Part shown: positions 1-64,000 of the stretch, in pieces
Position numbering within the stretch: position 1 is the stretch's first letter
Layout: each line of letters opens with the position of its first letter
Origin: Oscillospiraceae bacterium
GTDB taxonomy: Bacteria > Bacillota > Clostridia > UMGS1810
Direction of reading: 5' to 3'
DNA length: 64,000 bases
Assembly (NCBI GenBank): GCA_015068975.1
Contig: SVJM01000003.1
Location: 67,437 to 131,436 of the forward strand
Notes under the pieces: model-generated
Databases searched by the model: none
Told to the model about the DNA's origin: nothing
What the model saw: the letters and a program-made list of their open reading frames with translations, nothing else
Position numbers and translations under genes: made by a program

Positions 1-223
1 TAAGCTCTACAGGGCATGAAATGATGCTGTTTTTTACAATAGGCGAAATGGTATGAAGGAAAAGTACATCTGACTTTCCGTTTGTTATTGGTGCTGTTTC
101 TATAACGTCAACATTAAGCTTGTCAAGCTGCTTTGCAACTTCTATTTTTTCCTTAAAGCTTAACATATTTGTTTCTCGCTGTGCTACTTCTCTCAATGTA
201 ATATCTGAAATTTTTATATTCAT
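1..223 (-). CDS. HMGL-like / pyruvate-carboxyltransferase-domain protein, N-terminal part only
   Basis: The gene runs off the left edge; only the first 74 codons are present. The N-terminus reads MNIKISDITLREVAQRE, which carries the D-x-T-L-R-E signature of the HMG-CoA lyase / isopropylmalate and homocitrate synthase TIM-barrel family, followed by a helix ending in LNVDVIE, the usual first barrel strand. The ATG at 223 is preceded by GGAGAG, and that site overlaps the stop codon of the upstream amidohydrolase, so the two genes are probably translated together. The missing C-terminus prevents telling synthase from lyase, so the substrate is unknown. Confidence 0.75.
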   Translation of the reverse strand, partial: MNIKISDITLREVAQRETNMLSFKEKIEVAKQLDKLNVDVIETAPITNGKSDVLFLHTISPIVKNSIISCPVEL

Positions 224-234
224 AATGCTCTCTC

Positions 235-1020
235 CTATAATTTCAAAATACGCTGTGCATTCTTGCAAAGAATAAGTTCATTCTGTGAATCATCAAGCCC
301 GATATTAAAAAACTTCTTAAGCTCATCATCAGGTGACCACATAGGGAAGTCTGTCCCGTAAAGTATTCTTTCTGCACCATAGATATTAATAAGTTCTTTT
401 GCTCTTTTCAGCCCTATATAATCAAGTGAACTTGATGTGTCCAGATAGCAGTTTGTATCCTTCAGATACTCCAGTGCCAAATCATATAAGGACCATCCGC
501 CAAAATGTGCTCCAATCGCTATCAGACGAGGAAAATCGTCTAATAGCTTACGTAGTCGCGAAGGATGGGAATAGCTATATCGATAATCTCCTGTATGTAT
601 AAGAAGAGGAAGCTCTTCTGACTGAAGATAATCGTATAATTCATACATACGCTTATCATCCATATTATATTTCTGTGTATCGGGGTGAATTTTCACTCCT
701 TTAAGCCCAAGCTTCTTTGCCCGTTCTGCTTCTTCAAGCTTATTTTCGTAATCTGCATGCATGGTCATAAAACCTATGAATTCTTTATGCTCCTCACATT
801 CTGAAGCGATGTAGTTGTTGATAGTCTGAACATGATCTTTGTCAACAGCCACAGAATGTACCACATAATTTGTGATGCCACACTTGGATCCAAGCTTTAT
901 AAGATGCTCACTTGTACCCTTTGCATCCATTTCTATATTATAGAACTCTCCCACGCTTTTAACAGCTTTTTCTGCAATTTTTTCGGGATATATATGACAA
1001 TGAAAATCTATTATACTCAT
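235..1020 (-). CDS. Amidohydrolase family protein (TIM-barrel metal-dependent hydrolase)
   Basis: A 261-residue protein of the amidohydrolase-2 type. It opens with IIDFHCHIYP, whose H-x-H is the first metal-binding motif. Further in are GVKIHPD, PLLIHTGD (barrel histidine), IGAHFGG and, near the C-terminus, YGTDFPMW, which supplies the catalytic aspartate. These are the hallmarks of metal-dependent hydrolases and decarboxylases acting on small cytosolic substrates; the substrate is not predictable. An ATG 15 bases further upstream is in frame, but GGAGG lies 6 bases before the ATG at 1020, which is chosen. The gene is followed directly by the HMGL-like gene, so the two may act in one catabolic step series. 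Confidence 0.85.
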   Translation of the reverse strand: MSIIDFHCHIYPEKIAEKAVKSVGEFYNIEMDAKGTSEHLIKLGSKCGITNYVVHSVAVDKDHVQTINNYIASECEEHKEFIGFMTMHADYENKLEEAERAKKLGLKGVKIHPDTQKYNMDDKRMYELYDYLQSEELPLLIHTGDYRYSYSHPSRLRKLLDDFPRLIAIGAHFGGWSLYDLALEYLKDTNCYLDTSSSLDYIGLKRAKELINIYGAERILYGTDFPMWSPDDELKKFFNIGLDDSQNELILCKNAQRILKL

Positions 1021-1030
1021 TTGAGCCTCC

Positions 1031-1064
1031 AACAAAAAGCGGTTTTGCCAAAAAGCAAAACCGC
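1031..1064 (-). terminator. Intrinsic terminator hairpin just ahead of the amidohydrolase start
   Basis: The arms at 1039-1048 and 1055-1064 (GCGGTTTTGC) pair perfectly, and on the minus strand the hairpin is followed by TTTTTGTT. It ends the transcript of the small membrane protein gene. Its T-run ends about 11 bases before the amidohydrolase ATG, leaving no room for a promoter between them. Confidence 0.8.
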
Positions 1065-1098
1065 ATAAAATCCATTTCCTGCACCCTATGGTGCTACC

Positions 1099-1350
1099 TT
1101 ATACAAGGTATGAAAGATTCGTAGTTTGCTTTTTTAGTCGATTTGTAATTCCGATTAGTAGCGCTATAATGAGGGCATTTAGTAGTAGTCCTGAAATCAA
1201 TATAATGCTAAGAATGGCAAACAACAAAATAGACACTGCAACAACAGTGTCCATAATGATTTCGTTATTTTTTGCAGAAGAACAAGAAGGTGCAAATGTC
1301 TTTGCATCTTTTGATGAATTATTAGTGCTGAAAAACTTAAACACTTTCAT
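1099..1350 (-). CDS. Small membrane protein of unknown function
   Basis: An 83-residue protein with a polar, serine- and lysine-rich first 30 residues and then a long hydrophobic stretch (about residues 33-68, rich in I, L and V) that could form two transmembrane helices, ending in a basic tail (NRLKKQ). GGAGG stands 9 bases ahead of the ATG at 1350, and a near-consensus promoter lies 60 bases upstream, so it looks like an independently expressed gene. No family is recognised. It lies between the acyl-CoA synthetase and the amidohydrolase with terminators on both sides, which gives no functional hint. Confidence 0.6.
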   Translation of the reverse strand: MKVFKFFSTNNSSKDAKTFAPSCSSAKNNEIIMDTVVAVSILLFAILSIILISGLLLNALIIALLIGITNRLKKQTTNLSYLV

Positions 1351-1411
1351 CGCAAAGTCCTCCCAAAAAAGTTTGGTTTGCGGCTCAACCACCGCAAAAA
1401 ATTATGCATAT

Positions 1412-1440
1412 ATAATACCACTTTACATATAAATAGTCAA
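1412..1440 (-). promoter_or_regulatory. Sigma-A type promoter for the small membrane protein
   Basis: On the minus strand TTGACT, a 17-base spacer and TATTAT lie about 60 bases upstream of the ATG at 1350. Confidence 0.7.
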
Positions 1441-1490
1441 GAAACTGTACTGTTTTGTAGACGAACTATACATTTTTGTGTATTATCATA

Positions 1491-1511
1491 AGGAAATATG
1501 GTGTATTTCCC
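1491..1511 (-). terminator. Weak hairpin after the acyl-CoA synthetase
   Basis: GGAAATA (1492-1498) pairs with TATTTCC (1504-1510) across five bases, 25 bases past the acyl-CoA synthetase stop. The downstream tract (TTATGATAATAC) is only partly T-rich, so it is a weak terminator at best. Confidence 0.4.
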
Positions 1512-1534
1512 CTGTTTTATGCCAAATTTGTCAC

Positions 1535-3271
1535 TTATTCCGTATAATTTATATTGTCTGCTCTCTTGATTTTTTTGGTAGTTGTTCTTATAAAATCGAC
1601 CTTTCTTACGATAAGCTTCTTGATGGCTTTATATGACACCATTTCTGAGTTGAGATTTTTTATAACCTGTTCAATACGTGCTTTGATATCGGAGAAGGAT
1701 GCATTTTCTCCGATATTTTCCTTAACATATGCTTCATCAGGAAAAATCTGTGCAGCGATGACCTTCTTGCCACCCTCTTCTGATTCATATACTAAAGCAT
1801 CGGATACAATTCCATTTTCACAAAGCTTACCCTCGATTTCTTCAGGGAATATATTTTTGCCATTTTCGGTGATTATCACATTTTTGAGTCGTCCGGTAAT
1901 ATATACAAAGCCATCCTTTATATACCCAAGATCTCCTGTATGGAAAAATCCGTCTCTTATCACACTCTTTGTAAGCTCTTCGTCCTTATAATAGCCTACC
2001 ATTACATTTTCGCCCTTTACAGCGATTTCGCCGATTCCGTCACTGTCGGGATCTACGATTTTTACCTCGTCCTCAGGTACGGGAAGACCAACAGAATCAT
2101 GTCTGAAATATGTCTGTCTGTTAGCTGTAATGAGAGGTGCACATTCTGTAAGACCATATCCCTGAATAGTCTTGATACCAAGATCATTAAGCGCGATTGA
2201 AGTCTCAGGATTTACAGGTGCAGCACCAACAAGCAAATCCCTTAACTTACCGCCAAACTTGGAATGTATCTCTGAGAAAAGCTTTTTTCTGATGTCTATG
2301 CCGAATATATCCATAAATTTCGCAAGCTTCACGCCAAACTTAAGAGTTTTTTCTTTGCCCTGTTTCCTTACTTCCCTCATAATACCCTTATAAAACATCT
2401 CCATAATAAGCGGTACTGCTACAATGATAGTAGGCTTGGCTTCCTTTACTTCCTTTAAAATATATTTAAGCCCTGAGCAATGTGCAACAGATGAGCCTGC
2501 AAACATAGGACAAAGGAATCCACAGGTGCACTCATAAGTGTGATGAATAGGCAGAATAGAAAACATCCTGTCAAACTCCTTGATGGTATATACAGTGCAG
2601 ATGTTGATAACATTAGAGGCTACATTTCTGTGAGAAAGCATAACTCCCTTTGAATAACCTGTTGTACCTGAAGTAAAGAGTATGATATTTACATCATCAG
2701 GCTTAACCTCTGCATCAGCAAAGGAAGTGTCTCCGTTTTCTATGAGCTTTTCGCCCTTTTTCATAAGCTCAGGCATAGAGTAGAAATTTTCTTTTTCTGT
2801 CATACAGATTGTGATGATGTCACTTAAATTGTCAAAGTATCCCTCAAGACCCTTGTTTACCTTATCGGAATATATAATAGCATCAAGCTCTGCTACCGAC
2901 GAGAGATTTTCTATATCAGACTGGGGAAGCTCTCTGTCAAGAGGTACAATTGTACCTACTCCGCATACAACAGAAATATATCCCACTGCCCACATATAGG
3001 AAGCATCACCTATGATACCGATTCTTTTGCCTTTAAGTCCCATATCAATAAGGGCTGTGGCAAAAGAGAATACATCCTTTCTGAACTCTTTGTATTTTAT
3101 TTCTCTGTATTCTTCTTTCGGATTAAACTTTGTAAGATAAATTATATTTTCACTATAAAGCTCTGTGCTCGATAAAAACAAATCCCTTATGGTAGAAATG
3201 TATCTCACGTCCTCCAGGGGAGTTTTGCCGTAGATACCTTTGTTTACCACATTTTTTAATGCTTCATACAT
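1535..3271 (-). CDS. AMP-dependent acyl-CoA synthetase (long-chain fatty acid-CoA ligase type)
   Basis: A 578-residue acyl-adenylate enzyme that would activate a carboxylic acid with ATP and join it to CoA. The ATP-binding loop TSGTTGYSKGVMLSH lies near residue 200, the motif GYGLTECAP near 375, the adenylate-binding GDLGYI near 450, and the hinge GRLKNVIITENGKNIFPEEIE with its C-terminal lid after that. There is no signal peptide. A TTG 15 bases upstream is in frame, but GGAGG sits 8 bases before the ATG at 3271, which is taken as the start. The gene stands alone, behind a promoter whose -10 is buried in a 27-bp palindrome, so it is probably repressor-controlled. Chain-length preference cannot be read from sequence. 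Confidence 0.9.
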   Translation of the reverse strand: MYEALKNVVNKGIYGKTPLEDVRYISTIRDLFLSSTELYSENIIYLTKFNPKEEYREIKYKEFRKDVFSFATALIDMGLKGKRIGIIGDASYMWAVGYISVVCGVGTIVPLDRELPQSDIENLSSVAELDAIIYSDKVNKGLEGYFDNLSDIITICMTEKENFYSMPELMKKGEKLIENGDTSFADAEVKPDDVNIILFTSGTTGYSKGVMLSHRNVASNVINICTVYTIKEFDRMFSILPIHHTYECTCGFLCPMFAGSSVAHCSGLKYILKEVKEAKPTIIVAVPLIMEMFYKGIMREVRKQGKEKTLKFGVKLAKFMDIFGIDIRKKLFSEIHSKFGGKLRDLLVGAAPVNPETSIALNDLGIKTIQGYGLTECAPLITANRQTYFRHDSVGLPVPEDEVKIVDPDSDGIGEIAVKGENVMVGYYKDEELTKSVIRDGFFHTGDLGYIKDGFVYITGRLKNVIITENGKNIFPEEIEGKLCENGIVSDALVYESEEGGKKVIAAQIFPDEAYVKENIGENASFSDIKARIEQVIKNLNSEMVSYKAIKKLIVRKVDFIRTTTKKIKRADNINYTE

Positions 3272-3286
3272 AGAGATTGCCTCCAA

Positions 3287-3313
3287 ATAACATAGTATTC
3301 AATACTATGTTAT
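3287..3313. promoter_or_regulatory. Perfect 27-bp palindromic operator
   Basis: Two 13-base arms (ATAACATAGTATT and its exact complement) are separated by a single C. The palindrome covers the -10 element and start-site region of the acyl-CoA synthetase promoter and ends just before its ribosome binding site. This is the usual position of a repressor operator. The cognate regulator is not known; the divergently encoded DUF1836 protein is one candidate. Confidence 0.75.
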
Positions 3314-3335
3314 CACATAATGTAAACTTTGTCAA
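3307..3335 (-). promoter_or_regulatory. Promoter of the acyl-CoA synthetase gene
   Basis: On the minus strand TTGACA (3335-3330), a 17-base spacer and TAACAT (3312-3307). The -10 element lies inside the 27-bp palindrome. Confidence 0.65.
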
Positions 3336-3398
3336 TATTTTTTACATCATCTTTGGTCGTATCCTAAAATATATTTTGGGATATTATTGCCATAAGAC

Positions 3399-3427
3399 TT
3401 GATTTTTTTGAAAGACAATACTATAAT
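3399..3427 (+). promoter_or_regulatory. Promoter of the DUF1836 gene
   Basis: TTGATT, a 17-base spacer and TATAAT, 35 bases ahead of the ATG at 3462. Confidence 0.75.
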
Positions 3428-3461
3428 AACATATATATGATACCAAAAAGGATGTGCTCTT

Positions 3462-4022
3462 ATGTATTATAACAGAGAAGCTCTTACAGAATGCTTTGAT
3501 AACTGGAATGAAATTTCAAAAACTCAGGTATTGCCGGAATGGGACAAGCTTCCCGGTATAGATCTGTATATGGATCAGGTAATCACACTTGTGACAGAAT
3601 ATATAACACCATTAAATCCTTCAAGCAGTGACAGTGCCCCCGTTACACAGTCTATGATAAATAATTATGTAAAGTTCAAGACAATGCCTGCTCCCGTAAA
3701 AAAAAGGTATTCAAGAACTCACCTTGCTTATATCATTATGATATGTATACTTAAGCAGACCTTAAGTATGGATGCCATTCACAAAATCATCCCTGCAGGA
3801 ATAGAAGAAGATGAAGTCAAGTCCATATACAATTCTTTCGTGAAGAATCAGAATAAGGCATTTAAGTATGTGACCGAGCAGACATCTGTAATCGCTGAGC
3901 CAATCCTCAAAAATGAAGGAGACAATCAGGAAAGACTCAATGACCTTGTAATGCAGGTAGCATCAAGTGCAAATATATTTAAGTCACTTATAGAAAAGAT
4001 TATCGCTTCTCAGTCAGAGTAA
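3462..4022 (+). CDS. DUF1836 domain-containing protein, probable DNA-binding protein
   Basis: A 186-residue soluble protein matching the DUF1836 family of Firmicutes by recall. The segment around residues 65-110 (SMINNYVKFKTMPAPVKKRYSR followed by THLAYIIMICILK) is the family's conserved region and resembles a MerR-like helix-turn-helix with its wing. The rest is helical and polar with no membrane segment. AAGGATG precedes the ATG. It is transcribed divergently from the acyl-CoA synthetase across an intergenic region that holds a perfect palindrome. The arrangement fits a regulator of that gene, but this is inference only. Confidence 0.8.
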   Translation: MYYNREALTECFDNWNEISKTQVLPEWDKLPGIDLYMDQVITLVTEYITPLNPSSSDSAPVTQSMINNYVKFKTMPAPVKKRYSRTHLAYIIMICILKQTLSMDAIHKIIPAGIEEDEVKSIYNSFVKNQNKAFKYVTEQTSVIAEPILKNEGDNQERLNDLVMQVASSANIFKSLIEKIIASQSE

Positions 4023-4051
4023 GATCATACTGATAAATACTGTCTATCATA

Positions 4052-4089
4052 AAGGAAATATTGCATATAATTGCAGTATTTCCTTTTTT
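4052..4089 (+). terminator. Intrinsic terminator of the DUF1836 gene
   Basis: A 14-bp stem (AAGGAAATATTGCA against TGCAGTATTTCCTT, one wobble pair) is followed by a run of Ts. The stem core GGAAATATT recurs in other terminators of this window (near 6940 and 27410). Confidence 0.85.
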
Positions 4090-4209
4090 ATTTTAAACAT
4101 TCTTTCGGAAGCGCACAAGTCCCTCCTCTACAATGCAAACCACTGCATACGAACTAATAATATGGAAATTTGTTCTGAACATTCGAAGTAAGTCTAAGCT
4201 GAGATTACA

Positions 4210-4430
4210 GGAAATAGGAAAAATTTTCTGTAACGGACAAACAGAATTCCCGAAGGCGTATGTGATACGCCGAGAGGTGATGTTTGTTCGTAGCAAAAGT
4301 GTATAAAAACAAAGAAACTCATCTCTTATTACGAGATGAGTTTCATCATAATAAACATTTTCAATTTTTTGATAGCTAAATATTATTTTCCCTCACACTT
4401 TTGCGATACAGGGGATTTTTACATTTCCTG
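4210..4430 (-). repeat. Symmetric structured repeat element, copy A
   Basis: A 221-bp non-coding block directly after the MFS gene. It has terminal inverted repeats beginning ACAGGAAAT on each strand, a long-range helix (4293-4302 with 4395-4404, GCAAAAGTGT), a stem closing a smaller hairpin (4234-4243 with 4281-4290, enclosing GGCGTA/TACGCC), and a 12-bp central hairpin (4314-4344). A second copy with the same order and spacing but changed paired bases lies at 6836-7064. The remaining intergenic stretch 4090-4209 shows no feature I can name. A 67-codon reading frame across it has no ribosome binding site and is not called. Confidence 0.6.
4314..4344 (-). terminator. Terminator hairpin inside repeat copy A, after the MFS gene
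   Basis: The 12-bp arms 4314-4325 and 4333-4344 (GAAACTCATCTC) pair perfectly. On the minus strand they are followed by TTTGTTTTTATAC. It would end the LacI-MFS transcript. Confidence 0.75.
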
Positions 4431-4432
4431 TT

Positions 4433-5716
4433 TTAACCTTCAGGAGTGTAGGGCTTTAACTTCAATACAACTTTCTTTACATATATGATGTTTGCAACTA
4501 CAATGAGAAGCGATATAAAAGCAAGGATATTCTGTGCATAGAACTTATGTCCCATAACCACCATATCGCATTTCTGCATAAAGTTAAAGAACGGTGTAAT
4601 GGCAAGTGTTGTAAAAAATCCTACGAATCCGTATATTGTCTGTTTCAGTGCAAGAGCGTTCTTTCTGTTTTCCGGTGCAACATAGTCATAGATGAGATTT
4701 ATCTGTGCACTGTTTATACCGCCCATAGCTGCTGCATCAAGAAGATGGTATATTGTATAGAATACTTTTCCGTTTGCGGGAACTGTAAATACTTTAAATG
4801 CAAATGATAGCAGCTTTATTATAAAGCATATAATAAGCATTTTTGAAAAGGTTGTCTTGTCAGCAATCCTTGCAAGTACAAAAGAAACAGGGATTCTCAC
4901 CACCGTATATAATGCCGTAACCATCGCAATAAACTTCATATCAAAATTTAGTTCATGTATCATAAAGGTGCCATTAAAAGGGAGTGAAATGGCATTTGAT
5001 ATAGACCAGAGTGTATTTACTCCGATAACAAGCATTATCTTTTTGTTTAATATAAGGTGCTTAAACTCTATGAGCGAATTGTTTTTCACTTCTGTGTCAG
5101 GTTTCTCAAAAGTCTTTTCCTTTGCCAGTACAAGGGTAATGGTATGTATTATCATAAGAACAAATATTACCGTTCCGCATATAACAAGAGATGTTTCTGT
5201 CTGCCCTATCTCATCATAATGGTCAACAAATCTGCCCATTATATTTACAAATATTGTTCCGCCGATAAGAGAAACCATTTCTTTTATAGAAGTAAATATA
5301 CCTCTCTGTTTATCAGGCACTGCTGCCATATACATATTGATCTTGGGTGCTTCTGCCACATTCTTTATGAAATATGCCAAAAGAACAAAGGTCATAAACA
5401 ATGCTGTCTTTGCACCTGAAGATATGTCAAAAAACGGCACAACGTAGAGCATCATAAATAAAAGCTGTGTTATGACAAGAAGCCATGTTACACCCTTTTT
5501 GACACTTTTTTTTCTGAACATAAATATTGATACCATCTGAAATCCGCATCCTAAGGATACAAAATTTGAAAGTATGGCTGTCATTCCGTCTGACATTCCA
5601 AGGATTCCTGTAAGCCTTGCAAGGTATGCACCTGTAACAATAAGAGAAATGAAATATTCCGCTGCCGCCTCAATTATAAATAATAATCGGGTAAAACTAT
5701 ACTTATCCTTTGCCAT
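4433..5716 (-). CDS. MFS transporter
   Basis: A 427-residue integral membrane protein with about twelve hydrophobic helices and a charged central loop (around residues 195-215, KEKTFEKPDTEVKN), the normal layout of a major facilitator permease. The loop between helices 2 and 3 carries FRKKSVKKG, and RIADKTTFSKM is the equivalent motif in the second half. GGAGATG precedes the ATG. It starts 15 bases after the LacI-type regulator, and the two form an operon, so the regulator probably responds to the transported or a related carbon compound. The substrate cannot be told from sequence. Confidence 0.85.
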   Translation of the reverse strand: MAKDKYSFTRLLFIIEAAAEYFISLIVTGAYLARLTGILGMSDGMTAILSNFVSLGCGFQMVSIFMFRKKSVKKGVTWLLVITQLLFMMLYVVPFFDISSGAKTALFMTFVLLAYFIKNVAEAPKINMYMAAVPDKQRGIFTSIKEMVSLIGGTIFVNIMGRFVDHYDEIGQTETSLVICGTVIFVLMIIHTITLVLAKEKTFEKPDTEVKNNSLIEFKHLILNKKIMLVIGVNTLWSISNAISLPFNGTFMIHELNFDMKFIAMVTALYTVVRIPVSFVLARIADKTTFSKMLIICFIIKLLSFAFKVFTVPANGKVFYTIYHLLDAAAMGGINSAQINLIYDYVAPENRKNALALKQTIYGFVGFFTTLAITPFFNFMQKCDMVVMGHKFYAQNILAFISLLIVVANIIYVKKVVLKLKPYTPEG

Positions 5717-5731
5717 TTTATCATCTCCGTA

Positions 5732-6700
5732 TTATTTAATATTTTTTACAGAATCCCTCTCGATGATTTCGTGCAAGACTTTTGTATGAAACACCTCTGA
5801 TGACCCTGTTATTATCTTATCCATAAACTTGTTAACACTAGTTTCATATACATTACTCTTGTCTGTAGAAACTGTAGTAAGCTTTGGGGTACAATATCCG
5901 CAGGCAGGCACATTATTTATGCCAATAACTGATACATCATCAGGAATCCTTACCCCTTTGATAGTCAGCTCATCCATAAATGCTATGGCGATTTCATCAT
6001 ATGCACATATTACCGCTGTAGGACGGTCATCTGACTCAAGATACATCATTGCAGTATCCTTACCTGCATCGCCAAACCTCTTTTCACTTACATATACATA
6101 TTCTTTTAATCCTGCATTTTCTATTACATCAGTGTAGGCTTTTTGCTTCATCCAAGTCTTAGGCTCTCCTGCATAACCGATCTTTGTATGTCCCATATCC
6201 ATAAGATAATGTATGATATCTTCAAAATACTTTTCCGCATTACCGGTTATGGTACTGTAGTATATATTTTTGGTTTTTCCAATACAAAGCACAGGGATAC
6301 TGGGCTTAGTCATAATGCCAGGAGAATGAAAAGATATTATACCATCGGCAAAACCCTTTACCATTATCATTTCCATAATGGAATCAAGCTTTTTTAAGTC
6401 GAAATCGAAGACATAGACAGATACTACTCCACCCTTCTTCTCTATTTCCTCCTTGATAAGTGAAACTGATTCTGAATAAGTGACACTTATAATCTCAGGT
6501 ACAATAACAGCAATATTTAATGCTGTATTTTTTCTGTAGGTTTTGCTTCGTCTGTTCTTTTCTTCAAAATACCCTATTTCCATAGCAATACGACAGATTT
6601 GTTCTGCTACCTCTTTGCTTACCTCTGCGCTACCCGACAGGGCCTTGGACACAGTAGATACAGAAACATGGGCAAGTTCAGCAATTTTTTTGTGTGTCAT
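5732..6700 (-). CDS. LacI-family transcriptional regulator
   Basis: A 322-residue repressor-type protein. Residues 1-20 form the LacI helix-turn-helix (KKIAELAHVSVSTVSKALSG), with the hinge near residue 45-60. From about 65 on it has a periplasmic-binding-protein-like sensor domain (strands IAVIVPEI, ADGIISFH, and PTAVICAYDEIAIAFMDEL). A GAGGTGATCTG site precedes the ATG. It is the first gene of an operon with an MFS permease and most likely controls its own operon in response to a sugar-like ligand. No second copy of a LacI operator could be matched, so the site it binds is unknown. Confidence 0.92.
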   Translation of the reverse strand: MTHKKIAELAHVSVSTVSKALSGSAEVSKEVAEQICRIAMEIGYFEEKNRRSKTYRKNTALNIAVIVPEIISVTYSESVSLIKEEIEKKGGVVSVYVFDFDLKKLDSIMEMIMVKGFADGIISFHSPGIMTKPSIPVLCIGKTKNIYYSTITGNAEKYFEDIIHYLMDMGHTKIGYAGEPKTWMKQKAYTDVIENAGLKEYVYVSEKRFGDAGKDTAMMYLESDDRPTAVICAYDEIAIAFMDELTIKGVRIPDDVSVIGINNVPACGYCTPKLTTVSTDKSNVYETSVNKFMDKIITGSSEVFHTKVLHEIIERDSVKNIK

Positions 6701-6721
6701 CAGATCACCTCACAATTACAC

Positions 6722-6750
6722 ATTATATAACTATTTTATTAATTATTCAA
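6722..6750 (-). promoter_or_regulatory. Promoter of the LacI-MFS operon
   Basis: On the minus strand TTGAAT, a 17-base spacer and TATAAT, ending 22 bases ahead of the ATG at 6700. Confidence 0.75.
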
Positions 6751-6790
6751 CAGATTGGATAACGAATTTTTTTCGAATTTTGACAAAAGA

Positions 6791-6832
6791 AAAAGGGGCT
6801 GTAAAAAAAGTCAATTTTTTATAGCCCCTTTT
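6791..6832 (-). terminator. Strong intrinsic terminator between repeat copy B and the LacI operon
   Basis: AAAAGGGGCT and a following A-run pair with the T-run and AGCCCCTTTT, giving a stem of about 16 bp with one wobble. On the minus strand it is followed by TTTCTTTTGTC. It would end transcripts coming from yabR through the repeat element. Confidence 0.8.
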
Positions 6833-6835
6833 GAT

Positions 6836-7064
6836 GGAGATAGGAAAAAGACTTCAGAATGAGCAAATAGAGCCAAAGTTGTATGTTTATACTACGCAGG
6901 TGAATATTTGCTCATAGTGAAAAGGTACACAAAAAGAAGGAAATATTACACCAAAATGTAATATTTCCCTCATAATAATATAATTTAATAGTTTATGACT
7001 CATTTTGTACACACTATTTGTGTTATTTCTTACCTTTTCACACTCTGGAGTTTTTTTACATCTC
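6836..7064 (-). repeat. Symmetric structured repeat element, copy B
   Basis: A 229-bp non-coding block between yabR and the LacI operon. It repeats the architecture of copy A: terminal inverted repeats (GAGAT then A-run then ACT-CAGA on each strand), a long-range helix (GTGAAAAGGTA, 6917-6927, with its complement at 7031-7041), a stem TGAGCAAATA (6860-6869) with TATTTGCTCA (6905-6914), and a central 12-bp hairpin (6939-6950 with 6957-6968). Paired positions differ from copy A in a way that keeps pairing. Conserved unpaired words are GGAGATAGGAAAAA at the left end and AGGTGA before the second arm of the stem. Confidence 0.6.
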
Positions 7065-7072
7065 ATTAAATC

Positions 7073-7513
7073 TTAATATGAGCCACCACGACGTCCACTG
7101 CCTCTTTTTGAATCCATACTCTTCTTAAGGTCATGCATTTTCTCTTCACTTGCCTGCTTGAACTTATTGAGCATATCATCAAAGGACACTTCGCCATCGT
7201 TCTTTTTGGTTGACCAGTCTATAACCTCAGGTCTGGTTGTAGCAGGCTTCTTAGGTTGCTCTTGCTTTTTGGGAGCAGAAGGCATAGCCTTTTTGATAGA
7301 CAGTCCGATTTTGCCTTTTTCATCGATGGATACTACCTTTACCTTCACCTTGTCATTTACAGAAATGTGATCATTGATATCCTTCACATATTCACTTGCC
7401 ACTTCTGAAATATGGACAAGACCGGTAACGGAATTCCCGATATCCACAAATGCACCAAAAGCTGTGATGCCGGTAACCTTACCGTCAAAAATCATACCTA
7501 CCTCTACCTGCAT
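7073..7513 (-). CDS. yabR: S1 RNA-binding domain protein (YabR type)
   Basis: A 146-residue protein with one S1 domain at residues 2-75 (GKVTGITAFGAFVDI, then TGLVHISEVA and KVKVKVVSIDEKGKIGLSIK), close to the Firmicutes YabR/CvfD family of ribosome- or RNA-associated regulators. The rest is a low-complexity linker rich in K, P and Q ending in a basic glycine-arginine tail (SKRGSGRRGGSY) that probably adds nonspecific RNA contact. It follows divIC, as in Bacillus subtilis where the order is yabP-yabQ-divIC-yabR. The ATG at 7513 matches the family N-terminus; GGAGG lies 12 bases upstream, slightly far. Confidence 0.85.
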   Translation of the reverse strand: MQVEVGMIFDGKVTGITAFGAFVDIGNSVTGLVHISEVASEYVKDINDHISVNDKVKVKVVSIDEKGKIGLSIKKAMPSAPKKQEQPKKPATTRPEVIDWSTKKNDGEVSFDDMLNKFKQASEEKMHDLKKSMDSKRGSGRRGGSY

Positions 7514-7560
7514 ATCCCTAAATTGCCTCCTTATCTTATGTAAAAAGCCTGTGTTAAATA

Positions 7561-7815
7561 TTATTTGCTGTTTGCATCAACAAAGACCTTTTCGTCTGCT
7601 TTTACAAGACCAAGCTCATCACGTGCAACCTTCTCTATGTAGTCGTCAGATGAATAAAGGTCACTCTTTTCTTCAAGCTCTTTGCTGTGCTTCTCTTCAT
7701 AAGCTATCTGAGAATTGATGTCTTCTATTTTATTATTATAGTCATTTATCTCGCCCTGTTGTCTGATAAAGGTTATTGCGACAATAACAAAAACAACCAA
7801 TAAAAGTTTTTTCAT
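7561..7815 (-). CDS. divIC: Septum formation initiator, DivIC/FtsL-like
   Basis: An 84-residue single-pass membrane protein: a short basic start, a transmembrane helix at about residues 3-17 (LLLVVFVIVAITFI), a coiled coil (residues 20-55, alternating hydrophobic and charged) and a C-terminal YIEKVARDELGLVKADEKVF motif typical of DivIC/FtsB proteins that build the division septum complex. An upstream in-frame codon exists, but AGGAGATAATT directly precedes the ATG at 7815. Position between yabQ and yabR supports the assignment. It has its own sigma-A promoter, so it can be expressed in growth while yabPQ are sporulation genes. Confidence 0.85.
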   Translation of the reverse strand: MKKLLLVVFVIVAITFIRQQGEINDYNNKIEDINSQIAYEEKHSKELEEKSDLYSSDDYIEKVARDELGLVKADEKVFVDANSK

Positions 7816-7854
7816 AATTATCTCCTTTTGTACAGAATACATTTTTCCTCATAT

Positions 7855-7883
7855 ATTATATTACAAAAAAATCAAGTTGTAAA
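7855..7883 (-). promoter_or_regulatory. Promoter of divIC-yabR
   Basis: On the minus strand TTTACA, a 17-base spacer and TATAAT, 40 bases ahead of the divIC ATG and just past the end of yabQ. Confidence 0.7.
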
Positions 7884-7884
7884 G

Positions 7885-8370
7885 TTATATTTTACGAAAA
7901 ATGTGCTTAATTTTGTCAAATTTCATTATTTTTTTGCGTTTTTTTGATAAAATCCATATTTTAAGCCTCAAGATCCGCCTTTTTGCACCGGTTATCCCCT
8001 GAACAAACAATCTGAACATTGGCGTAAGGATCTTTTTGATAAAATTAATAATCCCTATGAGTGCTCTTTCAAATATCATAAGAAACCTGACAACATAATG
8101 ACTTAAAGCTGACATATACATAAAAAATCCCGAAAAAATCCCGAATATTTCATACCATCTTACCTTAGCGTCATTGATTATATATACAGAGTAGTATGCA
8201 CACAGGGAAAGGGAGAGAAATATGACCACATCTCCTATATCCACAAGTAACGAGCTGAATCCAAAAAATCTCTTTATCCGTCGCAATATATCATATATTA
8301 CACCGATGATTACTCCTGCTAGCAAGCTTGAAGAAAGAATTATAATCTCTCTTAATGGTGATATAGTCAT
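7885..8370 (-). CDS. yabQ: Spore cortex biosynthesis membrane protein YabQ
   Basis: A 161-residue membrane protein with about four hydrophobic helices in the first 110 residues and a very basic C-terminus (GAKRRILRLKIWILSKKRKKI). The N-terminal PLREIIILSSSLLAGVIIGVIYDILRRIKR is the conserved YabQ core. YabQ is made in the mother cell, sits in the outer forespore membrane and is needed for cortex formation in Bacillus. It starts three bases after the yabP stop, so the two are a tight operon. Confidence 0.88.
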   Translation of the reverse strand: MTISPLREIIILSSSLLAGVIIGVIYDILRRIKRFFGFSSLLVDIGDVVIFLSLSLCAYYSVYIINDAKVRWYEIFGIFSGFFMYMSALSHYVVRFLMIFERALIGIINFIKKILTPMFRLFVQGITGAKRRILRLKIWILSKKRKKIMKFDKIKHIFRKI

Positions 8371-8373
8371 AAT

Positions 8374-8670
8374 TTATTTAAACAGCCTTTTTAAAAATCC
8401 ACCCGAATTTTCGCTCTCATAGGTATATCTTACACCACTGAGCTCTCCGTCTATAAGCACTTCTCCGTTGTCGATGGTAAGCTTGTTTATATGGAGCTTT
8501 TCCCCCTCTATGATGAGCACTCCCATATTTGTATGAAGGACTATCTCCGTTTCATTAAAGCTTTCTACATCATCCACTCCGGAAACTGACAGCTTTTTTC
8601 TGCCTTCCATTATAAGATTGTGTACATTTGTTTCTGCTCTCATATTTCTCATTGTTCTTCTTTCTTCCAT
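8374..8670 (-). CDS. yabP: Sporulation protein YabP
   Basis: A 98-residue protein. The segment HNLIMEGRKKLSVSGVDDVESFNE followed by TEIVLHTNMGVLIIEGEKLHI is the YabP/YqfC family fold, a small beta-rich sporulation protein made in the mother cell. It has no membrane segment. Upstream in-frame codons exist, but GGAAGAGG lies just before the ATG at 8670, which is used. It is the first gene of the yabP-yabQ pair and is transcribed divergently from sleB, so this 130-base region drives two sets of spore genes. Confidence 0.88.
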   Translation of the reverse strand: MEERRTMRNMRAETNVHNLIMEGRKKLSVSGVDDVESFNETEIVLHTNMGVLIIEGEKLHINKLTIDNGEVLIDGELSGVRYTYESENSGGFLKRLFK

Positions 8671-8796
8671 TTGCCTCTTCCTTTCTTTTTTTAAAAACTT
8701 GTACAATTATATCTATTCTTGCTCTTTCCTATTTATGACAAAGTATGTATAAAATACAGAATTTATCAAATCATATAAACAATCGGAGGGATAATT

Positions 8797-9270
8797 ATGA
8801 AAAAAAAGACTCTTTTTATTATGTGCTTAAGCCTTATTGCAGTGGTACTTATGGCAAATTATGTCATATCTGACAAAAGCCAAGGAACAGCATACGCTCA
8901 AACAAACTCTTATGAAAAAAATATTGAGCTTCTTGCAAGAGCAGTAAATGGTGAAGCCAGAGGTGAAGTATATGAAGGTCAGGTGGCAGTTGCGGCAGTG
9001 ATCCTTAACCGTGTGGATCACCCTTCATTTCCAAACACTATTGCAGGAGTGATTTATCAGCCGGGAGCATTTACTGCAGTATCTGACGGGCAGATAGATG
9101 TACCCATAAGCCACAACTCCACCGTGTACAAGGCTTGTCAGGATGCAATGAATGGCTGGGACCCATCAGGCGGTGCCATATACTACTACAATCCACGAAC
9201 TGCCACAAGCAAGTGGATTTATTCAAGACCTGTGATAACCACAATCGGCAATCATATTTTTGCAAAATAG
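8797..9270 (+). CDS. sleB: Spore cortex-lytic enzyme, SleB-type cell wall hydrolase
   Basis: A 157-residue secreted protein. The first 35 residues are a signal peptide (basic MKKK, hydrophobic core, AYA-QT cleavage region). The rest is the SleB hydrolase-2 domain: LLARAVNGEARGEVYEGQVAVAAVILNRV contains the glutamate proposed as catalytic in SleB lytic transglycosylases, followed by AGVIYQPGAFTAV and a C-terminal tyrosine-rich stretch. The N-terminal peptidoglycan-binding domain found in longer SleB proteins is absent. GGAGGG precedes the ATG. ypeB follows 9 bases later, as expected because YpeB is the partner and stabiliser of SleB in the spore. Its role is degrading cortex during germination. 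Confidence 0.9.
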   Translation: MKKKTLFIMCLSLIAVVLMANYVISDKSQGTAYAQTNSYEKNIELLARAVNGEARGEVYEGQVAVAAVILNRVDHPSFPNTIAGVIYQPGAFTAVSDGQIDVPISHNSTVYKACQDAMNGWDPSGGAIYYYNPRTATSKWIYSRPVITTIGNHIFAK

Positions 9271-9279
9271 GAGGACAAA

Positions 9280-10698
9280 ATGGACAAGGAAATCATTTCA
9301 TCAAATTCAAATGAGGACAAAAATCAAAAGAATACCCGTTGGGAATTTAACTTCCCCAAATCATACTATCTTATAGCAGTGCTCTCTATACTTGGAATAC
9401 TTCTCGGAGGCAATGCAGTAGTAAAAAACAATCAGCTGAACCAGGCAAACAGTATGATAAATTCCATATATTCCAAGTCATTTCTGGAGCTTGCAGACAG
9501 TGTAGCCGAAATAGACAACTGTCTTTCAAAGGGTGCAGTATCACATTCACCCGGATATCTTACAGAGCTTTCTGACAAGATATATGTACAATCCTACTCT
9601 GCTATGAACAGTCTGGGACAGCTGCCTGTAAATCATATTGAGCTTGACAACACCTCAAAATTTTTGTCACAGGTAGGTGACTTCACATACAACTTGTCAA
9701 AAAGAGTAGCTGAAGGACACCAAATTACAGCTGATGAGCAAAAGAGTCTGGCTCAGCTTTCAGGGTATGCATCGGATCTTGCGGACAAGCTTTACAGGCT
9801 GGAAGACAGTATGTTTAAGGATGGTATGAACTTCGGCACTGCAAATAGTCAAAAAGCATTTGCCAAGGCAAAAAACGCAGTAGATATGGGCGGAAGCTTT
9901 CAGTCTATAGAAGAAAACTTTCAGGACTACCCTGCACTTATATATGATGGTCCTTTTTCTGATCACATATTACGTATGGAAGCCCTTCACACAAAAGGAA
10001 AAGATGAAATAACCAGAGTTCAGGCAGAGGACAAGATAAGGGAGTTTATCCCAAAGGACAAAATCAAAAAAATTGCCTATTCCGGCTCAACCAACGGCAC
10101 AATTCCCACATATAAATATGTAGTTACAGATAATGACAACATTAGAACATCAATTGAAATATCCAAGCATGGTGGCTTTGTGGTATTTATGCTTAAAGAC
10201 CGTGATGTAAAGGAAAAAAAGCTTGATGTAAAAGATGCTGTGATAAAGGGCGGAGAATATCTTACAAAAGCAGGTATACATTCTATGACAGAAAGCTATT
10301 ATGAAATAAAAGACAATGTGATAACCGTAAACTATGCATACAAAGAAAACGGCATCACTATGTATCCTGATCTTATCAAGCTTAAAATCGCTATGGATAA
10401 TGGAGAAATGCTGGGATTTGAATCAAAGGGATATCTGATGTCACATACAGAAGAAAGATCCTTAAACCCTGTAAATATCACTATAGAAGAAGCAAAAAAC
10501 TGTGTATCCTCCGCTGTGGAAATATTATCAATGAATATGGCTGTAATACCAAAAAATGGCAGCAAAGAAGTTTTGTGCTACGAATTTGTCACAAAGCTTA
10601 ATGATAAAAAATTTATAATCTATATAAATGCAACTGACGGCAGAGAAGAACAGATCCTTATGCTTATGGAAAGCGAAAATGGTGTACTAACCGTGTAA
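9280..10698 (+). CDS. ypeB: Germination protein YpeB
   Basis: A 472-residue protein with a single N-terminal membrane anchor (about residues 28-48, YYLIAVLSILGILLGGNAVV), a helical middle region and C-terminal PepSY-like repeats (for example around residues 310-350 and 395-470). This is the layout of YpeB, which keeps SleB stable and inactive in the dormant spore. AGGAGG precedes the ATG, and the gene is coupled to sleB. Its length is in the normal range (about 450). A strong terminator lies 140 bases downstream. Confidence 0.92.
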   Translation: MDKEIISSNSNEDKNQKNTRWEFNFPKSYYLIAVLSILGILLGGNAVVKNNQLNQANSMINSIYSKSFLELADSVAEIDNCLSKGAVSHSPGYLTELSDKIYVQSYSAMNSLGQLPVNHIELDNTSKFLSQVGDFTYNLSKRVAEGHQITADEQKSLAQLSGYASDLADKLYRLEDSMFKDGMNFGTANSQKAFAKAKNAVDMGGSFQSIEENFQDYPALIYDGPFSDHILRMEALHTKGKDEITRVQAEDKIREFIPKDKIKKIAYSGSTNGTIPTYKYVVTDNDNIRTSIEISKHGGFVVFMLKDRDVKEKKLDVKDAVIKGGEYLTKAGIHSMTESYYEIKDNVITVNYAYKENGITMYPDLIKLKIAMDNGEMLGFESKGYLMSHTEERSLNPVNITIEEAKNCVSSAVEILSMNMAVIPKNGSKEVLCYEFVTKLNDKKFIIYINATDGREEQILMLMESENGVLTV

Positions 10699-10836
10699 AA
10701 TTGTCACAAATTGGCATATAAGATACAATATACAAGTTATAACAGAAAGAATACTGTCAATAATATTACAGAAGAAAGTTTGTGGTTTCTTCTGCAAATC
10801 ATAGTCGCATAAGAACTATGTTTATATATAAAACAA

Positions 10837-10882
10837 AAAACTATACCAAAGGGGAATATCCTTTTTGGTATAGTTTTGTTTT
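10837..10882. terminator. Strong bidirectional terminator after ypeB
   Basis: AAAACTATACCAAA pairs with TTTGGTATAGTTTT around a short loop. A T-rich tract (TTGTTTTT) follows on the plus strand and TTTTTTGTTTT on the minus strand. The stretch from 10699 to 10836 shows only a small hairpin (CAGAAGAAA with TTTCTTCTG near 10770-10795) without a T-run. Confidence 0.8.
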
Positions 10883-10959
10883 TAGTAATCATTTTTTAAG
10901 CACACACTTAAATCATACATATATTTCATACCGTTTCCAAATCTTTTGAATTCGTACAT
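10882..10959 (-). CDS. Possible 25-residue peptide
   Basis: A short frame, MYEFKRFGNGMKYMYDLSV and six more residues, starts 8 bases after an AAGGGGATTTAGT ribosome binding site and ends at the terminator 10837-10882. No promoter is convincing and no family is recognised. The placement between ribosome binding site and terminator is the only support. It could equally be decayed sequence next to the TnpV remnant. Confidence 0.25.
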   Translation of the reverse strand: MYEFKRFGNGMKYMYDLSVCLKNDY

Positions 10960-11089
10960 ACTAAATCCCCTTCTCATAAAAAAAGTGCGCCAACTGATGT
11001 TAAATGACAATAAGGAAAAAAGGTAAAAATGTGTTATACAGCCGGATTGATATGATATTGTAGAAAATTAAATTTTGGAGGATTTTACA

Positions 11090-11179
11090 ATGAAATCAAT
11101 ATTTGAACAAAACGGCGGAACATACACAAAAATCAGAGATTATTATATCCCTAATATCGCAGTAACTGATGCAAAATAA
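11090..11179 (+). pseudogene. Truncated TnpV-like transposon protein
   Basis: Twenty-nine codons starting MKSIFEQNGGTYTKIRDYY and ending DAK then TAA. The opening matches the N-terminus of TnpV, a small protein carried by Tn4451-type and related mobilizable transposons of Clostridia, which is normally above 100 residues. GGAGG lies 8 bases ahead of the ATG, so the original translation signal is kept. The rest of the gene and any transposase are gone, and a terminator follows 13 bases after the stop. Recognition is from memory of the family's N-terminal motif. Confidence 0.65.
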
Positions 11180-11192
11180 TCACTGATTAAGT

Positions 11193-11230
11193 AAATTCCC
11201 CTTGCTGTTTCGTTGGGCAAGGGGAATTTT
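11193..11230. terminator. Terminator between the TnpV remnant and the DUF1016 gene
   Basis: AAATTCCCCTTGC and GCAAGGGGAATTT form a perfect 13-bp stem. The plus strand continues TTT and the minus strand ends in T-rich sequence, so it can serve both convergent genes. Confidence 0.85.
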
Positions 11231-11235
11231 AAAAG

Positions 11236-12333
11236 TTAATTTTTGTCATTTTTCTCCTGTTGCTGTAAATAGAACATAGATTTCTGTGTTTCAATTTCAG
11301 CACGAAGTTCTTCCTCTGTAGGAAGATACAGTTTGTACTTTGTGGCAAAAAGCTGTTCATTCCCATGCATTACAGAATATTTTGCAATATCGGCATCCGT
11401 TTCAGAGCATAATACTATGCCGATAGTCGGGTTGTCTCCTTCGCTTCGCTTTAACTCATCATACATTCTGATATACATATCCATCTGCCCAACATCCTGA
11501 TGCGTGATTTTCTTTGTTTTAAGGTCGATGAGAACAAAGCATTTAAGAATATAATTATAGAAAACAAGGTCTATAAAATAATCTTCTTTCTCTGTTTGGA
11601 TATGCTGCTGTCTTGCAACGAAAGCATAACCTTTTCCCATTTCCATAAGAAACTTCTGTATGTTTGAAATAATACTTGCTTCAAGCTCTGTTTCTGTAAA
11701 ACTTGCATTTTGTCCTAAACCGAGAAATTCAGCAACAACAGGATTCTTGATAAATTCAAGCTTGTCTGCCTGATATTCTGCCGTTATCTCTTTCATTTCG
11801 CTTTCTACAAGCTCTTTACTTTGAGATTGTAACAGACGATGATAATATTGTGATGCTATATTTCTCTGTAAGGTTTTAACGCTCCAAGTTTGCTCTGCTG
11901 CTTCTTTCGCATACCATTCTCTTGCAACAGGGTCATGAACTTGTACCAATGTTCTGTAATGCGACCAGGAAAGCAGAGGCAGAGATTTTCCACACGCCGT
12001 GTGGAAAATGTTTGGGAACATCTTATAGAATGAATAAAAGCTATAAAGATTTGTCTTTGTAAAGCCTTTTCCATACGCATTTGTCAAGCGTTCTGACAAC
12101 TTCTTCATTATGTTTAAACCGTAATTTTCAGTACGGTCAGCATCACCAAGTTCTTCTTCTGCAATTCTGTATCCGATAAGCCAATTGCGCTGAACAAGCA
12201 TTGTATTAACTGCACTGTGAGCAGCTTTTTGTGTTGTTTCAATCAATTCTTGCATATCGGCAAAAATATCATCAGTTTTCTTATAATTTACCATAAGGTT
12301 ATTATTGCCGATTTCAGATAATTTATTTTCCAT
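11236..12333 (-). CDS. DUF1016 / YhcG-type PD-(D/E)xK nuclease-fold protein
   Basis: A 365-residue protein. The N-terminal half (about residues 20-160) has the DUF1016 pattern: AVNTMLVQRNWLIGYRI, GLNIMKKLSERLTNAYGKGFTKTNLYSFYSFYKMFP and LSWSHYRTLVQV. The C-terminal half carries a PD-(D/E)xK-like core, EDYFIDLVFYNYILKCFVLIDLKTKK, where the last acidic position is D rather than the more frequent E (ELK). Proteins of this type are found near mobile elements and restriction systems, and their function is unsettled. GAGGAG precedes the ATG. Neighbouring TnpV debris suggests acquisition by transfer. No methylase or specificity subunit is nearby. Confidence 0.85.
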   Translation of the reverse strand: MENKLSEIGNNNLMVNYKKTDDIFADMQELIETTQKAAHSAVNTMLVQRNWLIGYRIAEEELGDADRTENYGLNIMKKLSERLTNAYGKGFTKTNLYSFYSFYKMFPNIFHTACGKSLPLLSWSHYRTLVQVHDPVAREWYAKEAAEQTWSVKTLQRNIASQYYHRLLQSQSKELVESEMKEITAEYQADKLEFIKNPVVAEFLGLGQNASFTETELEASIISNIQKFLMEMGKGYAFVARQQHIQTEKEDYFIDLVFYNYILKCFVLIDLKTKKITHQDVGQMDMYIRMYDELKRSEGDNPTIGIVLCSETDADIAKYSVMHGNEQLFATKYKLYLPTEEELRAEIETQKSMFYLQQQEKNDKN

Positions 12334-12376
12334 AAAAGAAACTCCTCTAAACTTATTTGCATTATTTGTTTAAATA

Positions 12377-12405
12377 ATTATACCATATTATTCCTATCCG
12401 CACAA
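12377..12405 (-). promoter_or_regulatory. Promoter of the DUF1016 gene
   Basis: On the minus strand TTGTGC, a 17-base spacer and TATAAT, 44 bases ahead of the ATG. Confidence 0.7.
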
Positions 12406-12455
12406 CTGATTTGAATAAATTTCTGCACCTTGACTAAACATCTTTTTATATTATT

Positions 12456-12492
12456 AAAGGGTAATAAGCTCTAAATTTGCTTAATACCCTTT
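12456..12492. other. Unassigned hairpin between oadA and the DUF1016 gene
   Basis: AAAGGGTA-TAAGC and GCTTA-TACCCTTT form an interrupted 13-bp stem with a 9-base loop. No T-run follows on either strand. It may be a relic of a terminator or part of the mobile element's border. Confidence 0.35.
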
Positions 12493-12561
12493 AAAATAGG
12501 TTAACCTTCTTCAAAATCAATAGATTTGTTTCAGGATTATTCGTATATAAAATCAAAACAC

Positions 12562-12592
12562 AAAAACCATTGTGAAATTCACAATGGTTTTT
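12562..12592 (-). terminator. Terminator of the decarboxylase operon
   Basis: AAAAACCATTGTGAA and TTCACAATGGTTTTT form a 15-bp perfect stem 20 bases past the oadA stop. The minus strand continues with T-rich sequence. Confidence 0.9.
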
Positions 12593-12612
12593 GATTTATA
12601 ATATTAAATTTA

Positions 12613-14013
12613 TCAGACAGGATATACCTTGTTGTCCATATCAGCAAGACTGCCGTCTACTTTGTACTTAGCGGCACGTCTCTGCTCGAAGTACTTCTCT
12701 GCCACCTGTTCGAAAAGTGCATATGAAAGTACGTCTTCGTCCTGTTCAATGTACTGATTACATTTCTCCTTGATAGTATCAAGCTCAGGTGCGATATTGT
12801 CTGCAGGTCTGCATGTGATCTGCTTTTCATCGCCGATAATCTTTGTCTTGATTTCGTCAGAAATCTTAACAGGTGTGCTACCGTATTCACCTCTTACGAT
12901 ACCCTTAACTTCCTTTGTAATCATCTTGTATCTTTCGCCCATAAGAACGTTAAGAACAGCCTGAGTACCTACAATCTGGCTTGAAGGTGTTACAAGTGGA
13001 GGGAATCCAAGGTCTTCTCTTACCTTTGGAACTTCCTTAAGTACTTCTTCAAGTTTGTCTTCCTTGCCCTGAGCTTTAAGCTGAGAAACAAGGTTTGAAA
13101 GCATACCGCCCGGTACCTGATACTTAAGTGTGTTGATGTCAACACCAAGCACCTTTGTATCCATAAGACCTGATGAGAGGTATTTTTCTCTCAAAGGCTT
13201 AAAGTAATCAGCAATATCAGAAAGGAGATTAAGGTCTAAGCCTGTATCTCTGTCTGTACCCTGAAGTGAAGCAACCAAAGGTTCTGTAGCAGGCTGGCTT
13301 GTGCCAAGAGCCATTGGTGATATAGCACAGTCAACAATGTCTACACCTGCTTCTATAGCCTTAAGGTATGTCATTGAACCAACACCACTTGTATAGTGAG
13401 TATGAAGCTCGATTGGAACTTTTACATTTGCTTTAAGTGATTTCACAAGCTCTTCTGCAGCATATGGAAGAAGAAGACCTGACATATCCTTGATACAGAT
13501 ACTGTCTGCACCCATTCCTTCAAGCTCTTTTGCAAGACCTGTGAAATATTCTGTGTTATGTACAGGGCTGATTGTGTAACAAAGAGTTGCCTGAACATGA
13601 CCTTTTTCTTTCTTTGTAGCATTGATTGCTGTCTTTAAGTTTCTTACATCATTAAGTGCGTCAAAGATTCTGATGATATCAATACCATTTGCGATTGATT
13701 TCTGTACGAAATATTCTACAACATCATCTGCATAATGACGGTATCCAAGGATATTCTGTCCACGGAACAGCATCTGAAGCTTTGTATTTTTTGCGATATC
13801 TTTGATCTTTCTGAGTCTTTCCCATGGATCTTCATTTAAGAATCTGAGACAAGAATCAAATGTAGCACCACCCCATGCTTCCAAAGCATTGTATCCGACT
13901 TTATCAAGCATTTCCACGATAGGAAGCATTTCCTCTGTGGTCATTCTTGTAGCGATAAGTGACTGGTGGGAGTCTCTTAATACGGTTTCGGTAATTTTAA
14001 CCGGATTTGCCAT
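12613..14013 (-). CDS. oadA: Oxaloacetate decarboxylase alpha / transcarboxylase 5S-type subunit without biotin domain
   Basis: A 466-residue carboxyltransferase that moves CO2 between an alpha-keto acid (oxaloacetate or pyruvate) and the biotin carrier. The HMGL-like barrel has ITETVLRDSHQSL at the start, the carboxylated-lysine motif SICIKDMSGLL near residue 185, and the metal-binding HTHYTSGVG near 210. The conserved carboxylase domain follows (about 290-440). The biotinyl domain fused to many OadA proteins is missing; a separate carrier is encoded two genes upstream. AAGGAGTG precedes the ATG at 14013; an earlier in-frame GTG is part of that binding site. It is the last gene of the operon. 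Confidence 0.92.
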   Translation of the reverse strand: MANPVKITETVLRDSHQSLIATRMTTEEMLPIVEMLDKVGYNALEAWGGATFDSCLRFLNEDPWERLRKIKDIAKNTKLQMLFRGQNILGYRHYADDVVEYFVQKSIANGIDIIRIFDALNDVRNLKTAINATKKEKGHVQATLCYTISPVHNTEYFTGLAKELEGMGADSICIKDMSGLLLPYAAEELVKSLKANVKVPIELHTHYTSGVGSMTYLKAIEAGVDIVDCAISPMALGTSQPATEPLVASLQGTDRDTGLDLNLLSDIADYFKPLREKYLSSGLMDTKVLGVDINTLKYQVPGGMLSNLVSQLKAQGKEDKLEEVLKEVPKVREDLGFPPLVTPSSQIVGTQAVLNVLMGERYKMITKEVKGIVRGEYGSTPVKISDEIKTKIIGDEKQITCRPADNIAPELDTIKEKCNQYIEQDEDVLSYALFEQVAEKYFEQRRAAKYKVDGSLADMDNKVYPV

Positions 14014-14041
14014 TTTTATCACTCCTTACGAAATTTATATA

Positions 14042-15271
14042 TTATTTAAACATAGCCAAAAATACACCTGCAGCAACTGCAGAACCGATTACACCTGCAA
14101 CGTTTGGTCCCATTGCATGCATAAGAAGGTAGTTTGTAGGATCTTCCTTCTGACCTACTGTCTGTGAAACTCTGGCTGCCATCGGAACGGCAGATACCCC
14201 TGCAGAACCGATAAGCGGATTGATCTTTCCTTTTGTAATAAAGCACATAAGCTTACCAAACATAAGTCCGCCGAAGGTGGAGAAGCAGAATGCTATAAGA
14301 CCAAGTCCTATAATCATAAGTGTCTCTACATTCAGGAATGATGATGCAGATGCAGTAGCACCTACTGTTACACCAAGAAATATTGTTACAATATTTATCA
14401 GTTCATTCTGTGCAGTCTTTGAAAGTCTGTCGGTAACTCCGCTTTCTTTGAAGATATTACCAAGCATAAGACATCCAACAAGAGGAATAGCATCAGGAAC
14501 TATAAGTGATACTACGATTGTAACTACAACAGGGAAGATAATTTTCTCAAGCTTTGAAACAGGTCTTAACTGTTCCATTCTGATTGTTCTTTCCTTCTTT
14601 GTTGTGCAAAGCTTCATAATAGGCGGCTGAATCATAGGGATGAGCGCCATATATGAATATGCGGCTATAGCAATAGCAGGAAGAAGATGTGCCGCAAGTG
14701 TCTTTGTAACAAGGATAGCTGTAGGACCGTCAGCACCACCGATAATACCGATGGAAGCAGCTTCCTTTGGAGTAAATCCAAGAGCTATAGCACCGAAGAA
14801 TGCTGCAAATACACCGAACTGTGCCGCTGCACCAAGAAGAAGACTCTTAGGGTTTGCAATAAGAGAACCGAAGTCTGTCATGGCACCGATACCCATAAAT
14901 ATTAATGATGGGTATATACCCAGCTTAACACCAAGATACAAAAGGTCAAGAAGACCACCATTATGTAAGATCTTTCCGAAGTCTATATGCTCTACCACAA
15001 ACCATTCTGTATGCATTACTCCGCCACCCGGGAAGTTTGCAAGAAGCATACCGAATGCCATAGGAAGAAGCAATAGAGGCTCAAAGCCTTTGCCGATTGC
15101 AAGATAAACAAGTACACAGGCAACGCCAATCATAATAAGTGCTCCCCAGTTTATACCGCCAACACAGAACCACTGGTCTGCAATGGACGGATCAGGGGTG
15201 AACATCTTAGCAATACCTGTTGTATTCATAAAACTTGCAATTCCTGATAAAAACATATCTAAAAAATTCAA
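14042..15271 (-). CDS. oadB: Na+-pumping decarboxylase beta subunit
   Basis: A 409-residue membrane protein with about ten hydrophobic helices. It contains the conserved Na+ and decarboxylation motif GGADGPTAI near residue 175 and the second conserved region ATASASSFL near 305. OadB/MmdB subunits decarboxylate carboxybiotin and export sodium ions. It sits between the biotin carrier and oadA in the operon. The length is close to the usual 375-430. Whether the complex is fed by oxaloacetate, methylmalonyl-CoA or both depends on the two transferase genes in the operon. Confidence 0.93.
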
Positions 15272-15314
15272 GTTTTTTCACTCCTTTTCTGTATACTCTT
15301 AAAATCCGTTTATC

Positions 15315-15719
15315 TTAGTTAAGAGTAATAAGAAGTGCGCCGGTGTCAACACTTGCACCCTGTGATACATTAACACTTGCAACGACACCGTCTGATGGAG
15401 CAGCAATTTCGTTTTCCATCTTCATAGCTTCAAGGATAACTACTGCATCACCTGCAGATACCTTGTCACCAACTTTTACATTTACTTTGATAACTGTACC
15501 CGGCATTGGAGCTTCGATCTTAACGCTGCCTTCGCTGCCTGATGCTACAGGAGCTGCCTTAGGTGCTGGTGCTGCCTGGGGAGCAGGAGCCGCTGCAGGT
15601 ACTGCTGCAGGTGCTGCAGGAGCAGAAACAACAGGAGCTGCAACCGGTGCACCATTTACAATTTCTTCTACATCTACTTCATAAACATTTCCGTTAACTG
15701 TAATGTTAAACTTTCTCAT
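15315..15719 (-). CDS. Biotin carrier protein of the decarboxylase complex
   Basis: A 134-residue protein in three parts: an N-terminal beta segment (residues 1-24, [16 protein letters not shown]), an alanine-proline-rich flexible linker (about 25-65) and a biotinyl domain (67-134). Lysine in EAMKMENEI is the biotin attachment site, about 35 residues from the end as usual. This is the gamma or 1.3S type subunit that carries CO2 between the soluble transferases and the membrane subunit. GGAG precedes the ATG. It lies between oadG and oadB. Confidence 0.92.
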
Positions 15720-15748
15720 AATTAATTCTCCTTTTTCCTTTAAGGTTA

Positions 15749-16120
15749 TTATAAATTATTATATATATTTTCCTGTCTGGAGGCATCATTCCAGGCTTTG
15801 CCTACTCGTTTGAAGGACTTAATTCTAAGACTTCTCTGAGGCACACCAAGACTTGCCGCGATTGCCGCAGTGATAACTGCCACAAGCTCTCCGTCATCAG
15901 CCTTTTTCACAGGGGTAGCTTCTGCCTTTACTTCCGGCTTCACTTCAGGTGCTTTCTCTTTTGCTACAGCTTTCTTTGGCAAAGAATTCTTAGCGAAGAT
16001 TCTTTCCATAACCAAAAGTACAAGCATAATTATAGCAAGTACCGTAAATACTGTAAGCAATCCCAGAATAGACACAAGTGCACCGGTATCCCAGGCATGT
16101 TTTGCCATATTCAAATTCAT
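15749..16120 (-). CDS. oadG: Decarboxylase small membrane subunit, OadG/MmdD type
   Basis: A 123-residue protein with one transmembrane helix at about residues 13-40 ([22 protein letters not shown]), a lysine-proline linker and a C-terminal cytosolic segment, [31 protein letters not shown], resembling the delta subunit of methylmalonyl-CoA decarboxylase, which holds the soluble transferase to the beta subunit. AAGGAGGAG precedes the ATG at 16120. It follows mmdA by 12 bases. Confidence 0.85.
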
Positions 16121-16132
16121 ACTTACTCCTCC

Positions 16133-17635
16133 TTAAATAGCAGAATGCTTTTTGCTTGGTTTACATTCTCTCTTTGATGAGAAGATTTCCAGAGCACAGA
16201 TAAGTCTTGGACGGGTTGTAGCAGGCTCAATGATATCATCGATGTAGCCTCTCTTTGCCGCTGCAAATGTGCTGGAAACATTTTCTTTGTAATTTTTGAT
16301 CATTTCTTCTCTTGCCTTTACCGGATCTTCTGCCTTGGCAATTTCGTCCTGACAAAGGATATTTGCTGCGCCTTCTGCAGCCATAACACCAATTTCTGCA
16401 TCAGCCCATGCAAGATATGCATCACAGCCGATATGCTTAGATCCCATTACAAGGTATGCACCACCGCAGGCACGGTTAATTGCTACTGTAATCTTAGGTG
16501 ATGTCATAGAAGCGTATGCATTTACGAGCTTTGCACAAGCTGTAAGAACACCGCCGTTTTCTTCACTTGCTGAAGCTTTGAATCCTGCAACATCTACAAA
16601 TGTTACCACAGGGATATTAAAGCTGTCCATTCTCTTTATGAATGATTCGATCTTATAAATAGCTTTTCTGTCAAGCTCATCGCTGTTTGCAACGATACCA
16701 ACAGTTTCGCCGTTGAGTCTTGCAATAAATGTAGAGGCATTTGTTGCATACTGTTCTTTGATTTCTATTACAGAACCAAGGTCACATACATTTTCTACAA
16801 TAGTTTTCACAGAGTAGCTTCCGCTTGAAACCACTGCATTAAGACCATCTTCCATTCTGTTGATGTCGTCTGCACTGTTGTAAGCCGGTGCTTCTGAAAG
16901 ATTGTTGTCGGGAAGATATGTAAGAAGGTTCTTAACCTTAGATATCATATCATCTTCGTCACTGCATACAAAGTCTGCCTCACCGCTCTTGGCATGTGCA
17001 TTCGCACCGCCAAGCTCATCAAGTGACAAATCATTGTTTGTGCTTCCCTTGATTACCTGAGGTCCGTTAAGATACAATTCTGATGTCTTATCTATCATAA
17101 ATGTGAAGTCTGCCATAGATGCCATACAAGCTGCAACACCTGCAAGCTTACCGCAAACCACATTGATCATAGGAACTACACCTGAAGCATCAGACATATT
17201 TGAAAGGATCTTTCCCATGCCTTCAAGTGCATCAAGACCTTCCTGAAGTCTTACACCTGAACAATCGGTAAATCCTATTACAGGTACGCCTGTTTTGAGT
17301 GCGTTTTCGATTGTCTTAGCAATCTTTTGTGCATGCATTTCGCCCATAGATCCACCCATAACGGTTGCATCCTGGCTGAATACTGCAACAGGTCTGCCGT
17401 CTACTGCACCATAGCCTGTTACAACACCATCTGCGTATGCATTTTCCATGTCATACTCTGAACATTTTTTGCTGACAAAAGCATTTGTTTCTACAAATGT
17501 TCCTTCGTCAATGAGAGCAGCAATTCTTTCTCTGGCAGTTTTTTTGCCGAGCTTATGCTGTTCTTCAACCTTTTCCTTTCCTCCGCCCATTTCGATGGCT
17601 GCACGAAGGTTAAGAAGTTCGGTCAATTTTTCCAT
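16133..17635 (-). CDS. mmdA: Acyl-CoA carboxyltransferase (methylmalonyl/propionyl-CoA type)
   Basis: A 500-residue enzyme of the acyl-CoA carboxylase beta family, with N and C crotonase-like halves. N-half motifs are KLGKKTARERIAALIDEGTF and VAVFSQDATVMGGSMGEMHAQKI; the C-half has VTFVDVAGFKAS, ACGGAYLVMGSKHIG and AYLAWADAEIGVMAAEGAANI. MmdA is the alpha subunit of methylmalonyl-CoA decarboxylase and the same family provides the 12S subunit of transcarboxylase. It is the first gene of the five-gene operon. The protein lacks nothing obvious. The start ATG has GAGG upstream. Confidence 0.92.
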   Translation of the reverse strand: MEKLTELLNLRAAIEMGGGKEKVEEQHKLGKKTARERIAALIDEGTFVETNAFVSKKCSEYDMENAYADGVVTGYGAVDGRPVAVFSQDATVMGGSMGEMHAQKIAKTIENALKTGVPVIGFTDCSGVRLQEGLDALEGMGKILSNMSDASGVVPMINVVCGKLAGVAACMASMADFTFMIDKTSELYLNGPQVIKGSTNNDLSLDELGGANAHAKSGEADFVCSDEDDMISKVKNLLTYLPDNNLSEAPAYNSADDINRMEDGLNAVVSSGSYSVKTIVENVCDLGSVIEIKEQYATNASTFIARLNGETVGIVANSDELDRKAIYKIESFIKRMDSFNIPVVTFVDVAGFKASASEENGGVLTACAKLVNAYASMTSPKITVAINRACGGAYLVMGSKHIGCDAYLAWADAEIGVMAAEGAANILCQDEIAKAEDPVKAREEMIKNYKENVSSTFAAAKRGYIDDIIEPATTRPRLICALEIFSSKRECKPSKKHSAI

Positions 17636-17659
17636 TATATAAAACCTCCTCTTTAAGCC

Positions 17660-17689
17660 TGATATAAGTAAATACGACCTCTTATATCA
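17660..17689. promoter_or_regulatory. Inverted repeat over the decarboxylase operon promoter
   Basis: TGATATAAG and its exact complement CTTATATCA are separated by 11 bases and overlap the -10 region. It is a possible operator; no regulator is known. Confidence 0.4.
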
Positions 17690-17709
17690 AACACAATTTA
17701 TATTGTCAG
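17681..17709 (-). promoter_or_regulatory. Promoter of the decarboxylase operon
   Basis: On the minus strand CTGACA, a 17-base spacer and TATAAG, 45 bases ahead of the mmdA ATG. Confidence 0.6.
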
Positions 17710-17721
17710 GGACAAAAAAGA

Positions 17722-17739
17722 ATGTTATTAATTTAACAA
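17722..17739. promoter_or_regulatory. Rex-like operator
   Basis: The minus strand reads TTGTTAAATTAATAACAT, 16 of 18 positions fitting the redox-regulator Rex site (TTGTTAA, four bases, TTAACAA). It lies 12 bases upstream of the -35. The AT-rich background raises the chance of a random match. Confidence 0.35.
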
Positions 17740-17820
17740 ATCCAATCTTACCCTTATTTGATATTATTCTACATAACTCTTTTTTTTCCTCTTTTTTTCA
17801 AAAAAATTTTTTATAATTTT

Positions 17821-17856
17821 TAAAGGGTGCAAAAATATAAATTTTTACACCCTTTA
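17821..17856 (-). terminator. Hairpin after rluB
   Basis: TAAAGGGTG pairs with CACCCTTTA, extended by A-T pairs, 28 bases past the rluB stop. The following tract is A/T mixed rather than a clean T-run, so the terminator is of moderate strength. Confidence 0.55.
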
Positions 17857-17883
17857 TAGTACAAGTATTTATTTGTTTCTGCC

Positions 17884-18615
17884 TTATTGTTGGTTTTTGC
17901 CTTTTAAAAGATTATTGATTTCCGCTTCTCTTAAATGCCTCCACTTACCCAAAGGAAGATTGCCTATTACAACATTTGCTATAGCTACCCTCTTAAGCTC
18001 CAGCACTCTGTGACCTACCGCCTCAAACATTCGTCTTACCTGACGGTTTCTTCCTTCGTGGATTATGATTTCTACCAGAGAAGCATTCTTTTCTGACTCA
18101 AGCACCTTCACCTTTGCAGGGGCAGTCACAACGCCCTTCTCAATCCTGACACCTGATTTAAGATTGTTTATATCTTCACGACTGAGTGAGCCTGAGATAA
18201 CTGCATGGTATGTCTTTTCTGTCTGATGCGAGGGATGAGAAATCTTCTGAGTAAAATCTCCGTCGTTTGTAAGGATAAGAAGCCCCTCTGTATCATAGTC
18301 AAGTCTTCCCACACTGAAAAGTCTGTCATCTATATCCTTCACAAGATCAAATACTGTAGGTCTTAAAAACTGATCCTTTGCTGTGGTCACATAACCCACA
18401 GGTTTATTAAGCATTATATAGTATTTTTTCTTAGCAAGGTGCACTGTTACTCCGTCTACCTTTATCTCATCAGTCTCGCTTACCTTTGTGCCAAGCTCTG
18501 TTACAATCTCGCCATTTACGCTTACCCTTGCATCAAGAATCAACTGCTCCGATGCACGTCTTGATGCTACATTTGCCATAGCAAGGTATTTCTGTAATCT
18601 TATGTCTTTTTCCAT
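17884..18615 (-). CDS. rluB: Ribosomal RNA pseudouridine synthase, RluB/RsuA family
   Basis: A 243-residue enzyme with an N-terminal S4 RNA-binding domain (IRLQKYLAMANVASRRASEQLI, residues 4-25) and a catalytic domain with the family motif GRLDYDTEGLLILTNDGDF, whose aspartate attacks the target uridine. The motif EGRNRQVRRMFEAVGHRV is the second conserved block. The RluB group modifies 23S rRNA; the RsuA group modifies 16S. In Clostridia this gene near scpB is usually RluB. An ATG 12 bases upstream lacks a binding site, while GGAGAATACT precedes the ATG at 18615. It is the last gene of the scpAB cluster. Confidence 0.88.
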   Translation of the reverse strand: MEKDIRLQKYLAMANVASRRASEQLILDARVSVNGEIVTELGTKVSETDEIKVDGVTVHLAKKKYYIMLNKPVGYVTTAKDQFLRPTVFDLVKDIDDRLFSVGRLDYDTEGLLILTNDGDFTQKISHPSHQTEKTYHAVISGSLSREDINNLKSGVRIEKGVVTAPAKVKVLESEKNASLVEIIIHEGRNRQVRRMFEAVGHRVLELKRVAIANVVIGNLPLGKWRHLREAEINNLLKGKNQQ

Positions 18616-18658
18616 AGTATTCTCCATATGATAAATTTATATATTTAATTTATATTAT

Positions 18659-19807
18659 TTAGTCCTTGTTGTCAATACATATCTTATCCTGTTGCAAAAT
18701 AAATGACCTGAGCACTCTGTATGTGTTTTCCCATATATCGGGAGGGATAATTTTCGGTGCGATACGGTCAGTTACAAGGTCTGTATCACCTACTATATTA
18801 TCCCCTTCATATACAGTGAGCTTTCCCAATACATCCTCAAACCCCACCGGAGCACTGACAGAAGATAGAATCTCCGTCTGTATATTCAACACAGGCATTT
18901 TACCGTCAATCGCCACTGCATATATATCATTTTTTGCAAGGAGTCCAAGAGATTTTTCCTCAGAATCCTTTACCGACACTGTGGCGATGTAATCACCCTT
19001 TGAAAAAATCTTCTTTCTCTCTGTTCTTTGAAAGGATTTATCCATAAGGCTCATATGATCATTCCAGTCATCAGGTGCATTAAGAGTAACACAGACCACC
19101 TCGATACCATCTCTCATGGCTGAAGATACAAGACATCTTCCCGCCTTTTTTGTAAAGCCTGTTTTTACACCTGTGGCGCCTTCATACATCTTAAGAAGCT
19201 TGTTGTGATTCTTAAGTGTCCTGTCATACTCTCTTGTAGACCAGGGAATAGTCTTTTCGTAGGTGGAAACTATCTTTCTGAATTCATCATAGCCCAAAGC
19301 ATAGCGGGTAATAAGATTGAGGTCATATGCTGTGGTATAATGATTGTCATTGGGTAGCCCATTCGGATTGGTGAAGTTGGTATCCTTCGCACCGATTTTC
19401 TGTGCAGTTTGGTTCATACATTCCACAAACTTCTCCACATCTCCCGAAATATGTATCGCTACAGCTACAGCAGCATCATTTCCCGAGTTGAGCATAAGTC
19501 CATAGAGGAGATTTCTCAGGGTTATCCTTTCCCCCTTTTCAAGATACATACTGGACCCTTCTACACCTACCGCCTTATCACTTATTTCTACTGTGCTGTC
19601 AAGATTGCCTTTTTCTATGGCACAAAGAGCTGTCATTATCTTAGTTGTACTTGCCATAGGAAGACGTGTGTGTGCATTTCCTTCATAAAGCACCTTCCCC
19701 GTAGTCCTCTCTGTGACAATATAACTTCTTGCCGATATGGCAGACACAGAATCGGAGCATAAACAAAATACTGCAACAAAGATAAATATAAATGTGAGTT
19801 TTCGCAT
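18659..19807 (-). CDS. dacF: D-alanyl-D-alanine carboxypeptidase, DacF type
   Basis: A 382-residue exported penicillin-binding protein. A signal peptide occupies residues 1-23. The three active-site motifs are present: SxxK as STTK in MASTTKIMTALC, SxN as SGN in LNSGNDAAVAVA, and KTG in VKTGFTKKAG. The C-terminal beta domain (about 270-360) is typical of this family. The enzyme trims stem peptides in peptidoglycan; the DacF type works during sporulation. It lies between ytfJ and rluB. GGTGATATT precedes the ATG. Confidence 0.9.
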   Translation of the reverse strand: MRKLTFIFIFVAVFCLCSDSVSAISARSYIVTERTTGKVLYEGNAHTRLPMASTTKIMTALCAIEKGNLDSTVEISDKAVGVEGSSMYLEKGERITLRNLLYGLMLNSGNDAAVAVAIHISGDVEKFVECMNQTAQKIGAKDTNFTNPNGLPNDNHYTTAYDLNLITRYALGYDEFRKIVSTYEKTIPWSTREYDRTLKNHNKLLKMYEGATGVKTGFTKKAGRCLVSSAMRDGIEVVCVTLNAPDDWNDHMSLMDKSFQRTERKKIFSKGDYIATVSVKDSEEKSLGLLAKNDIYAVAIDGKMPVLNIQTEILSSVSAPVGFEDVLGKLTVYEGDNIVGDTDLVTDRIAPKIIPPDIWENTYRVLRSFILQQDKICIDNKD

Positions 19808-19882
19808 AATATCACCATATACAATATATGCTGACCATTTACAAAAAATACAGATGCTTTTTTCAAAGCATCTGCAGATTTT

Positions 19883-20314
19883 TTACTCTTCTATAATTAC
19901 TGTCTCACTTGTTTCAGTTTCTGTCTTTTTTGCTTCTTTTCTCTTATCCATTACAGAGGTGATAAAGCCGTTTGCCTTTGAAATAAGCTCAGGTACTGAA
20001 TCTATGATTCTGTCAACTGCTGATACGGAATCAGAAACAGGAACAAGTCTTACATGTCCGTTTTCGATAACAAGAAACGCCACAGGATTGATGGTGACAC
20101 CACCACCTGCACCACCGCCAAAAGCATTTGGCTCTGTTGCATTCCCTGAAATATATTCAGAGCCTCCTGATGCAAATCCGAATGCTACCTTGGATACAGG
20201 GATTACAATCACATTTTCCCCTGCATTTACAGCATTGCCTACAATAGTATTTACGTCAATCATTTCTTTGAGATTTTCCATAGTTGAAGAAATTACCTTA
20301 TCAATTCCTGCCAT
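19883..20314 (-). CDS. ytfJ: Sporulation protein YtfJ (GerW family)
   Basis: A 143-residue protein. The core VIVIPVSKVAFGFASGG, a glycine-rich stretch FGGGAGGGVTINPVAFLVIE and the C-terminal helix are the GerW family pattern. YtfJ is made in the forespore and is needed for proper spore germination in Bacillus. There is no membrane segment. AGGAG precedes the ATG. It follows the DUF2953 gene by 3 bases. Confidence 0.9.
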   Translation of the reverse strand: MAGIDKVISSTMENLKEMIDVNTIVGNAVNAGENVIVIPVSKVAFGFASGGSEYISGNATEPNAFGGGAGGGVTINPVAFLVIENGHVRLVPVSDSVSAVDRIIDSVPELISKANGFITSVMDKRKEAKKTETETSETVIIEE

Positions 20315-20317
20315 ATA

Positions 20318-21007
20318 TTACACTCCTTTTTTCTTTTCTTGAGGATTAGTCCTTCTATTAAGTATTTTTTTGTAATTTGAATTAAAAAGTATCCAGGCAT
20401 AAATAATATGCACAAGTCTTACTCTCAATATTCCATCCACAGACAGAGAAAAAACTCTCTCGTTAAATCTTGGATTTACTATCTCTTTATGCTTCTTCAC
20501 TGTAGCTGTTTTGGTAATAAAGGCGAGGATATTATATATAAATCCCCACATAGTTCCTGTAGCCACTGCAGTAGTATGAGCATCACCGTCTCCATAATCT
20601 ATGGATATATTAAGATACTTAAATACAAGCTTTTTTCTTATCTTGTCTCTTATTGCAAAAAATGCATCCTTGTAGCTAAGATACTTTCTGAAGGCAGCCT
20701 TAAGACGGGATATTAATTCCTTTATGGATTTTTCTCCATTATCTGTGTATTCGAAAGACATGGATTCTTCCGTTTTTTCTTCTGAGGCTTCCTCTGTAGA
20801 TTCTTCGCTTGTATTATCTAAGTCGCTTTGTTCTTTTTTATTAAATTTTATATCCTTGCCAAATATGGAATTAAGTATATATACTCTGAGTCTTAAATGA
20901 AATTTCTTATCCTTATACTCTGTCATAAAGGAGATATTTATCCCCACAAATAATATACACAGGACAATAAGCACAATTATCAGAAATAACACCCATATCC
21001 AATTCAT
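20318..21007 (-). CDS. DUF2953 family membrane-anchored protein
   Basis: A 229-residue protein with an N-terminal transmembrane helix (WIWVLFLIIVLIVLCILFVGI) and a second hydrophobic stretch near residues 145-160. Between them lies a very acidic, glutamate-serine-rich linker (about residues 60-90). The C-terminal segment with RVRLVHIIYAWILF is shared by DUF2953 proteins, a family of sporulating Firmicutes usually found next to ytfJ, as here. Function is unknown; the neighbourhood suggests spore formation. The ATG at 21007 has GGTGG 11 bases upstream; a GTG 15 bases earlier is possible. Confidence 0.75.
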   Translation of the reverse strand: MNWIWVLFLIIVLIVLCILFVGINISFMTEYKDKKFHLRLRVYILNSIFGKDIKFNKKEQSDLDNTSEESTEEASEEKTEESMSFEYTDNGEKSIKELISRLKAAFRKYLSYKDAFFAIRDKIRKKLVFKYLNISIDYGDGDAHTTAVATGTMWGFIYNILAFITKTATVKKHKEIVNPRFNERVFSLSVDGILRVRLVHIIYAWILFNSNYKKILNRRTNPQEKKKGV

Positions 21008-21074
21008 AAGCACATCAACCACCTTTTCTTCCTATTCTGAAGGTAATTATGTACACACCTTAAGGCTATTTACA

Positions 21075-21728
21075 TCACATTTCTTCTTCGTCAAACTGAG
21101 GTACTTCTGTTTCGTCTTCGGTTGGATGAATGTATAGCTTACCCTCTTCTCCCTCACCGGTAATATCCATTGCGTACTGATCCTGATTTCTGTCTGCCAT
21201 TTCATCAAGGCTCAGTGTCTTTTCTACCTTTGGAAGGTCTGTAAGATCACTTAATGCAAAGCAACGGAGAAATTCTTCTGTTGTACCAAAGAGTACAGGT
21301 CTACCCGGAGCATCAAGTCTGCCCACTTCCTGAACAAGACCGAACTCCAGAAGTCTTGCCAGAGAACCGTCACTGTTTACTCCTCTTATGTACTCGATAC
21401 TTGATCGGGTCACAGGCTGATTGTATGCAACGATACTGAGCACTTCCAGTGCCGCATTTGAAAGGCTGTTTCTCGTGCGCTTCTCTGCCATTACCCTTAC
21501 ATATTCATAAAGGTCTGTCTTGGTACAAAGCTGATAGCTTTCGTCAAGTCTTATTATGGTGATTCCTCTGGAATCATCATTATTGTATATTTCTGTAAGC
21601 TCTTCTATGGCAGCTTTAAGTGTATCCTTTTCTACACCGGTGGTTTCTGCAAGCTTGTCCAGTGATACTGAATCACCCATTGCAAAAAGCACACCTTCAA
21701 TTATTCCGTAAAGATTTTTATTTTCCAC
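21075..21728 (-). CDS. scpB: Segregation and condensation protein B
   Basis: A 217-residue protein with two winged-helix domains: IIEGVLFAMGDSVSLDKLAETT and, in the middle, RNSLSNAALEVLSIVAYNQPVTRSSIEYIRGVNSDGSLARLLEFGLVQEVGR, a strongly conserved ScpB region. The last 45 residues are acidic and variable. ScpB with ScpA and SMC forms the bacterial condensin that organises the chromosome. The start is GTG at 21728, with AAGGAG 7 bases before it. It lies 11 bases after scpA. Confidence 0.93.
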   Translation of the reverse strand: MENKNLYGIIEGVLFAMGDSVSLDKLAETTGVEKDTLKAAIEELTEIYNNDDSRGITIIRLDESYQLCTKTDLYEYVRVMAEKRTRNSLSNAALEVLSIVAYNQPVTRSSIEYIRGVNSDGSLARLLEFGLVQEVGRLDAPGRPVLFGTTEEFLRCFALSDLTDLPKVEKTLSLDEMADRNQDQYAMDITGEGEEGKLYIHPTEDETEVPQFDEEEM

Positions 21729-21739
21729 GGTTTTCTCCT

Positions 21740-22504
21740 TTAGTTATACTCGTTTTCGTCCACATCTATTATATCCATTTCTACTTCGGTTCTTTCTATG
21801 TAAAGCTCTTCTCCCTCTTCCTTTACAATAAGAACTCCCGACCTCAAAAGCTCAAGTATGGCAAGAAACATACTTACTGCTTCACTCTTGTCGGTGATTC
21901 CGTCGAAGCTTTCCTTGAAAGAGACTTTTTTACCTTTTTTGAAATTTCTTAAGATATGGTCAGTCTTTTGCTTGACTGTGACAATCTCTCTTCCGATAAT
22001 TCCGTCAAACTTATTAACAGGCGGAGGAGCTTTTCTCTCAGTCTTTTCTATAAGAAGCATAAAAGCATTTGTAAGCTTTTCTATACTTTCTGCATCAAGC
22101 CTTCTCTGTGTTTCTATCCCCACAATCTTCTGTGGCTCCTTGTAATATGAAAAATAACCCATATTCTGCATAGGCTTAAGCTTTTCTCTGGCTTCCTTCA
22201 CCTTCTGATACTCTACAAGCCTGTCCACAAGGTCCTTCTTGGGGTCTTCTTCCTCTTCTTCCTCATGCTTAGGCAGAAGCATCTTGGATTTTATATAGAG
22301 AAGCTGTGCCGCCATAACAGTAAACTCACTTGAAATCTCAAGATTCATTTCTTCCATCTTTTCAAGATATTCAAGATACTGCCCTGTTATCTCCACAATA
22401 GGTATATCGTATATACTTACTTTATTCTTTTTTATAAGGTGTAAGAGAAGATCCAGGGGACCCTCAAACATTTCCAGTCGGAAAGAAAGTTCTTTTTCTT
22501 CCAA
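21740..22504 (-). CDS. scpA: Segregation and condensation protein A
   Basis: A 254-residue kleisin. The N-terminus LSFRLEMFEGPLDLLLHLIKKNKVSIYDIPI is the ScpA signature; the C-terminal winged helix (SFKESFDGITDKSEAVSMFLAILELLRSGVLIV) binds SMC. It bridges the two SMC heads and binds ScpB. The start codon is TTG at 22504, with GAGGTG 7 bases upstream. It follows the M50 protease gene and precedes scpB, the common order in Clostridia. Confidence 0.93.
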   Translation of the reverse strand: MEEKELSFRLEMFEGPLDLLLHLIKKNKVSIYDIPIVEITGQYLEYLEKMEEMNLEISSEFTVMAAQLLYIKSKMLLPKHEEEEEEDPKKDLVDRLVEYQKVKEAREKLKPMQNMGYFSYYKEPQKIVGIETQRRLDAESIEKLTNAFMLLIEKTERKAPPPVNKFDGIIGREIVTVKQKTDHILRNFKKGKKVSFKESFDGITDKSEAVSMFLAILELLRSGVLIVKEEGEELYIERTEVEMDIIDVDENEYN

Positions 22505-22527
22505 AGCCCTTCACCTCATCTCATTGG

Positions 22528-23163
22528 TTACAAAATCAATTTCAATATAACATTTACCACATTGAGCATCGCTCCGTTCAATACTATAAGGAGCTTCTGC
22601 ATGATAGTGGTATTCATAAGAAGTATCAGTATCAGAAATGAATATCTCTCAATCTCATACATAAATCTTCTTGCTTTGTACGGCAAAAATTCCATAAGAA
22701 CCTTTGACCCGTCAAGAGGCGGAATGGGGATAAGATTGAATATCATAAGACCGATATTGAGAAGTATACAATTTCTGATCATCTCACCGATAAGATATAC
22801 CCACCAGATGCCCGAATAATAGGTAAATCTTATATAAAGCCCATATATCAGTGTACTGAGAATTGCAACTGTAAAATTGGACAATGGCCCCGCAAGGCTC
22901 ACAATGATAATACCCTTTTTTCTGTCTCTGAAATTATTGGAATTTATCGGTACGGGCTTAGCCCATCCAAAATGAAAAATCAGAAGGCAAAGAGAACCTA
23001 TAAGATCGAAATGTGCCATAGGATTAAGACTAAGCCTTCCATAATTCTTGGCTGTAGGGTCTCCCATTTTGTAGGCAGCATATCCGTGAGAAAACTCATG
23101 GACACTAAGCGCCAGAAAAAGTGCAGGAAGGCTCAGAAGCATACTTATAATAAATTCTTTCAC
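22528..23163 (-). CDS. Site-2 protease family (M50) membrane metalloprotease
   Basis: About 211 residues with four to five membrane helices. The zinc motif HEFSH lies near residue 22 (ALSVHEFSHGYAAYKMGD) and the third ligand is the aspartate in NLIPIPPLDG near residue 155. This is the short, YwhC/Rv0359-type rhomboid-sized branch of site-2 proteases, without a PDZ domain. The substrate is unknown. No ATG is usable: GTG at 23163 has AGGATG 8 bases upstream, and a GTG at 23172 is an alternative. It is the first gene of the scpAB cluster. Confidence 0.88.
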   Translation of the reverse strand: MKEFIISMLLSLPALFLALSVHEFSHGYAAYKMGDPTAKNYGRLSLNPMAHFDLIGSLCLLIFHFGWAKPVPINSNNFRDRKKGIIIVSLAGPLSNFTVAILSTLIYGLYIRFTYYSGIWWVYLIGEMIRNCILLNIGLMIFNLIPIPPLDGSKVLMEFLPYKARRFMYEIERYSFLILILLMNTTIMQKLLIVLNGAMLNVVNVILKLIL

Positions 23164-23262
23164 AATGTTCACATCCTGTTGTCAATATTATTTACAAAAT
23201 CTGTTATATATACATACATATACAGATTAATTATACTACATTATGCAAAAAAATACAAGTGT

Positions 23263-23292
23263 TGAATATTTATTTTATTTTTTCCAATAATA
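23263..23292 (+). promoter_or_regulatory. Sigma-G-like promoter of the ger operon
   Basis: TGAATA, a 17-base spacer and AATAATA fit the forespore sigma-G consensus (TGMATA and CATNMTA) with one mismatch, 27 bases upstream of the gerA ATG. ger receptor operons are sigma-G dependent in Bacillus, which supports the match. Confidence 0.5.
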
Positions 23293-23318
23293 TTACCAAA
23301 ATCCACCGGAGTGAAAAT

Positions 23319-24926
23319 ATGATCAAAAATTTTTTTAGATACCATCCGCCAAAAGAAGCCTACCATACAGATATATCATCATATCCAAAAGAAAATCTCA
23401 TAATCCCACCCCAAAAGGTGGAAAAAGACATAGAAAAGAATCTTTCTTATGCAAAGGAGCTTTTCTCATATCCTGACAACGGTGACATAATAATACGCGA
23501 ATTTACTATTAGTGTAAAGGATAAAACCTACAAGGCATTCATCCTATTCTGCGACGGGCTTACAAGCTCTGACAGCATAAACAAATCCCTTCTGGCACCA
23601 TTTATGTATATGAGAAATGTGCCCCCTGATGAAACTGCTACCCTTACAGATATTATCAAACATCAGATTCTTCCCCAGAATCAGGTGACTGTAACAGATG
23701 ATATTACACAGATACTTGAAGGGGTAAACTTCGGTATGTGTGCTCTTTTTGTAGACAGTCTTAAGAATGGCTTTTCCATAGACCTGAAAAGCTGGGAGCA
23801 CAGAGGTATACAACCTCCTCAAAACGAAACAGTAATACTTGGGCCTCACGAAGCATTTAACGAAATATTACGTACCAACACAGGTCTTATAAGAAAGACC
23901 CTTAATACATCTCGTCTGATTATGGAAAATATGACCATAGGAAAGACCTCGAAAACTCCCGTAAGCATAGCCTATATCAAAGGTGTGGTAAATCCCGATT
24001 TGCTAAAGGAAGTAAAAAAACGAATCTCAGGTCTTGATGCAGAGTATCTGTTTACCGCCATGGAGCTTCAGCAGATGATAGAGGATCACCCCTATGCAAG
24101 GATGCCTCAGATGATAGTCACAGAACGTCCCGACAAGGCTGCAAAGGAGCTTACCTTAGGTAAAATCGTAATACTTGTAAGCGGTTCTCCAAACGCATTG
24201 GTTCTTCCTGCAACAGTATTTGATTTTACCAAATCTCCTGAGGATGAGTATCTGAGATTCCCCTTTGCAGTATTTATAAGCATCATAAGGACCATTGCAC
24301 TTATACTGGCGCTTTTTACATCGGCAGTATTTATCGCCCTTACAAATTTTCATCAGGATCTGATACTTACAAACATACTGTTTCCCATTATATCATCAAG
24401 ACAGCTTGTGCCATTTCCTTCGATTGTAGAAATTCTGCTTCTGGAAATCGCCTTTGAGCTTATAAAAGAGGCAGGAGTAAGAGTGCCAAATCCAATGGGA
24501 CCCACTATAGGTATAGTAGGCGGTCTTATTCTTGGTCAGGCGGCAGTCACTGCAAAAATCGTAAGTCCTCTTATGATAATAATGGTTGCCATATCAGGTC
24601 TGGCATCCTTTGCCATACCAAACTACTCCCTTTCCTTTGCATTTCGCCTCTCAAGATTTATATATATATTCTCAGCAAGTATAGCAGGGATACCGGGGAT
24701 ACTGACAGCGGTGTTCGTAAACACAATATCGGTGTTTTCTCTTACATCTTTCGGTGTACCCTTCGGCTCACCGGTAGCACCAAGGATGAGATATGGTATC
24801 AGAGAGGCTCTTTTCACAGTACCTTTGTGGAAAAAGGAGGCAAGACCCGGCTTTTTAAAGCCGAGAGATAATATAAAACAAGAAAAAATAAGCAGATCCT
24901 GGCGATACAAATCCCGAAAGGAGTGA
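23319..24926 (+). CDS. Spore germination receptor A subunit (GerA/GerKA family)
   Basis: A 535-residue inner-membrane receptor subunit. The N-terminal soluble half has the conserved motifs FCDGLTSSDSINK and VLGPHEAFNEILRTN-like sequence (ILGPHEAFNEILRTN, residues 175-190). The C-terminal half has five or so helices, with the proline-rich block SPEDEYLRFPFA and the family motif EIAFELIKEAGVRVPNPMGPTIGIVGGLILGQAAV. GerA-type receptors sense nutrients or bile-like germinants. An upstream in-frame codon exists, but GGAGTGAAAAT precedes the ATG at 23319. It is the first gene of a four-gene operon. Confidence 0.93.
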   Translation: MIKNFFRYHPPKEAYHTDISSYPKENLIIPPQKVEKDIEKNLSYAKELFSYPDNGDIIIREFTISVKDKTYKAFILFCDGLTSSDSINKSLLAPFMYMRNVPPDETATLTDIIKHQILPQNQVTVTDDITQILEGVNFGMCALFVDSLKNGFSIDLKSWEHRGIQPPQNETVILGPHEAFNEILRTNTGLIRKTLNTSRLIMENMTIGKTSKTPVSIAYIKGVVNPDLLKEVKKRISGLDAEYLFTAMELQQMIEDHPYARMPQMIVTERPDKAAKELTLGKIVILVSGSPNALVLPATVFDFTKSPEDEYLRFPFAVFISIIRTIALILALFTSAVFIALTNFHQDLILTNILFPIISSRQLVPFPSIVEILLLEIAFELIKEAGVRVPNPMGPTIGIVGGLILGQAAVTAKIVSPLMIIMVAISGLASFAIPNYSLSFAFRLSRFIYIFSASIAGIPGILTAVFVNTISVFSLTSFGVPFGSPVAPRMRYGIREALFTVPLWKKEARPGFLKPRDNIKQEKISRSWRYKSRKE

Positions 24927-24931
24927 CACAA

Positions 24932-26011
24932 TTGTATACTGACAGAAGGGAAGCATCCTGGCTTCTGATACTGATGATATGTGCAAAGGTTTTTTTCACA
25001 GACATTATGATATTTATCCACACATCAGGCACAGCGGCGTATCTTCAGGCTATATGGTGCATAGTGATTGAGTGGGTTTTGTTCTTTGTAATATATAGGC
25101 TTTTTAAATTATGCAAAGGCAACGATATATTTGAATGTACAAAGCTTTCCTTTGGAAAGAGTGGACTTATAATATTCGGACTGTTGTTATTTACTTTGCA
25201 GATATTAAATCTGGGAACTATTCTTAAAATGTATTCAGAAACTCTGTCTTCTCTTACTCTGACATCAGCTCCCATATGGTTTCTCACCGGTTTTATTGTA
25301 TTATGTATGGTATTTTCGGCATATTCCAACCCGAGAGGGCTTATGGGAGTATGCACTGCCTTTGGTATATTTATTCTGATACTGTTTTTTATGATACTGT
25401 TTCTGGATATGTCCCACTATGACGTAACAAACATATTTCCCGTGCTTGGAAACGGATGGGAAGATATATTTATGGGAATAAAAGGAGTGTCTTTATTTAA
25501 CGACATATTTTTCATATACTACCTGTCGGAAGGTTTCAAGGATAAGGCTTCTGTAAAAAAAGTTGGTATAGCTACCCTTTCCGTAACATCATTTATCACA
25601 CTGATATCTACTCTCTGCTACACCTTCGCAGTGCCATATCCCCTAAGCAAAAAGTTCTATATGCCAATATTTCAGATATCCAGTGATATTACTGCAGATG
25701 TGGTGATACAAAGGGCGGAAGCACTGTTTCTTGTAATGTGGATATTAAGTATATTTATATATATGAGTGCACATTTTTATTTCCTGACGGTGACTTACCA
25801 GAAATCCTTCTCTTCTTCTGACAGAAAGGGAATTGTGCCCATAAGTATTCTGATAATTATACTTATAAGCTCAATATATCAGAATATAAATCAGGCATCA
25901 CCTGTATTAAGCGTTATAAAGGATATAACAACGATATCCTTTGTTATTATACCTCTTATGTCCTTCGGTGTTGGCGCTATAAAGAAAAAAAGGGAGGATA
26001 TCCGTGACTAA
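24932..26011 (+). CDS. Spore germination permease-like B subunit (GerB/GerKB family)
   Basis: A 359-residue membrane protein with ten helices, of the amino-acid-permease superfamily branch used as GerB in germinant receptors. The first helix starts EASWLLILMICAKVFF. No ATG fits: GTG at 24923 lies on top of the AAGGAG site, while TTG at 24932 is 8 bases from it, so TTG is preferred. It follows gerA by only 5 bases and overlaps the next gene by 8. Confidence 0.9.
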   Translation: MYTDRREASWLLILMICAKVFFTDIMIFIHTSGTAAYLQAIWCIVIEWVLFFVIYRLFKLCKGNDIFECTKLSFGKSGLIIFGLLLFTLQILNLGTILKMYSETLSSLTLTSAPIWFLTGFIVLCMVFSAYSNPRGLMGVCTAFGIFILILFFMILFLDMSHYDVTNIFPVLGNGWEDIFMGIKGVSLFNDIFFIYYLSEGFKDKASVKKVGIATLSVTSFITLISTLCYTFAVPYPLSKKFYMPIFQISSDITADVVIQRAEALFLVMWILSIFIYMSAHFYFLTVTYQKSFSSSDRKGIVPISILIIILISSIYQNINQASPVLSVIKDITTISFVIIPLMSFGVGAIKKKREDIRD

Positions 26012-27236
26012 AAAAATACTTTCAATTATCCTCTCTTTGTTAATGCTTGTGCCATTATGTGCCTGTGAGGACAGAGTAGACACCGATGACTATGCATATG
26101 TAATTGCAATCGGTGTGGATGAGGGCGAGGACAAGGATATAAAAATCACCTTTTCCTTTGCAAACTCCATAAAAATCGGCGGAGGTTCATCAGGGGGAGG
26201 CGGTGGAGAAGAAGGTGAAGAAGGAAATCTTATAAACTTCACCATAAGCTCCACCAGTATGTTTACAGGTCTTGACATCTTAAGAAATAATATTTCAAAA
26301 AAGGTAAACCTTTCTCATGTAAAGCTGATTGTGTTTTCAAAGGACATTGCAAAGAAAGGGCTTTCCGAATACACTGACGGATTTATAAGAGAATTTAAAA
26401 TCCGCCCCATTACCTTTATGGCGGTTGCAGAGAAATCCAGCGAAGATTACCTTAATGCACTGTCGCCACTTATGGCTGTAAATCCTGAAAAATATATAAA
26501 AAATCTCTTTTCCAGAGGAAAAAGCGACTTTGGTGCAAAGATAGATATATATACCTTCTATATAAATTCTCAGGTAGATGACAAAGACGTGGTGCTTCCT
26601 ATGGTGGGAGTTATAAGCGAAAAAGAGGACAAAAATGAAGTGACAAATGAAAAAATCAAATCAGATTCCATGGATATAAGCGCCATCCCCTTAAAGAGCA
26701 AAAACAAGGCAACCATTATCGGCAATGCCATATTTAAAGGAGACAAAATGGTGGATGCAGGAGAAAACTCCGAACAGCTTTTCTTAAATATCTTAAGAGG
26801 AGTGGCAGGCACATTTGACTATACTGTAGGAAAGGATTCCCCTGATCAGATTGTGCTTACAATTATTCAGAGACACAAGCCCAAGGTATATGCTGATGTA
26901 TCAGGTGCCTCACCAAAAATATCTACAGTTATCCCCCTTGAATGTGAAATCACATCTCTCGGAGAGGGGAAACTATCTGAAAAGGATTATAAAAAAATCC
27001 AGAAGATGCTGTCAAGCGAGCTTGAGGCAGACCTTAAAAAATACTTTTATAAAATCAGCAGAGAGGCTGAATGTGATGCTGTAGGATACGGACGATATGC
27101 AAAGATGAGCTTTGATAACTGGGAAACTTGGAAAAATTATGACTGGCAAAAAAGAATCCCCTATATTCAGTATGATGTGAAGGTTCAGGGTGGGATATTA
27201 AAATTCGGTATAATTGACGAGGGGTATAAGCCATGA
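26004..27236 (+). CDS. Spore germination lipoprotein C subunit (GerC family)
   Basis: A 410-residue lipoprotein. The signal peptide ends in the lipobox LCAC, with the acylated cysteine at residue 21. After it are RVDTDDYAYVIAIGVDEGEDKDIKITFSFA, the GerC start motif, and a run SGGGGGEEGEEG which is an unusual low-complexity insertion. Domain 2-3 elements include LKSKNKATIIGNAIFKGDKMV (residues 230-250). It starts with GTG, with GGAGG 6 bases upstream, and overlaps gerB. It completes the receptor on the outer face of the inner spore membrane. Confidence 0.92.
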   Translation: MTKKILSIILSLLMLVPLCACEDRVDTDDYAYVIAIGVDEGEDKDIKITFSFANSIKIGGGSSGGGGGEEGEEGNLINFTISSTSMFTGLDILRNNISKKVNLSHVKLIVFSKDIAKKGLSEYTDGFIREFKIRPITFMAVAEKSSEDYLNALSPLMAVNPEKYIKNLFSRGKSDFGAKIDIYTFYINSQVDDKDVVLPMVGVISEKEDKNEVTNEKIKSDSMDISAIPLKSKNKATIIGNAIFKGDKMVDAGENSEQLFLNILRGVAGTFDYTVGKDSPDQIVLTIIQRHKPKVYADVSGASPKISTVIPLECEITSLGEGKLSEKDYKKIQKMLSSELEADLKKYFYKISREAECDAVGYGRYAKMSFDNWETWKNYDWQKRIPYIQYDVKVQGGILKFGIIDEGYKP

Positions 27237-27397
27237 TAAATATAGGATGGATACTCACAGTGACTGCTGTGTCAATATATACAATAAGCTTCGCTGTGTA
27301 TGAAATAAAAAGCAAGAAATTTTCATCGGGTATATTTACATTTTTTCTGATACTTTGTGCAGTTGCGCTTTCGATTGTAAGAATATTATCTATTTAA
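27233..27397 (+). CDS. 54-residue two-helix membrane protein coupled to gerC
   Basis: The frame MINIGWILTVTAVSIYTISF and on (54 residues) consists of two transmembrane helices joined by a basic turn (YEIKSKKF). Its ATG overlaps the gerC stop (ATGA), so translation is coupled, and GAGG lies 11 bases upstream. Small membrane D subunits are known in some ger operons of Bacillus; this may be an analogue. No family match can be claimed from sequence alone. Confidence 0.6.
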   Translation: MINIGWILTVTAVSIYTISFAVYEIKSKKFSSGIFTFFLILCAVALSIVRILSI

Positions 27398-27398
27398 A

Positions 27399-27474
27399 AC
27401 AAAAAGAAGGAAATATTACATTTTGTTGTAATATTTCCTTCATAATAATATGATTTAACTGCTTATAACTTATT
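27399..27474 (-). repeat. Terminator cassette shared with repeat copy B
   Basis: This block matches 6931-7003 of copy B closely over about 75 bases: AAAAAGAAGGAAATATTACA, a short loop, the complementary arm, then CATAATAATAT and TTTAA. Minus-strand readthrough would meet a 12-bp hairpin followed by TTCTTTTTG, a terminator for serA, just past its stop. The same hairpin also faces the end of the ger operon. Confidence 0.7.
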
Positions 27475-28630
27475 TGATTATACGAGCCTTAAGTACATTA
27501 TCAACTGCTTCAATCTCCGAAATTATTGATGCATCAACATCTTCATCAATATCAATGATTGTATAAGCATAATCTTTTTTACTCTTATTAATCATATTTG
27601 AGATATTGATATTGTCATCACTCATAAGCTTTGAGAATGTTGTGAGCATATTTGGTACATTCATATGCGCGATAGTGATTCTGCACTTTGTTTCTCTCGG
27701 AAGCTCACAGTTAGGGAAGTTAACAGAGTTTCTGATATTTCCGTCAACGAGGAAATTGTCAATCTCTTTACTTGCCATTACTGCACAGTTATCTTCTGAT
27801 TCAGGAGTAGATGCACCAAGATGTGGGATGCAGATTGTATTTTTCATACCGATAACTTCTTCTGTAGGGAAGTCTGTTACATAGCATGATACTACGCCTT
27901 CTTCCAGAGCCTTCTTCATATCAGCATTGTTTACAAGCTCACCTCTTGCAAAGTTAAGTACTCTTACACCCTTCTTTGCATGGTTTAAGAGCTCTTCGTC
28001 AATCATACCTCTTGTGGCATCCATCAATGGAACGTGAACAGAAATATAGTCACAGTCTTCTACCATCTTTTCAAGATTGTCAGCTTTCTTAACGTGACGT
28101 GAAAGTCCCCATGCAGCGCTTACGGAAATATATGGGTCGTATCCAACAACTTCCATACCAAGATGATATGCGGCATTTGCCACCATAACACCGATAGCGC
28201 CAAGTCCGATAACCCCAAGGGTCTTGCCTTCAAGCTCAGGACCTACAAATTCTTTTTTGCCTTTTTCTACCTGCTTTGCAACATCGTCGCCTGAAAGTGT
28301 ATTTGCCCAGTTGATACCGTCTGTAATCTTTCTTGAAGAAAGAAGAAGACCTGCAAGTACAAGCTCTTTTACAGCATTTGCATTTGCACCGGGAGTATTA
28401 AATACTACGATACCCTTCTCTGAGCATTTGTCAACAGGGATATTGTTTGTACCTGCACCTGCTCTTGCGATAGCCTTAAGGTTGTCGCCAAGCTCCATTT
28501 CGTGCATATTGAAGCTACGAAGGATGATTCCGTCAGGATTGTCAAAATCATCGCTTACTGCAAACATTCTCTTATCAAGAAGATTAAGACCACAGCTTGC
28601 AATTTTGTTTAATGTCTTAATATTATACAT
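27470..28630 (-). CDS. serA: D-3-phosphoglycerate dehydrogenase
   Basis: A 386-residue NAD-dependent enzyme making 3-phosphohydroxypyruvate from 3-phosphoglycerate, the first step of serine synthesis. Motifs: AIARAGAGTNNIPVD, Rossmann LGVIGLGAIGVMVANAA near residue 140, catalytic arginine in LNFARGELVNN, glutamate in TDFPTEEV, and the histidine in CIPHLGASTPESE. The last 75 residues form an ACT domain (ITIAHMNVPNMLTTFSKLMSD), the usual serine-sensing part. It starts 15 bases after serC, forming an operon. Confidence 0.93.
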   Translation of the reverse strand: MYNIKTLNKIASCGLNLLDKRMFAVSDDFDNPDGIILRSFNMHEMELGDNLKAIARAGAGTNNIPVDKCSEKGIVVFNTPGANANAVKELVLAGLLLSSRKITDGINWANTLSGDDVAKQVEKGKKEFVGPELEGKTLGVIGLGAIGVMVANAAYHLGMEVVGYDPYISVSAAWGLSRHVKKADNLEKMVEDCDYISVHVPLMDATRGMIDEELLNHAKKGVRVLNFARGELVNNADMKKALEEGVVSCYVTDFPTEEVIGMKNTICIPHLGASTPESEDNCAVMASKEIDNFLVDGNIRNSVNFPNCELPRETKCRITIAHMNVPNMLTTFSKLMSDDNINISNMINKSKKDYAYTIIDIDEDVDASIISEIEAVDNVLKARIIK

Positions 28631-28645
28631 TGTGATTATCTCCTA

Positions 28646-29728
28646 TTACTTATTTTCCATTTCGAATTTCTTAAGGAATTCTACCAAAGCCTTAACACCT
28701 TCAACAGGCATAGCATTGTAGATACTTGCTCTCATACCGCCAACACTTCTGTGACCCTTAAGGTTTACAAGACCTGCAGCTGTAGATTCTTTTACAAACT
28801 TTGCATCCAGATCCTTGTCGCCTGTTACGAAAGGTACATTCATAAGAGATCTGTCAGCTCCTTCAACAGTAGCATTGAAGAGGGAAGAATTGTCAAGATA
28901 ATCATAAAGGATTTTTGCCTTTTCTTCATTTATCTTCTGAATAGCAGCCACACCGCCAAGCTCCTTCAACCATTCCGCAACAAGCTTGCAGATATAGATT
29001 GCATATGTAGGTGGAGTGTTAAACATTGAGCCGTTTTCTGAATGTGTTTCGTAGTTGAGCATTGTAGGACAGATGTCCATAGCCTTACCTATAAGATCTT
29101 CTCTTACCACTGCAAGAGTAACACCTGCAGGACCCATATTCTTCTGTGCACCTGCATAGATCATACCAAATTTGTTTACATCAATTACTTCAGAAAGAAT
29201 ACTTGATGACATATCTGTAATAAGAGGAACATTGCCAACATCAGGAAGTGATGTAAATCTTGTTCCGTAGATTGTATTGTTGTGTGTAAAGTGAACATAG
29301 TCTGCATCTTTTGAAAACATAGATGCGTCAGTCTTTGGAATATAACTGAAGGTCTTGTCTTCACTGGATGCAACGATATTTACTTCGCCGTATCTTGCTG
29401 CTTCCTTTGCAGCCTTCTTAGCCCATACACCTGTGAGGATATAATCAGCCTTTTTGTTCTCTGTAAAGAAGTTAAGAGGGATCATACCAAACTGTGTGCT
29501 TGCACCGCCCTGTAAGAAAAGAACTTTATAATTATCGCCAATCCCCAACAAAGAACGAAGTAATGCTTCACATTCATCGATAATTTCCTGATATGCGGAG
29601 GAACGATGACTCATCTCCATTACTGACATTCCTGTGCTGCCGTAAGCAACCAATTCTTTTTGCGCTTTCTCAAGAACTTTCAATGGCAACATTGAAGGAC
29701 CTGCTGAGAAGTTGTACACTCTGTTCAT
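28646..29728 (-). CDS. serC: Phosphoserine aminotransferase
   Basis: A 360-residue PLP enzyme, second step of serine synthesis: 3-phosphohydroxypyruvate plus glutamate to phosphoserine. The N-terminus YNFSAGPSMLPLKVLEKAQ and the PLP-lysine motif MIYAGAQKNMGPAGVTL near residue 190 are diagnostic. Other conserved parts are LFLQGGASTQFGMIPLN and HRSVGGMRASIYNAMP at the C-terminus. AAAGGAATG precedes the ATG. No serB phosphatase is present here. Confidence 0.95.
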   Translation of the reverse strand: MNRVYNFSAGPSMLPLKVLEKAQKELVAYGSTGMSVMEMSHRSSAYQEIIDECEALLRSLLGIGDNYKVLFLQGGASTQFGMIPLNFFTENKKADYILTGVWAKKAAKEAARYGEVNIVASSEDKTFSYIPKTDASMFSKDADYVHFTHNNTIYGTRFTSLPDVGNVPLITDMSSSILSEVIDVNKFGMIYAGAQKNMGPAGVTLAVVREDLIGKAMDICPTMLNYETHSENGSMFNTPPTYAIYICKLVAEWLKELGGVAAIQKINEEKAKILYDYLDNSSLFNATVEGADRSLMNVPFVTGDKDLDAKFVKESTAAGLVNLKGHRSVGGMRASIYNAMPVEGVKALVEFLKKFEMENK

Positions 29729-29766
29729 TAATTAACATTCCTTTCTATAAAGATAATTTGAGTACC

Positions 29767-29795
29767 ATTATACACCTCATAAACATCAATGTCAA
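29767..29795 (-). promoter_or_regulatory. Promoter of serC-serA
   Basis: On the minus strand TTGACA, a 17-base spacer and TATAAT, 38 bases ahead of the serC ATG. Both hexamers are perfect consensus. No leader, T-box or riboswitch fits in the short distance. Confidence 0.85.
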
Positions 29796-29820
29796 TGAGA
29801 AATGTTAATTTTTTGTCAAA

Positions 29821-31068
29821 TTAACCAATATATCTTGCTTCAAGATAAAATCTTTTGTCATGTGCTTCTCCCATTGAGAAGGTTTTTCTTGGGAGAGCAC
29901 CATCAAGGATAACTGTAGGGAAAAGGTCAGTCTTCTTCATACAGTTAAGTATTATACCGAAATTTCCGTCTTTTGAGAGATTTTTTACCACATCTTCGCC
30001 GTGGATATAGTCAACCACTGCACCTGTATCCTTGATAAATGTATCAATTACACTCTGAATACATCCTACAGTAAGATTGTAATCGGGGTTTTCTATCACA
30101 TATGATGTTTCTTCTCCGTCACATACTATAGTAAAGCTTTCATCTCCTGTGCCTTCCCTGATTGTATACTTATCTTTAAGTGCATTAATAAATTCATCCT
30201 TCGATGCAGAAAATACTACTCTGTGAATAGCTTCAAATACAAGTGTATCGTCATGAAGGTTTCCAAGCTCACAAAGTGCATATCTCTGTGGCATATCCTT
30301 TGCCTTGTCACCGATTTTCTGCTTTAGGTTTTCATAGCAGGTCTTGGCTGTAGCAAGGGAATGATTGCCGTCGCCTACTGCAATATGGAGTATACCTTTT
30401 TGAGTATTATATTTCTCCTCAAAAACTTCTTTTTCTCCAAGAAGCGAAAGGGCTTCCTCAAATTCCTTTGCAGTTTCTTCGTCTACAAGATAACCTTTGA
30501 TTGATCCGGAATTTTCCATAAGGGTAAAATCATAAAGTTTCTTGAAGCTATCCTTCTTTTCAGCCACATTTTCTATTACCTGTTTCTTTTCATCATCTAT
30601 AAGAAGCATAATATGAGGAAGCTCCAGTGGTGCGTTTTCTCTTACCTTCACACGTGGAGGGATTCTCTCTATAACAGTTCCTTCTGTTGCTCTTATCTTT
30701 GACTGTGAGCCCTTTGAGAAGTCATATTCTTCAAGGTCTGCGCACCCCATAATACCCTTTCTTACAGATCCGTCCTTAAGGGTTCTTTCTGTGTATATGT
30801 AGCAAGGTGAAAGCTCTTCTAAAATACCTTCCTCTACATACTTTTTCATAGTGGAATTAATGGTATTTATTCTCTCTTCTCCACCTTCATCCTCAAGGTA
30901 TACTTCAGGAAAAATAATGTTAAGAGTAGAAGGTGCATCTCCTACAGTTTCCTTTACTCTCTCCCAGTAATCTCTTTCTGATGTGTACTGATCACATGCG
31001 ACTACGCTCCATTTGGACATATCTGCATTTTTTGGGAGCATAATCTTTGCTTTTGTAAATATTGACAT
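29821..31068 (-). CDS. DUF1015 family protein
   Basis: A 415-residue soluble protein of the DUF1015 family, often found near serA/serC in Clostridia, as here. Conserved elements are VVACDQYTSERDYWERV near the start, ATEGTVIERIPPRVKVRENAPLELPHIMLLIDD, and HIAVGDGNHSLATAKTCYE near residue 230, with GDGNHS a likely active-site motif. The fold and exact function are not established, and a kinase-like or hydrolase role is only speculation. It follows rlmH by 22 bases and is the end of the operon that starts at 34941. Confidence 0.85.
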   Translation of the reverse strand: MSIFTKAKIMLPKNADMSKWSVVACDQYTSERDYWERVKETVGDAPSTLNIIFPEVYLEDEGGEERINTINSTMKKYVEEGILEELSPCYIYTERTLKDGSVRKGIMGCADLEEYDFSKGSQSKIRATEGTVIERIPPRVKVRENAPLELPHIMLLIDDEKKQVIENVAEKKDSFKKLYDFTLMENSGSIKGYLVDEETAKEFEEALSLLGEKEVFEEKYNTQKGILHIAVGDGNHSLATAKTCYENLKQKIGDKAKDMPQRYALCELGNLHDDTLVFEAIHRVVFSASKDEFINALKDKYTIREGTGDESFTIVCDGEETSYVIENPDYNLTVGCIQSVIDTFIKDTGAVVDYIHGEDVVKNLSKDGNFGIILNCMKKTDLFPTVILDGALPRKTFSMGEAHDKRFYLEARYIG

Positions 31069-31090
31069 TTGTATCTATCCTTTCTTTATA

Positions 31091-31570
31091 TTATTTATGA
31101 TATTCTTCATTAGAATTTATCTTAAAAGCTCTGTATACCTGTTCAAGCAAAATCACCCTCATAAGCTGATGAGGGAATGTCATCCTTGAAAAGCTTAATC
31201 TTAATTTGCTCAAACTCTTGATATCTTCTCTTATGCCCAACGATCCGCCTATTACAAAGGTGATGGTACTGCTTCCCATAAGGCATATGTCGCTTACTTT
31301 ATCTGCCAGTTCTTCACTTGAAAGATTTTTTCCTTCCACACAAAGAGTGATAAGATAATCTGAGGGACCGATTTTTTCAAGTATTTTGTCCCCTTCCTTC
31401 TTGAGTACAATATCCATCTCAGCTTTTGATGGATTGTCAGGAATCTTCTCATCATTAAGCTCTGTTATCTCTATCTGAGCAAATCTTGACAGACGTTTCT
31501 TATATTCATCTATTGCATCTTTTAAATATTTCTCTTTGATCTTGCCTACACATATGATTTTAATCTTCAT
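31091..31570 (-). CDS. rlmH: 23S rRNA pseudouridine-1915 N3-methyltransferase
   Basis: A 159-residue SPOUT methyltransferase that methylates pseudouridine 1915 in 23S rRNA. MKIKIICVGKIKEKYLKDAIDEY is the family N-terminus. The knot includes VEGKNLSSEELA, TFVIGGSLGI and LSFSRMTFPHQLMRVILLEQVYRAFKI. An upstream in-frame codon exists; AAGGATAATGATA precedes the ATG at 31570. The gene overlaps the end of the Y-family polymerase by 11 bases. Length is the usual 159. Confidence 0.95.
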   Translation of the reverse strand: MKIKIICVGKIKEKYLKDAIDEYKKRLSRFAQIEITELNDEKIPDNPSKAEMDIVLKKEGDKILEKIGPSDYLITLCVEGKNLSSEELADKVSDICLMGSSTITFVIGGSLGIREDIKSLSKLRLSFSRMTFPHQLMRVILLEQVYRAFKINSNEEYHK

Positions 31571-32789
31571 TATCATTATCCTTTTTAAGATTTCTGACTA
31601 TATCGGTATCCACATTTGAGCCAAAGGCTATGGAATCCATACCGAAACGCCCTCTTATCACATCTATTGATTTTTCCATACGAAGTGTCTTTTCGTTTGA
31701 TTTCTTTTTTTGTTCAAAAAAGCTTAACTGCTGTAGCTTCTCATCCTCATCGAACCCTGACATAGTAACTGTTATGTGTCTTATCGGGGTTCCCGTTTTC
31801 CAGTTCGCATGAAGAAGCTTAAGGCTTTCTTCTGCAATATCACTTTTTAAGTATGTAGAATAGTCAAGCTTTTTTTGTCTGGTGATTTTTTTGAGCCCGG
31901 TATCCTTAATGTCAATCTTTATAATATTTCCTTTCAGCTCCCTTTTTCGTAGCTTCATAGAAAGAGAATCGGACAACATAACTATCGCCGCTCTGATATC
32001 CTCTTCTGTTTCAAGGTCACGTCTGAAAGTAATACCATTGCCCATGGACTTTTCTTCCCTCTGATAGTCTATCCTCATAACAGGGGTTTCATCAAGTCCA
32101 TTTGCATTTTCCCAAAGGGATTCTCCCGATTTGCCGATGGCTTTCTTAAGAATCTCCACATCTGTCTCTGCAAGATCACCTATAGTATGTATACCCAGAG
32201 TATTAAGCCTTGCAAGGGTAGACTTTCCTACAAATATCATATCACCCACAGGGAGAGGATATAAAATATCTTTGTAATTATCCCTTGTAATCACCGTTAT
32301 GGCATCAGGCTTTTTGTAGTCTGAGCCCATCTTTGCAAAAAACTTATTAAAAGACACACCAATAGACATTGTAAGACCTGTTTCCTTCTTTGCTATGTCA
32401 GAAATCTTCTTTGCGATTTCTTCTCCGCTGCCAAACAGAAGTCTGCTTCCCGTCACATCAAGCCAGGATTCGTCTATAGAAAACGGCTCCACCATATCGG
32501 TGAAACGTGAGTATATCTCATTTATAACTTTTGAATAGTATGAATACCTTTCGTAATGAGGCGGTACAAGTATGAGATCAGGGCACTTCTTCTTTGCCTG
32601 CCATACAGTTTCTGCAGTTACTATACCATATTTTTTTGCAATGTTATTCTTGGCAAGGATAATCCCGTGTCTGTCATCTTCGCTTCCTGCCACTGCCATG
32701 GGGACACCTTTAAGCTCCGGACGGGAAAGACACTCCACAGATGCAAAAAAGTTATTCATATCACAATGAAGTATAACTCTGTCACACAT
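31560..32789 (-). CDS. dinB: Y-family DNA polymerase IV
   Basis: A 409-residue translesion polymerase. Palm motifs: VILHCDMNNFFASVE with the first metal aspartate, VEPFSIDESWLDVTGS with the second aspartate-glutamate pair, and MSIGVSFNKFFAKMGSDYKKP. The thumb has the helix-hairpin-helix LARLNTLGIHTIGDLAE. The little finger is full length. It probably handles lesion bypass and mutagenesis. No LexA box was found upstream. GGATAATTAAG precedes the ATG. It shares an operon with ABC-F and rlmH. Confidence 0.93.
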   Translation of the reverse strand: MCDRVILHCDMNNFFASVECLSRPELKGVPMAVAGSEDDRHGIILAKNNIAKKYGIVTAETVWQAKKKCPDLILVPPHYERYSYYSKVINEIYSRFTDMVEPFSIDESWLDVTGSRLLFGSGEEIAKKISDIAKKETGLTMSIGVSFNKFFAKMGSDYKKPDAITVITRDNYKDILYPLPVGDMIFVGKSTLARLNTLGIHTIGDLAETDVEILKKAIGKSGESLWENANGLDETPVMRIDYQREEKSMGNGITFRRDLETEEDIRAAIVMLSDSLSMKLRKRELKGNIIKIDIKDTGLKKITRQKKLDYSTYLKSDIAEESLKLLHANWKTGTPIRHITVTMSGFDEDEKLQQLSFFEQKKKSNEKTLRMEKSIDVIRGRFGMDSIAFGSNVDTDIVRNLKKDNDNED

Positions 32790-32812
32790 CTTAATTATCC
32801 TTTCGTAAATAT

Positions 32813-34732
32813 TTACATATCTTCTTCTGCGTTTTTTAAAGCTTCGGTAAGTTCTTCATATTTTTCCATAAGAGAAAGCTGCATTTCTTCTGCCTGCTCT
32901 ATCTTTGAATAAAGCTCCTGTGCCTTTTCGAAATCCGAACCGCAGCCTTCAAGATCCTTGTTGTAAGATGCAATTTCTTCATCAATTTTTTCTATTTCCT
33001 GTTCGGTTTCCGCTATTTTCTTTTGGGTATTCTTTATCAGTGCTGCTTTTCTCTTTTCTTCCTGATATGAATTTACCTTCTTTTCTTTTGTTTCTGTCTT
33101 TATCTCAGTTTTGAAGAATACATCCTTCTTTTCCAGATAATAGTCGTAATTTCCGTTGTATACATTTACACCATTTGGTGTAAGCTCCACTATCCTGGTA
33201 GCTACCTTATTGAGAAAGTATCTGTCATGGGATACAAGAAAAATTGTACCGTCAAAATCATTAAGTGAATCGTCAAGCTCCTCCTTGGTGGCAAGGTCAA
33301 GATGGTTGGTAGGCTCGTCAAGGATAAGTGTGTTGTTGTGCTTAAGCATCAGCAACAAAAGACATAATTTTGCCTTTTCGCCGCCCGAAAGTGATGACAC
33401 TCTCTTTTGCACATCTTCTCCCGAAAAATTGATCCCTCCAAGATATGTGCGTATCTCTGTCTGATCCATAAGGGGGAATCTGTCGTATACTTCGTCAAAT
33501 ACTGTCTTTTCTTCGCTTAAGCCTTTAAGCTCCTGATCATAGTATCCGAAATCCACATTTCTTCCTATCTCAAACTCTCCCGTATATCCCTTGTGGAATC
33601 CGAGGATGGTTTTTAGCAGAGTGGATTTACCCACACCATTGTCACCTATAAGTGCAACCTTTTCTCCACGAAGAATATTGAAGGAGATATTTTCGGCAAT
33701 TTTTTTAATCCCTTTGTCGGTATTGTACATAAGGGCAAGATTTTCTATTGTGACAACTTCCTTGTAGGACTTGAATTCTTTCGAGAAATCAAACTTTGCA
33801 ACCCTTTCTTCGCCCATAGGCTTATCAAGTATTTCCATCTTTTCCAGAGTTTTTCTTCTGGACTGAGCCATTTTGGTAGTGGATGCTCTTACAAGATTTT
33901 TTGCTACGTATTCCTCAAGACGCTTTATTTCGTCCTGTTGTCTGTCGTATGCCTTCTCCTGTTGTTCTTTCAATGCTTTTTTCAGTTCAAGATATCTGGA
34001 ATAATTACCTGTAAACTTAACTGCCTTTGTGTGCTCTATCTCATATATTGTATCTACAGATGAATCAAGGAAGTATCTGTCATGGCTTACGGAGATTATT
34101 GCACCGGGGTATGATTTCAAGTGATTTTCAAGCCACTGCATCGTCTTGAAATCAAGATGGTTTGTAGGCTCATCAAGTAAGAGTATCTCAGGCTGTGACA
34201 AAAGAAGCTTCGCCATAGCAAGTTTGGTCCTCTCTCCTCCCGAAAGGCTTGATATACGTGTATTTACATCGAAGGACTCAAAGCCCATACCGTTGATAAC
34301 GCCCTGGACCTTGGCTTTGAGAGAAAAACCATCACTTTTTTCAAACATTTCGGTCTTTCTTGCGTATTCTCTCAATACACTTTCTCTCTCATCATCAGGC
34401 ATATCCTTGGAAAGCTCTTCTTCCAGCCTTCTCATATCCTTCTCCAGTGCACAAACATCATCAAATACACCCATAAGCTCTCCCCATATGGTGTTTGACG
34501 ATTCAAGAGCATCTGTCTGCTTAAGAAATCCTATACGGGCACTCTTTGACACATTTACACTGCCCGAATCATATGACATTTCTTTTGCAATAATTTTAAG
34601 AAGGGTGGTTTTGCCTGTACCATTACGGCCTATTATACCGATTCTGTCCCTTTCATTTACGCTCATTGACACATCGGTAAGTATCACATCTGTGCCAAAA
34701 GCCTTGGTTACATTTTGTAATTGTAATATCAT
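32813..34732 (-). CDS. ABC-F family ATPase
   Basis: A 639-residue protein with two ABC domains and no membrane segment. Walker A motifs GRNGTGKTTLLK and GDNGVGKSTLLK, signatures LSGGERTKLAMA and LSGGEKAKLCLL, and two DEPTNHLD Walker B motifs. The interdomain linker (about 245-310) is the P-site tRNA interaction motif, basic and helical. A C-terminal coiled coil of about 90 residues (KRKAALIKNTQKK onward) follows, of the Uup/YfmR type. These proteins rescue or protect ribosomes. Subfamily and any antibiotic role cannot be settled. It starts with an ATGA overlap with the upstream gene. Confidence 0.92.
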   Translation of the reverse strand: MILQLQNVTKAFGTDVILTDVSMSVNERDRIGIIGRNGTGKTTLLKIIAKEMSYDSGSVNVSKSARIGFLKQTDALESSNTIWGELMGVFDDVCALEKDMRRLEEELSKDMPDDERESVLREYARKTEMFEKSDGFSLKAKVQGVINGMGFESFDVNTRISSLSGGERTKLAMAKLLLSQPEILLLDEPTNHLDFKTMQWLENHLKSYPGAIISVSHDRYFLDSSVDTIYEIEHTKAVKFTGNYSRYLELKKALKEQQEKAYDRQQDEIKRLEEYVAKNLVRASTTKMAQSRRKTLEKMEILDKPMGEERVAKFDFSKEFKSYKEVVTIENLALMYNTDKGIKKIAENISFNILRGEKVALIGDNGVGKSTLLKTILGFHKGYTGEFEIGRNVDFGYYDQELKGLSEEKTVFDEVYDRFPLMDQTEIRTYLGGINFSGEDVQKRVSSLSGGEKAKLCLLLLMLKHNNTLILDEPTNHLDLATKEELDDSLNDFDGTIFLVSHDRYFLNKVATRIVELTPNGVNVYNGNYDYYLEKKDVFFKTEIKTETKEKKVNSYQEEKRKAALIKNTQKKIAETEQEIEKIDEEIASYNKDLEGCGSDFEKAQELYSKIEQAEEMQLSLMEKYEELTEALKNAEEDM

Positions 34733-34941
34733 AATCTGAAATCCTCTTTGGAATATTTGGAAAAGTCTAATTTTTTCTTAGGTAATATTTTTTTCTTAAA
34801 AATATCATATTTATACTTTCTGCATTTATCTTCTTCTGCTACTTCTTTGTTTTTCTGACTGCAAAAAAGCTTCCCTGAAGAATCTTCTGTCATAAACTGA
34901 CAGAAACAGCATATAGGATCTGGTTTATTTTTAAAAATCAT
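34729..34941 (-). CDS. Small cysteine-rich protein (possible metal-binding)
   Basis: A 70-residue protein with cysteines in CCFCQF, FCSQ and DKCRKYKYD, an arrangement like a small zinc-binding site, and a basic C-terminus (FKKKILPKKKLD). An in-frame upstream start exists, but GGTGAT stands 4 bases before the ATG at 34941. Proteins like this are seen next to ABC-F or other housekeeping genes in Clostridia (resembles DUF6472 from memory). It is coupled to the ABC-F gene by an ATGA overlap. Confidence 0.6.
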   Translation of the reverse strand: MIFKNKPDPICCFCQFMTEDSSGKLFCSQKNKEVAEEDKCRKYKYDIFKKKILPKKKLDFSKYSKEDFRL

Positions 34942-35046
34942 TTTTATCACCGTATAATTTCTCAATTTAGTCAAATAATAACTCATAATATTTTACCACA
35001 AAAAATCTCCATTTGCAAATTTTTAAATAAAAGGAGCTGCTATTAT

Positions 35047-35763
35047 ATGAAAAACAATGAAATTTCCGAAAACGAAAAGGAAGAAACCACCTCCCAATCC
35101 ACTTCTGATGACATCAAAGACTTCGGAATATCACACATAAAAACAAAACGGGGAGTAATCCATTGTCTTACCATAATCGGGCAAATAGAAGGACATTCTG
35201 TACTGTCATCTCAGATAAAATCCACCAAGTATGAACACATCCTGCCTCTCCTTGTAACAGTAGACGAAAGTGAGGACATCGACGGGATGCTTGTGATATT
35301 AAATACTGTTGGCGGAGATGTGGAGGCAGGTCTTGCCATAGCAGAAATGATATCCACTATGAAAAAGCCTGTAGTATCAATAGTACTTGGCGGTGGTCAC
35401 AGTATAGGAGTACCACTGGCGGTAGCCTCTGACTATTCCTTCATAGCAAGATCTGCCACTATGACAGTGCATCCTCTCCGCTTAAGCGGTCAGGTAATAG
35501 CGGTATCCCAGACATATGAACAATTCAACAAAATCCAGGACAGAATCGTAGACTTCGTAGTAAGGAATTCTCATATTTCAAAGGAAGCCTTTGAAGAAAT
35601 AATGACAAATACAAAAGCCCTTGCAAATGATGTGGGAACAGTGCTTTTTGGAGAAGATGCAGTAAAGTGCGGTATCATCGACCAAGTGGGCGGACTTAAA
35701 TGTGCCACAGAGAAGCTGTATTCTCTTATCGACAATTACCGACAGGCTGAGATAAACTCTTAA
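35047..35763 (+). CDS. ClpP-class serine protease, TepA-like
   Basis: A 238-residue protein. The first 30 residues are polar and disordered-looking. Then follows a ClpP/crotonase fold: ITIIGQIEGH-like strand, GMLVILNTVGGDVEAGLAIAEMI, the catalytic serine in VLGGGHSIGVPLAVASDY and the histidine in MTVHPLRLSG. This resembles TepA (YmfB) of Bacillus, which degrades intracellular peptides, rather than the housekeeping ClpP. It has no signal peptide. AAGGAG precedes the ATG. Confidence 0.85.
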   Translation: MKNNEISENEKEETTSQSTSDDIKDFGISHIKTKRGVIHCLTIIGQIEGHSVLSSQIKSTKYEHILPLLVTVDESEDIDGMLVILNTVGGDVEAGLAIAEMISTMKKPVVSIVLGGGHSIGVPLAVASDYSFIARSATMTVHPLRLSGQVIAVSQTYEQFNKIQDRIVDFVVRNSHISKEAFEEIMTNTKALANDVGTVLFGEDAVKCGIIDQVGGLKCATEKLYSLIDNYRQAEINS

Positions 35764-35792
35764 TTGACAAAAATATCTCCCGATGTTATCAT
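35764..35792 (+). promoter_or_regulatory. Promoter of the phosphoglucomutase gene
   Basis: TTGACA, a 17-base spacer and TATCAT begin at the stop codon of the protease gene, 32 bases ahead of the ATG at 35824. Confidence 0.7.
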
Positions 35793-35823
35793 ATAAATAT
35801 AAACAATCAGGAGGTATCAATAT

Positions 35824-37554
35824 ATGAATTATATGGAAAGATACAATATGTGGCTTTCTTCTGACAAAGTGGATGAAGAAACGAAAAAAGAATTACTGTC
35901 AATAAAAGATAATGACAATGAAATAAAAGAAAGATTTATAAAAGAGCTTGAGTTCGGCACAGCAGGCTTAAGAGGCATAATCGGTGCAGGGGACAACAGA
36001 ATGAACATCTACACTGTAAGAAAGGCTACTCAGGGCTTAAGCGAGGATATCAAAAACAAAGGCGCTGAATATATGAAGCGCGGTGTGGTAATCGCATATG
36101 ACTCCAGAATCAAATCTGACGTATTTGCTCTTGATACTGCAAGGGTGCTTTGTGCAAACGGAATCAAGGTATATCTTTTTGAATCATTAAGACCTGTACC
36201 AATGCTTTCTTTCGCAATAAGACACTTAAAAACTGCGGCAGGCGTGGTAATCACTGCAAGTCACAATCCCAAGGAATACAACGGATACAAGGCATATGGC
36301 GAAGACGGAAGCCAGCTTCCGCCTGAGTCAAGTGATTATGTAACAGAAATCATCCAGAAGCTTGATACATTTGAAGATGTGAAGATTATCTCAAAAGAAG
36401 AAGCTATCAAAAATGGACTTCTTGAAATAGTGGGCGAAGAAATCGACATTGCATATCTTAACAAGGTAAGAGAACAGTCTGTAAATGAAGAAGCTGCAAA
36501 GGCGCTTGGAGATAATTTCAGAATGGTATACACTCCATTCCACGGTGCAGGATATATGCCTGTAAAGAGAATCCTTGAAATGACAGGTATCAAAAATCTC
36601 CACATCGTAGAAGAACAGGCTATGCCAGACGGCAACTTCCCTACCTTAAGATCTCCAAACCCTGAAGAAAAAGACGGATTCGAAATGGCAATCAACCTTG
36701 CAAAAAAGGTAGATGCAGATGTTATCGTAGCAACTGATCCTGACTCTGACAGAGCAGGTGTGACAATCAAAGCATCAAACGGAGAATATATCACTCTTAC
36801 AGGAAATCAGATAGGTGTACTCCTTTGTGAATTTATCCTAAGAAACAAAAAGAAAAACGGAACCCTTCCAACAAACGGTGCAGTAATAAAAACCATTGTT
36901 ACAACAGATATGGTAGCACCTATCGCAAAGGAATATGGCGTAACAGTAATGAATGTTCTCACAGGATTTAAGTTTATCGGTGAGAAGATAAAGGAATTTG
37001 AGCAGTCAGGCTCACACGAATATCTCTTTGGCTTTGAAGAAAGCTATGGATACCTTGCAGGAACACATGCAAGAGACAAGGATGCAGTTGTGGCTACAAT
37101 GCTTATCTCGCAGATGGCAGCAGACTATAAGACAAAGGGTATGACTCTCTACGAAGGTCTTATATCACTTTATGAAAAATATGGCTACTATAAGGAAGGG
37201 CTTTATAACCTTGTACTTAAAGGTCTTGACGGTGCAGAAAAAATATCACAGATTATGAAAACTGTAAGAGAAAACCCGCCAACAGAAGTAAATGGTGTAA
37301 AAGTTACCACCATTATGGATGTGCTTAATGACACAATTCTTGATCTTAAGACAAATGAAGTCACAAAGTGCGGATATCCTAAGTCAAATGCAATGAGATT
37401 TGATCTTGAAGACGGTTCATTCTTCGCAGTACGCCCATCAGGCACAGAGCCGAAGATCAAATTCTACTTTGGAATCAAAGATACAAGTGATGAAAAAGCG
37501 CAGAAAAAGCTCGAGGCTTTTTCAAAGAATGTTATGTCACTTATAGAGTGCTGA
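35824..37554 (+). CDS. pgcA: Phospho-sugar mutase, alpha-phosphoglucomutase type
   Basis: A 576-residue enzyme interconverting glucose-1-phosphate and glucose-6-phosphate (or the mannose forms). Domain 1 has ELEFGTAGLRGIIGAGDNRMN and the phosphoserine loop TASHNPKEYNGYK near residue 145; the metal loop VATDPDSDRAGV lies near 305; the sugar-binding loop GFEESYGYLAGTHARDKD is near 400; the phosphate-binding RPSGTEPKIKFYF ends domain 4. Length matches the PgcA branch. AGGAGGT precedes the ATG. Translated products from here feed cell wall and glycogen precursors. Confidence 0.94.
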   Translation: MNYMERYNMWLSSDKVDEETKKELLSIKDNDNEIKERFIKELEFGTAGLRGIIGAGDNRMNIYTVRKATQGLSEDIKNKGAEYMKRGVVIAYDSRIKSDVFALDTARVLCANGIKVYLFESLRPVPMLSFAIRHLKTAAGVVITASHNPKEYNGYKAYGEDGSQLPPESSDYVTEIIQKLDTFEDVKIISKEEAIKNGLLEIVGEEIDIAYLNKVREQSVNEEAAKALGDNFRMVYTPFHGAGYMPVKRILEMTGIKNLHIVEEQAMPDGNFPTLRSPNPEEKDGFEMAINLAKKVDADVIVATDPDSDRAGVTIKASNGEYITLTGNQIGVLLCEFILRNKKKNGTLPTNGAVIKTIVTTDMVAPIAKEYGVTVMNVLTGFKFIGEKIKEFEQSGSHEYLFGFEESYGYLAGTHARDKDAVVATMLISQMAADYKTKGMTLYEGLISLYEKYGYYKEGLYNLVLKGLDGAEKISQIMKTVRENPPTEVNGVKVTTIMDVLNDTILDLKTNEVTKCGYPKSNAMRFDLEDGSFFAVRPSGTEPKIKFYFGIKDTSDEKAQKKLEAFSKNVMSLIEC

Positions 37555-37573
37555 GTATTCAGATAAACACCAT

Positions 37574-37610
37574 GCGGAAGTGGTGAAAATCACTTCCGCA
37601 AATTTTTAAA
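37574..37610 (+). terminator. Terminator of pgcA
   Basis: GCGGAAGTG and CACTTCCGC form a 9-bp stem with an 8-base loop, followed by AATTTTTAAAAATTTTT. Confidence 0.8.
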
Positions 37611-37627
37611 AATTTTTCAAAAAATTG

Positions 37628-37656
37628 TTGACAAAATGCATTTTATCGTATATAAT
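37628..37656 (+). promoter_or_regulatory. Promoter of the tRNA-Met/tRNA-Glu unit
   Basis: Perfect consensus: TTGACA, a 17-base spacer and TATAAT, ending 17 bases before the first tRNA. Confidence 0.9.
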
Positions 37657-37673
37657 TATTTTTGTTGTTTTAT

Positions 37674-37750
37674 GGCGGCATAGCTCAGTTGGCTAGAGCA
37701 TACGGTTCATACCCGTAGTGTCACTGGTTCAAATCCAGTTGCCGCTACCA
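37674..37750 (+). tRNA. tRNA-Met (CAU anticodon)
   Basis: A 77-nt cloverleaf with acceptor GGCGGCA/TGCCGCT (last pair G-U), D-arm GCTCAGTTGGCTAGAGC, anticodon loop TTCATAC, T-arm CTGGTTCAAATCCAG and encoded ACCA. A standard acceptor without the initiator's mismatch suggests the elongator form. Confidence 0.95.
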
Positions 37751-37754
37751 GCAC

Positions 37755-37829
37755 GGCCCCTTGGTCAAGTGGTTAAGACACCGCCCTTTCACGGCGATAA
37801 CATGGGTTCGAATCCCGTAGGGGTCACCA
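37755..37829 (+). tRNA. tRNA-Glu (UUC anticodon)
   Basis: A 75-nt cloverleaf, acceptor GGCCCCT/AGGGGTC, anticodon stem CCGCC with loop CTTTCAC, T-arm TGGGTTCGAATCCCG and encoded CCA. It lies 4 bases after tRNA-Met, so both come from one transcript. Confidence 0.95.
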
Positions 37830-37830
37830 G

Positions 37831-37862
37831 AAAAAACGACAAGTTTCGGCTTGTCGTTTTTT
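37831..37862 (+). terminator. Terminator of the tRNA-Met/Glu unit
   Basis: AAAAAACGACAAG and CTTGTCGTTTTTT form a 13-bp stem around TTTCGG, with the last Ts serving as the T-run. Confidence 0.9.
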
Positions 37863-37866
37863 CAAC

Positions 37867-38041
37867 GAAATACGCCTTTTTGGCGTGTGAAATATTGCTT
37901 CGCAATGTGAAATAGCTTCGCTATGAAATATTTGCTTCGCAAATGTTAAATGCGTATTTCATTTCACTGAAAGCGATAGCTTTCAATTTCATAATTTACG
38001 TATGTAAATTATTTCATATCGAGCGAAGTGAGATATTTCAC
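37867..38041. repeat. Array of short hairpins joined by GTGAAAT / ATTTCAC spacers
   Basis: Seven small stem-loops follow one another: ACGCC/GGCGT, ATTGC/GCAAT, ATAGC/GCTAT, ATTTGC/GCAAAT, then GAAAGC/GCTTTC, AATTTAC/GTAAATT and ATATC/GATAT. Most have TTC or GATA-like loops. In the first half they are separated by GTGAAAT or GAAAT words, in the second half by ATTTCAC or ATTTCAT, its complement. The first half is also enclosed by GAAATACGC (37867-37875) and GCGTATTTC (37952-37960). Nothing here codes for protein. A similar style of tiny hairpins recurs in 38300-38370. Confidence 0.75.
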
Positions 38042-38089
38042 TAAAATCAGATTTCCTTAACAACATATCTAAATACAAATTTAATATCT

Positions 38090-38181
38090 GCAGAGATACC
38101 CAAGAGGCTTAAGGGGCCGCATTGGAAATGCGGTAGGCGGGTAACTCCCGTGCAAGGGTTCAAATCCCTTTCTCTGCGCCA
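38090..38181 (+). tRNA. tRNA-Ser (GGA anticodon)
   Basis: A 92-nt class II tRNA with acceptor GCAGAGA/TCTCTGC, anticodon stem CCGCA/TGCGG with loop TTGGAAA, a long variable arm (GGCGGGTAACTCCCG) and encoded CCA. No clear promoter precedes it, so it may be read from upstream or from a weak site. Confidence 0.95.
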
Positions 38182-38456
38182 AATAAAATAGACAATGTCC
38201 GAAAGGATATTGTCTATTTTATTTCGTATAATTGGGAGAGGGATTTGAACACCAAGGGGGTTTTGGCGTTAAGAAAACAATTGATAATTGTTTTTAGCCA
38301 AAAGGTGCGAAGTCCGGTACCGAAGGCGTAGCCTTGGGTGGACAAGCAGTAAGGATGCGTAAGCATACTTATCCCTTTCTCTGCGCCAAATAAAAAAGGA
38401 CAATACCGCAAGGTAATTGTTCTTTTTTATTTCGTATAATGGAGAGGGATTTGAAC
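38164..38456 (+). repeat. Tandem duplication of the tRNA-Ser 3' end with its terminator
   Basis: Two units of 86-87 bp (38164-38250 and 38371-38456) both start ATCCCTTTCTCTGCGCC, the tRNA 3' end, continue AAATAAA, a hairpin, ATTTCGTATAAT, and end GAGAGGGATTTGAAC, an inverted T-arm piece. The hairpin between differs (GACAATGTCC versus GACAATACC) but stays paired. The 120 bp between the units hold a long hairpin (TTTTGGC and GCCAAAA outer arms) and small hairpins. Reading frames across this region are not genes. Confidence 0.8.
38182..38223 (+). terminator. Terminator of tRNA-Ser
   Basis: AATAAAATAGACAATGTCC pairs with its complement around GAAA (one wobble pair), a 19-bp stem beginning directly after the tRNA CCA. 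The second unit has an equivalent stem at 38389-38431. Confidence 0.85.
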
Positions 38457-38460
38457 GCAT

Positions 38461-38742
38461 TTATTTTATTGTATCTCTATATTCATACCCCTTTTTGAAA
38501 TTATAATACTGCAGATAAGCCTCAACACTTGACTCAGCTTCTTCATATTTTAAAAATGCCTTTTTTCCTTCATCGGTAAGAGCTCTCATCAGGTTTTCTA
38601 TACATTCTTCAAGATATTTTTTTCTTTCAATAAACTCGTCATCCTCAATTTTATCCAATTGAAATCCATGAAGTTTTCTGTAATACAGTTCTTCCATTTC
38701 ATTAAGAATCGGTATTCCTTTTTCATCAAGTTTTCTTCCCAT
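38461..38742 (-). CDS. Small alpha-helical protein of unknown function
   Basis: A 93-residue acidic-basic protein, predicted entirely helical (MGRKLDEKGIPILNEMEELYY and on) with no membrane segment. The C-terminal FLKYEEAESSVEAYLQYYNFKKGYEY resembles small Firmicutes proteins annotated DUF6809, from memory. GGTGATGAA precedes the ATG. Its stop codon touches the end of the tRNA-derived repeat, and a candidate structured RNA ends 29 bases upstream of its start. Confidence 0.6.
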   Translation of the reverse strand: MGRKLDEKGIPILNEMEELYYRKLHGFQLDKIEDDEFIERKKYLEECIENLMRALTDEGKKAFLKYEEAESSVEAYLQYYNFKKGYEYRDTIK

Positions 38743-38770
38743 TTCATCACCTTCAACTTATTTTTTTATT

Positions 38771-38797
38771 AAAAAAAGCGCCTACCGAAGCAGACGC
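38771..38797 (-). terminator. Terminator of the candidate RNA
   Basis: On the minus strand GCGTCTGC, loop TTCG, and GTAGGCGC form an 8-bp stem with two G-U pairs, followed by TTTTTTT. Confidence 0.8.
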
Positions 38798-38965
38798 TAA
38801 AAACGCAAACTCCGATAGTCGCCAAACTAATTTACGCATAATGAGCTATAATACTCGCATAAATGGAATTTGCATTTTTTACAAAACCAACATCACGAGT
38901 ATTCTCAAAAATGGCACAACTATACCATTAAAAATGCTCATTAATACGTATTAAATTAGTTTGGC
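38771..38965 (-). ncRNA. Candidate free-standing structured RNA of about 195 nt
   Basis: A complete transcription unit is visible on the minus strand: a TTGCTA-17-TATAAT promoter, a start near 38965, nested long-range helices and a terminator. P1 pairs the extreme 5' end (38952-38965) with 38821-38834, 14 perfect base pairs. P2 pairs GCTCATT (38936-38942) with AATGAGC (38840-38846). P3 pairs CGAGTAT (38896-38902) with ATACTCG (38851-38857). After P1 a short tail leads to GCGTCTGC-TTCG-GTAGGCGC and seven Ts. No open frame with a ribosome binding site lies inside. The layout recalls closed-stem regulatory RNAs such as 6S RNA, but I cannot assign a family. Confidence 0.55.
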
Positions 38966-38971
38966 ATAATT

Positions 38972-39000
38972 ATTATAACCTATTTTTTTGGAAATAGCAA
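38972..39000 (-). promoter_or_regulatory. Promoter of the candidate RNA
   Basis: On the minus strand TTGCTA, a 17-base spacer and TATAAT. Seven bases downstream of the -10 is exactly the first base of helix P1. Confidence 0.75.
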
Positions 39001-39083
39001 TGTTTTATATAATATTTCTTCTGTCTTCTTTGTCAATTAATTTTGTCACACGTAGCTCTTCTTAAACCCTGCCACATAACAAA

Positions 39084-39114
39084 AACCAATCCGTGCAATC
39101 AGCACAGATTGGTT
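39084..39114 (-). terminator. Terminator of the uronate operon
   Basis: AACCAATCCGTGC and GCACAGATTGGTT form a 13-bp stem with one wobble pair, 18 bases past the last stop. The minus strand continues TTTTTGTT. Confidence 0.85.
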
Positions 39115-39131
39115 CTATCACTTTTTTCTAT

Positions 39132-40253
39132 TTATTCCAATGACTCAAATACTGCCTGTTCAAACCTGTTTGCAGAGTTATTTCCCGATCCGCCATCGAT
39201 CTTTGAATTTTTCATAAATATAGCAGTAATTTTATTTTCAGGATCCACCCAGAAATGAGATCCATATGCACCACTCCAACCGAAGGAGCCTTGAGGCAGT
39301 CTGTGATCACATTTTGTAACCACTCTTACTCCAAGCCCCCAACTATCAGGTCTGTTGCCCATAAGCTCCTTATTTACCCATGGTTTACACATATTTTCAA
39401 GCATTTCCTCTGACAATATCCTTGCCTTTGGTGTTTCTCCTTTATTAAGAAGCATCAGAGTAAATCTGTAATAATCATCTATAGTAGAAACAAGTCCTGC
39501 GCCACCAAGCATATGGGTTGCAGGGAAATCTCCAAACACGCATCCTTGTATCATATCAGCATTTATATTTTTGCCATCTTTATTGTCATGCATTGAGATT
39601 ATTCTTGACCACTGCTCCTTACTTGGCATGAAGGTTGTATCCTTCATACCACACGGAGCAAAGACCTCTCTTTTTAAAAATGCTTCAAAATCTTCTCCTG
39701 TTACCTTCATTGCAATCTTTACAAGAAGGTCAAATGCCGCAGTGGCACTGTATGCTTGTTTCGTAGAGGGATCATAGGCAAGACCTTTTCTTATAAAATA
39801 CTTTACCCAACTATCTACTGTTTCTTTGTCTTCCTTTGACTGCTTTAAAGGAAATACTCCTCCGAATCCTGATGTGTGACTTAAAAGATGATGTATTATC
39901 ATTTCATTTTCCGGCTTACCAAGGTCTTTTCCATTTTCGTCAATAATATGTATATCTTTAATTTCAGGAATGTACTCAGATACAAGGTCTGTAAGATTAA
40001 TAATACCTCTGTCACAAAGAATCAGTATGGCAATTGCAGTAATCGGCTTTGTCATAGAAGCAAGACGATATATTGTCTTATCGGTTACATCCTTTGTTGA
40101 TTCAGCATCTGTATAACCAAAATTTTTTCTGTATACAATCTCGCCACACTGACTGACAAGATATGACGAGCCAAACACATTTCCTTCATCAAGGTCGATT
40201 TTCGCAATACTATCAATACCCGATCTGAGTTTTTGCAAATTAAGTTTTTTCAT
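39132..40253 (-). CDS. Serine hydrolase (class C beta-lactamase / esterase family)
   Basis: A 373-residue protein of the beta-lactamase-related fold without a signal peptide. SxxK appears as SMTK in YRLASMTKPITAIAIL, and the second motif as YSATAAFDLLVKIA (Y-S-A). Late in the protein HRLPQGSFGWSGAYGSHFWVDP takes the place of the KTG region. These cytosolic relatives are mostly esterases or peptidases. Here, as the tail gene of a pectin-oligomer operon after an acetyltransferase, it could be a de-esterifying enzyme, but this is inference. The ATG at 40253 has AAGGT 10 bases upstream. Confidence 0.85.
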   Translation of the reverse strand: MKKLNLQKLRSGIDSIAKIDLDEGNVFGSSYLVSQCGEIVYRKNFGYTDAESTKDVTDKTIYRLASMTKPITAIAILILCDRGIINLTDLVSEYIPEIKDIHIIDENGKDLGKPENEMIIHHLLSHTSGFGGVFPLKQSKEDKETVDSWVKYFIRKGLAYDPSTKQAYSATAAFDLLVKIAMKVTGEDFEAFLKREVFAPCGMKDTTFMPSKEQWSRIISMHDNKDGKNINADMIQGCVFGDFPATHMLGGAGLVSTIDDYYRFTLMLLNKGETPKARILSEEMLENMCKPWVNKELMGNRPDSWGLGVRVVTKCDHRLPQGSFGWSGAYGSHFWVDPENKITAIFMKNSKIDGGSGNNSANRFEQAVFESLE

Positions 40254-40265
40254 AAAAAACATACC

Positions 40266-40859
40266 TTATTTTCTTGATTTAATCACTTTTGCAGGTACTC
40301 CTACAGCCACACTGTATGGCGGAATATCCTTTGTAACCACACTTCCTGCACCGATGACACATCCGTCACCGATAGTTACCCCTGCCATAATATTTACACG
40401 TGCACCTATCCATACATCATTTCCGATTGTAATAGGCTCGTCTGTGCACCCCTGCCTGTATATAGGCTTTGTGACATCGTCAAAATTGTGATTTCTTGCA
40501 ATCATTATAACATTGTTTGCAATTCTCACATCATTTCCTATGGTAATAAGCCCTGAATTATCTTCAGGTGTGCCATATCCCACAATCATAGTACCGGGCT
40601 GAAATGAACAGTTATTGCCTGCAATCACATTTCCCTCGATAATTGTGTTAATGCCCACCTTACATTTGTCACCAAGGACAATTCTTCCTGTTCTGGGATG
40701 AATTCTTGACTCAGGGCTTATATATGAGTCCTTACCGATGGATACATTTTTGTATCTTAATGCAAGATGATGTCCCCATTTGTTGGCAATTTTTGAAGGG
40801 AGAGTTTCTGTAGAATAGTCTCCTATTGATTTTTTGGTAAAAAAGTTCCAGAATGACAT
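40266..40859 (-). CDS. Hexapeptide-repeat acyltransferase
   Basis: A 197-residue protein built of left-handed beta-helix hexapeptide repeats (for example [69 protein letters not shown]). The ARNHNF segment contains the histidine used by acetyltransferases of the maltose/galactoside O-acetyltransferase group. It probably acetylates a sugar, using acetyl-CoA, in the cytosol. It lies between the oligogalacturonate lyase-like gene and the serine hydrolase, which suggests handling of acetylated uronate sugars. GGAG precedes the ATG. Confidence 0.88.
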
Positions 40860-40870
40860 AACATATCTCC

Positions 40871-42070
40871 TTAAATCTCTATCATACCCACATGGGCATT
40901 TTTACCCGGAAGAACATTGAAGAAAAGCTTATTTCCGTCATTGGTAAATACGGGATGATGACATATCCTGTGTGGGTTTCTGCCACTCCTTTGGGGGATG
41001 ATATTTTTTTGTGGGATTTCAAGTGTGCGTACAGGCTTTCCTGTTGTAAGATCATATAATAAGACCTGTCCAAGACTTGTTTCAAATCCATTATTAATAT
41101 ATCTGGTATCATCTGTTGCAAGTAAGTTGTAATTTGTTGGACATATACTTGGGTGTCCACCGCTTGAATGATCTACAAGCTTTGTAAGATTTGTTCCGTC
41201 ACTGTTTACACTTGCAATATAGAATTTATCATTTTTTGTAGGTTTGTAATAACCAACAAGGCGTTTCCCGTCAGGATGCCAGTTAAAATGTGTACCTACA
41301 CTTTCGCCGCCCACATCAATTATATAATTCACATTATTTAAATTTTTGTCTGCAGAAAAAAGATAGCATAGCCGTGGCTCTCCCCTTTTCTGACAGTGGT
41401 TGCCGAAGTGAAACATAAAGTTTTCTCCGCTGCGATCCCACCTTACACAATAGCTCATAAGTGTAAGTCCCTCATCATCGCCAAATCTTGATCTCATTTC
41501 TTTGTCAAGTTTTATAAGCTTATCTCTGTCAGGATGAATACTCAATATATCATTGATTGTAAGTTTAAGCTCCGTTTTGCCTGTATTCATATCATAAACA
41601 AACAGACCGTGCTTGTCCCTCGCCTGAAACGGAACATTTGCAATATGAGGATTGTATACACCTGTACCGTAGCCTGCCGCATAAAGCATCCCCAGAAGTC
41701 CCGATACAATGGGAGTATCTGTTGGGGGTGCACCTTCCATATCCCCATCTATAACCACTTCTTTTCCGCTGTCAAGATATCTCATCACAATAAGAGGATT
41801 GTCCTCTGTTCCTGATTTGTAGAAAACTCTTTTTCCGTCACAGCTCCATGATTGCCAGAGCCCTGTATGATAAAAATCAGCTGATACGGGCTGGTCACCA
41901 AAGGTTTCGATTACCTCTCCATCCTCTGAAAAAATATATACTCTCGCAATGTTATTGTCAAGGTCCGCACCTGAAAGAACCACTCTTTTAGAACCATCAG
42001 GAGCAACAGGATCCACAGTGAAATAACTGTGTATCATCCATATGCCCTCTACCCCATATTTTTTGTACAT
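40871..42070 (-). CDS. Oligogalacturonate lyase-like beta-propeller (PL22 type)
   Basis: A 399-residue soluble protein with repeated [34 protein letters not shown] and [12 protein letters not shown] blocks, the blades of a seven-bladed propeller of the TolB/oligogalacturonate lyase kind. The end [15 protein letters not shown] and [14 protein letters not shown] supply the histidines that hold the metal in PL22 lyases. PL22 cleaves short oligogalacturonates in the cytosol to unsaturated uronates. It starts immediately after the GH105 gene stop and has GAGGG upstream. Activity should be tested, as some family members are not lyases. Confidence 0.75.
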
Positions 42071-43162
42071 TTAAATCAACCCTCTTTGTTTGTAAACCTC
42101 ATTACCGATTTCCACTTCATAAATCCCATTAAGATAAGCACCTGCCATACCCATCATAAGACTGCCGAATGAATGTTGATCATTTGAACAAGGAGTAAGC
42201 TCGGTAATATATGCTTTTGGTGTGCCCATATCTTCTCCTTCACCGGGACAACGGCAACCGGGACATACTCTGTGTGTTGAAAAGTCTTCTGTTATACAGA
42301 AACTGCATATACCTTTTATAGCTTTTTCCAGTGCGGTTTTGTATTTTTCATCTTCAAGAAGACCGATGCTTATACCTCTGCCTATACAATAGGCAAAAAG
42401 TCCCGTGCAGGTGGATTCATCCCAGGAAAGCTCCTCAGGAATCTCCTGACGCCAAAGTCCCCTTCTTGTCTGATGGGGCAAAATTGCATCAACATGGTTT
42501 ACAAAATATTCCTCTGCTTTTTTTCTGTGTTTTGAATCCACGGGAAGATAGGTCACAAGCTCTGTAAGAGCGATAAGTCCCCATCCGTTTCCTCTGCCCC
42601 AGTGATCTGTGGTTATTGCATTTTTTTGAGGTAAAAATCCCTTTGCCTGATGCAAAAGACCATTTGACTTATCCATAAAGAAATCATACATCATAAAGCA
42701 CTGCTCTGCAGCAAAATCAATATACTTTTCTTCCTTTGATTTTACCCCTGCATAAAGGCAGAAGGGGGAAGTAAAGGTGATAATATCTATCCATGTTTTA
42801 CCTGCCTCAGGACAGCTTGGCATACAAAGGAGACCATTTTCTTCCTTGGGAGAATTAATGGTCATTTCGGCATATTCCAAAACTTCTTTTCGGGCATCTT
42901 CCATATATCCCTTCATATACATAAATGCTTTTCCGTTGCCACCCACCTTGTATGTGCAGACATTGTACTGAGGGTGGTTTCTTTCTCCCGGATATGTGGA
43001 AAGAAACTCAACGCATTTTTTTATCAGTCTTTCATCCTTAGCCGCATCTGCAATCAAAGACAAGGCATAGTATGCCAGAATGGCGGGATAGCTTTTCATC
43101 TCCTGAGAGGTTTCATATTTTTCTATAAGTTTTTCCGCCAGTTCCAAGGTGCTTATTTTCAT
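42071..43162 (-). CDS. Unsaturated glycuronyl hydrolase, GH105/GH88 family
   Basis: A 363-residue alpha/alpha-toroid enzyme. DHWGRGNGWGLIALTELV near residue 190 is the characteristic motif of GH105, with the catalytic aspartate at its start. The N-terminal part NGLLCMPSCPEAGKTWIDIITFTSPFCL has the second conserved aspartate. GH88/GH105 enzymes hydrolyse the unsaturated uronic acid at the end of oligosaccharides left by polysaccharide lyases, mainly from rhamnogalacturonan or pectin. There is no signal peptide, so substrates must be imported. GGGAG precedes the ATG. Confidence 0.88.
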   Translation of the reverse strand: MKISTLELAEKLIEKYETSQEMKSYPAILAYYALSLIADAAKDERLIKKCVEFLSTYPGERNHPQYNVCTYKVGGNGKAFMYMKGYMEDARKEVLEYAEMTINSPKEENGLLCMPSCPEAGKTWIDIITFTSPFCLYAGVKSKEEKYIDFAAEQCFMMYDFFMDKSNGLLHQAKGFLPQKNAITTDHWGRGNGWGLIALTELVTYLPVDSKHRKKAEEYFVNHVDAILPHQTRRGLWRQEIPEELSWDESTCTGLFAYCIGRGISIGLLEDEKYKTALEKAIKGICSFCITEDFSTHRVCPGCRCPGEGEDMGTPKAYITELTPCSNDQHSFGSLMMGMAGAYLNGIYEVEIGNEVYKQRGLI

Positions 43163-43178
43163 TTAAGAACACTCCCTG

Positions 43179-43880
43179 TTAAAATTTCGCCATACTTTCA
43201 AAAGAAATTTCGTGAATCTGAACATTTGGATTGGATGTAAGAACAAACATAATGATGTCACATACATCATCTGCACTCATAAGCTTTGTTCTGTCCACTT
43301 TTCTGTCTCCCCAGAAGGCTGTATCGGCACCGCCCGGGTTAACTGTTGTCACTCTGATTTTCTTTGATGCCACCTGCAAAAGAAGAGCCTTTGAAAGCAT
43401 ATTTACTGCTGCCTTTGCTGTGCAATAGAGAGGTGCATTTCCATTGGCATTAATAGCTGCCATTGAGCCGATATTGATGATAACTGCAGGAGATTGGGCA
43501 TGATGAGCAAAGTGCTTTGATGTAAGGAAGGTTCCCTTCACATTTACATCCATCATTGTATCAAATGCTTCTACAGGAGTCTCGGGAATCTGTCCCGGGA
43601 TGGATAATCCTGCAAGGTTAAGAAGTCCGTAAAACTCTCCGTTTGCCTTGTAGCTTTCTTCGATAAATGCTTCTACCTGTGCTTCATCGGTAATATCTAT
43701 TACCTTAGAAAAAACTTCTGTTTTTCCATTTATTTCTTCCTTAAGCTTATTTAATAATCCCTCATCATTTGAACAAAGCGAAAGCTTTGCTCCCATATCT
43801 GCAAGTCTTTTTGTAAGGATTGAACCCATACCGCCGCTTGCTCCTGTAATAACAATATGTTTACCTTTCATATCTACCAT
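43179..43880 (-). CDS. Short-chain dehydrogenase/reductase (first of two)
   Basis: A 233-residue classical SDR. The NAD(P) motif is IVITGASGGMGSILTKRL (GxxxGxG, residues 9-25), then LLNLAGLS (usually NNAG), IINIGSMAAI (catalytic serine) and YCTAKAAV (YxxxK). The NNAG element is modified (NLAG). The substrate is unknown; in this operon it would oxidise or reduce a uronate-derived acid or sugar. GGAGG lies 9 bases upstream of the ATG at 43880; an earlier in-frame codon lacks a binding site. Confidence 0.88.
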   Translation of the reverse strand: MVDMKGKHIVITGASGGMGSILTKRLADMGAKLSLCSNDEGLLNKLKEEINGKTEVFSKVIDITDEAQVEAFIEESYKANGEFYGLLNLAGLSIPGQIPETPVEAFDTMMDVNVKGTFLTSKHFAHHAQSPAVIINIGSMAAINANGNAPLYCTAKAAVNMLSKALLLQVASKKIRVTTVNPGGADTAFWGDRKVDRTKLMSADDVCDIIMFVLTSNPNVQIHEISFESMAKF

Positions 43881-43913
43881 TTTTGTATCCTCCAATATTT
43901 TTTATTTTTGAAT

Positions 43914-44630
43914 TTAAAAGTATCCGCCGTTTTCTACAACTGTTGTAGGCTTCATACCACTTTCTACCATTTCTTTTATCTTCACTTCATTATCTCTTAT
44001 TTCTTCTGCACGAAGCAGTACATCATAGGCTATTTCTCTTGGAATACAGATACATCCGTCAATATCCCCCAGAATAACATCACCGGGGTATACAAGCACA
44101 TTACCCATCATAACTGGCATCTGATATCCTATTATACGAAATCTTCCAAGCATACCGTTTGATGTTCTGTATTTACAGAAGAGAGGAAATCCAAGCTCAA
44201 GTACTCTGTCTGTATCTCTCACTCCTCCGTCTACAACTGCACCACGACATCCCTGACGAATACTTGCCATAGTCATTATCTCGCCCCATTGAGCAGATTC
44301 ATTATCCTCGCTTGTGTCCCACACGCATACACTGTCCTCAGGAATTGACTCAAGCATTTTTGCCCTGTCGATCATTTCTTCATTCAGTGTAAGGTTTTTT
44401 GACCCTTTGATAGTAAATGCACATCCAGCCATTTTCATACTTTCTCTTAATGGCATAAGATTGTTTGGGAATGTCTGAAATGTAAGCTCCATTTCTCTTA
44501 ACACATCATTTACCATAGGAGTAGATACCTTCATATATCTGTCTATAAGTTCCTTTTCCTTGATTGGAAAGGGGTCATTTTTTATCTTCGCTCTTTCCTC
44601 TTTTAGACTGTCATAATTTAGTCCTGCCAT
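43914..44630 (-). CDS. RraA-like family protein (aldolase-type fold)
   Basis: A 238-residue protein with the RraA / 4-hydroxy-4-methyl-2-oxoglutarate aldolase fold: GEIMTMASIRQGCRGAVVDGGVRDTD contains the glycine-rich loop plus the catalytic arginine-aspartate pair, and PGDVILGDIDGCICIPRE is the second signature. Members with the R-D pair are usually metal-dependent lyases of 2-oxo acids, so this one may cleave or decarboxylate a keto-acid made by the dehydrogenases in the operon. GGAGG precedes the ATG. The neighbouring gene ends one base before. Confidence 0.85.
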   Translation of the reverse strand: MAGLNYDSLKEERAKIKNDPFPIKEKELIDRYMKVSTPMVNDVLREMELTFQTFPNNLMPLRESMKMAGCAFTIKGSKNLTLNEEMIDRAKMLESIPEDSVCVWDTSEDNESAQWGEIMTMASIRQGCRGAVVDGGVRDTDRVLELGFPLFCKYRTSNGMLGRFRIIGYQMPVMMGNVLVYPGDVILGDIDGCICIPREIAYDVLLRAEEIRDNEVKIKEMVESGMKPTTVVENGGYF

Positions 44631-45452
44631 TTAATTTTCCTCCTGAATATATTTCCTAACAGCTTCTCTGGTTTCAAGCACAAAGGCTTCGTTGGGAGAG
44701 TCTATAATAATATCAATACTTTCGAAAGCTTCACAAATCTTTTTGAAAAGATACTCAAAGTCAATATCACCTTTCCCGGGGATTGTCACCTTTTTTGATC
44801 CATCTCTGAAGGTCACATCCTTGATATGCATAAACTTGATTTTGTCTTTGAAATAATCAAAATATGTATCAAAAATTTCTCTTTGATTTTCTATATTTGA
44901 TTTATCCATAAGACCTGCCGGATCAAAAAGACATCCTATATTGGGACAATCAACCTCCGAAAGAAGCCTTCTTAGCACATCCACATTCCATATTGAATGG
45001 GGATATGCCATTTCAATACATACTGTAACACCTTTCCTTTGGGCATATTCAGAGATTATCTTAAGATTACTTTTTACCCTTTGGTAGTTTTCTTCACTGT
45101 GGGTTTCTTCTAAGGTGTCTCTTTTGCCTGTTTCTGTACAGATATATTTTATACCAAGTTCGGCTGTAAGTTCAATATATTTTAAAAACTTTTCCGTGGC
45201 TTCCCCTGATTCATCGCACAGATTCACATAACATCCTATTGCAACGATATTTAGTCCCTTAAGCTTTTCTATTATATATTCTGCAGTTTCTTTCACATCA
45301 AAGGAAAGATCCTGACAAATCTCTTTTGATATTTTCGGTGGTGACAGTTGAATATATGTAAATCCGTTTCTGATTAGATTCGCCTTTGCCTCATCCAATG
45401 TATCTCCCAGGAAGGCATGACTTTGTGTACCAAGATTAATCCTTGTTTTCAT
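44631..45452 (-). CDS. Sugar phosphate isomerase/epimerase-like TIM barrel
   Basis: A 273-residue AP-endonuclease-2/xylose-isomerase-like barrel. Metal ligands are visible in VTVCIEMAYPHSIW (E), GCLFDPAGLM (D, near residue 180), IKFMHIKDV (H) and DIIIDSPNE (a change of the more common E). This family contains isomerases, epimerases and dehydratases for sugars and keto acids. In this operon it may isomerise a uronate intermediate. The upstream site is weak (TTGGTAAATAACT), and the previous gene ends 2 bases before, so it is probably translated by coupling. Confidence 0.85.
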   Translation of the reverse strand: MKTRINLGTQSHAFLGDTLDEAKANLIRNGFTYIQLSPPKISKEICQDLSFDVKETAEYIIEKLKGLNIVAIGCYVNLCDESGEATEKFLKYIELTAELGIKYICTETGKRDTLEETHSEENYQRVKSNLKIISEYAQRKGVTVCIEMAYPHSIWNVDVLRRLLSEVDCPNIGCLFDPAGLMDKSNIENQREIFDTYFDYFKDKIKFMHIKDVTFRDGSKKVTIPGKGDIDFEYLFKKICEAFESIDIIIDSPNEAFVLETREAVRKYIQEEN

Positions 45453-45454
45453 AG

Positions 45455-46213
45455 TTATTTACCAAGATATCCGCCATCAACAGGGATCACTGCACCTGAC
45501 ATATAGTCAGAAGCTCTTGATGCCAAAAATATAGCAAGGCCCTTCATATCATCGGGAGTACCCCATCTGCCAAGAGGAATTCTTGCTGTGATATCAGCAT
45601 TTCTCTTTTCATCATTGATAAGATTGGTGTTCATTTCTGTTGCCATATATCCGGGGGCAATAGCATTTACATTTATTCCCTTTGATGCCCATTCATTTGA
45701 AAGCGCCTTTGTAAGCTGTGCCACGCCACCCTTTGCAGCGGCATATGCAGGAACTGTAAATCCACCGAAGAAGCTTAGCATCGAAGCAAGATTGATGATT
45801 TTTCCATAGCCTTTTTTTATCATTTCTCTTCCTGCAAGCTGACAAAGAGTAAATACTGATGTAAGGTTTACATTAAGAACTGCCTGCCAGTCCTCCATAG
45901 GGAATTCTTCGCATTTATGTCTTCTCTGAATACCTGCATTGTTTACAAGTATATCAAGATTTCCGTCAAACACTTCAAGAGCTTTATTAAAGCCTTCTTC
46001 TATACTTTCTGTTTTTGAAAGATCGCACTTGATACCTGTCACATCAAAGCCTTTAGCCCTCATTTCATCTGCAGCAGTATATACACTGTCACCTGATGCA
46101 AAGATTATAACCTTCGCGCCTGCTTCACAAAGTCCCTCTGCAATACCTCTGCCCAAGCCTCTGTTGCCACCTGTAACAATGGCAGTTTTTCCTGTAAGAT
46201 CAAACAAGTTCAT
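45455..46213 (-). CDS. SDR dehydrogenase, KduD-like (2-deoxy-D-gluconate / 5-keto-4-deoxyuronate metabolism)
   Basis: A 252-residue SDR with TAIVTGGNRGLGRGIAEGL (GxxxGxG), LVNNAGIQRRHKCEEFPMEDW (NNAG, in a context typical of KduD), INLASMLSFFGG (S) and YAAAKGGVAQL (YxxxK), ending SGAVIPVDGGYLGK. KduD reduces 5-keto-4-deoxy products to 2-keto-3-deoxygluconate in uronate breakdown, which fits the lyase and GH105 genes. The start ATG at 46213 has AAGGAGTG upstream; an earlier frame start has none. No kduI-type isomerase lies nearby. Confidence 0.87.
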   Translation of the reverse strand: MNLFDLTGKTAIVTGGNRGLGRGIAEGLCEAGAKVIIFASGDSVYTAADEMRAKGFDVTGIKCDLSKTESIEEGFNKALEVFDGNLDILVNNAGIQRRHKCEEFPMEDWQAVLNVNLTSVFTLCQLAGREMIKKGYGKIINLASMLSFFGGFTVPAYAAAKGGVAQLTKALSNEWASKGINVNAIAPGYMATEMNTNLINDEKRNADITARIPLGRWGTPDDMKGLAIFLASRASDYMSGAVIPVDGGYLGK

Positions 46214-46238
46214 TACAATACACTCCTTTCTCAATGTA

Positions 46239-47243
46239 TCAGAATTTGTACATTACTTTTATAGCACCTGTCCCCTTTGTGAAAAGAAGATCAAAGCCTT
46301 CCTGTGCCTTGTCACATGGAAGCACGTGTGTAATAACCTTTTCAAATAATGGTTCTTTGGATGCTATCTGTGCTGCTACCACGAAATCTGACTGTCTGTA
46401 TACTCTTACAAACTCTATGGAAAGCTCCTTTGCCATACCCTTGAACAATGGCAACTGAGGAGGCTTTTTGTAAGAAGCAACAATTACAATCTGTCCCTTT
46501 ACCTTAACTGTATCAAGTAATATATCTGCAACAGGCTGAACACCTGCACAGTCATATACATGGTCAAAGCCATCTCCGTTGGTCTTTTCCTTTACAACCT
46601 CCATAATGTCAGTCTTCATGGTATTTACCACTTCAAAGCCCATATCTTCTGCAATTTTTATTCTGGCTTCATCTGTTTCCACCAATACAATATCTCTTGC
46701 ACCAAAGAGTCTTAATGTAAGTGCAAGACAAAGACCGATAGTACCGCAACCGAATACAAGTGCATTGTTTCCCGGTACAAATTTTCTTTCTCGCAAGGTA
46801 TGCACACAAACTGCTATAGGCTCTAAAAGTGCCGCCAGAGCATCAGACATATCATCGGGAACAGGGATAATCTGATCCCCGGGGATGGTCACATACTCTG
46901 CCATACCACCATCTGCATCAATACCATAAAGACCGAGAGTATTGCAAACGTGCTTATTACCCTCTTTACATGGTGTGCAGTTGCCACAGGAAATAAGCGG
47001 ATACGCTGTGACCCTTGTGCCTTTTTTTAAGCCACACACATCATTCTCAAGTACCCCTGAAAATTCGTGACCGATTACCAAAGGTGCTTTTGCTCTTGGA
47101 TGTGTACCCATATAAATGTTTAAATCTGTACCGCATATGCCTGCATGTGATACTTTGATCAGTCCCCAGCCTTCTTTTACCTGAGGCATTGGAATATCAC
47201 GGACTTCAATTTTTTGTGCATCTAAATACTGAATTGCTTTCAT
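46239..47243 (-). CDS. Zinc-dependent medium-chain alcohol dehydrogenase
   Basis: A 334-residue MDR enzyme. Catalytic zinc ligands are in HAGICGTD (C) and VIGHEFSG (H-E); structural zinc cysteines are CGNCTPCKEGNKHVC (four). The Rossmann motif is ALVFGCGTIGLCLALTL, residues 165-180. The best matches by eye are threonine/sorbitol-type and L-idonate-like dehydrogenases, so oxidation of a polyol or uronate-derived sugar acid is likely. GGAGATACAG precedes the ATG. It is the second gene of the operon. Confidence 0.9.
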   Translation of the reverse strand: MKAIQYLDAQKIEVRDIPMPQVKEGWGLIKVSHAGICGTDLNIYMGTHPRAKAPLVIGHEFSGVLENDVCGLKKGTRVTAYPLISCGNCTPCKEGNKHVCNTLGLYGIDADGGMAEYVTIPGDQIIPVPDDMSDALAALLEPIAVCVHTLRERKFVPGNNALVFGCGTIGLCLALTLRLFGARDIVLVETDEARIKIAEDMGFEVVNTMKTDIMEVVKEKTNGDGFDHVYDCAGVQPVADILLDTVKVKGQIVIVASYKKPPQLPLFKGMAKELSIEFVRVYRQSDFVVAAQIASKEPLFEKVITHVLPCDKAQEGFDLLFTKGTGAIKVMYKF

Positions 47244-47262
47244 AACTGTATCTCCTTTCAGA

Positions 47263-48222
47263 TTATAAATTATTTACAGGATAATGAACCTTCTCGCCGT
47301 TCATAAATCTTACTGCTTCTTCTGCTACTTTTCTTTTAAGCTCAACTGCTGATTCTTCTGAGTACCAGGCTGCGTGAGGGGAAATTGTAAAATTGTCAAA
47401 CTTAAGAAGCGGATTATCCTTTGTGAGAGGTTCTTTTTCTACCACATCAAGACCTGCACCGGCAATAAGCTTGTTTTCCAATGCAAAAAGGAGTGCATCT
47501 TCATCAATGATGCCACCTCGTGATACATTGATTATGTAGGCAGTATCCTTCATCTTTTCGAACTCTTTTTTTGAAAACGCGTGATATGTGGTATCATCCT
47601 TAGGTGAATGAATAGATATAATATCAGATTTTTTAAGAAACTCATCAAATGACACAAATTCTACAAAATCAGGAAAGGATCTTTCGGGATTGTTATGATT
47701 TATATCATAGGCGATTACCTTGCATCCGAGAGCTCTTACCCGCTTTGCAAATTCTGTCCCGATTCTTCCCACACCAAACACACCAACTGTTGTATCGGAC
47801 AATCTCTTCACGGGAATATTGTACTGATAATCCCATATTCCTTCACGTATGAGCTTATTTGAGATATTAAGCTTTCTCACAAGCATCATCATATGGCTCA
47901 AAGCCTGGTCTGCCACTTCTCTTGTGCCATAATCAGGTACATTACAAATCTGCACCCCATACTTTGTGGCGTCATCCACAGCTACATTATCAACGCCTAC
48001 TCCGTATCTTACAATACATTTGACTTCGGGAAGAGCAGAGAAAATCTTTTCATCCATCTTCACGTACTGATTAAGAAGTACAGTCGCACCTTTACACTTT
48101 TCAATTACTTCGTCCTGAGTCTGACATTTGAGCCACTTGTATTCATAGCCTGCTTTGTCAAGGACTTTCATTTCAGGTTCTATATCCTTGTGGTCAAGAT
48201 CACATATAATTATTTTTTCCAT
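47263..48222 (-). CDS. D-2-hydroxyacid dehydrogenase (CtBP/PGDH-like)
   Basis: A 319-residue NAD-dependent enzyme. Rossmann motif VGVFGVGRIGTEFAKRV near residue 145, catalytic arginine INVSRGGIIDEDAL, glutamate DVVEKEPLT, histidine in TISPHAAWYSE. There is no ACT domain, which separates it from serA. Substrates may be D-glycerate-, glyoxylate- or tartronate-like acids. It is the first gene of the ten-gene uronate operon. GAGGAT precedes the ATG, and an operator of AraC type stands 69 bases upstream. Confidence 0.88.
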   Translation of the reverse strand: MEKIIICDLDHKDIEPEMKVLDKAGYEYKWLKCQTQDEVIEKCKGATVLLNQYVKMDEKIFSALPEVKCIVRYGVGVDNVAVDDATKYGVQICNVPDYGTREVADQALSHMMMLVRKLNISNKLIREGIWDYQYNIPVKRLSDTTVGVFGVGRIGTEFAKRVRALGCKVIAYDINHNNPERSFPDFVEFVSFDEFLKKSDIISIHSPKDDTTYHAFSKKEFEKMKDTAYIINVSRGGIIDEDALLFALENKLIAGAGLDVVEKEPLTKDNPLLKFDNFTISPHAAWYSEESAVELKRKVAEEAVRFMNGEKVHYPVNNL

Positions 48223-48290
48223 TGTCTGATCCTCTTTTGATTATTTTATTACTATAATCATACATCTTAAATATCTAAAAAAATATTTAT

Positions 48291-48318
48291 ATCTTGCCAC
48301 TTATTATAAAAATATTGC
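48291..48318. promoter_or_regulatory. Two-half-site AraC-type operator, uronate operon
   Basis: Plus-strand direct repeats ATCTTGC (48291-48297) and ATATTGC (48312-48318) start 21 bp apart, two turns of the helix. The same pattern with the same spacing lies upstream of the GH10 gene. It also overlaps the -35 of the divergent araC promoter. Confidence 0.65.
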
Positions 48319-48343
48319 TTTTTTTATTTTTGTATACTATAAT
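48315..48343 (+). promoter_or_regulatory. Promoter of the AraC-family regulator gene
   Basis: TTGCTT, a 17-base spacer and TATAAT, 16 bases ahead of the ATG. The -35 overlaps the second half-site of the operator, so the regulator probably controls its own gene. Confidence 0.75.
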
Positions 48344-48359
48344 ATAAGCGGTGATGATT

Positions 48360-49175
48360 ATGAAAGAAGTATTGGATTTTAGTTTTAATGAAAAAGGAAG
48401 AGATAATTTTATCCATCAGAAGCACTATCACAACACCTGTTATGAGGTAATACATATAATCCACGGTGAGGGTAGTGTTGTGCTGAAGGACAAAATATAT
48501 CCTATGAAAAACAATTGCATATACTTTATAAACGGCATGGATATCCACTACACCGCGCCAAACAATCCTGCACAATATGTAAGAAGCAAAATTCTTATAA
48601 ACTCAGATTTTGTAGAAAATGTGGCAGAAAGTACCGATTGTCACGATCTTATAAAAAAGATATTCATTCAGGATGGAGGTATCTGCATAGAGCTGAATGA
48701 AAAAGAAAACGAAATTGTGGATAAAGAATTTAAAAAGATGAGCGAAACTCTGAAGAGTGGTTCGTACAAAAAACTGAATATCGCGATTTCACTTTTTAAT
48801 ATTTTTCAATATGCCAGAAACCACAATGAAGAATATGTGAAACCAAAGTCAGACAAAATTTCCGAAGTCCTTGAATATATAAACAAAAATATAGAGAAAA
48901 AAATCTCTCTTGATGACATATGCAAAAATGTCCATATAAGTAAGTATTATCTGTGTCATACCTTCAAAAAAAACACACAGATATCAATATACGACTATAT
49001 ACTGTCCAGAAGAATAAGTATGGCGAAAAAAAGGCTTATATACACCGATATGACAATATCCGAAATTGCTCTTTGTTGCGGTTTTTCAAGCTTTGCATAT
49101 TTCAGCAAAGCATTTAAAGAAGCAGAAAGCCTTACACCTAAGCAGTATCGCAAAAACTATTCTAAACATGAATAA
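48360..49175 (+). CDS. AraC-family transcriptional regulator with N-terminal cupin sensor
   Basis: A 271-residue regulator. Residues 10-130 form a sugar-sensing cupin (HYHNTCYEVIHIIHGEGSVVL, YPMKNNCIYFINGMDIHY). The C-terminal AraC domain holds two helix-turn-helices: LDDICKNVHISKYYLCHTFKKNTQISIYDYILSRRI and SEIALCCGFSSFAYFSKAFKEAESLTPKQYRK. GGTGATGATT precedes the ATG. It is divergent from the uronate operon, and a matching operator lies between them and also before the GH10 gene, so it is the leading candidate activator of both. Confidence 0.9.
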   Translation: MKEVLDFSFNEKGRDNFIHQKHYHNTCYEVIHIIHGEGSVVLKDKIYPMKNNCIYFINGMDIHYTAPNNPAQYVRSKILINSDFVENVAESTDCHDLIKKIFIQDGGICIELNEKENEIVDKEFKKMSETLKSGSYKKLNIAISLFNIFQYARNHNEEYVKPKSDKISEVLEYINKNIEKKISLDDICKNVHISKYYLCHTFKKNTQISIYDYILSRRISMAKKRLIYTDMTISEIALCCGFSSFAYFSKAFKEAESLTPKQYRKNYSKHE

Positions 49176-49218
49176 AAAACTACACCGAAAGGGATGATCT
49201 CTTTCGGTGTAGTTTTTT
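49174..49218. terminator. Bidirectional terminator between the araC gene and the GH10 gene
   Basis: AAAAAACTACACCGAAAG pairs with its complement around a short loop, giving an 18-bp stem with A- and T-runs at both ends. It ends both convergent transcripts. Confidence 0.9.
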
Positions 49219-49261
49219 ATTTATAGGATTTTTACTGAAATAATTTAATGCTTCAAATACA

Positions 49262-51562
49262 TTATTCAATCACAATTTCAAGCACGTTTTCATAATTTTT
49301 GTGGAATGATGCCATAACATTCTTTTCTTTTCCATCAGCGGTTACCTTTACATCATAGTCACCGTAGAAGCCTCTGATGGTTGCTTTTCCGTCTTTGTCG
49401 GTCTTGGCTACGGCATCTCTTGTCCACCACTTATTGTATACAAGGTCTTCGTATACACGACCTGCATCATTGATAGTCCAGTCATAGTTATACATTGGTG
49501 AAAACTCTGCATAAAGTGATCCCTGCCAGAATCCCCACATAAGGAATCCGTCCATATTTTCTTCTGCAAATATTGCAATCATGGCATCTCTTACAAAGTT
49601 TGCCTGAAATGCAGGATCAAATACTGAACATGAGAATTCAGTTGCTTTAAGTCGTTTTCCTGTCTTTTCTACAATCTTATCATAAAATTCCACCATTTCC
49701 ACAGGTGTCTTAAAGAACAAGTCATAGTGGGACTGGATACCGATACCGTCATAGTCAACATTTTCTTTTTCGAACACATCAAGCATATCCCAGAATTCAG
49801 GCTGCCAGATACATGTTGATTCATTGTAATAAAGCTCAGCTTCAGGATTTGCCGCCTTTCTTGCTTCGTCAAACCAGAATTTGAGAAGGTCATTTCCGTG
49901 AACTTTTCTGAATGCATCATAGCTCATTGTTTCGTTTACAACATCCCAGTCTGTTACTACATCATAGAAGTTTTCGTCTTTTGCCATTGTATGAATAAGG
50001 TTTTTAGACCTTTCCATAATAACCTCTTTGTTTGAAATAATCGGCTCTGCAAACATATCCTCAGGTGTAATCCAACCTGATTTGTTGCCTCCCTGAGGCT
50101 TTTCCCAGATCATAGCATGTCCTCTTACATATTTGATACCATGCTTAATGGCACTCTTGACCTGATTCTGTGCTCTTGATGGCTTTTCCTCATAAGGGTG
50201 CCATTTCATATTATGCTCCAGTACAACAGAATTGAATTCTCTGTTCATTGCTTTCTGATAATCTTCGTTTGAATTAACATTTCCGTTGATAGCTGTACCA
50301 AACTGGAACTCATGCTCAAACATATCAAGCTCTACATCTGCATCAGGAACTACCTTTCCGTTTTTGTCCTTAACTACAACTGTGAAGTCACCTTTTCTTA
50401 TTTTTTCAATTCTATCAAAGGCTTCATCTCTCCACTTTGCACCAGGTTTAAGCTCAGGGAAGTTGTTGGATGTGGATGGAAGTGTTGCCCTGTCATATTC
50501 AGGACCAAAGTTGATAATTTCAAATCCGCCGATTTCTACTGTCTGCTCATAGTATCCTGCTCTGATACCGATAGCTGTAGCATCCACCTGTGGCTTAAAT
50601 GGGAAGTAAACCATCTCCCAGTCTTTGCCTGCGTAGCACACATCAAATACAGCTTTTCTGTATTTGCCTGTCTTAAGCTCTTCTACCTGTACAAGGACCT
50701 TTGCTGTACCTGTTTCATCACCGCCATCAATACATCTCATACGAAATGCAAGAAGAAGCACATCTTCCTTCTTGACACCCTCACCCGGTGTTCTTTCGGG
50801 AGTGGCTGTTGACTTTACAATGAAGTCAGCAGGATTATCAAGCTTTGATTTACTTTTAATTCTTACAGCTCTGTCAAATGACTGTCCTTCAACATTAACT
50901 ACTTCATAGGAACCATGACCTGCACCTTTTACGGTAAATTCCTGAAGGAACTCATCATTGTCACAAACCACTTCGCCCTTTGGCTTAAGTTCATTATATA
51001 CCTTTTCCTGTTCTTGGATAGAAGGCTTTTCGAAATGAAGAATATCCCTCATATCGCTTGACTTTGTAAATTCTGTAGGAACATTTCTGTGAACATCTGA
51101 TACAAGTGATTTCATACCGGGGCGAACAAAATCATAATCACCTTCGTTGATAATAACAGTTCTTGTATCATTGTCCCAGTCTACTTTACATCCCAATGTT
51201 TCTGCAATAAATCTTACAGGAACCATTGTTCTGTCATTAACAATCTGTGCGGGACAATCAAGTACAATATTCTTTCCGTTAACTACCGCATTTGCATCTC
51301 CGATTTTAAGAGTAATTGTAGAACCCTTTGCCTTTGCAGATACTGTCTTTTCGGCGTCATCCCAGTTAATCACTGCACGGAATGCTTCAAAGATACCGCG
51401 CATAGGCACCAATGTTCTGGAATTGACAATAATCGGCATAGAATCAAATACCTTTTCCTCACCGTCAATGACAATTCTGATACTGTCGTCTGCAAATACT
51501 GTAAATGAAAAAGATGATATAATCATAATCATTGTCAGAAGCAAACATATTGATTTTTTCAT
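49262..51562 (-). CDS. Secreted multidomain GH10 glycoside hydrolase
   Basis: A 766-residue exported enzyme. A signal peptide (1-24, ending VFA) is followed by a copper-amine-oxidase-N type stalk (about 25-140, with the repeated words SRTLVPMRGIFEAF and DRTMVPVRFIAETLG), a carbohydrate-binding-like beta domain (about 200-350) and a GH10 barrel (about 380-700). The acid/base glutamate is in WDVVNET near residue 542 and the nucleophile in LKATEFSCSV near 642, the usual 100-residue spacing. GH10 enzymes cut beta-1,4-xylan. A short beta domain (KDGKATIRGFYGDYDV) closes the protein. AAGGAGG precedes the ATG. Shared operators link it to the uronate operon. Confidence 0.9.
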   Translation of the reverse strand: MKKSICLLLTMIMIISSFSFTVFADDSIRIVIDGEEKVFDSMPIIVNSRTLVPMRGIFEAFRAVINWDDAEKTVSAKAKGSTITLKIGDANAVVNGKNIVLDCPAQIVNDRTMVPVRFIAETLGCKVDWDNDTRTVIINEGDYDFVRPGMKSLVSDVHRNVPTEFTKSSDMRDILHFEKPSIQEQEKVYNELKPKGEVVCDNDEFLQEFTVKGAGHGSYEVVNVEGQSFDRAVRIKSKSKLDNPADFIVKSTATPERTPGEGVKKEDVLLLAFRMRCIDGGDETGTAKVLVQVEELKTGKYRKAVFDVCYAGKDWEMVYFPFKPQVDATAIGIRAGYYEQTVEIGGFEIINFGPEYDRATLPSTSNNFPELKPGAKWRDEAFDRIEKIRKGDFTVVVKDKNGKVVPDADVELDMFEHEFQFGTAINGNVNSNEDYQKAMNREFNSVVLEHNMKWHPYEEKPSRAQNQVKSAIKHGIKYVRGHAMIWEKPQGGNKSGWITPEDMFAEPIISNKEVIMERSKNLIHTMAKDENFYDVVTDWDVVNETMSYDAFRKVHGNDLLKFWFDEARKAANPEAELYYNESTCIWQPEFWDMLDVFEKENVDYDGIGIQSHYDLFFKTPVEMVEFYDKIVEKTGKRLKATEFSCSVFDPAFQANFVRDAMIAIFAEENMDGFLMWGFWQGSLYAEFSPMYNYDWTINDAGRVYEDLVYNKWWTRDAVAKTDKDGKATIRGFYGDYDVKVTADGKEKNVMASFHKNYENVLEIVIE

Positions 51563-51628
51563 AATAATCCTCCTTAAATGTGTTTGTTACAATAAATATA
51601 TTATATTTTATAGTAAAAAAATATAGAA

Positions 51629-51656
51629 ATATTGCTATTAATTATAAATATCTTGC
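51629..51656. promoter_or_regulatory. Two-half-site AraC-type operator, GH10 gene
   Basis: Plus-strand direct repeats ATATTGC (51629-51635) and ATCTTGC (51650-51656), 21 bp apart, separated by an A/T spacer similar to that at 48291-48318. The site is 67 bases ahead of the GH10 ATG, against 69 for the uronate operon. Confidence 0.65.
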
Positions 51657-51711
51657 TCAATTATGTATAAAAATCACCTGTGTATCAGCATTATGTTTTT
51701 GACTATGAGAT

Positions 51712-51763
51712 AAAAAACCGACTCCCGATTGATAGATTCAGTCTACCTTCCGGGGGTCGGTTT
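51712..51763 (-). terminator. Terminator of rpoB-rpoC
   Basis: AAACCGACTCCCG and CGGGGGTCGGTTT form a 13-bp stem with one wobble around a 23-base loop. The minus strand continues TTTTTTATC. Confidence 0.85.
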
Positions 51764-51791
51764 AAAAGCAATTTACTTTATGTCTGTAGGA

Positions 51792-54700
51792 TTACTGGTT
51801 TTCTGTGATATCAGTCTGAACTATAGGTGTAACTACTTCGATGTTCTGATATTCCTTCATACCTGTACCTGCAGGAATAAGCTTACCGATGATAACATTT
51901 TCCTTAAGACCGATAAGTGGATCCTTCTTACCCTTGATAGCTGCTTCTGTGAGAACTCTTGTTGTTTCCTGGAAGGAAGCTGCTGACAGGAATGAATCTG
52001 TAGCAAGAGCTGTCTTTGTAATACCAAGAAGGATAGGTGTACACTGTGGCAATTCGCCGCCCTTATCCTGAATTTCTTTGCATACATCAACATACTCTGA
52101 CTTATCCACCATAGATCCGATGATAAAGTTACTGTCGCCAGGCTCTTCTACTCTGAGCTTTCTCATCATCTGTCTTACGATGATTTCGATATGCTTATCG
52201 TTGATATCGATACCCTGTAGACGGTAAACTCTCTGTACTTCCTGGATAAGATACTGCTGAACTGCATCAGGTCCTTTGATTCTTAATAAATCATGTGGAT
52301 AGATGGAGCCTTCAGTAAGCTCATCACCGGCAGAAAGTGTAACACCGTTTGAAATCTTGATTCTTGAGCCATATGGGATGAGATATGTCATTGTCTCGCC
52401 GGTTTCCTGGTTTGTAACAACGATTTCTCTCTTTGTCTTTGTTTCAACAATCTCTGCAACACCATCAATATCGGTAATAATTGCAAGACCCTTTGGTCTT
52501 CTTGCTTCGAAAAGTTCTTCAACTCTTGGAAGACCCTGTGTGATGTCATCGCCGGCAATACCACCTGAGTGGAATGTTCTCATTGTAAGCTGTGTACCCG
52601 GTTCACCGATGGACTGAGCAGCAATAATACCAACTGCTTCACCCACATTAACAAGTGTACCTGATGAAAGGTTTGAACCATAACACTTAGCACAAACACC
52701 GATTTTGGAATCACAAGTAAGAATAGATCTGATCTTAGCTTCTTTGATGCCTGCTTTAACAACCATATTTGCTTCAGCTTCACCCATAAGCTGATCCTTC
52801 TTAACGATAACTTCACCTGTTTCAGGATGAATGATATCTTCAAATGATGTTCTTCCTACAAGTCTGTCCTTGAATCCTTCGATCACTTCGTTGCCATCCT
52901 TGATATCCTTAACAACAAGATAGTTGTTTGTGCAACAGTCATCTTCTCTGATGATAAGATCCTGTGATACGTCAACAAGTCTTCTTGTAAGGTAACCTGA
53001 GTCGGCAGTTCTCAAGGCTGTATCGGTAAGACCTTTACGAGCACCGTGAGATGAAATAAAGTATTCCTGAACGTTAAGACCTTCACGGAAGTTAGCCTTG
53101 ATAGGCACTTCCACAGTCTTACCCTGTGTATCCGCCATAAGTCCACGCATACCTGCAAGCTGTCTGATCTGGTCGATACTACCACGGGCACCTGATGTAG
53201 CCATCATGTTGATTGGGTTAAATTCATCAAGGTTTGCCTTAAGTGCATCTGTAACATCATCAGTAGCCTTAGCCCACACTTTGACAACTGCTGTGTATCT
53301 TTCTTCTTCGGAGAGAAGACCTCTTCTGTAGAGAGCAGCGATCTTGTCAATTTCTTTCTGTGCGTCATTAAGAATCTGTGGTTTTGCTTCAGGGATTTCC
53401 ATATCGGATACACTGATTGTAAGAGCACCCTTTGTAGAATACTTAAATCCCATAGCTTTGATATAGTCAAGAACTGTAGCAGTTTCGGTAGCACCATGGA
53501 ACTTGATACAGTTGTCGATGATTTTTCCGAGACCTTTTTTGTCTGCAACAAATGAGATTTCAAGGTCAAATTCGTTACCCGGGATACTACGATCCACAAA
53601 TCCAAGATCCTGAGGAATCTTTTCGTTGAAGATCATTCTTCCCACTGTGGTTTCAACTAAGCCTTCCTTCATTTCGCCGTTGATCTCTTTTTTGATAAGA
53701 ACCTTGATTGGCGCATGAAGACCTACAGCACCTGCATTGTATGCCTGGATAGCTTCGTTGTAATCAACAAAGGCTTTGCCTTCACCCACTTCGCCTGTGA
53801 AGCATCCTTCGTCGGTAAACTGAGCCGGTTTCTTGCCCTGAGCTTCAAGCTCTTCATTGATAAACTTAAGTCCCTTGTGACCATTCTCGCCTGTTATATA
53901 AGTTACCTTATCGCCCACGTTGAATCCTGTGTCACCGGGATCTGTGATTTTAACTTTTTTAGCCTTTACAATTGTAAGATAGTAACTACCGAGAACCATA
54001 TCCTGTGTAGGAACAGTTACAGGCTTACCATCCTGAGGCTTTAAGAGGTTATTTGCAGAGAGCATAAGGAATCTTGCTTCTGCCTGTGCTTCAGGTGAAA
54101 GTGGTACGTGAATAGCCATCTGGTCACCGTCGAAGTCGGCGTTAAACGCACTACATACCAACGGATGAAGCTTCAGCGCTCTACCTTCTACAAGGATAGG
54201 CTCAAATGCCTGAATACCAAGTCTGTGAAGTGTAGGAGCACGGTTTAAGAGTACCGGATGATCTTTGATAACTTCTTCCAGCATATCCCATACTTCAGGA
54301 CGAACTCTTTCTACCATTCTCTTAGCACTCTTGATGTTGTGACAGAATCCGTCGCCAACAAGCTTTTTCATTACAAATGGTTTGAAAAGCTCAAGAGCCA
54401 TTTCCTTTGGCAAACCACACTGATAGATCTTAAGCTCAGGTCCTACAACGATAACGGAACGACCTGAATAGTCAACACGCTTACCGAGAAGGTTCTGTCT
54501 GAATCTACCCTGCTTACCCTTGAGGAGATCGGAGAGAGACTTTAGCGGTCTGTTTCCCGGTCCTGTAACAGGTCTGCCACGTCTGCCGTTGTCAATAAGA
54601 GCATCTACTGCTTCCTGAAGCATTCTCTTTTCGTTTCTAACGATGATATCAGGAGCTTCAAGCTCTAAAAGACGTTTGAGACGGTTGTTTCTGTTGATAA

Positions 54701-55475
54701 CACGTCTGTAAAGGTCATTAAGGTCACTTGTAGCAAATCTTCCGCCATCAAGCTGAACCATAGGACGAAGATCCGGAGGAATAACCGGAACAACATCCAT
54801 TATCATCCATTCAGGTTTGTTTTTGGAGATTCTGAATGCCTCAACAACTTCAAGTCTTTTTGCAATTTTGAGTTTTTTCTGTCCCTGAGATTCATTGAGC
54901 TCCTGCTTAAGCTCTGCAGAGAGCTTTTCAAGGTCGATTTTCTGCAAAAGCTTTTTGATAGCTTCTGCACCCATACCTGCATCAAATCTGTTTTCACCGT
55001 ATTTTTCTACAGTATCTCTGTATTCCTTTTCGGTAAGAACCTGTTTTTCCATAAGGTTTGTCTTACCCGGATCTACAACAACATATGCTGCAAAGTAGAG
55101 GATTCTTTCCAATGATCTTGGAGACATATCAAGGATAAGACCCATTCTTGAAGGGATACCCTTAAAATACCAGATATGAGATACAGGAGCTGCAAGCTCG
55201 ATGTGACCCATTCTTTCTCTTCTTACCTTTGCACGGGTAACTTCAACACCACAACGGTCACAGACAATACCTTTGTATCTGATTCTCTTATACTTTCCGC
55301 AGAAACACTCCCAGTCCTTCTGTGGTCCGAATATCTTTTCGCAGAAGAGACCGTCTCTTTCAGGCTTAAGTGTTCTGTAGTTGATGGTCTCAGGCTTTCT
55401 TACTTCGCCTCTTGACCATTCTCTGATTTTTTCCGGAGAAGCCAATCCGATTCTTATTGATTCATATTCATTCAT
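51792..55475 (-). CDS. rpoC: DNA-directed RNA polymerase subunit beta'
   Basis: A 1227-residue RNA polymerase subunit. The N-terminal zinc site is [23 protein letters not shown], the catalytic NADFDGD lies near residue 450 in [19 protein letters not shown], the second zinc cysteines lie in [17 protein letters not shown], and the bridge and trigger helix region includes [18 protein letters not shown]. The last residues (VQTDITENQ) follow the end of domain 5. It follows rpoB by 18 bases. The length is normal for Clostridia. Confidence 0.98.
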
Positions 55476-55493
55476 TACCGGTCACTCCCCTTT

Positions 55494-58400
55494 CTAAAAC
55501 ATATCGCCATCGTCAAATTCGTCTTCGCTTAATGCATCATCAAGGCTTGACAATTCGTCGATATCCAATAAATCCAAATCTTCACTTACTTCTTTTGCAA
55601 AACCTGATTCTGAAAGCTCATTAAAGAGACTGTCAGTGATATCGTCCATTTCTTCTTCAGAAACATCTTCGAAATCTTCAGCTTCTTCTGTTTCAGCCAT
55701 TTCAGGTTCTTCAACAGGCTCAGCTTCCAATGCATCGATAATATCATCATCATCGGTGATATTGATTCTGAGTGTTGATGTATCATCATCCTCGTCGATT
55801 TCCTTAAGCTCGATTTCATTATCAAATCCGTCAAGAACCTTAACATCAAGTGCCAAGCTCTGGAGTTCTTTGATAAGAACCTTAAATGATTCAGGCACAC
55901 CCGGCTTAGGAACGTTTTCGCCTTTTACGATTGCTTCATAGGTCTTCACTCTACCTGCAACATCGTCAGATTTTACAGTGAGGATTTCCTGAAGTGTATA
56001 AGCTGAACCGTAAGCTTCAAGTGCCCAAACTTCCATTTCACCAAATCTCTGTCCACCAAACTGTGCTTTACCACCGAGAGGCTGCTGAGTTACAAGTGAG
56101 TATGGACCTGTGCTTCTTGCATGAATCTTATCATCAACAAGGTGATGGAGTTTGAGATAATGCATATAACCGACTGTAACCGGACTGTCAAATGGTTCAC
56201 CGGTTCTTCCGTCATAAAGGATGGTCTTACCATCTTCGCTCTTGCCTGCAAGACGAAGTGTTTCCTGAATGTCTTCTTCAGTTGCACCGTCAAATACAGG
56301 TGTAGCTATCTTCCAGCCAAGTGCTTTTGCTGCATAACCAAGATGCACTTCAAGTACCTGACCAATATTCATACGTGAAGGTACGCCCAGAGGGTTAAGA
56401 ACGATCTGAAGCGGTGTACCATCAGGAAGGAATGGCATGTCTTCTTCAGGAAGGATTCTTGATACGACACCCTTGTTACCATGACGACCCGCCATCTTAT
56501 CACCAACAGAGATCTTTCTCTTCTGTGCGATATAACATCTTACAAGCTGATTTACTCCCGGAGGAAGTTCATCGCCATTTTCTCTTGTGAATACTTTTAC
56601 ATCAACAATGATACCATTTTCGCCATGTGGAACTCTCAAGGAAGTATCTCTTACTTCTCTTGCCTTCTCACCGAAGATGGCACGGAGGAGTCTTTCTTCT
56701 GCGCTAAGCTCTGTTTCACCCTTTGGTGTAACCTTACCCACAAGGATATCCCCTGCTCTTACCTCAGCACCGATTCTTACAATACCTCTTTCGTCAAGAT
56801 CCTTAAGTGCATCTTCACCCACATTTGGAATGTCTCTGGTGATTTCTTCTGCACCAAGCTTTGTATCTCTTGCTTCTGATTCGTATTCTTCAATATGAAC
56901 AGATGTGAATATATCTTCTTTTACAAGTCTTTCATTAATGAGAACAGCATCCTCGTAGTTGTAACCTTCCCATGTCATAAAGCCAATGAGAATGTTTCTA
57001 CCAAGAGCAATTTCACCATTTGAGGTGGAAGGACCATCTGCGATGATGTCACCCTTTGACACCTTTTCGCCTACTTCAACAATAGGCTTCTGGTTGATAC
57101 ATGTTCCCTGGTTTGAACGAAGGAACTTAATGAGCTTGTAGGTCTTTAAGTCACCATTTTTGGACTTGATAACAATTCTGTCTGCATCAACTGAATGAAC
57201 AACACCGTCTTCTGTTGCAAGTACACAAACACCTGAGTCCTTGGCTGCCTTGTATTCCATACCTGTACCAACGATTGGTGATTCAGGGTTTAAGAGAGGC
57301 ACTGCCTGACGCTGCATGTTTGATCCCATAAGTGCACGAACGGCGTCATCGTTTTCCAGGAATGGAATCATAGCTGTAGCTACTGAAACAAGCTGTTTCG
57401 GTGATACGTCCATGAAGTCTACCTGTGACTTGTCGATTTCGATAAATTCGTCTCTGTCACGAACGATGATCTTGTCATTTACAAACTTATTGTCTTTTGT
57501 CAAAGGCTCGTTGGCCTGAGCAATCTTGTATGTGTCTTCAACATCGGCTGTCATATAAACGATTTCGTCTGTTACAACACCTGTTTCCTTGTCCACTCTT
57601 CTGTAAGCAGCTTCAATGAAACCATATTCATTGATTCTTGCATATGTGGAAAGGGAGTTGATAAGACCGATGTTCGGACCTTCAGGAGTTTCGATAGGAC
57701 ACATTCTGCCATAATGTGAATAGTGAACGTCTCGAACTTCGAAGCCGGCTCTTTCTCTGGAAAGACCGCCAGGTCCCAATGCAGAAAGTCTTCTCTTATG
57801 TGTAAGCTCTGCAAGAGGGTTGTTCTGATCCATAAACTGTGAAAGCTGTGATGAACCAAAGAACTCCTTGATAGCAGAAACAACAGGACGTGAGTTGATG
57901 AGCACCTGAGGTGTCACACCATCAATATCCTGGATTGTCATTCTTTCTTTTACAACTCTTTCAAGTCTTGCAAGACCGATTCTGAACTGGTTCTGCAAAA
58001 GCTCACCAACGGCTCTGATTCTACGGTTTCCAAGATGGTCGATATCATCTGTGGTACCCATACCGTAGGAAAGGTTGTTATGATAGTTGATGGAAGCAAG
58101 GATATCATCGATGATGATATGCTTAGGAATAAGGTCATCAATTCTCTTAAGGATTTCTGCCTTGATTTCTTCTTCCGATTCAAACTGTGTAAGAATTTCG
58201 TTTAATACGCCATATCTTACCTTTTCTTTTATCTTAAGATCTGATACATCAAATGGTACATGGTCACTAAGGTTAACCATACCGTTTGAAAATACCTTGA
58301 TCTCTTTGTCTTCATACTGAAGAAATACTACATTGATACCTGCTTTTTCGATATTCATAGCAGTTTCTGAAGAAATCATTTCGCCCTTCTTCACAAACAC

Positions 58401-59330
58401 TTCGCCTGTTTCAGCGTCTACGATATCTCTTGCAGCGATGCAGTTTTTGATTCTTGCACCGATGGCAAGTTTCAAGTTGAATTTGTATCTGCCAACTTTT
58501 GAAATGTCATATCTCTTTGCATCATAAAACATTGAATTGAGAAGAGATGTAGCACTTTCTACTGTAGGAGGTTCGCCCGGACGAAGTCTTTTGTATACTT
58601 CAATCAAAGCTTCTTCCTGACTCTGTGTGCTGTCCTTTTCAAGAGTAGCGATAAGCTTTTCGTCTTCGCCAAAAAGCTCAAGAATCTGTGCATTTGTACC
58701 GATGCCCAGCGCTCTTATAAGTACAGTAACAGGAATTTTTCTTGTTCTGTCTACTCTTACACTGAATACATCGTTTGAGTCATTTTCGTATTCAAGCCAT
58801 GCACCACGGTTTGGTATTACCTGTGCGCTGTAAAGCTTCTTACCAAGCTTATCAAACTGCATTGAGTAGTATATACCCGGGCTTCTTACAACCTGGCTGA
58901 CAATAACTCTCTCTGCACCGTTGATGATAAAAGTACCCTGATCTGTCATAAGCGGGAATTCGCCCATGAAAATTTCCTGTTCTTTTACTTCACCGGTTTC
59001 TTTGTTGATAAGTTTAACCTTCATTTTTAAAGGTTTTGAATATGTGGCATCCCTTTCTTTACACTCTGCAATAGTGTATTTAGGGTTGTCCTCTAAATAA
59101 TAGTCTGTGAATTCAAGTGAAAGTGTTCCTGAAAAGTCTGTGATAGGACTTACATCATGAAGTACCTCTCTCAAGCCTTCTTTTAAGAACCAGTCATATG
59201 AATCCTTCTGCACTTCGATAAGGTTTGGCATTTCGGATACGTCACCGATTTTTGAATAGCTCATACGCTCATTCTTGCCGTACATAACCGGATGCAAAGT
59301 GCTGCTGCCTAATTTGACAGGTTTAAGCAT
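55494..59330 (-). CDS. rpoB: DNA-directed RNA polymerase subunit beta
   Basis: A 1278-residue subunit. The start chosen is the ATG at 59330, whose [12 protein letters not shown] fits the family and has GAGGTG upstream; a GTG 12 bases before is part of the binding site. The rifampicin region [31 protein letters not shown] is wild type at the key D, H and S positions, so no resistance is predicted. RNAP assembly motif [23 protein letters not shown] is present. About 85 extra residues at the C-terminus form a highly acidic tail ([18 protein letters not shown] and on), after the normal end. Confidence 0.98.
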
Positions 59331-59587
59331 AAAACAATTCACCTCATTTTTTTATTGTCGGAAGTCAAACAAATACGATTGCGAGATGGATAATCCAACT
59401 AAATATCCTCTCCGTATTCCCCAGGATGAAATATTGCTTCAAAGAATAATCCGCAACATCAAACTAATAAGTGATAACTGTTTCGACTATCTTATCGGGA
59501 AGCCCAAAAACCCCAGATATTGTGCCCAAAATCACGCATAAATACCAAAAAAGGGCATAGCTATCCCAGATAAGAGTTCAATTTTAA

Positions 59588-59616
59588 ACTATAACATAAA
59601 TTTTTCAAGATGTCAA
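59588..59616 (-). promoter_or_regulatory. Promoter of rpoB-rpoC with a long leader
   Basis: On the minus strand TTGACA, a 17-base spacer and TATAGT. The start near 59580 leaves a leader of about 250 bases before the rpoB ATG. Within it, near 59545-59570, GGG and CCC words precede six Ts, a possible early pause or weak terminator. Otherwise I see no named motif. No ribosomal protein genes precede rpoB here. Confidence 0.7.
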
Positions 59617-59646
59617 CAATTTTTATGATATTTTATGTCCTTTGTA

Positions 59647-59675
59647 TTGACATAAAAAGCAATTTATGATACAAT
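59647..59675 (+). promoter_or_regulatory. Promoter of the ThuA-like gene
   Basis: TTGACA, a 17-base spacer and TACAAT, 34 bases ahead of the TTG start codon. Confidence 0.75.
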
Positions 59676-59679
59676 ACAT

Positions 59680-59697
59680 TTTGTAATCGATTACAAA
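59680..59697. promoter_or_regulatory. 18-bp palindromic LacI/CcpA-type operator
   Basis: TTTGTAATCGATTACAAA is a perfect palindrome located at the expected transcription start. The core TGTAATCGATTACA fits the loose cre consensus TGWAANCGNTNWCA and other LacI-family operators. Its position suggests repression. Confidence 0.65.
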
Positions 59698-59709
59698 GGA
59701 GGTGCTACT

Positions 59710-60435
59710 TTGATAAAAGTAACTATTTTTAACGAATACAAACACGAACAGAATAATGAAAAAGCAATAGCGGTATATCCTGACGGTATCCACAATGTTC
59801 TTAAGGGGTTTCTGGAGTGTGATGAAATATCTGTAAGATGTGTAACACTCTTTGACAAAGAACTAAATATAAAGGAAGATATCGGCTTATCTGATGAAGT
59901 ACTATCAAATACAGATGTACTTATCTGGTGGGGACATGTGGCTCACACTAAGGTGCCTGATGATGTTGTGGAGAGATGCCACAAGCATATAATGGACGGA
60001 ATGGGTGCAATATTCCTCCACTCTGCTCATCACTCAAAGCTATTTAAAAAGCTTATGGGTACAACCTGCAACTTAAAATGGAGATTCCCAAGCAAGGAAA
60101 GGCTGTGGAACATAAATCCAGCACATCCCATAATGCAGAATGTGCCCGAATACTTCGATATCGGTCTGGAAGAAATGTATGGAGAAAGATTTGACATACC
60201 AACTCCCGATGAGCTTCTTATGATAGGGGCGTTTGACGGATATGAAGTGTTCAGAGCTGCCTGCACCTTCCAGAGAGGATACGGAAAAGTGTTTTATTTC
60301 CAACCGGGTCACGAAACAAATCCTACCTTCTATATACCTGAAGTTCAGACTATCATCAAAAATGCCGTATACTGGGCAAAGCCATTATACAGACAGTCCT
60401 TTGGTGCACCGAAATATGAAAAGGTGGAACTCTGA
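59710..60435 (+). CDS. ThuA-domain protein (trehalose utilization family)
   Basis: A 241-residue protein with the class I glutamine-amidotransferase-like ThuA fold: DVLIWWGHVAHTKVPDDVVERCHKHIMDGMGAIFLHSAHHSKLFKKLMG. ThuA proteins are linked to trehalose or related sugar use in rhizobia; enzymatic activity is unclear. RGYGKVFYFQPGHETNPTFYIPEVQTIIKNAVYWA ends the domain. The start is TTG at 59710 with AAAGGAGGTG 7 bases upstream. A LacI-type operator covers its promoter, so expression depends on a sugar signal or carbon catabolite control. Confidence 0.88.
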   Translation: MIKVTIFNEYKHEQNNEKAIAVYPDGIHNVLKGFLECDEISVRCVTLFDKELNIKEDIGLSDEVLSNTDVLIWWGHVAHTKVPDDVVERCHKHIMDGMGAIFLHSAHHSKLFKKLMGTTCNLKWRFPSKERLWNINPAHPIMQNVPEYFDIGLEEMYGERFDIPTPDELLMIGAFDGYEVFRAACTFQRGYGKVFYFQPGHETNPTFYIPEVQTIIKNAVYWAKPLYRQSFGAPKYEKVEL

Positions 60436-60448
60436 TTTTACATACAAA

Positions 60449-60480
60449 AAGGGAATCGTTGATGCGATTCCCTTGTTTTT
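60449..60480. terminator. Terminator between the ThuA and EamA genes
   Basis: AAGGGAATCG and CGATTCCCTT form a 10-bp stem around a 5-6-base loop, followed by TGTTTTTTAT on the plus strand and by TTTTTGTATG on the minus strand. Confidence 0.8.
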
Positions 60481-61385
60481 TATCTTGTTTTAACTTTAAA
60501 ATTTACAGCTATTATTCCTGCACACACAAGCAACAGACTTATTATGTATCTGAGATTAAATATGTTTTCTCCGAGCAATAATCCCGAAAAAATTGCTCCC
60601 GACACAGGGATAAGGAAGTTAAATATACTTAAGTCCCCTATATTGTATTTCTTAAGAAGTGTACTCCAGAGAGTTGTAGCAAAAGAGGATACAAATATCA
60701 GATACATAAGTGCTATACATCCCAAAAATGTAACCTCTATCCCTCCCTCGTAGCCAAAAAGACCTACCAATATAAGAAGGAATCCACCTATAAGGAAATT
60801 GTAGGCGGTGGCAACAAAGCTTGATATATCCTTTGACACTTTTTTGTGTATCATAGAACCAAACACAAACATAAAGGATGAAACAAACACAAAGCCTTCA
60901 CCTGAAATTGTAAACCCTTTGCCACTTAATCCCGAAATACAAACTATAAATACTCCTGTAAACCCTATTATACTTCCCATGGCTTTTTTCACTGTAATTT
61001 TGTCATCTTTGTATGCAAAGTGGGCAAGTATTATGGAAATAAACACCGAAGATGATGTGAGAAGTGTACTTACAGTGCCCGGCACATTTGATACACCGAT
61101 GTAGAAAAACAGGTACTGCAGAAATATGTACACCAACCCCAGAAGAACTACATCTGTGGCATTTTGTTTCTTAAAAGAAGGAAGCTTCTTTTGGCTGAAT
61201 GATGTAAAAATAAATACTACCACTCCTGCCGAAAAAAACCTTATCCCCGCATATAATATGGAAGAAAATATATCTCCATCCATATTAAAAAGCTCATATC
61301 CCAGCTTGATCGCAGGTATAGCACTTCCAAAAAGTATATTGCACAATGCTGCAAGAAGCATTGCTGATACAGGTAATTTTTTCAT
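60480..61385 (-). CDS. EamA-family (DMT superfamily) permease
   Basis: A 301-residue protein with ten transmembrane helices in two repeated halves, each of EamA type (first half SAMLLAALCNILFGSAIPAIKLGYELF; second half ends GLLLGENIFNLRYIISLLLVCAGIIAVNFK). The DMT superfamily exports amino acids, nucleosides or metabolites; the substrate cannot be predicted. GGAAGGAATAATAAT precedes the ATG. It stands divergently from a DeoR regulator across a 200-base region with GATTG/CAATC words. Confidence 0.87.
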   Translation of the reverse strand: MKKLPVSAMLLAALCNILFGSAIPAIKLGYELFNMDGDIFSSILYAGIRFFSAGVVVFIFTSFSQKKLPSFKKQNATDVVLLGLVYIFLQYLFFYIGVSNVPGTVSTLLTSSSVFISIILAHFAYKDDKITVKKAMGSIIGFTGVFIVCISGLSGKGFTISGEGFVFVSSFMFVFGSMIHKKVSKDISSFVATAYNFLIGGFLLILVGLFGYEGGIEVTFLGCIALMYLIFVSSFATTLWSTLLKKYNIGDLSIFNFLIPVSGAIFSGLLLGENIFNLRYIISLLLVCAGIIAVNFKVKTR

Positions 61386-61536
61386 ATTATTATTCCTTCC
61401 GAGCCTTTGAACCTTGTAGATTATATCACAAAAATATATAAATCAATTAATATTAATAAAAAATGATTGATTTTTGATTGTTTTCGTGCTACAATCAACC
61501 CATAGATTAAATAAAGCCTATTTTTATCCCTATTAT

Positions 61537-61553
61537 CAATCATATTATGATTG
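61537..61553. promoter_or_regulatory. 17-bp palindromic operator upstream of the DeoR gene
   Basis: CAATCATA and TATGATTG are exact complements with one base between. Further GATTG or CAATC words lie at about 61460-61500 and 61570-61580. The location, between the divergent EamA and DeoR genes, suggests DeoR-type autoregulation. Confidence 0.5.
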
Positions 61554-61587
61554 TATGTTGAGCGTTTGTTGATTGGATGTGAAAATT

Positions 61588-62325
61588 ATGCCATTTTATG
61601 AAAGAGAAGAAAAACTATTAGAGCTTTTGTCAGCAGAACGTCTTACTACTGTAGATGAAATCTGCGAAAAGCTCTATATAAGCAAACCAACAGTAAGGCG
61701 TGACCTTGATAAGCTGGCAAAAAAAGGTCTTATAAAAAGAACTCACGGCGGAGCTTACCTTACAAAAAACCATAACGCCAAAGAAGAGCCTTTCAGAATA
61801 AGAGAGCAGGCATCCAATGATGCGTGTTCTGTAATTGCAAAAAAAGCCGCAGAACATATCCAGGATGGCTTCGTCATTATGCTTGACGGCTCGGAATGTG
61901 CCTTCTCTATGATTCCATATCTTGCAGACTTCAAAGACTTACTTATAATTACAAACAGTGCAAAAATATCATTTATTCTGGGACAGATGGGAATAGAAAA
62001 CATTTCATCAGGCGGAAGAATGAATGTGGAAACATTGACCTTTTATGGTGAACCTGCCATAAACTGCATAAATAAATACAACGGGGATATTTGCTTCTTA
62101 TCGCCCAAAGGCATATCTCCCGAAGGATACCTTACCGACAGCTCCGACGAAGAAAATGCCATACGATATGCTATGATCAAAAATTCACGAAAAAAAGTCG
62201 TTCTATGTCAGTCAAGCAAATTTGACCAGACATATATAAATAATCTGTGTCACATATCAGAAGCAGATGAAATAATAAGCGAGTATAAGATACCGCACAA
62301 ATTCGCAACGCTCAAAAATATGTAA
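61588..62325 (+). CDS. DeoR-family transcriptional regulator
   Basis: A 245-residue regulator with a DeoR helix-turn-helix at residues 1-55 (YEREEKLLELLSAERLTTVDEICEKLYISKPTVRRDLDKLAKKGLIKRTHGGA) and a C-terminal DeoR effector domain (IMLDGSECAFSMIPYLADFKDLLIITNSAKI). DeoR-type proteins usually respond to phosphorylated sugars. The upstream TTG is in frame, but the ATG at 61588 matches the family N-terminus and has GGATG upstream. It is followed directly by a convergent AraC gene. Confidence 0.92.
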   Translation: MPFYEREEKLLELLSAERLTTVDEICEKLYISKPTVRRDLDKLAKKGLIKRTHGGAYLTKNHNAKEEPFRIREQASNDACSVIAKKAAEHIQDGFVIMLDGSECAFSMIPYLADFKDLLIITNSAKISFILGQMGIENISSGGRMNVETLTFYGEPAINCINKYNGDICFLSPKGISPEGYLTDSSDEENAIRYAMIKNSRKKVVLCQSSKFDQTYINNLCHISEADEIISEYKIPHKFATLKNM

Positions 62326-62329
62326 TATA

Positions 62330-63136
62330 TCAGGGTTTCATTCCTCGTCTGAACTCAAGTGGAGTCAAGCCGTTTGCCCTCTTAAAGCTTCTGCAAAAAT
62401 TGGTTTCGTCACTGAAGCCACACGCAAACACAATATCCTTTATAGCTTTTGAGGTAGTGACAAGAAGTCTCTTAGCCTCGTTCATACGGCAGTTATTAAG
62501 ATACTTTATCACAGAGACTCCTGTGTATTCCTTGAATTTGTGGGACATATATGAAGGAGATACGCTGAATCTCCCTGCTATAGATTCCAATGTATGTTCA
62601 GATGCATACTCTGTTTCAAGAAAATGCCCTATTTTGCTCAGCATACCCGATATATGTGTATCATCTTCATAGAAGCTTGGCGGCATAAATCTTGTAAGCA
62701 TTATGAGAAGTTCTTTTACATACAGATTTATAATATCCTCGCTCATAAAGCGGGGATTTTTGTATTCATTAAAAATTCTTTTAAATATATATTCGATTTC
62801 TTCCCTGTCTTCTCCCACTGAAACACAGTTTTCAAAGCCTTCGCTTCTGTTGTTGATAACAGAAAATACTGCCTCATTTTTGGAAAGTGAATACATCTTC
62901 TCAGGCGATATCCTTATGATATATCTTTCACAACGGCCCTTCTCCGTAAACAGCGAATGTTCTTCAAATCTGTTAAATACCGCCACAGTCCCCTCTTTTA
63001 CTGTATATTCTTTTTCTCCTGCGGTTATCTTGGCTTCTCCTTTAGCTATATATATCAATTGATGGCAATCGTGCCAGTGGTTACTTGCAACTGAAGGAAA
63101 ATCTGAAAACAAAGCAGAAACAACACACGAACTCAT
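62330..63136 (-). CDS. AraC-family transcriptional regulator (second)
   Basis: A 268-residue regulator with an N-terminal cupin (NHWHDCHQLIYIAKGEAKITAGEKEYTVKEGTVAVFNRFEEHSLF, residues 19-62) and a C-terminal AraC pair of helix-turn-helices: LESIAGRFSVSPSYMSHKFKEYTGVSVIKYLNNCRM and IKDIVFACGFSDETNFCRSFKRANGLTPLEFRR. AGGAGGGG precedes the ATG. It is divergent from the old-yellow-enzyme gene and may control it. No ATMTTGC pair of the 21-bp kind was found here, so it probably reads a different site. Confidence 0.9.
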   Translation of the reverse strand: MSSCVVSALFSDFPSVASNHWHDCHQLIYIAKGEAKITAGEKEYTVKEGTVAVFNRFEEHSLFTEKGRCERYIIRISPEKMYSLSKNEAVFSVINNRSEGFENCVSVGEDREEIEYIFKRIFNEYKNPRFMSEDIINLYVKELLIMLTRFMPPSFYEDDTHISGMLSKIGHFLETEYASEHTLESIAGRFSVSPSYMSHKFKEYTGVSVIKYLNNCRMNEAKRLLVTTSKAIKDIVFACGFSDETNFCRSFKRANGLTPLEFRRGMKP

Positions 63137-63156
63137 ACAACCCCTCCTTTTGTATC

Positions 63157-63185
63157 ATTATATCATCAGATAATAAAAAAAGCAA
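63157..63185 (-). promoter_or_regulatory. Promoter of the second AraC regulator
   Basis: On the minus strand TTGCTT, a 17-base spacer and TATAAT, 21 bases ahead of the ATG. Confidence 0.7.
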
Positions 63186-63265
63186 GAATTACATATTTTT
63201 TGACAACTTATACATACACATTTCACCTTAAGAAGTGATATCATCAAAGCAAGAGGTGATTAATT

Positions 63266-64000
63266 ATGGCAAATGTATATTTTTCAAAAGAGGATTTATT
63301 CAAAGACAAAGAAGAACTGAACGTAAACATTCCCTACTCAGAAGATGCTTCAATACTAAAAACTCCATTAAAGATAAAGGGAAAAACCATCCCCAACAGA
63401 CTTGCCTGTCAGCCTATGGAAGGCTGTGACGGAACAGCAGACGGAAGACCGGGTGAGCTTACCTTAAGAAGATACGACCGTTTTGCAAAAGGCGGTGCAG
63501 GTCTTGTATGGTATGAGGCTACTGCTGTAATGAAGGAAGCAAGAGCCAACCCCAGACAGCTATGGCTTACTACCGATAACATTTCATCATTTGAAAAACA
63601 GGTTTATGACATAAAGAACACCTGTATGAAAGAAAACGGATATGAGCCAATCGTTATTATGCAGGCAACACACTCAGGAAGATACTCCAAGCCTGACGGA
63701 GTACCTGCTCCGATTATCGCATACAACAATGCTGTCCTCGAAAAAGACAACCCTATCGACAAATCAAGAATCGTAACAGACGAATACCTTGACAGTGTAA
63801 AAGAGGCACTTATTAATTCTTCTGTACTTGCCGAGAAGGCAGGCTTTGACGGTGTGGATATCAAATGCTGTCACAGATACTTGAATTCTGAGCTTCTTTC
63901 TGCATATGAAAGAGAAGGAAGATACGGCGGAAGCATAGAAAACAGAACAAGACTCTTAAGAGAAGCTGTACAAGGTGCAATACAGTCAACAGGCAATGAT
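63266..64000 (+). CDS. NADH:flavin oxidoreductase (old yellow enzyme family), N-terminal part
   Basis: The first 245 codons; the gene continues past the right edge. After a leading segment, LKTPLKIKGKTIPNRLACQPMEGCDG opens a FMN-binding TIM barrel, KGGAGLVWYEATAVMKEARANPRQLWL follows, then VIMQATHSGRYSKP with the histidine-serine pair, and AEKAGFDGVDIKCCHRYLNSELLSAYEREGRYGGSIENRTRLLREA, the characteristic OYE core. GAGGTGATTAATT precedes the ATG. These enzymes reduce activated double bonds with NAD(P)H. The C-terminal extension that separates simple OYEs from 2,4-dienoyl-CoA-reductase types lies outside the window. Confidence 0.88.
   Translation, partial: MANVYFSKEDLFKDKEELNVNIPYSEDASILKTPLKIKGKTIPNRLACQPMEGCDGTADGRPGELTLRRYDRFAKGGAGLVWYEATAVMKEARANPRQLWLTTDNISSFEKQVYDIKNTCMKENGYEPIVIMQATHSGRYSKPDGVPAPIIAYNNAVLEKDNPIDKSRIVTDEYLDSVKEALINSSVLAEKAGFDGVDIKCCHRYLNSELLSAYEREGRYGGSIENRTRLLREAVQGAIQSTGND

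Follow-up and report, generated by a model that had tools for sequence, protein, structure and literature searches.

A candidate class of cis-acting transcription attenuator RNA, possibly a riboswitch, in Clostridia

A structured RNA encoded in the genome of an Oscillospiraceae bacterium is very probably the 5′ leader of a DUF6809 gene and a cis-acting transcription attenuator. On comparison with its homologues, we rate it as a new, widespread class of such attenuators, which may possibly be a riboswitch. The RNA lies in a stretch of 64,000 nt that was analysed as a whole and is called the window here (assembly GCA_015068975.1, contig SVJM01000003.1, positions 67,437–131,436, forward strand); all coordinates below are those of the window.

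The leader RNA and the gene behind it

The leader RNA is read from the minus strand and, as supported by the models R1 and R2 described below, spans 196 nt from the outer helix P1 to the end of its terminator (38771–38966). Its minimum free energy of −73 kcal/mol compares with −42.2 ± 3.7 kcal/mol for shuffled sequences (z = −8.25), none of 200 shuffles being as stable. P1 (GCCAAACTAATTT/AAATTAGTTTGGC) pairs 38952–38966 with 38820–38834, and its onset falls 5–6 nt past the −10 box of a TTGCTA-17-TATAAT promoter (38972–39000, minus strand); the end of the −10 box and the modelled RNA start are 5 nt apart. The domain closed by P1 holds two further strands, L (38880–38889) and M1 (AAAAATGCAAATTCC, 38865–38879), L being the local hairpin partner of M1. 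Another strand, M2 (GGAGTTTGCGTTTTT, 38799–38813), lies 3′ of P1, and an intrinsic terminator occupies 38771–38798, with its stem at 38798–38777, a TTCG loop and a T run. The initial annotation had read the promoter, the end-closing helix with its inner helices and the TTCG-loop terminator followed by Ts from the window sequence, and all of these elements stand.

Taken alone, the promoter match is unremarkable in this AT-rich kilobase, where five matches were found against 4.2 expected by chance. It is credible because TATAAT is conserved at a set distance from the RNA across homologues: with at most one mismatch it occurs within the 16 nt preceding the RNA in 185 of 209 homologues (66 in shuffles), and in 153 of those 185 the spacing is 5–6 nt. 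Terminator-like sites in the surrounding 1 kb numbered two, against 0.4 expected. A second promoter-like site, TTGACA-16-TATTAT (11/12), is found just upstream of the RNA's own promoter (39036–39009, minus strand). A Gut-1 RNA (RF01706, 70.5 bits; 37863–37934, plus strand) lies some 0.8 kb away from the leader, with tRNA-Met, tRNA-Glu and tRNA-Ser genes as its neighbours.

The initial annotation also held that no protein is encoded, which is correct if applied to the RNA alone but leaves out the 93-aa gene that it leads (38461–38742, minus strand); also missed were M1:M2, a pseudoknot of 15 bp, and the antiterminator, both discussed below. The gene has a ribosome-binding site (AAGGTG, 38748–38753), matches DUF6809 (PF20648) with 27.4 bits against a Pfam cut-off of 27, and was recovered again by a DUF6809 protein search of the window genome. 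Its ATG at 38742 is 28 nt beyond the terminator end, a spacing that appears to leave no space for another promoter, so that the gene would have to be read through the terminator. An intrinsic terminator is thus placed between promoter and led gene, with the gene start close behind.

This leader position recurs in the homologues. Among 199 distinct copies with enough flanking sequence, 104 have a start codon 12–30 nt past the terminator, compared with 3 of 190 copies on the divergent side, which served as control. An RBS-preceded ORF begins within 250 nt downstream of 177 of the 199 copies, and of 73 of the 190 on the divergent side; this simple RBS-plus-ORF rule will have placed some starts wrongly. 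By the same rule, a gene within 250 nt is absent for 22 copies (10 of 149 type 1 and 12 of 50 type 2). The copies at L061 and L073 (G011:C3) have a free-standing look, with a further terminator-like hairpin behind them and no close gene. At L237, L239, L240, L233 and L215, an inverted P1-like stretch (near TTGTCGCCAAACAA) lies 20–30 nt behind the copy; these are five of the 18 type 2 copies that have no gene close by, and such stretches are almost absent behind copies with one.

A protein search of the window genome for DUF6809 (E ≤ 0.001) returned four genes, and the RNA is directly upstream of all four; of two further copies in this genome, one lies ahead of a weaker DUF6809-like gene and the other ahead of a lipoprotein gene. 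Elsewhere in the class, the RNA is missing at 30 DUF6809 loci chosen for high Pfam scores, and it is therefore not tied to this gene family, which we rejected as a universal target. No mention of DUF6809 was found in the literature searched.

Distribution and conserved alternative pairings

A blastn search of 60 relatives found 34 places in 12 genomes, and 29 copies were aligned (A1) to build model R1. With R1, the RNA was identified in 89 of the 391 genomes sampled from the class and, counted by genus, in 54 of 222; within the window's order it occurs in 15 of 16 genomes, as many as 13 times in one genome, and the distinct homologues number 209 in total. R1 scores the window copy, which was in its training set, at 159.2 bits. 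Model R2, built without the window copy from type 2 copies alone (a shorter form of about 160 nt), gives it 70.9 bits (E 7.3e-13) and also recovers many type 1 copies; by these scores the type 2 form is related to type 1. A weak R1 match at 26650–26807 (18.3 bits, E 0.11) was judged to be chance. Some copies stand in tandem arrays of two to three complete leader units, 58–141 nt apart (L227, L236, L208, L088 and L045).

Outside the class, a 399-genome phylum sample of mostly high-quality genomes, passed through strict filters that could miss rare members, held no copy apart from those of the window's own genome. The named carrier records are Clostridia, nearly all of them metagenome-assembled genomes from animal gut samples; one isolate, Pumilibacter intestinalis (L153, strain CLA-AA-M10), carries a copy. 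Exact-pattern scans of viral contigs gave no matches, and no copy was found in the plasmids searched.

The RNA is abundant yet without a family. Rfam searches with the window RNA, at the gathering cut-off and at E ≤ 10, gave chance-level matches only (ncS54, rteR), and 15 related loci matched nothing other than one tRNA in one locus. No known riboswitch family in Rfam matched the RNA. A search of this kind had been proposed in the initial annotation; the lack of an assignment and the new class that it had entertained are both supported. Candidate leader RNAs from human microbiomes (PMC8040213) and surveys of GC-IGRs (PMC11109978, PMC8632094) include, in the accessible parts of these reports, RNAs that resemble ours in being structured and in immediately preceding genes; some of them have terminators. 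The text in those parts does not describe the window RNA, which may be listed unnamed in the supplements.

Five strands could be recognised across copies: L, M1, M2 and the two arms of the terminator, T5′ and T3′. M2 lies outside P1 and M1 inside, so that M1:M2 pairing would form a pseudoknot; in the window copy this duplex comprises 15 bp (−16.8 kcal/mol). Compensatory changes in the helices, named by the initial annotation as possible support, were found in the homologues. In type 2, P1 is paired in 97.7% of alignment cells, with two-sided changes at 10 of 13 pairs; in type 1 such changes occur at 9 of 13. M1:M2 is kept paired in 91.7–98.6% of cells, with two-sided changes at 5 of 13 pairs in type 2 and 2 of 15 in type 1; the covariation comes mostly from type 2 because type 1 copies hardly vary in either M1 or M2. 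L:M1, counted in type 2, has two-sided changes at only 2 of 9 pairs. Exchanging partners among type 2 copies weakened M1:M2 from −17.6 to −13.9 kcal/mol (p = 6e-14), whereas a control pairing showed no effect (p = 0.36); as the copies are related sequences, these and the following p-values overstate independence.

M2 has a second predicted partner. Together with the preceding linker (CNAUC), it can pair with the terminator 5′ arm and loop to form an antiterminator, which in the window copy is the minimum-energy fold of the 3′ end of the leader RNA. There, the 5′ arm consists of the linker CTATC and most of M2 (38802–38818), and the 3′ arm (38782–38798) overlaps the 5′ arm and loop of the terminator and also part of its 3′ arm. 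An antiterminator with at least eight pairs between the two parts is predicted for 138 of 159 type 1 and 37 of 50 type 2 copies, and type 1 medians are −17.0 kcal/mol for the antiterminator against −13.4 kcal/mol for the terminator. Partner exchange weakens the antiterminator in both types (p = 2e-7 in type 1, 4e-4 in type 2). In type 1, no exchange effect was seen when M2 was set against only the 5′ arm of the terminator; it emerged once the linker and the full terminator, including the loop, were taken into account. The variable linker base N can pair with its terminator partner in 123 of 139 copies, compared with 67 ± 6 in shuffles (0 of 5000 reaching this number). In the 29-copy alignment, antiterminator pairing holds in 95.1% of cells; 3 of its 14 pairs show two-sided changes, most of which fall at that single linker position.

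The antiterminator and the terminator are thus mutually exclusive, and antiterminator pairing is conserved through compensatory change. Both the model and the alignments are biased towards the structures from which they were built, a concern that the control pairing and slid-column controls partly answer. We conclude that comparison supports the leader position and the pairings of P1, M1:M2, antiterminator and terminator, and with them a putative relay of mutually exclusive helices running from L:M1 through M1:M2 and M2:terminator to the terminator. Conservation outside these alternative helices is limited to a short AAUA-like stretch behind P1 (about 80–90%).

A proposed switch and competing explanations

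In the mechanism that we propose, transcription would start at the first base of P1, and P1 with the inner helices would form a stable domain presenting M1, which could pair either with adjoining L or, across P1, with M2. In the OFF state, M1 would hold M2 in the pseudoknot, the terminator hairpin would be free to form, and transcription would stop at about 195 nt. In the ON state, M1 would be engaged with L, leaving M2 and the preceding linker to pair with the terminator 5′ arm and loop; no terminator would form, and RNA polymerase would read into the gene 28 nt downstream. In the window copy, OFF (M1:M2 plus terminator) is computed to lie 4.4 kcal/mol below ON (local hairpin plus antiterminator), and median differences in the same direction are 7.7 kcal/mol for type 1 and 6.9 for type 2, all before any pseudoknot penalty. 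Such nearly equal computed energies suggest that the two states are poised, as a switch would require. We infer that the states swap in vivo and that an effector, which could be a small molecule, a protein or an RNA, tips the balance between the folds and sets its direction.

Known attenuators offer partial parallels. The trp leader operates by a strand relay (1:2, 2:3, 3:4), and our RNA resembles trp-type attenuators in that mutually exclusive hairpins would choose between antiterminator and intrinsic terminator ahead of a gene. It differs in its middle pairing, a pseudoknot that spans a closed outer helix, and in lacking a conserved leader peptide: an RBS-preceded upstream ORF occurs in only 6 of 209 copies. 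Ribosome stalling is therefore unlikely, and we rejected a trp-type, ribosome-dependent attenuator reading control codons. In ZTP and fluoride riboswitches, a pseudoknot decides the terminator, and its formation is similarly coupled to the choice between terminator and antiterminator; however, our RNA has no Rfam match, and its pseudoknot would favour termination.

What would trigger the attenuator is a narrower question. A ligand-binding riboswitch is a special case of attenuation that differs in its trigger: the P1/P2/M1 domain would bind a small molecule or ion as an aptamer, with the attenuator serving as its expression platform. We regard such a riboswitch as a serious possibility, somewhat short of even odds. 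The compact multi-helix domain with a pseudoknot, the poised two-state platform, the tandem copies and the many unrelated downstream genes (a trait of riboswitches for signalling molecules) speak for it, although the alternative helices already explain nearly all strongly conserved bases and the led genes have no metabolic theme that would point to a ligand. That same scarcity of conserved bases outside the helices, together with the near-equal energies of both states and led genes rich in surface proteins, lipoproteins and accessory functions, would suit an attenuator without any effector, in which kinetic partitioning between the folds would keep surface and accessory genes at low or bet-hedged expression. 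We consider this unlikely, if worth keeping in view, as class-wide conservation of the large P1 domain exceeds what a constant-ratio terminator would need.

Two further explanations would dispense with attenuation. The initial annotation took a free-standing RNA to be the simplest reading, with a 6S-like regulatory RNA as one option; such an RNA would end at the terminator and act in trans. It would account for the RNA's own promoter and terminator and for copies without a downstream gene (L073, for example, and L061 by eye), but the start-codon spacing and the four recurrences before DUF6809 genes in one genome show no independence of the downstream gene, and a trans-acting RNA would not need a conserved antiterminator; we regard it as improbable. 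Its 6S version was rejected: with about 190 nt and paired ends the RNA resembles 6S RNA (RF00013), from which it differs by its leader position, pseudoknot and antiterminator, and the genome has a separate 6S gene (G000:C65:13449-13639), while RF00013 did not match the RNA's part of the window at E ≤ 10. More improbable still is a dispersed mobile or MITE-like repeat with the P1 inverted repeat as its ends. The many copies per genome, inverted ends and tandem arrays would fit; yet the promoter and terminator outside P1 are also conserved, orientation and spacing to genes are fixed, and P1 covaries pair by pair.

Led proteins and a putative regulon

Among 150 led proteins, BspA-type LRR proteins (21) and copper amine oxidase N-domains (7) are joined by AbrB/MazE-type (6), DUF6809 (6) and AMP-binding (4) proteins, as well as by zinc ribbons, CHAP, dockerin, SLH and NlpC/P60 domains. 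The led set holds many lipoproteins and small proteins without assigned function, and few of its members match defence models. This mixture would suit a cell-wide signal more than metabolic feedback. Tentatively, and with slightly less confidence than an even chance would warrant, we suggest a new riboswitch class, confined in the genomes sampled to one class of Clostridia, that responds to a cell-wide signal and exerts coordinated control via the pseudoknot-driven helix relay. Its putative regulon would be large and would comprise LRR proteins of the cell surface, lipoproteins, small proteins of unknown function and AbrB-like regulators.

An attenuator of this kind would offer a mechanistic handle on regulation in mostly uncultured bacteria and would place many functionally uncharacterised genes in a single regulon; should there be a ligand, identifying it would reveal which signal these bacteria detect in the gut. 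A single short template would suffice for a direct test of the proposed relay, whose choice between terminator and antiterminator depends on a pseudoknot spanning a closed domain.

One copy was seen on a phage-labelled, unverified human-gut scaffold (L275, MT835503.1), at positions 337–531. It precedes a 382-aa ORF (575–1723) that is adenine-methylase-like, a type seen once among the led genes.
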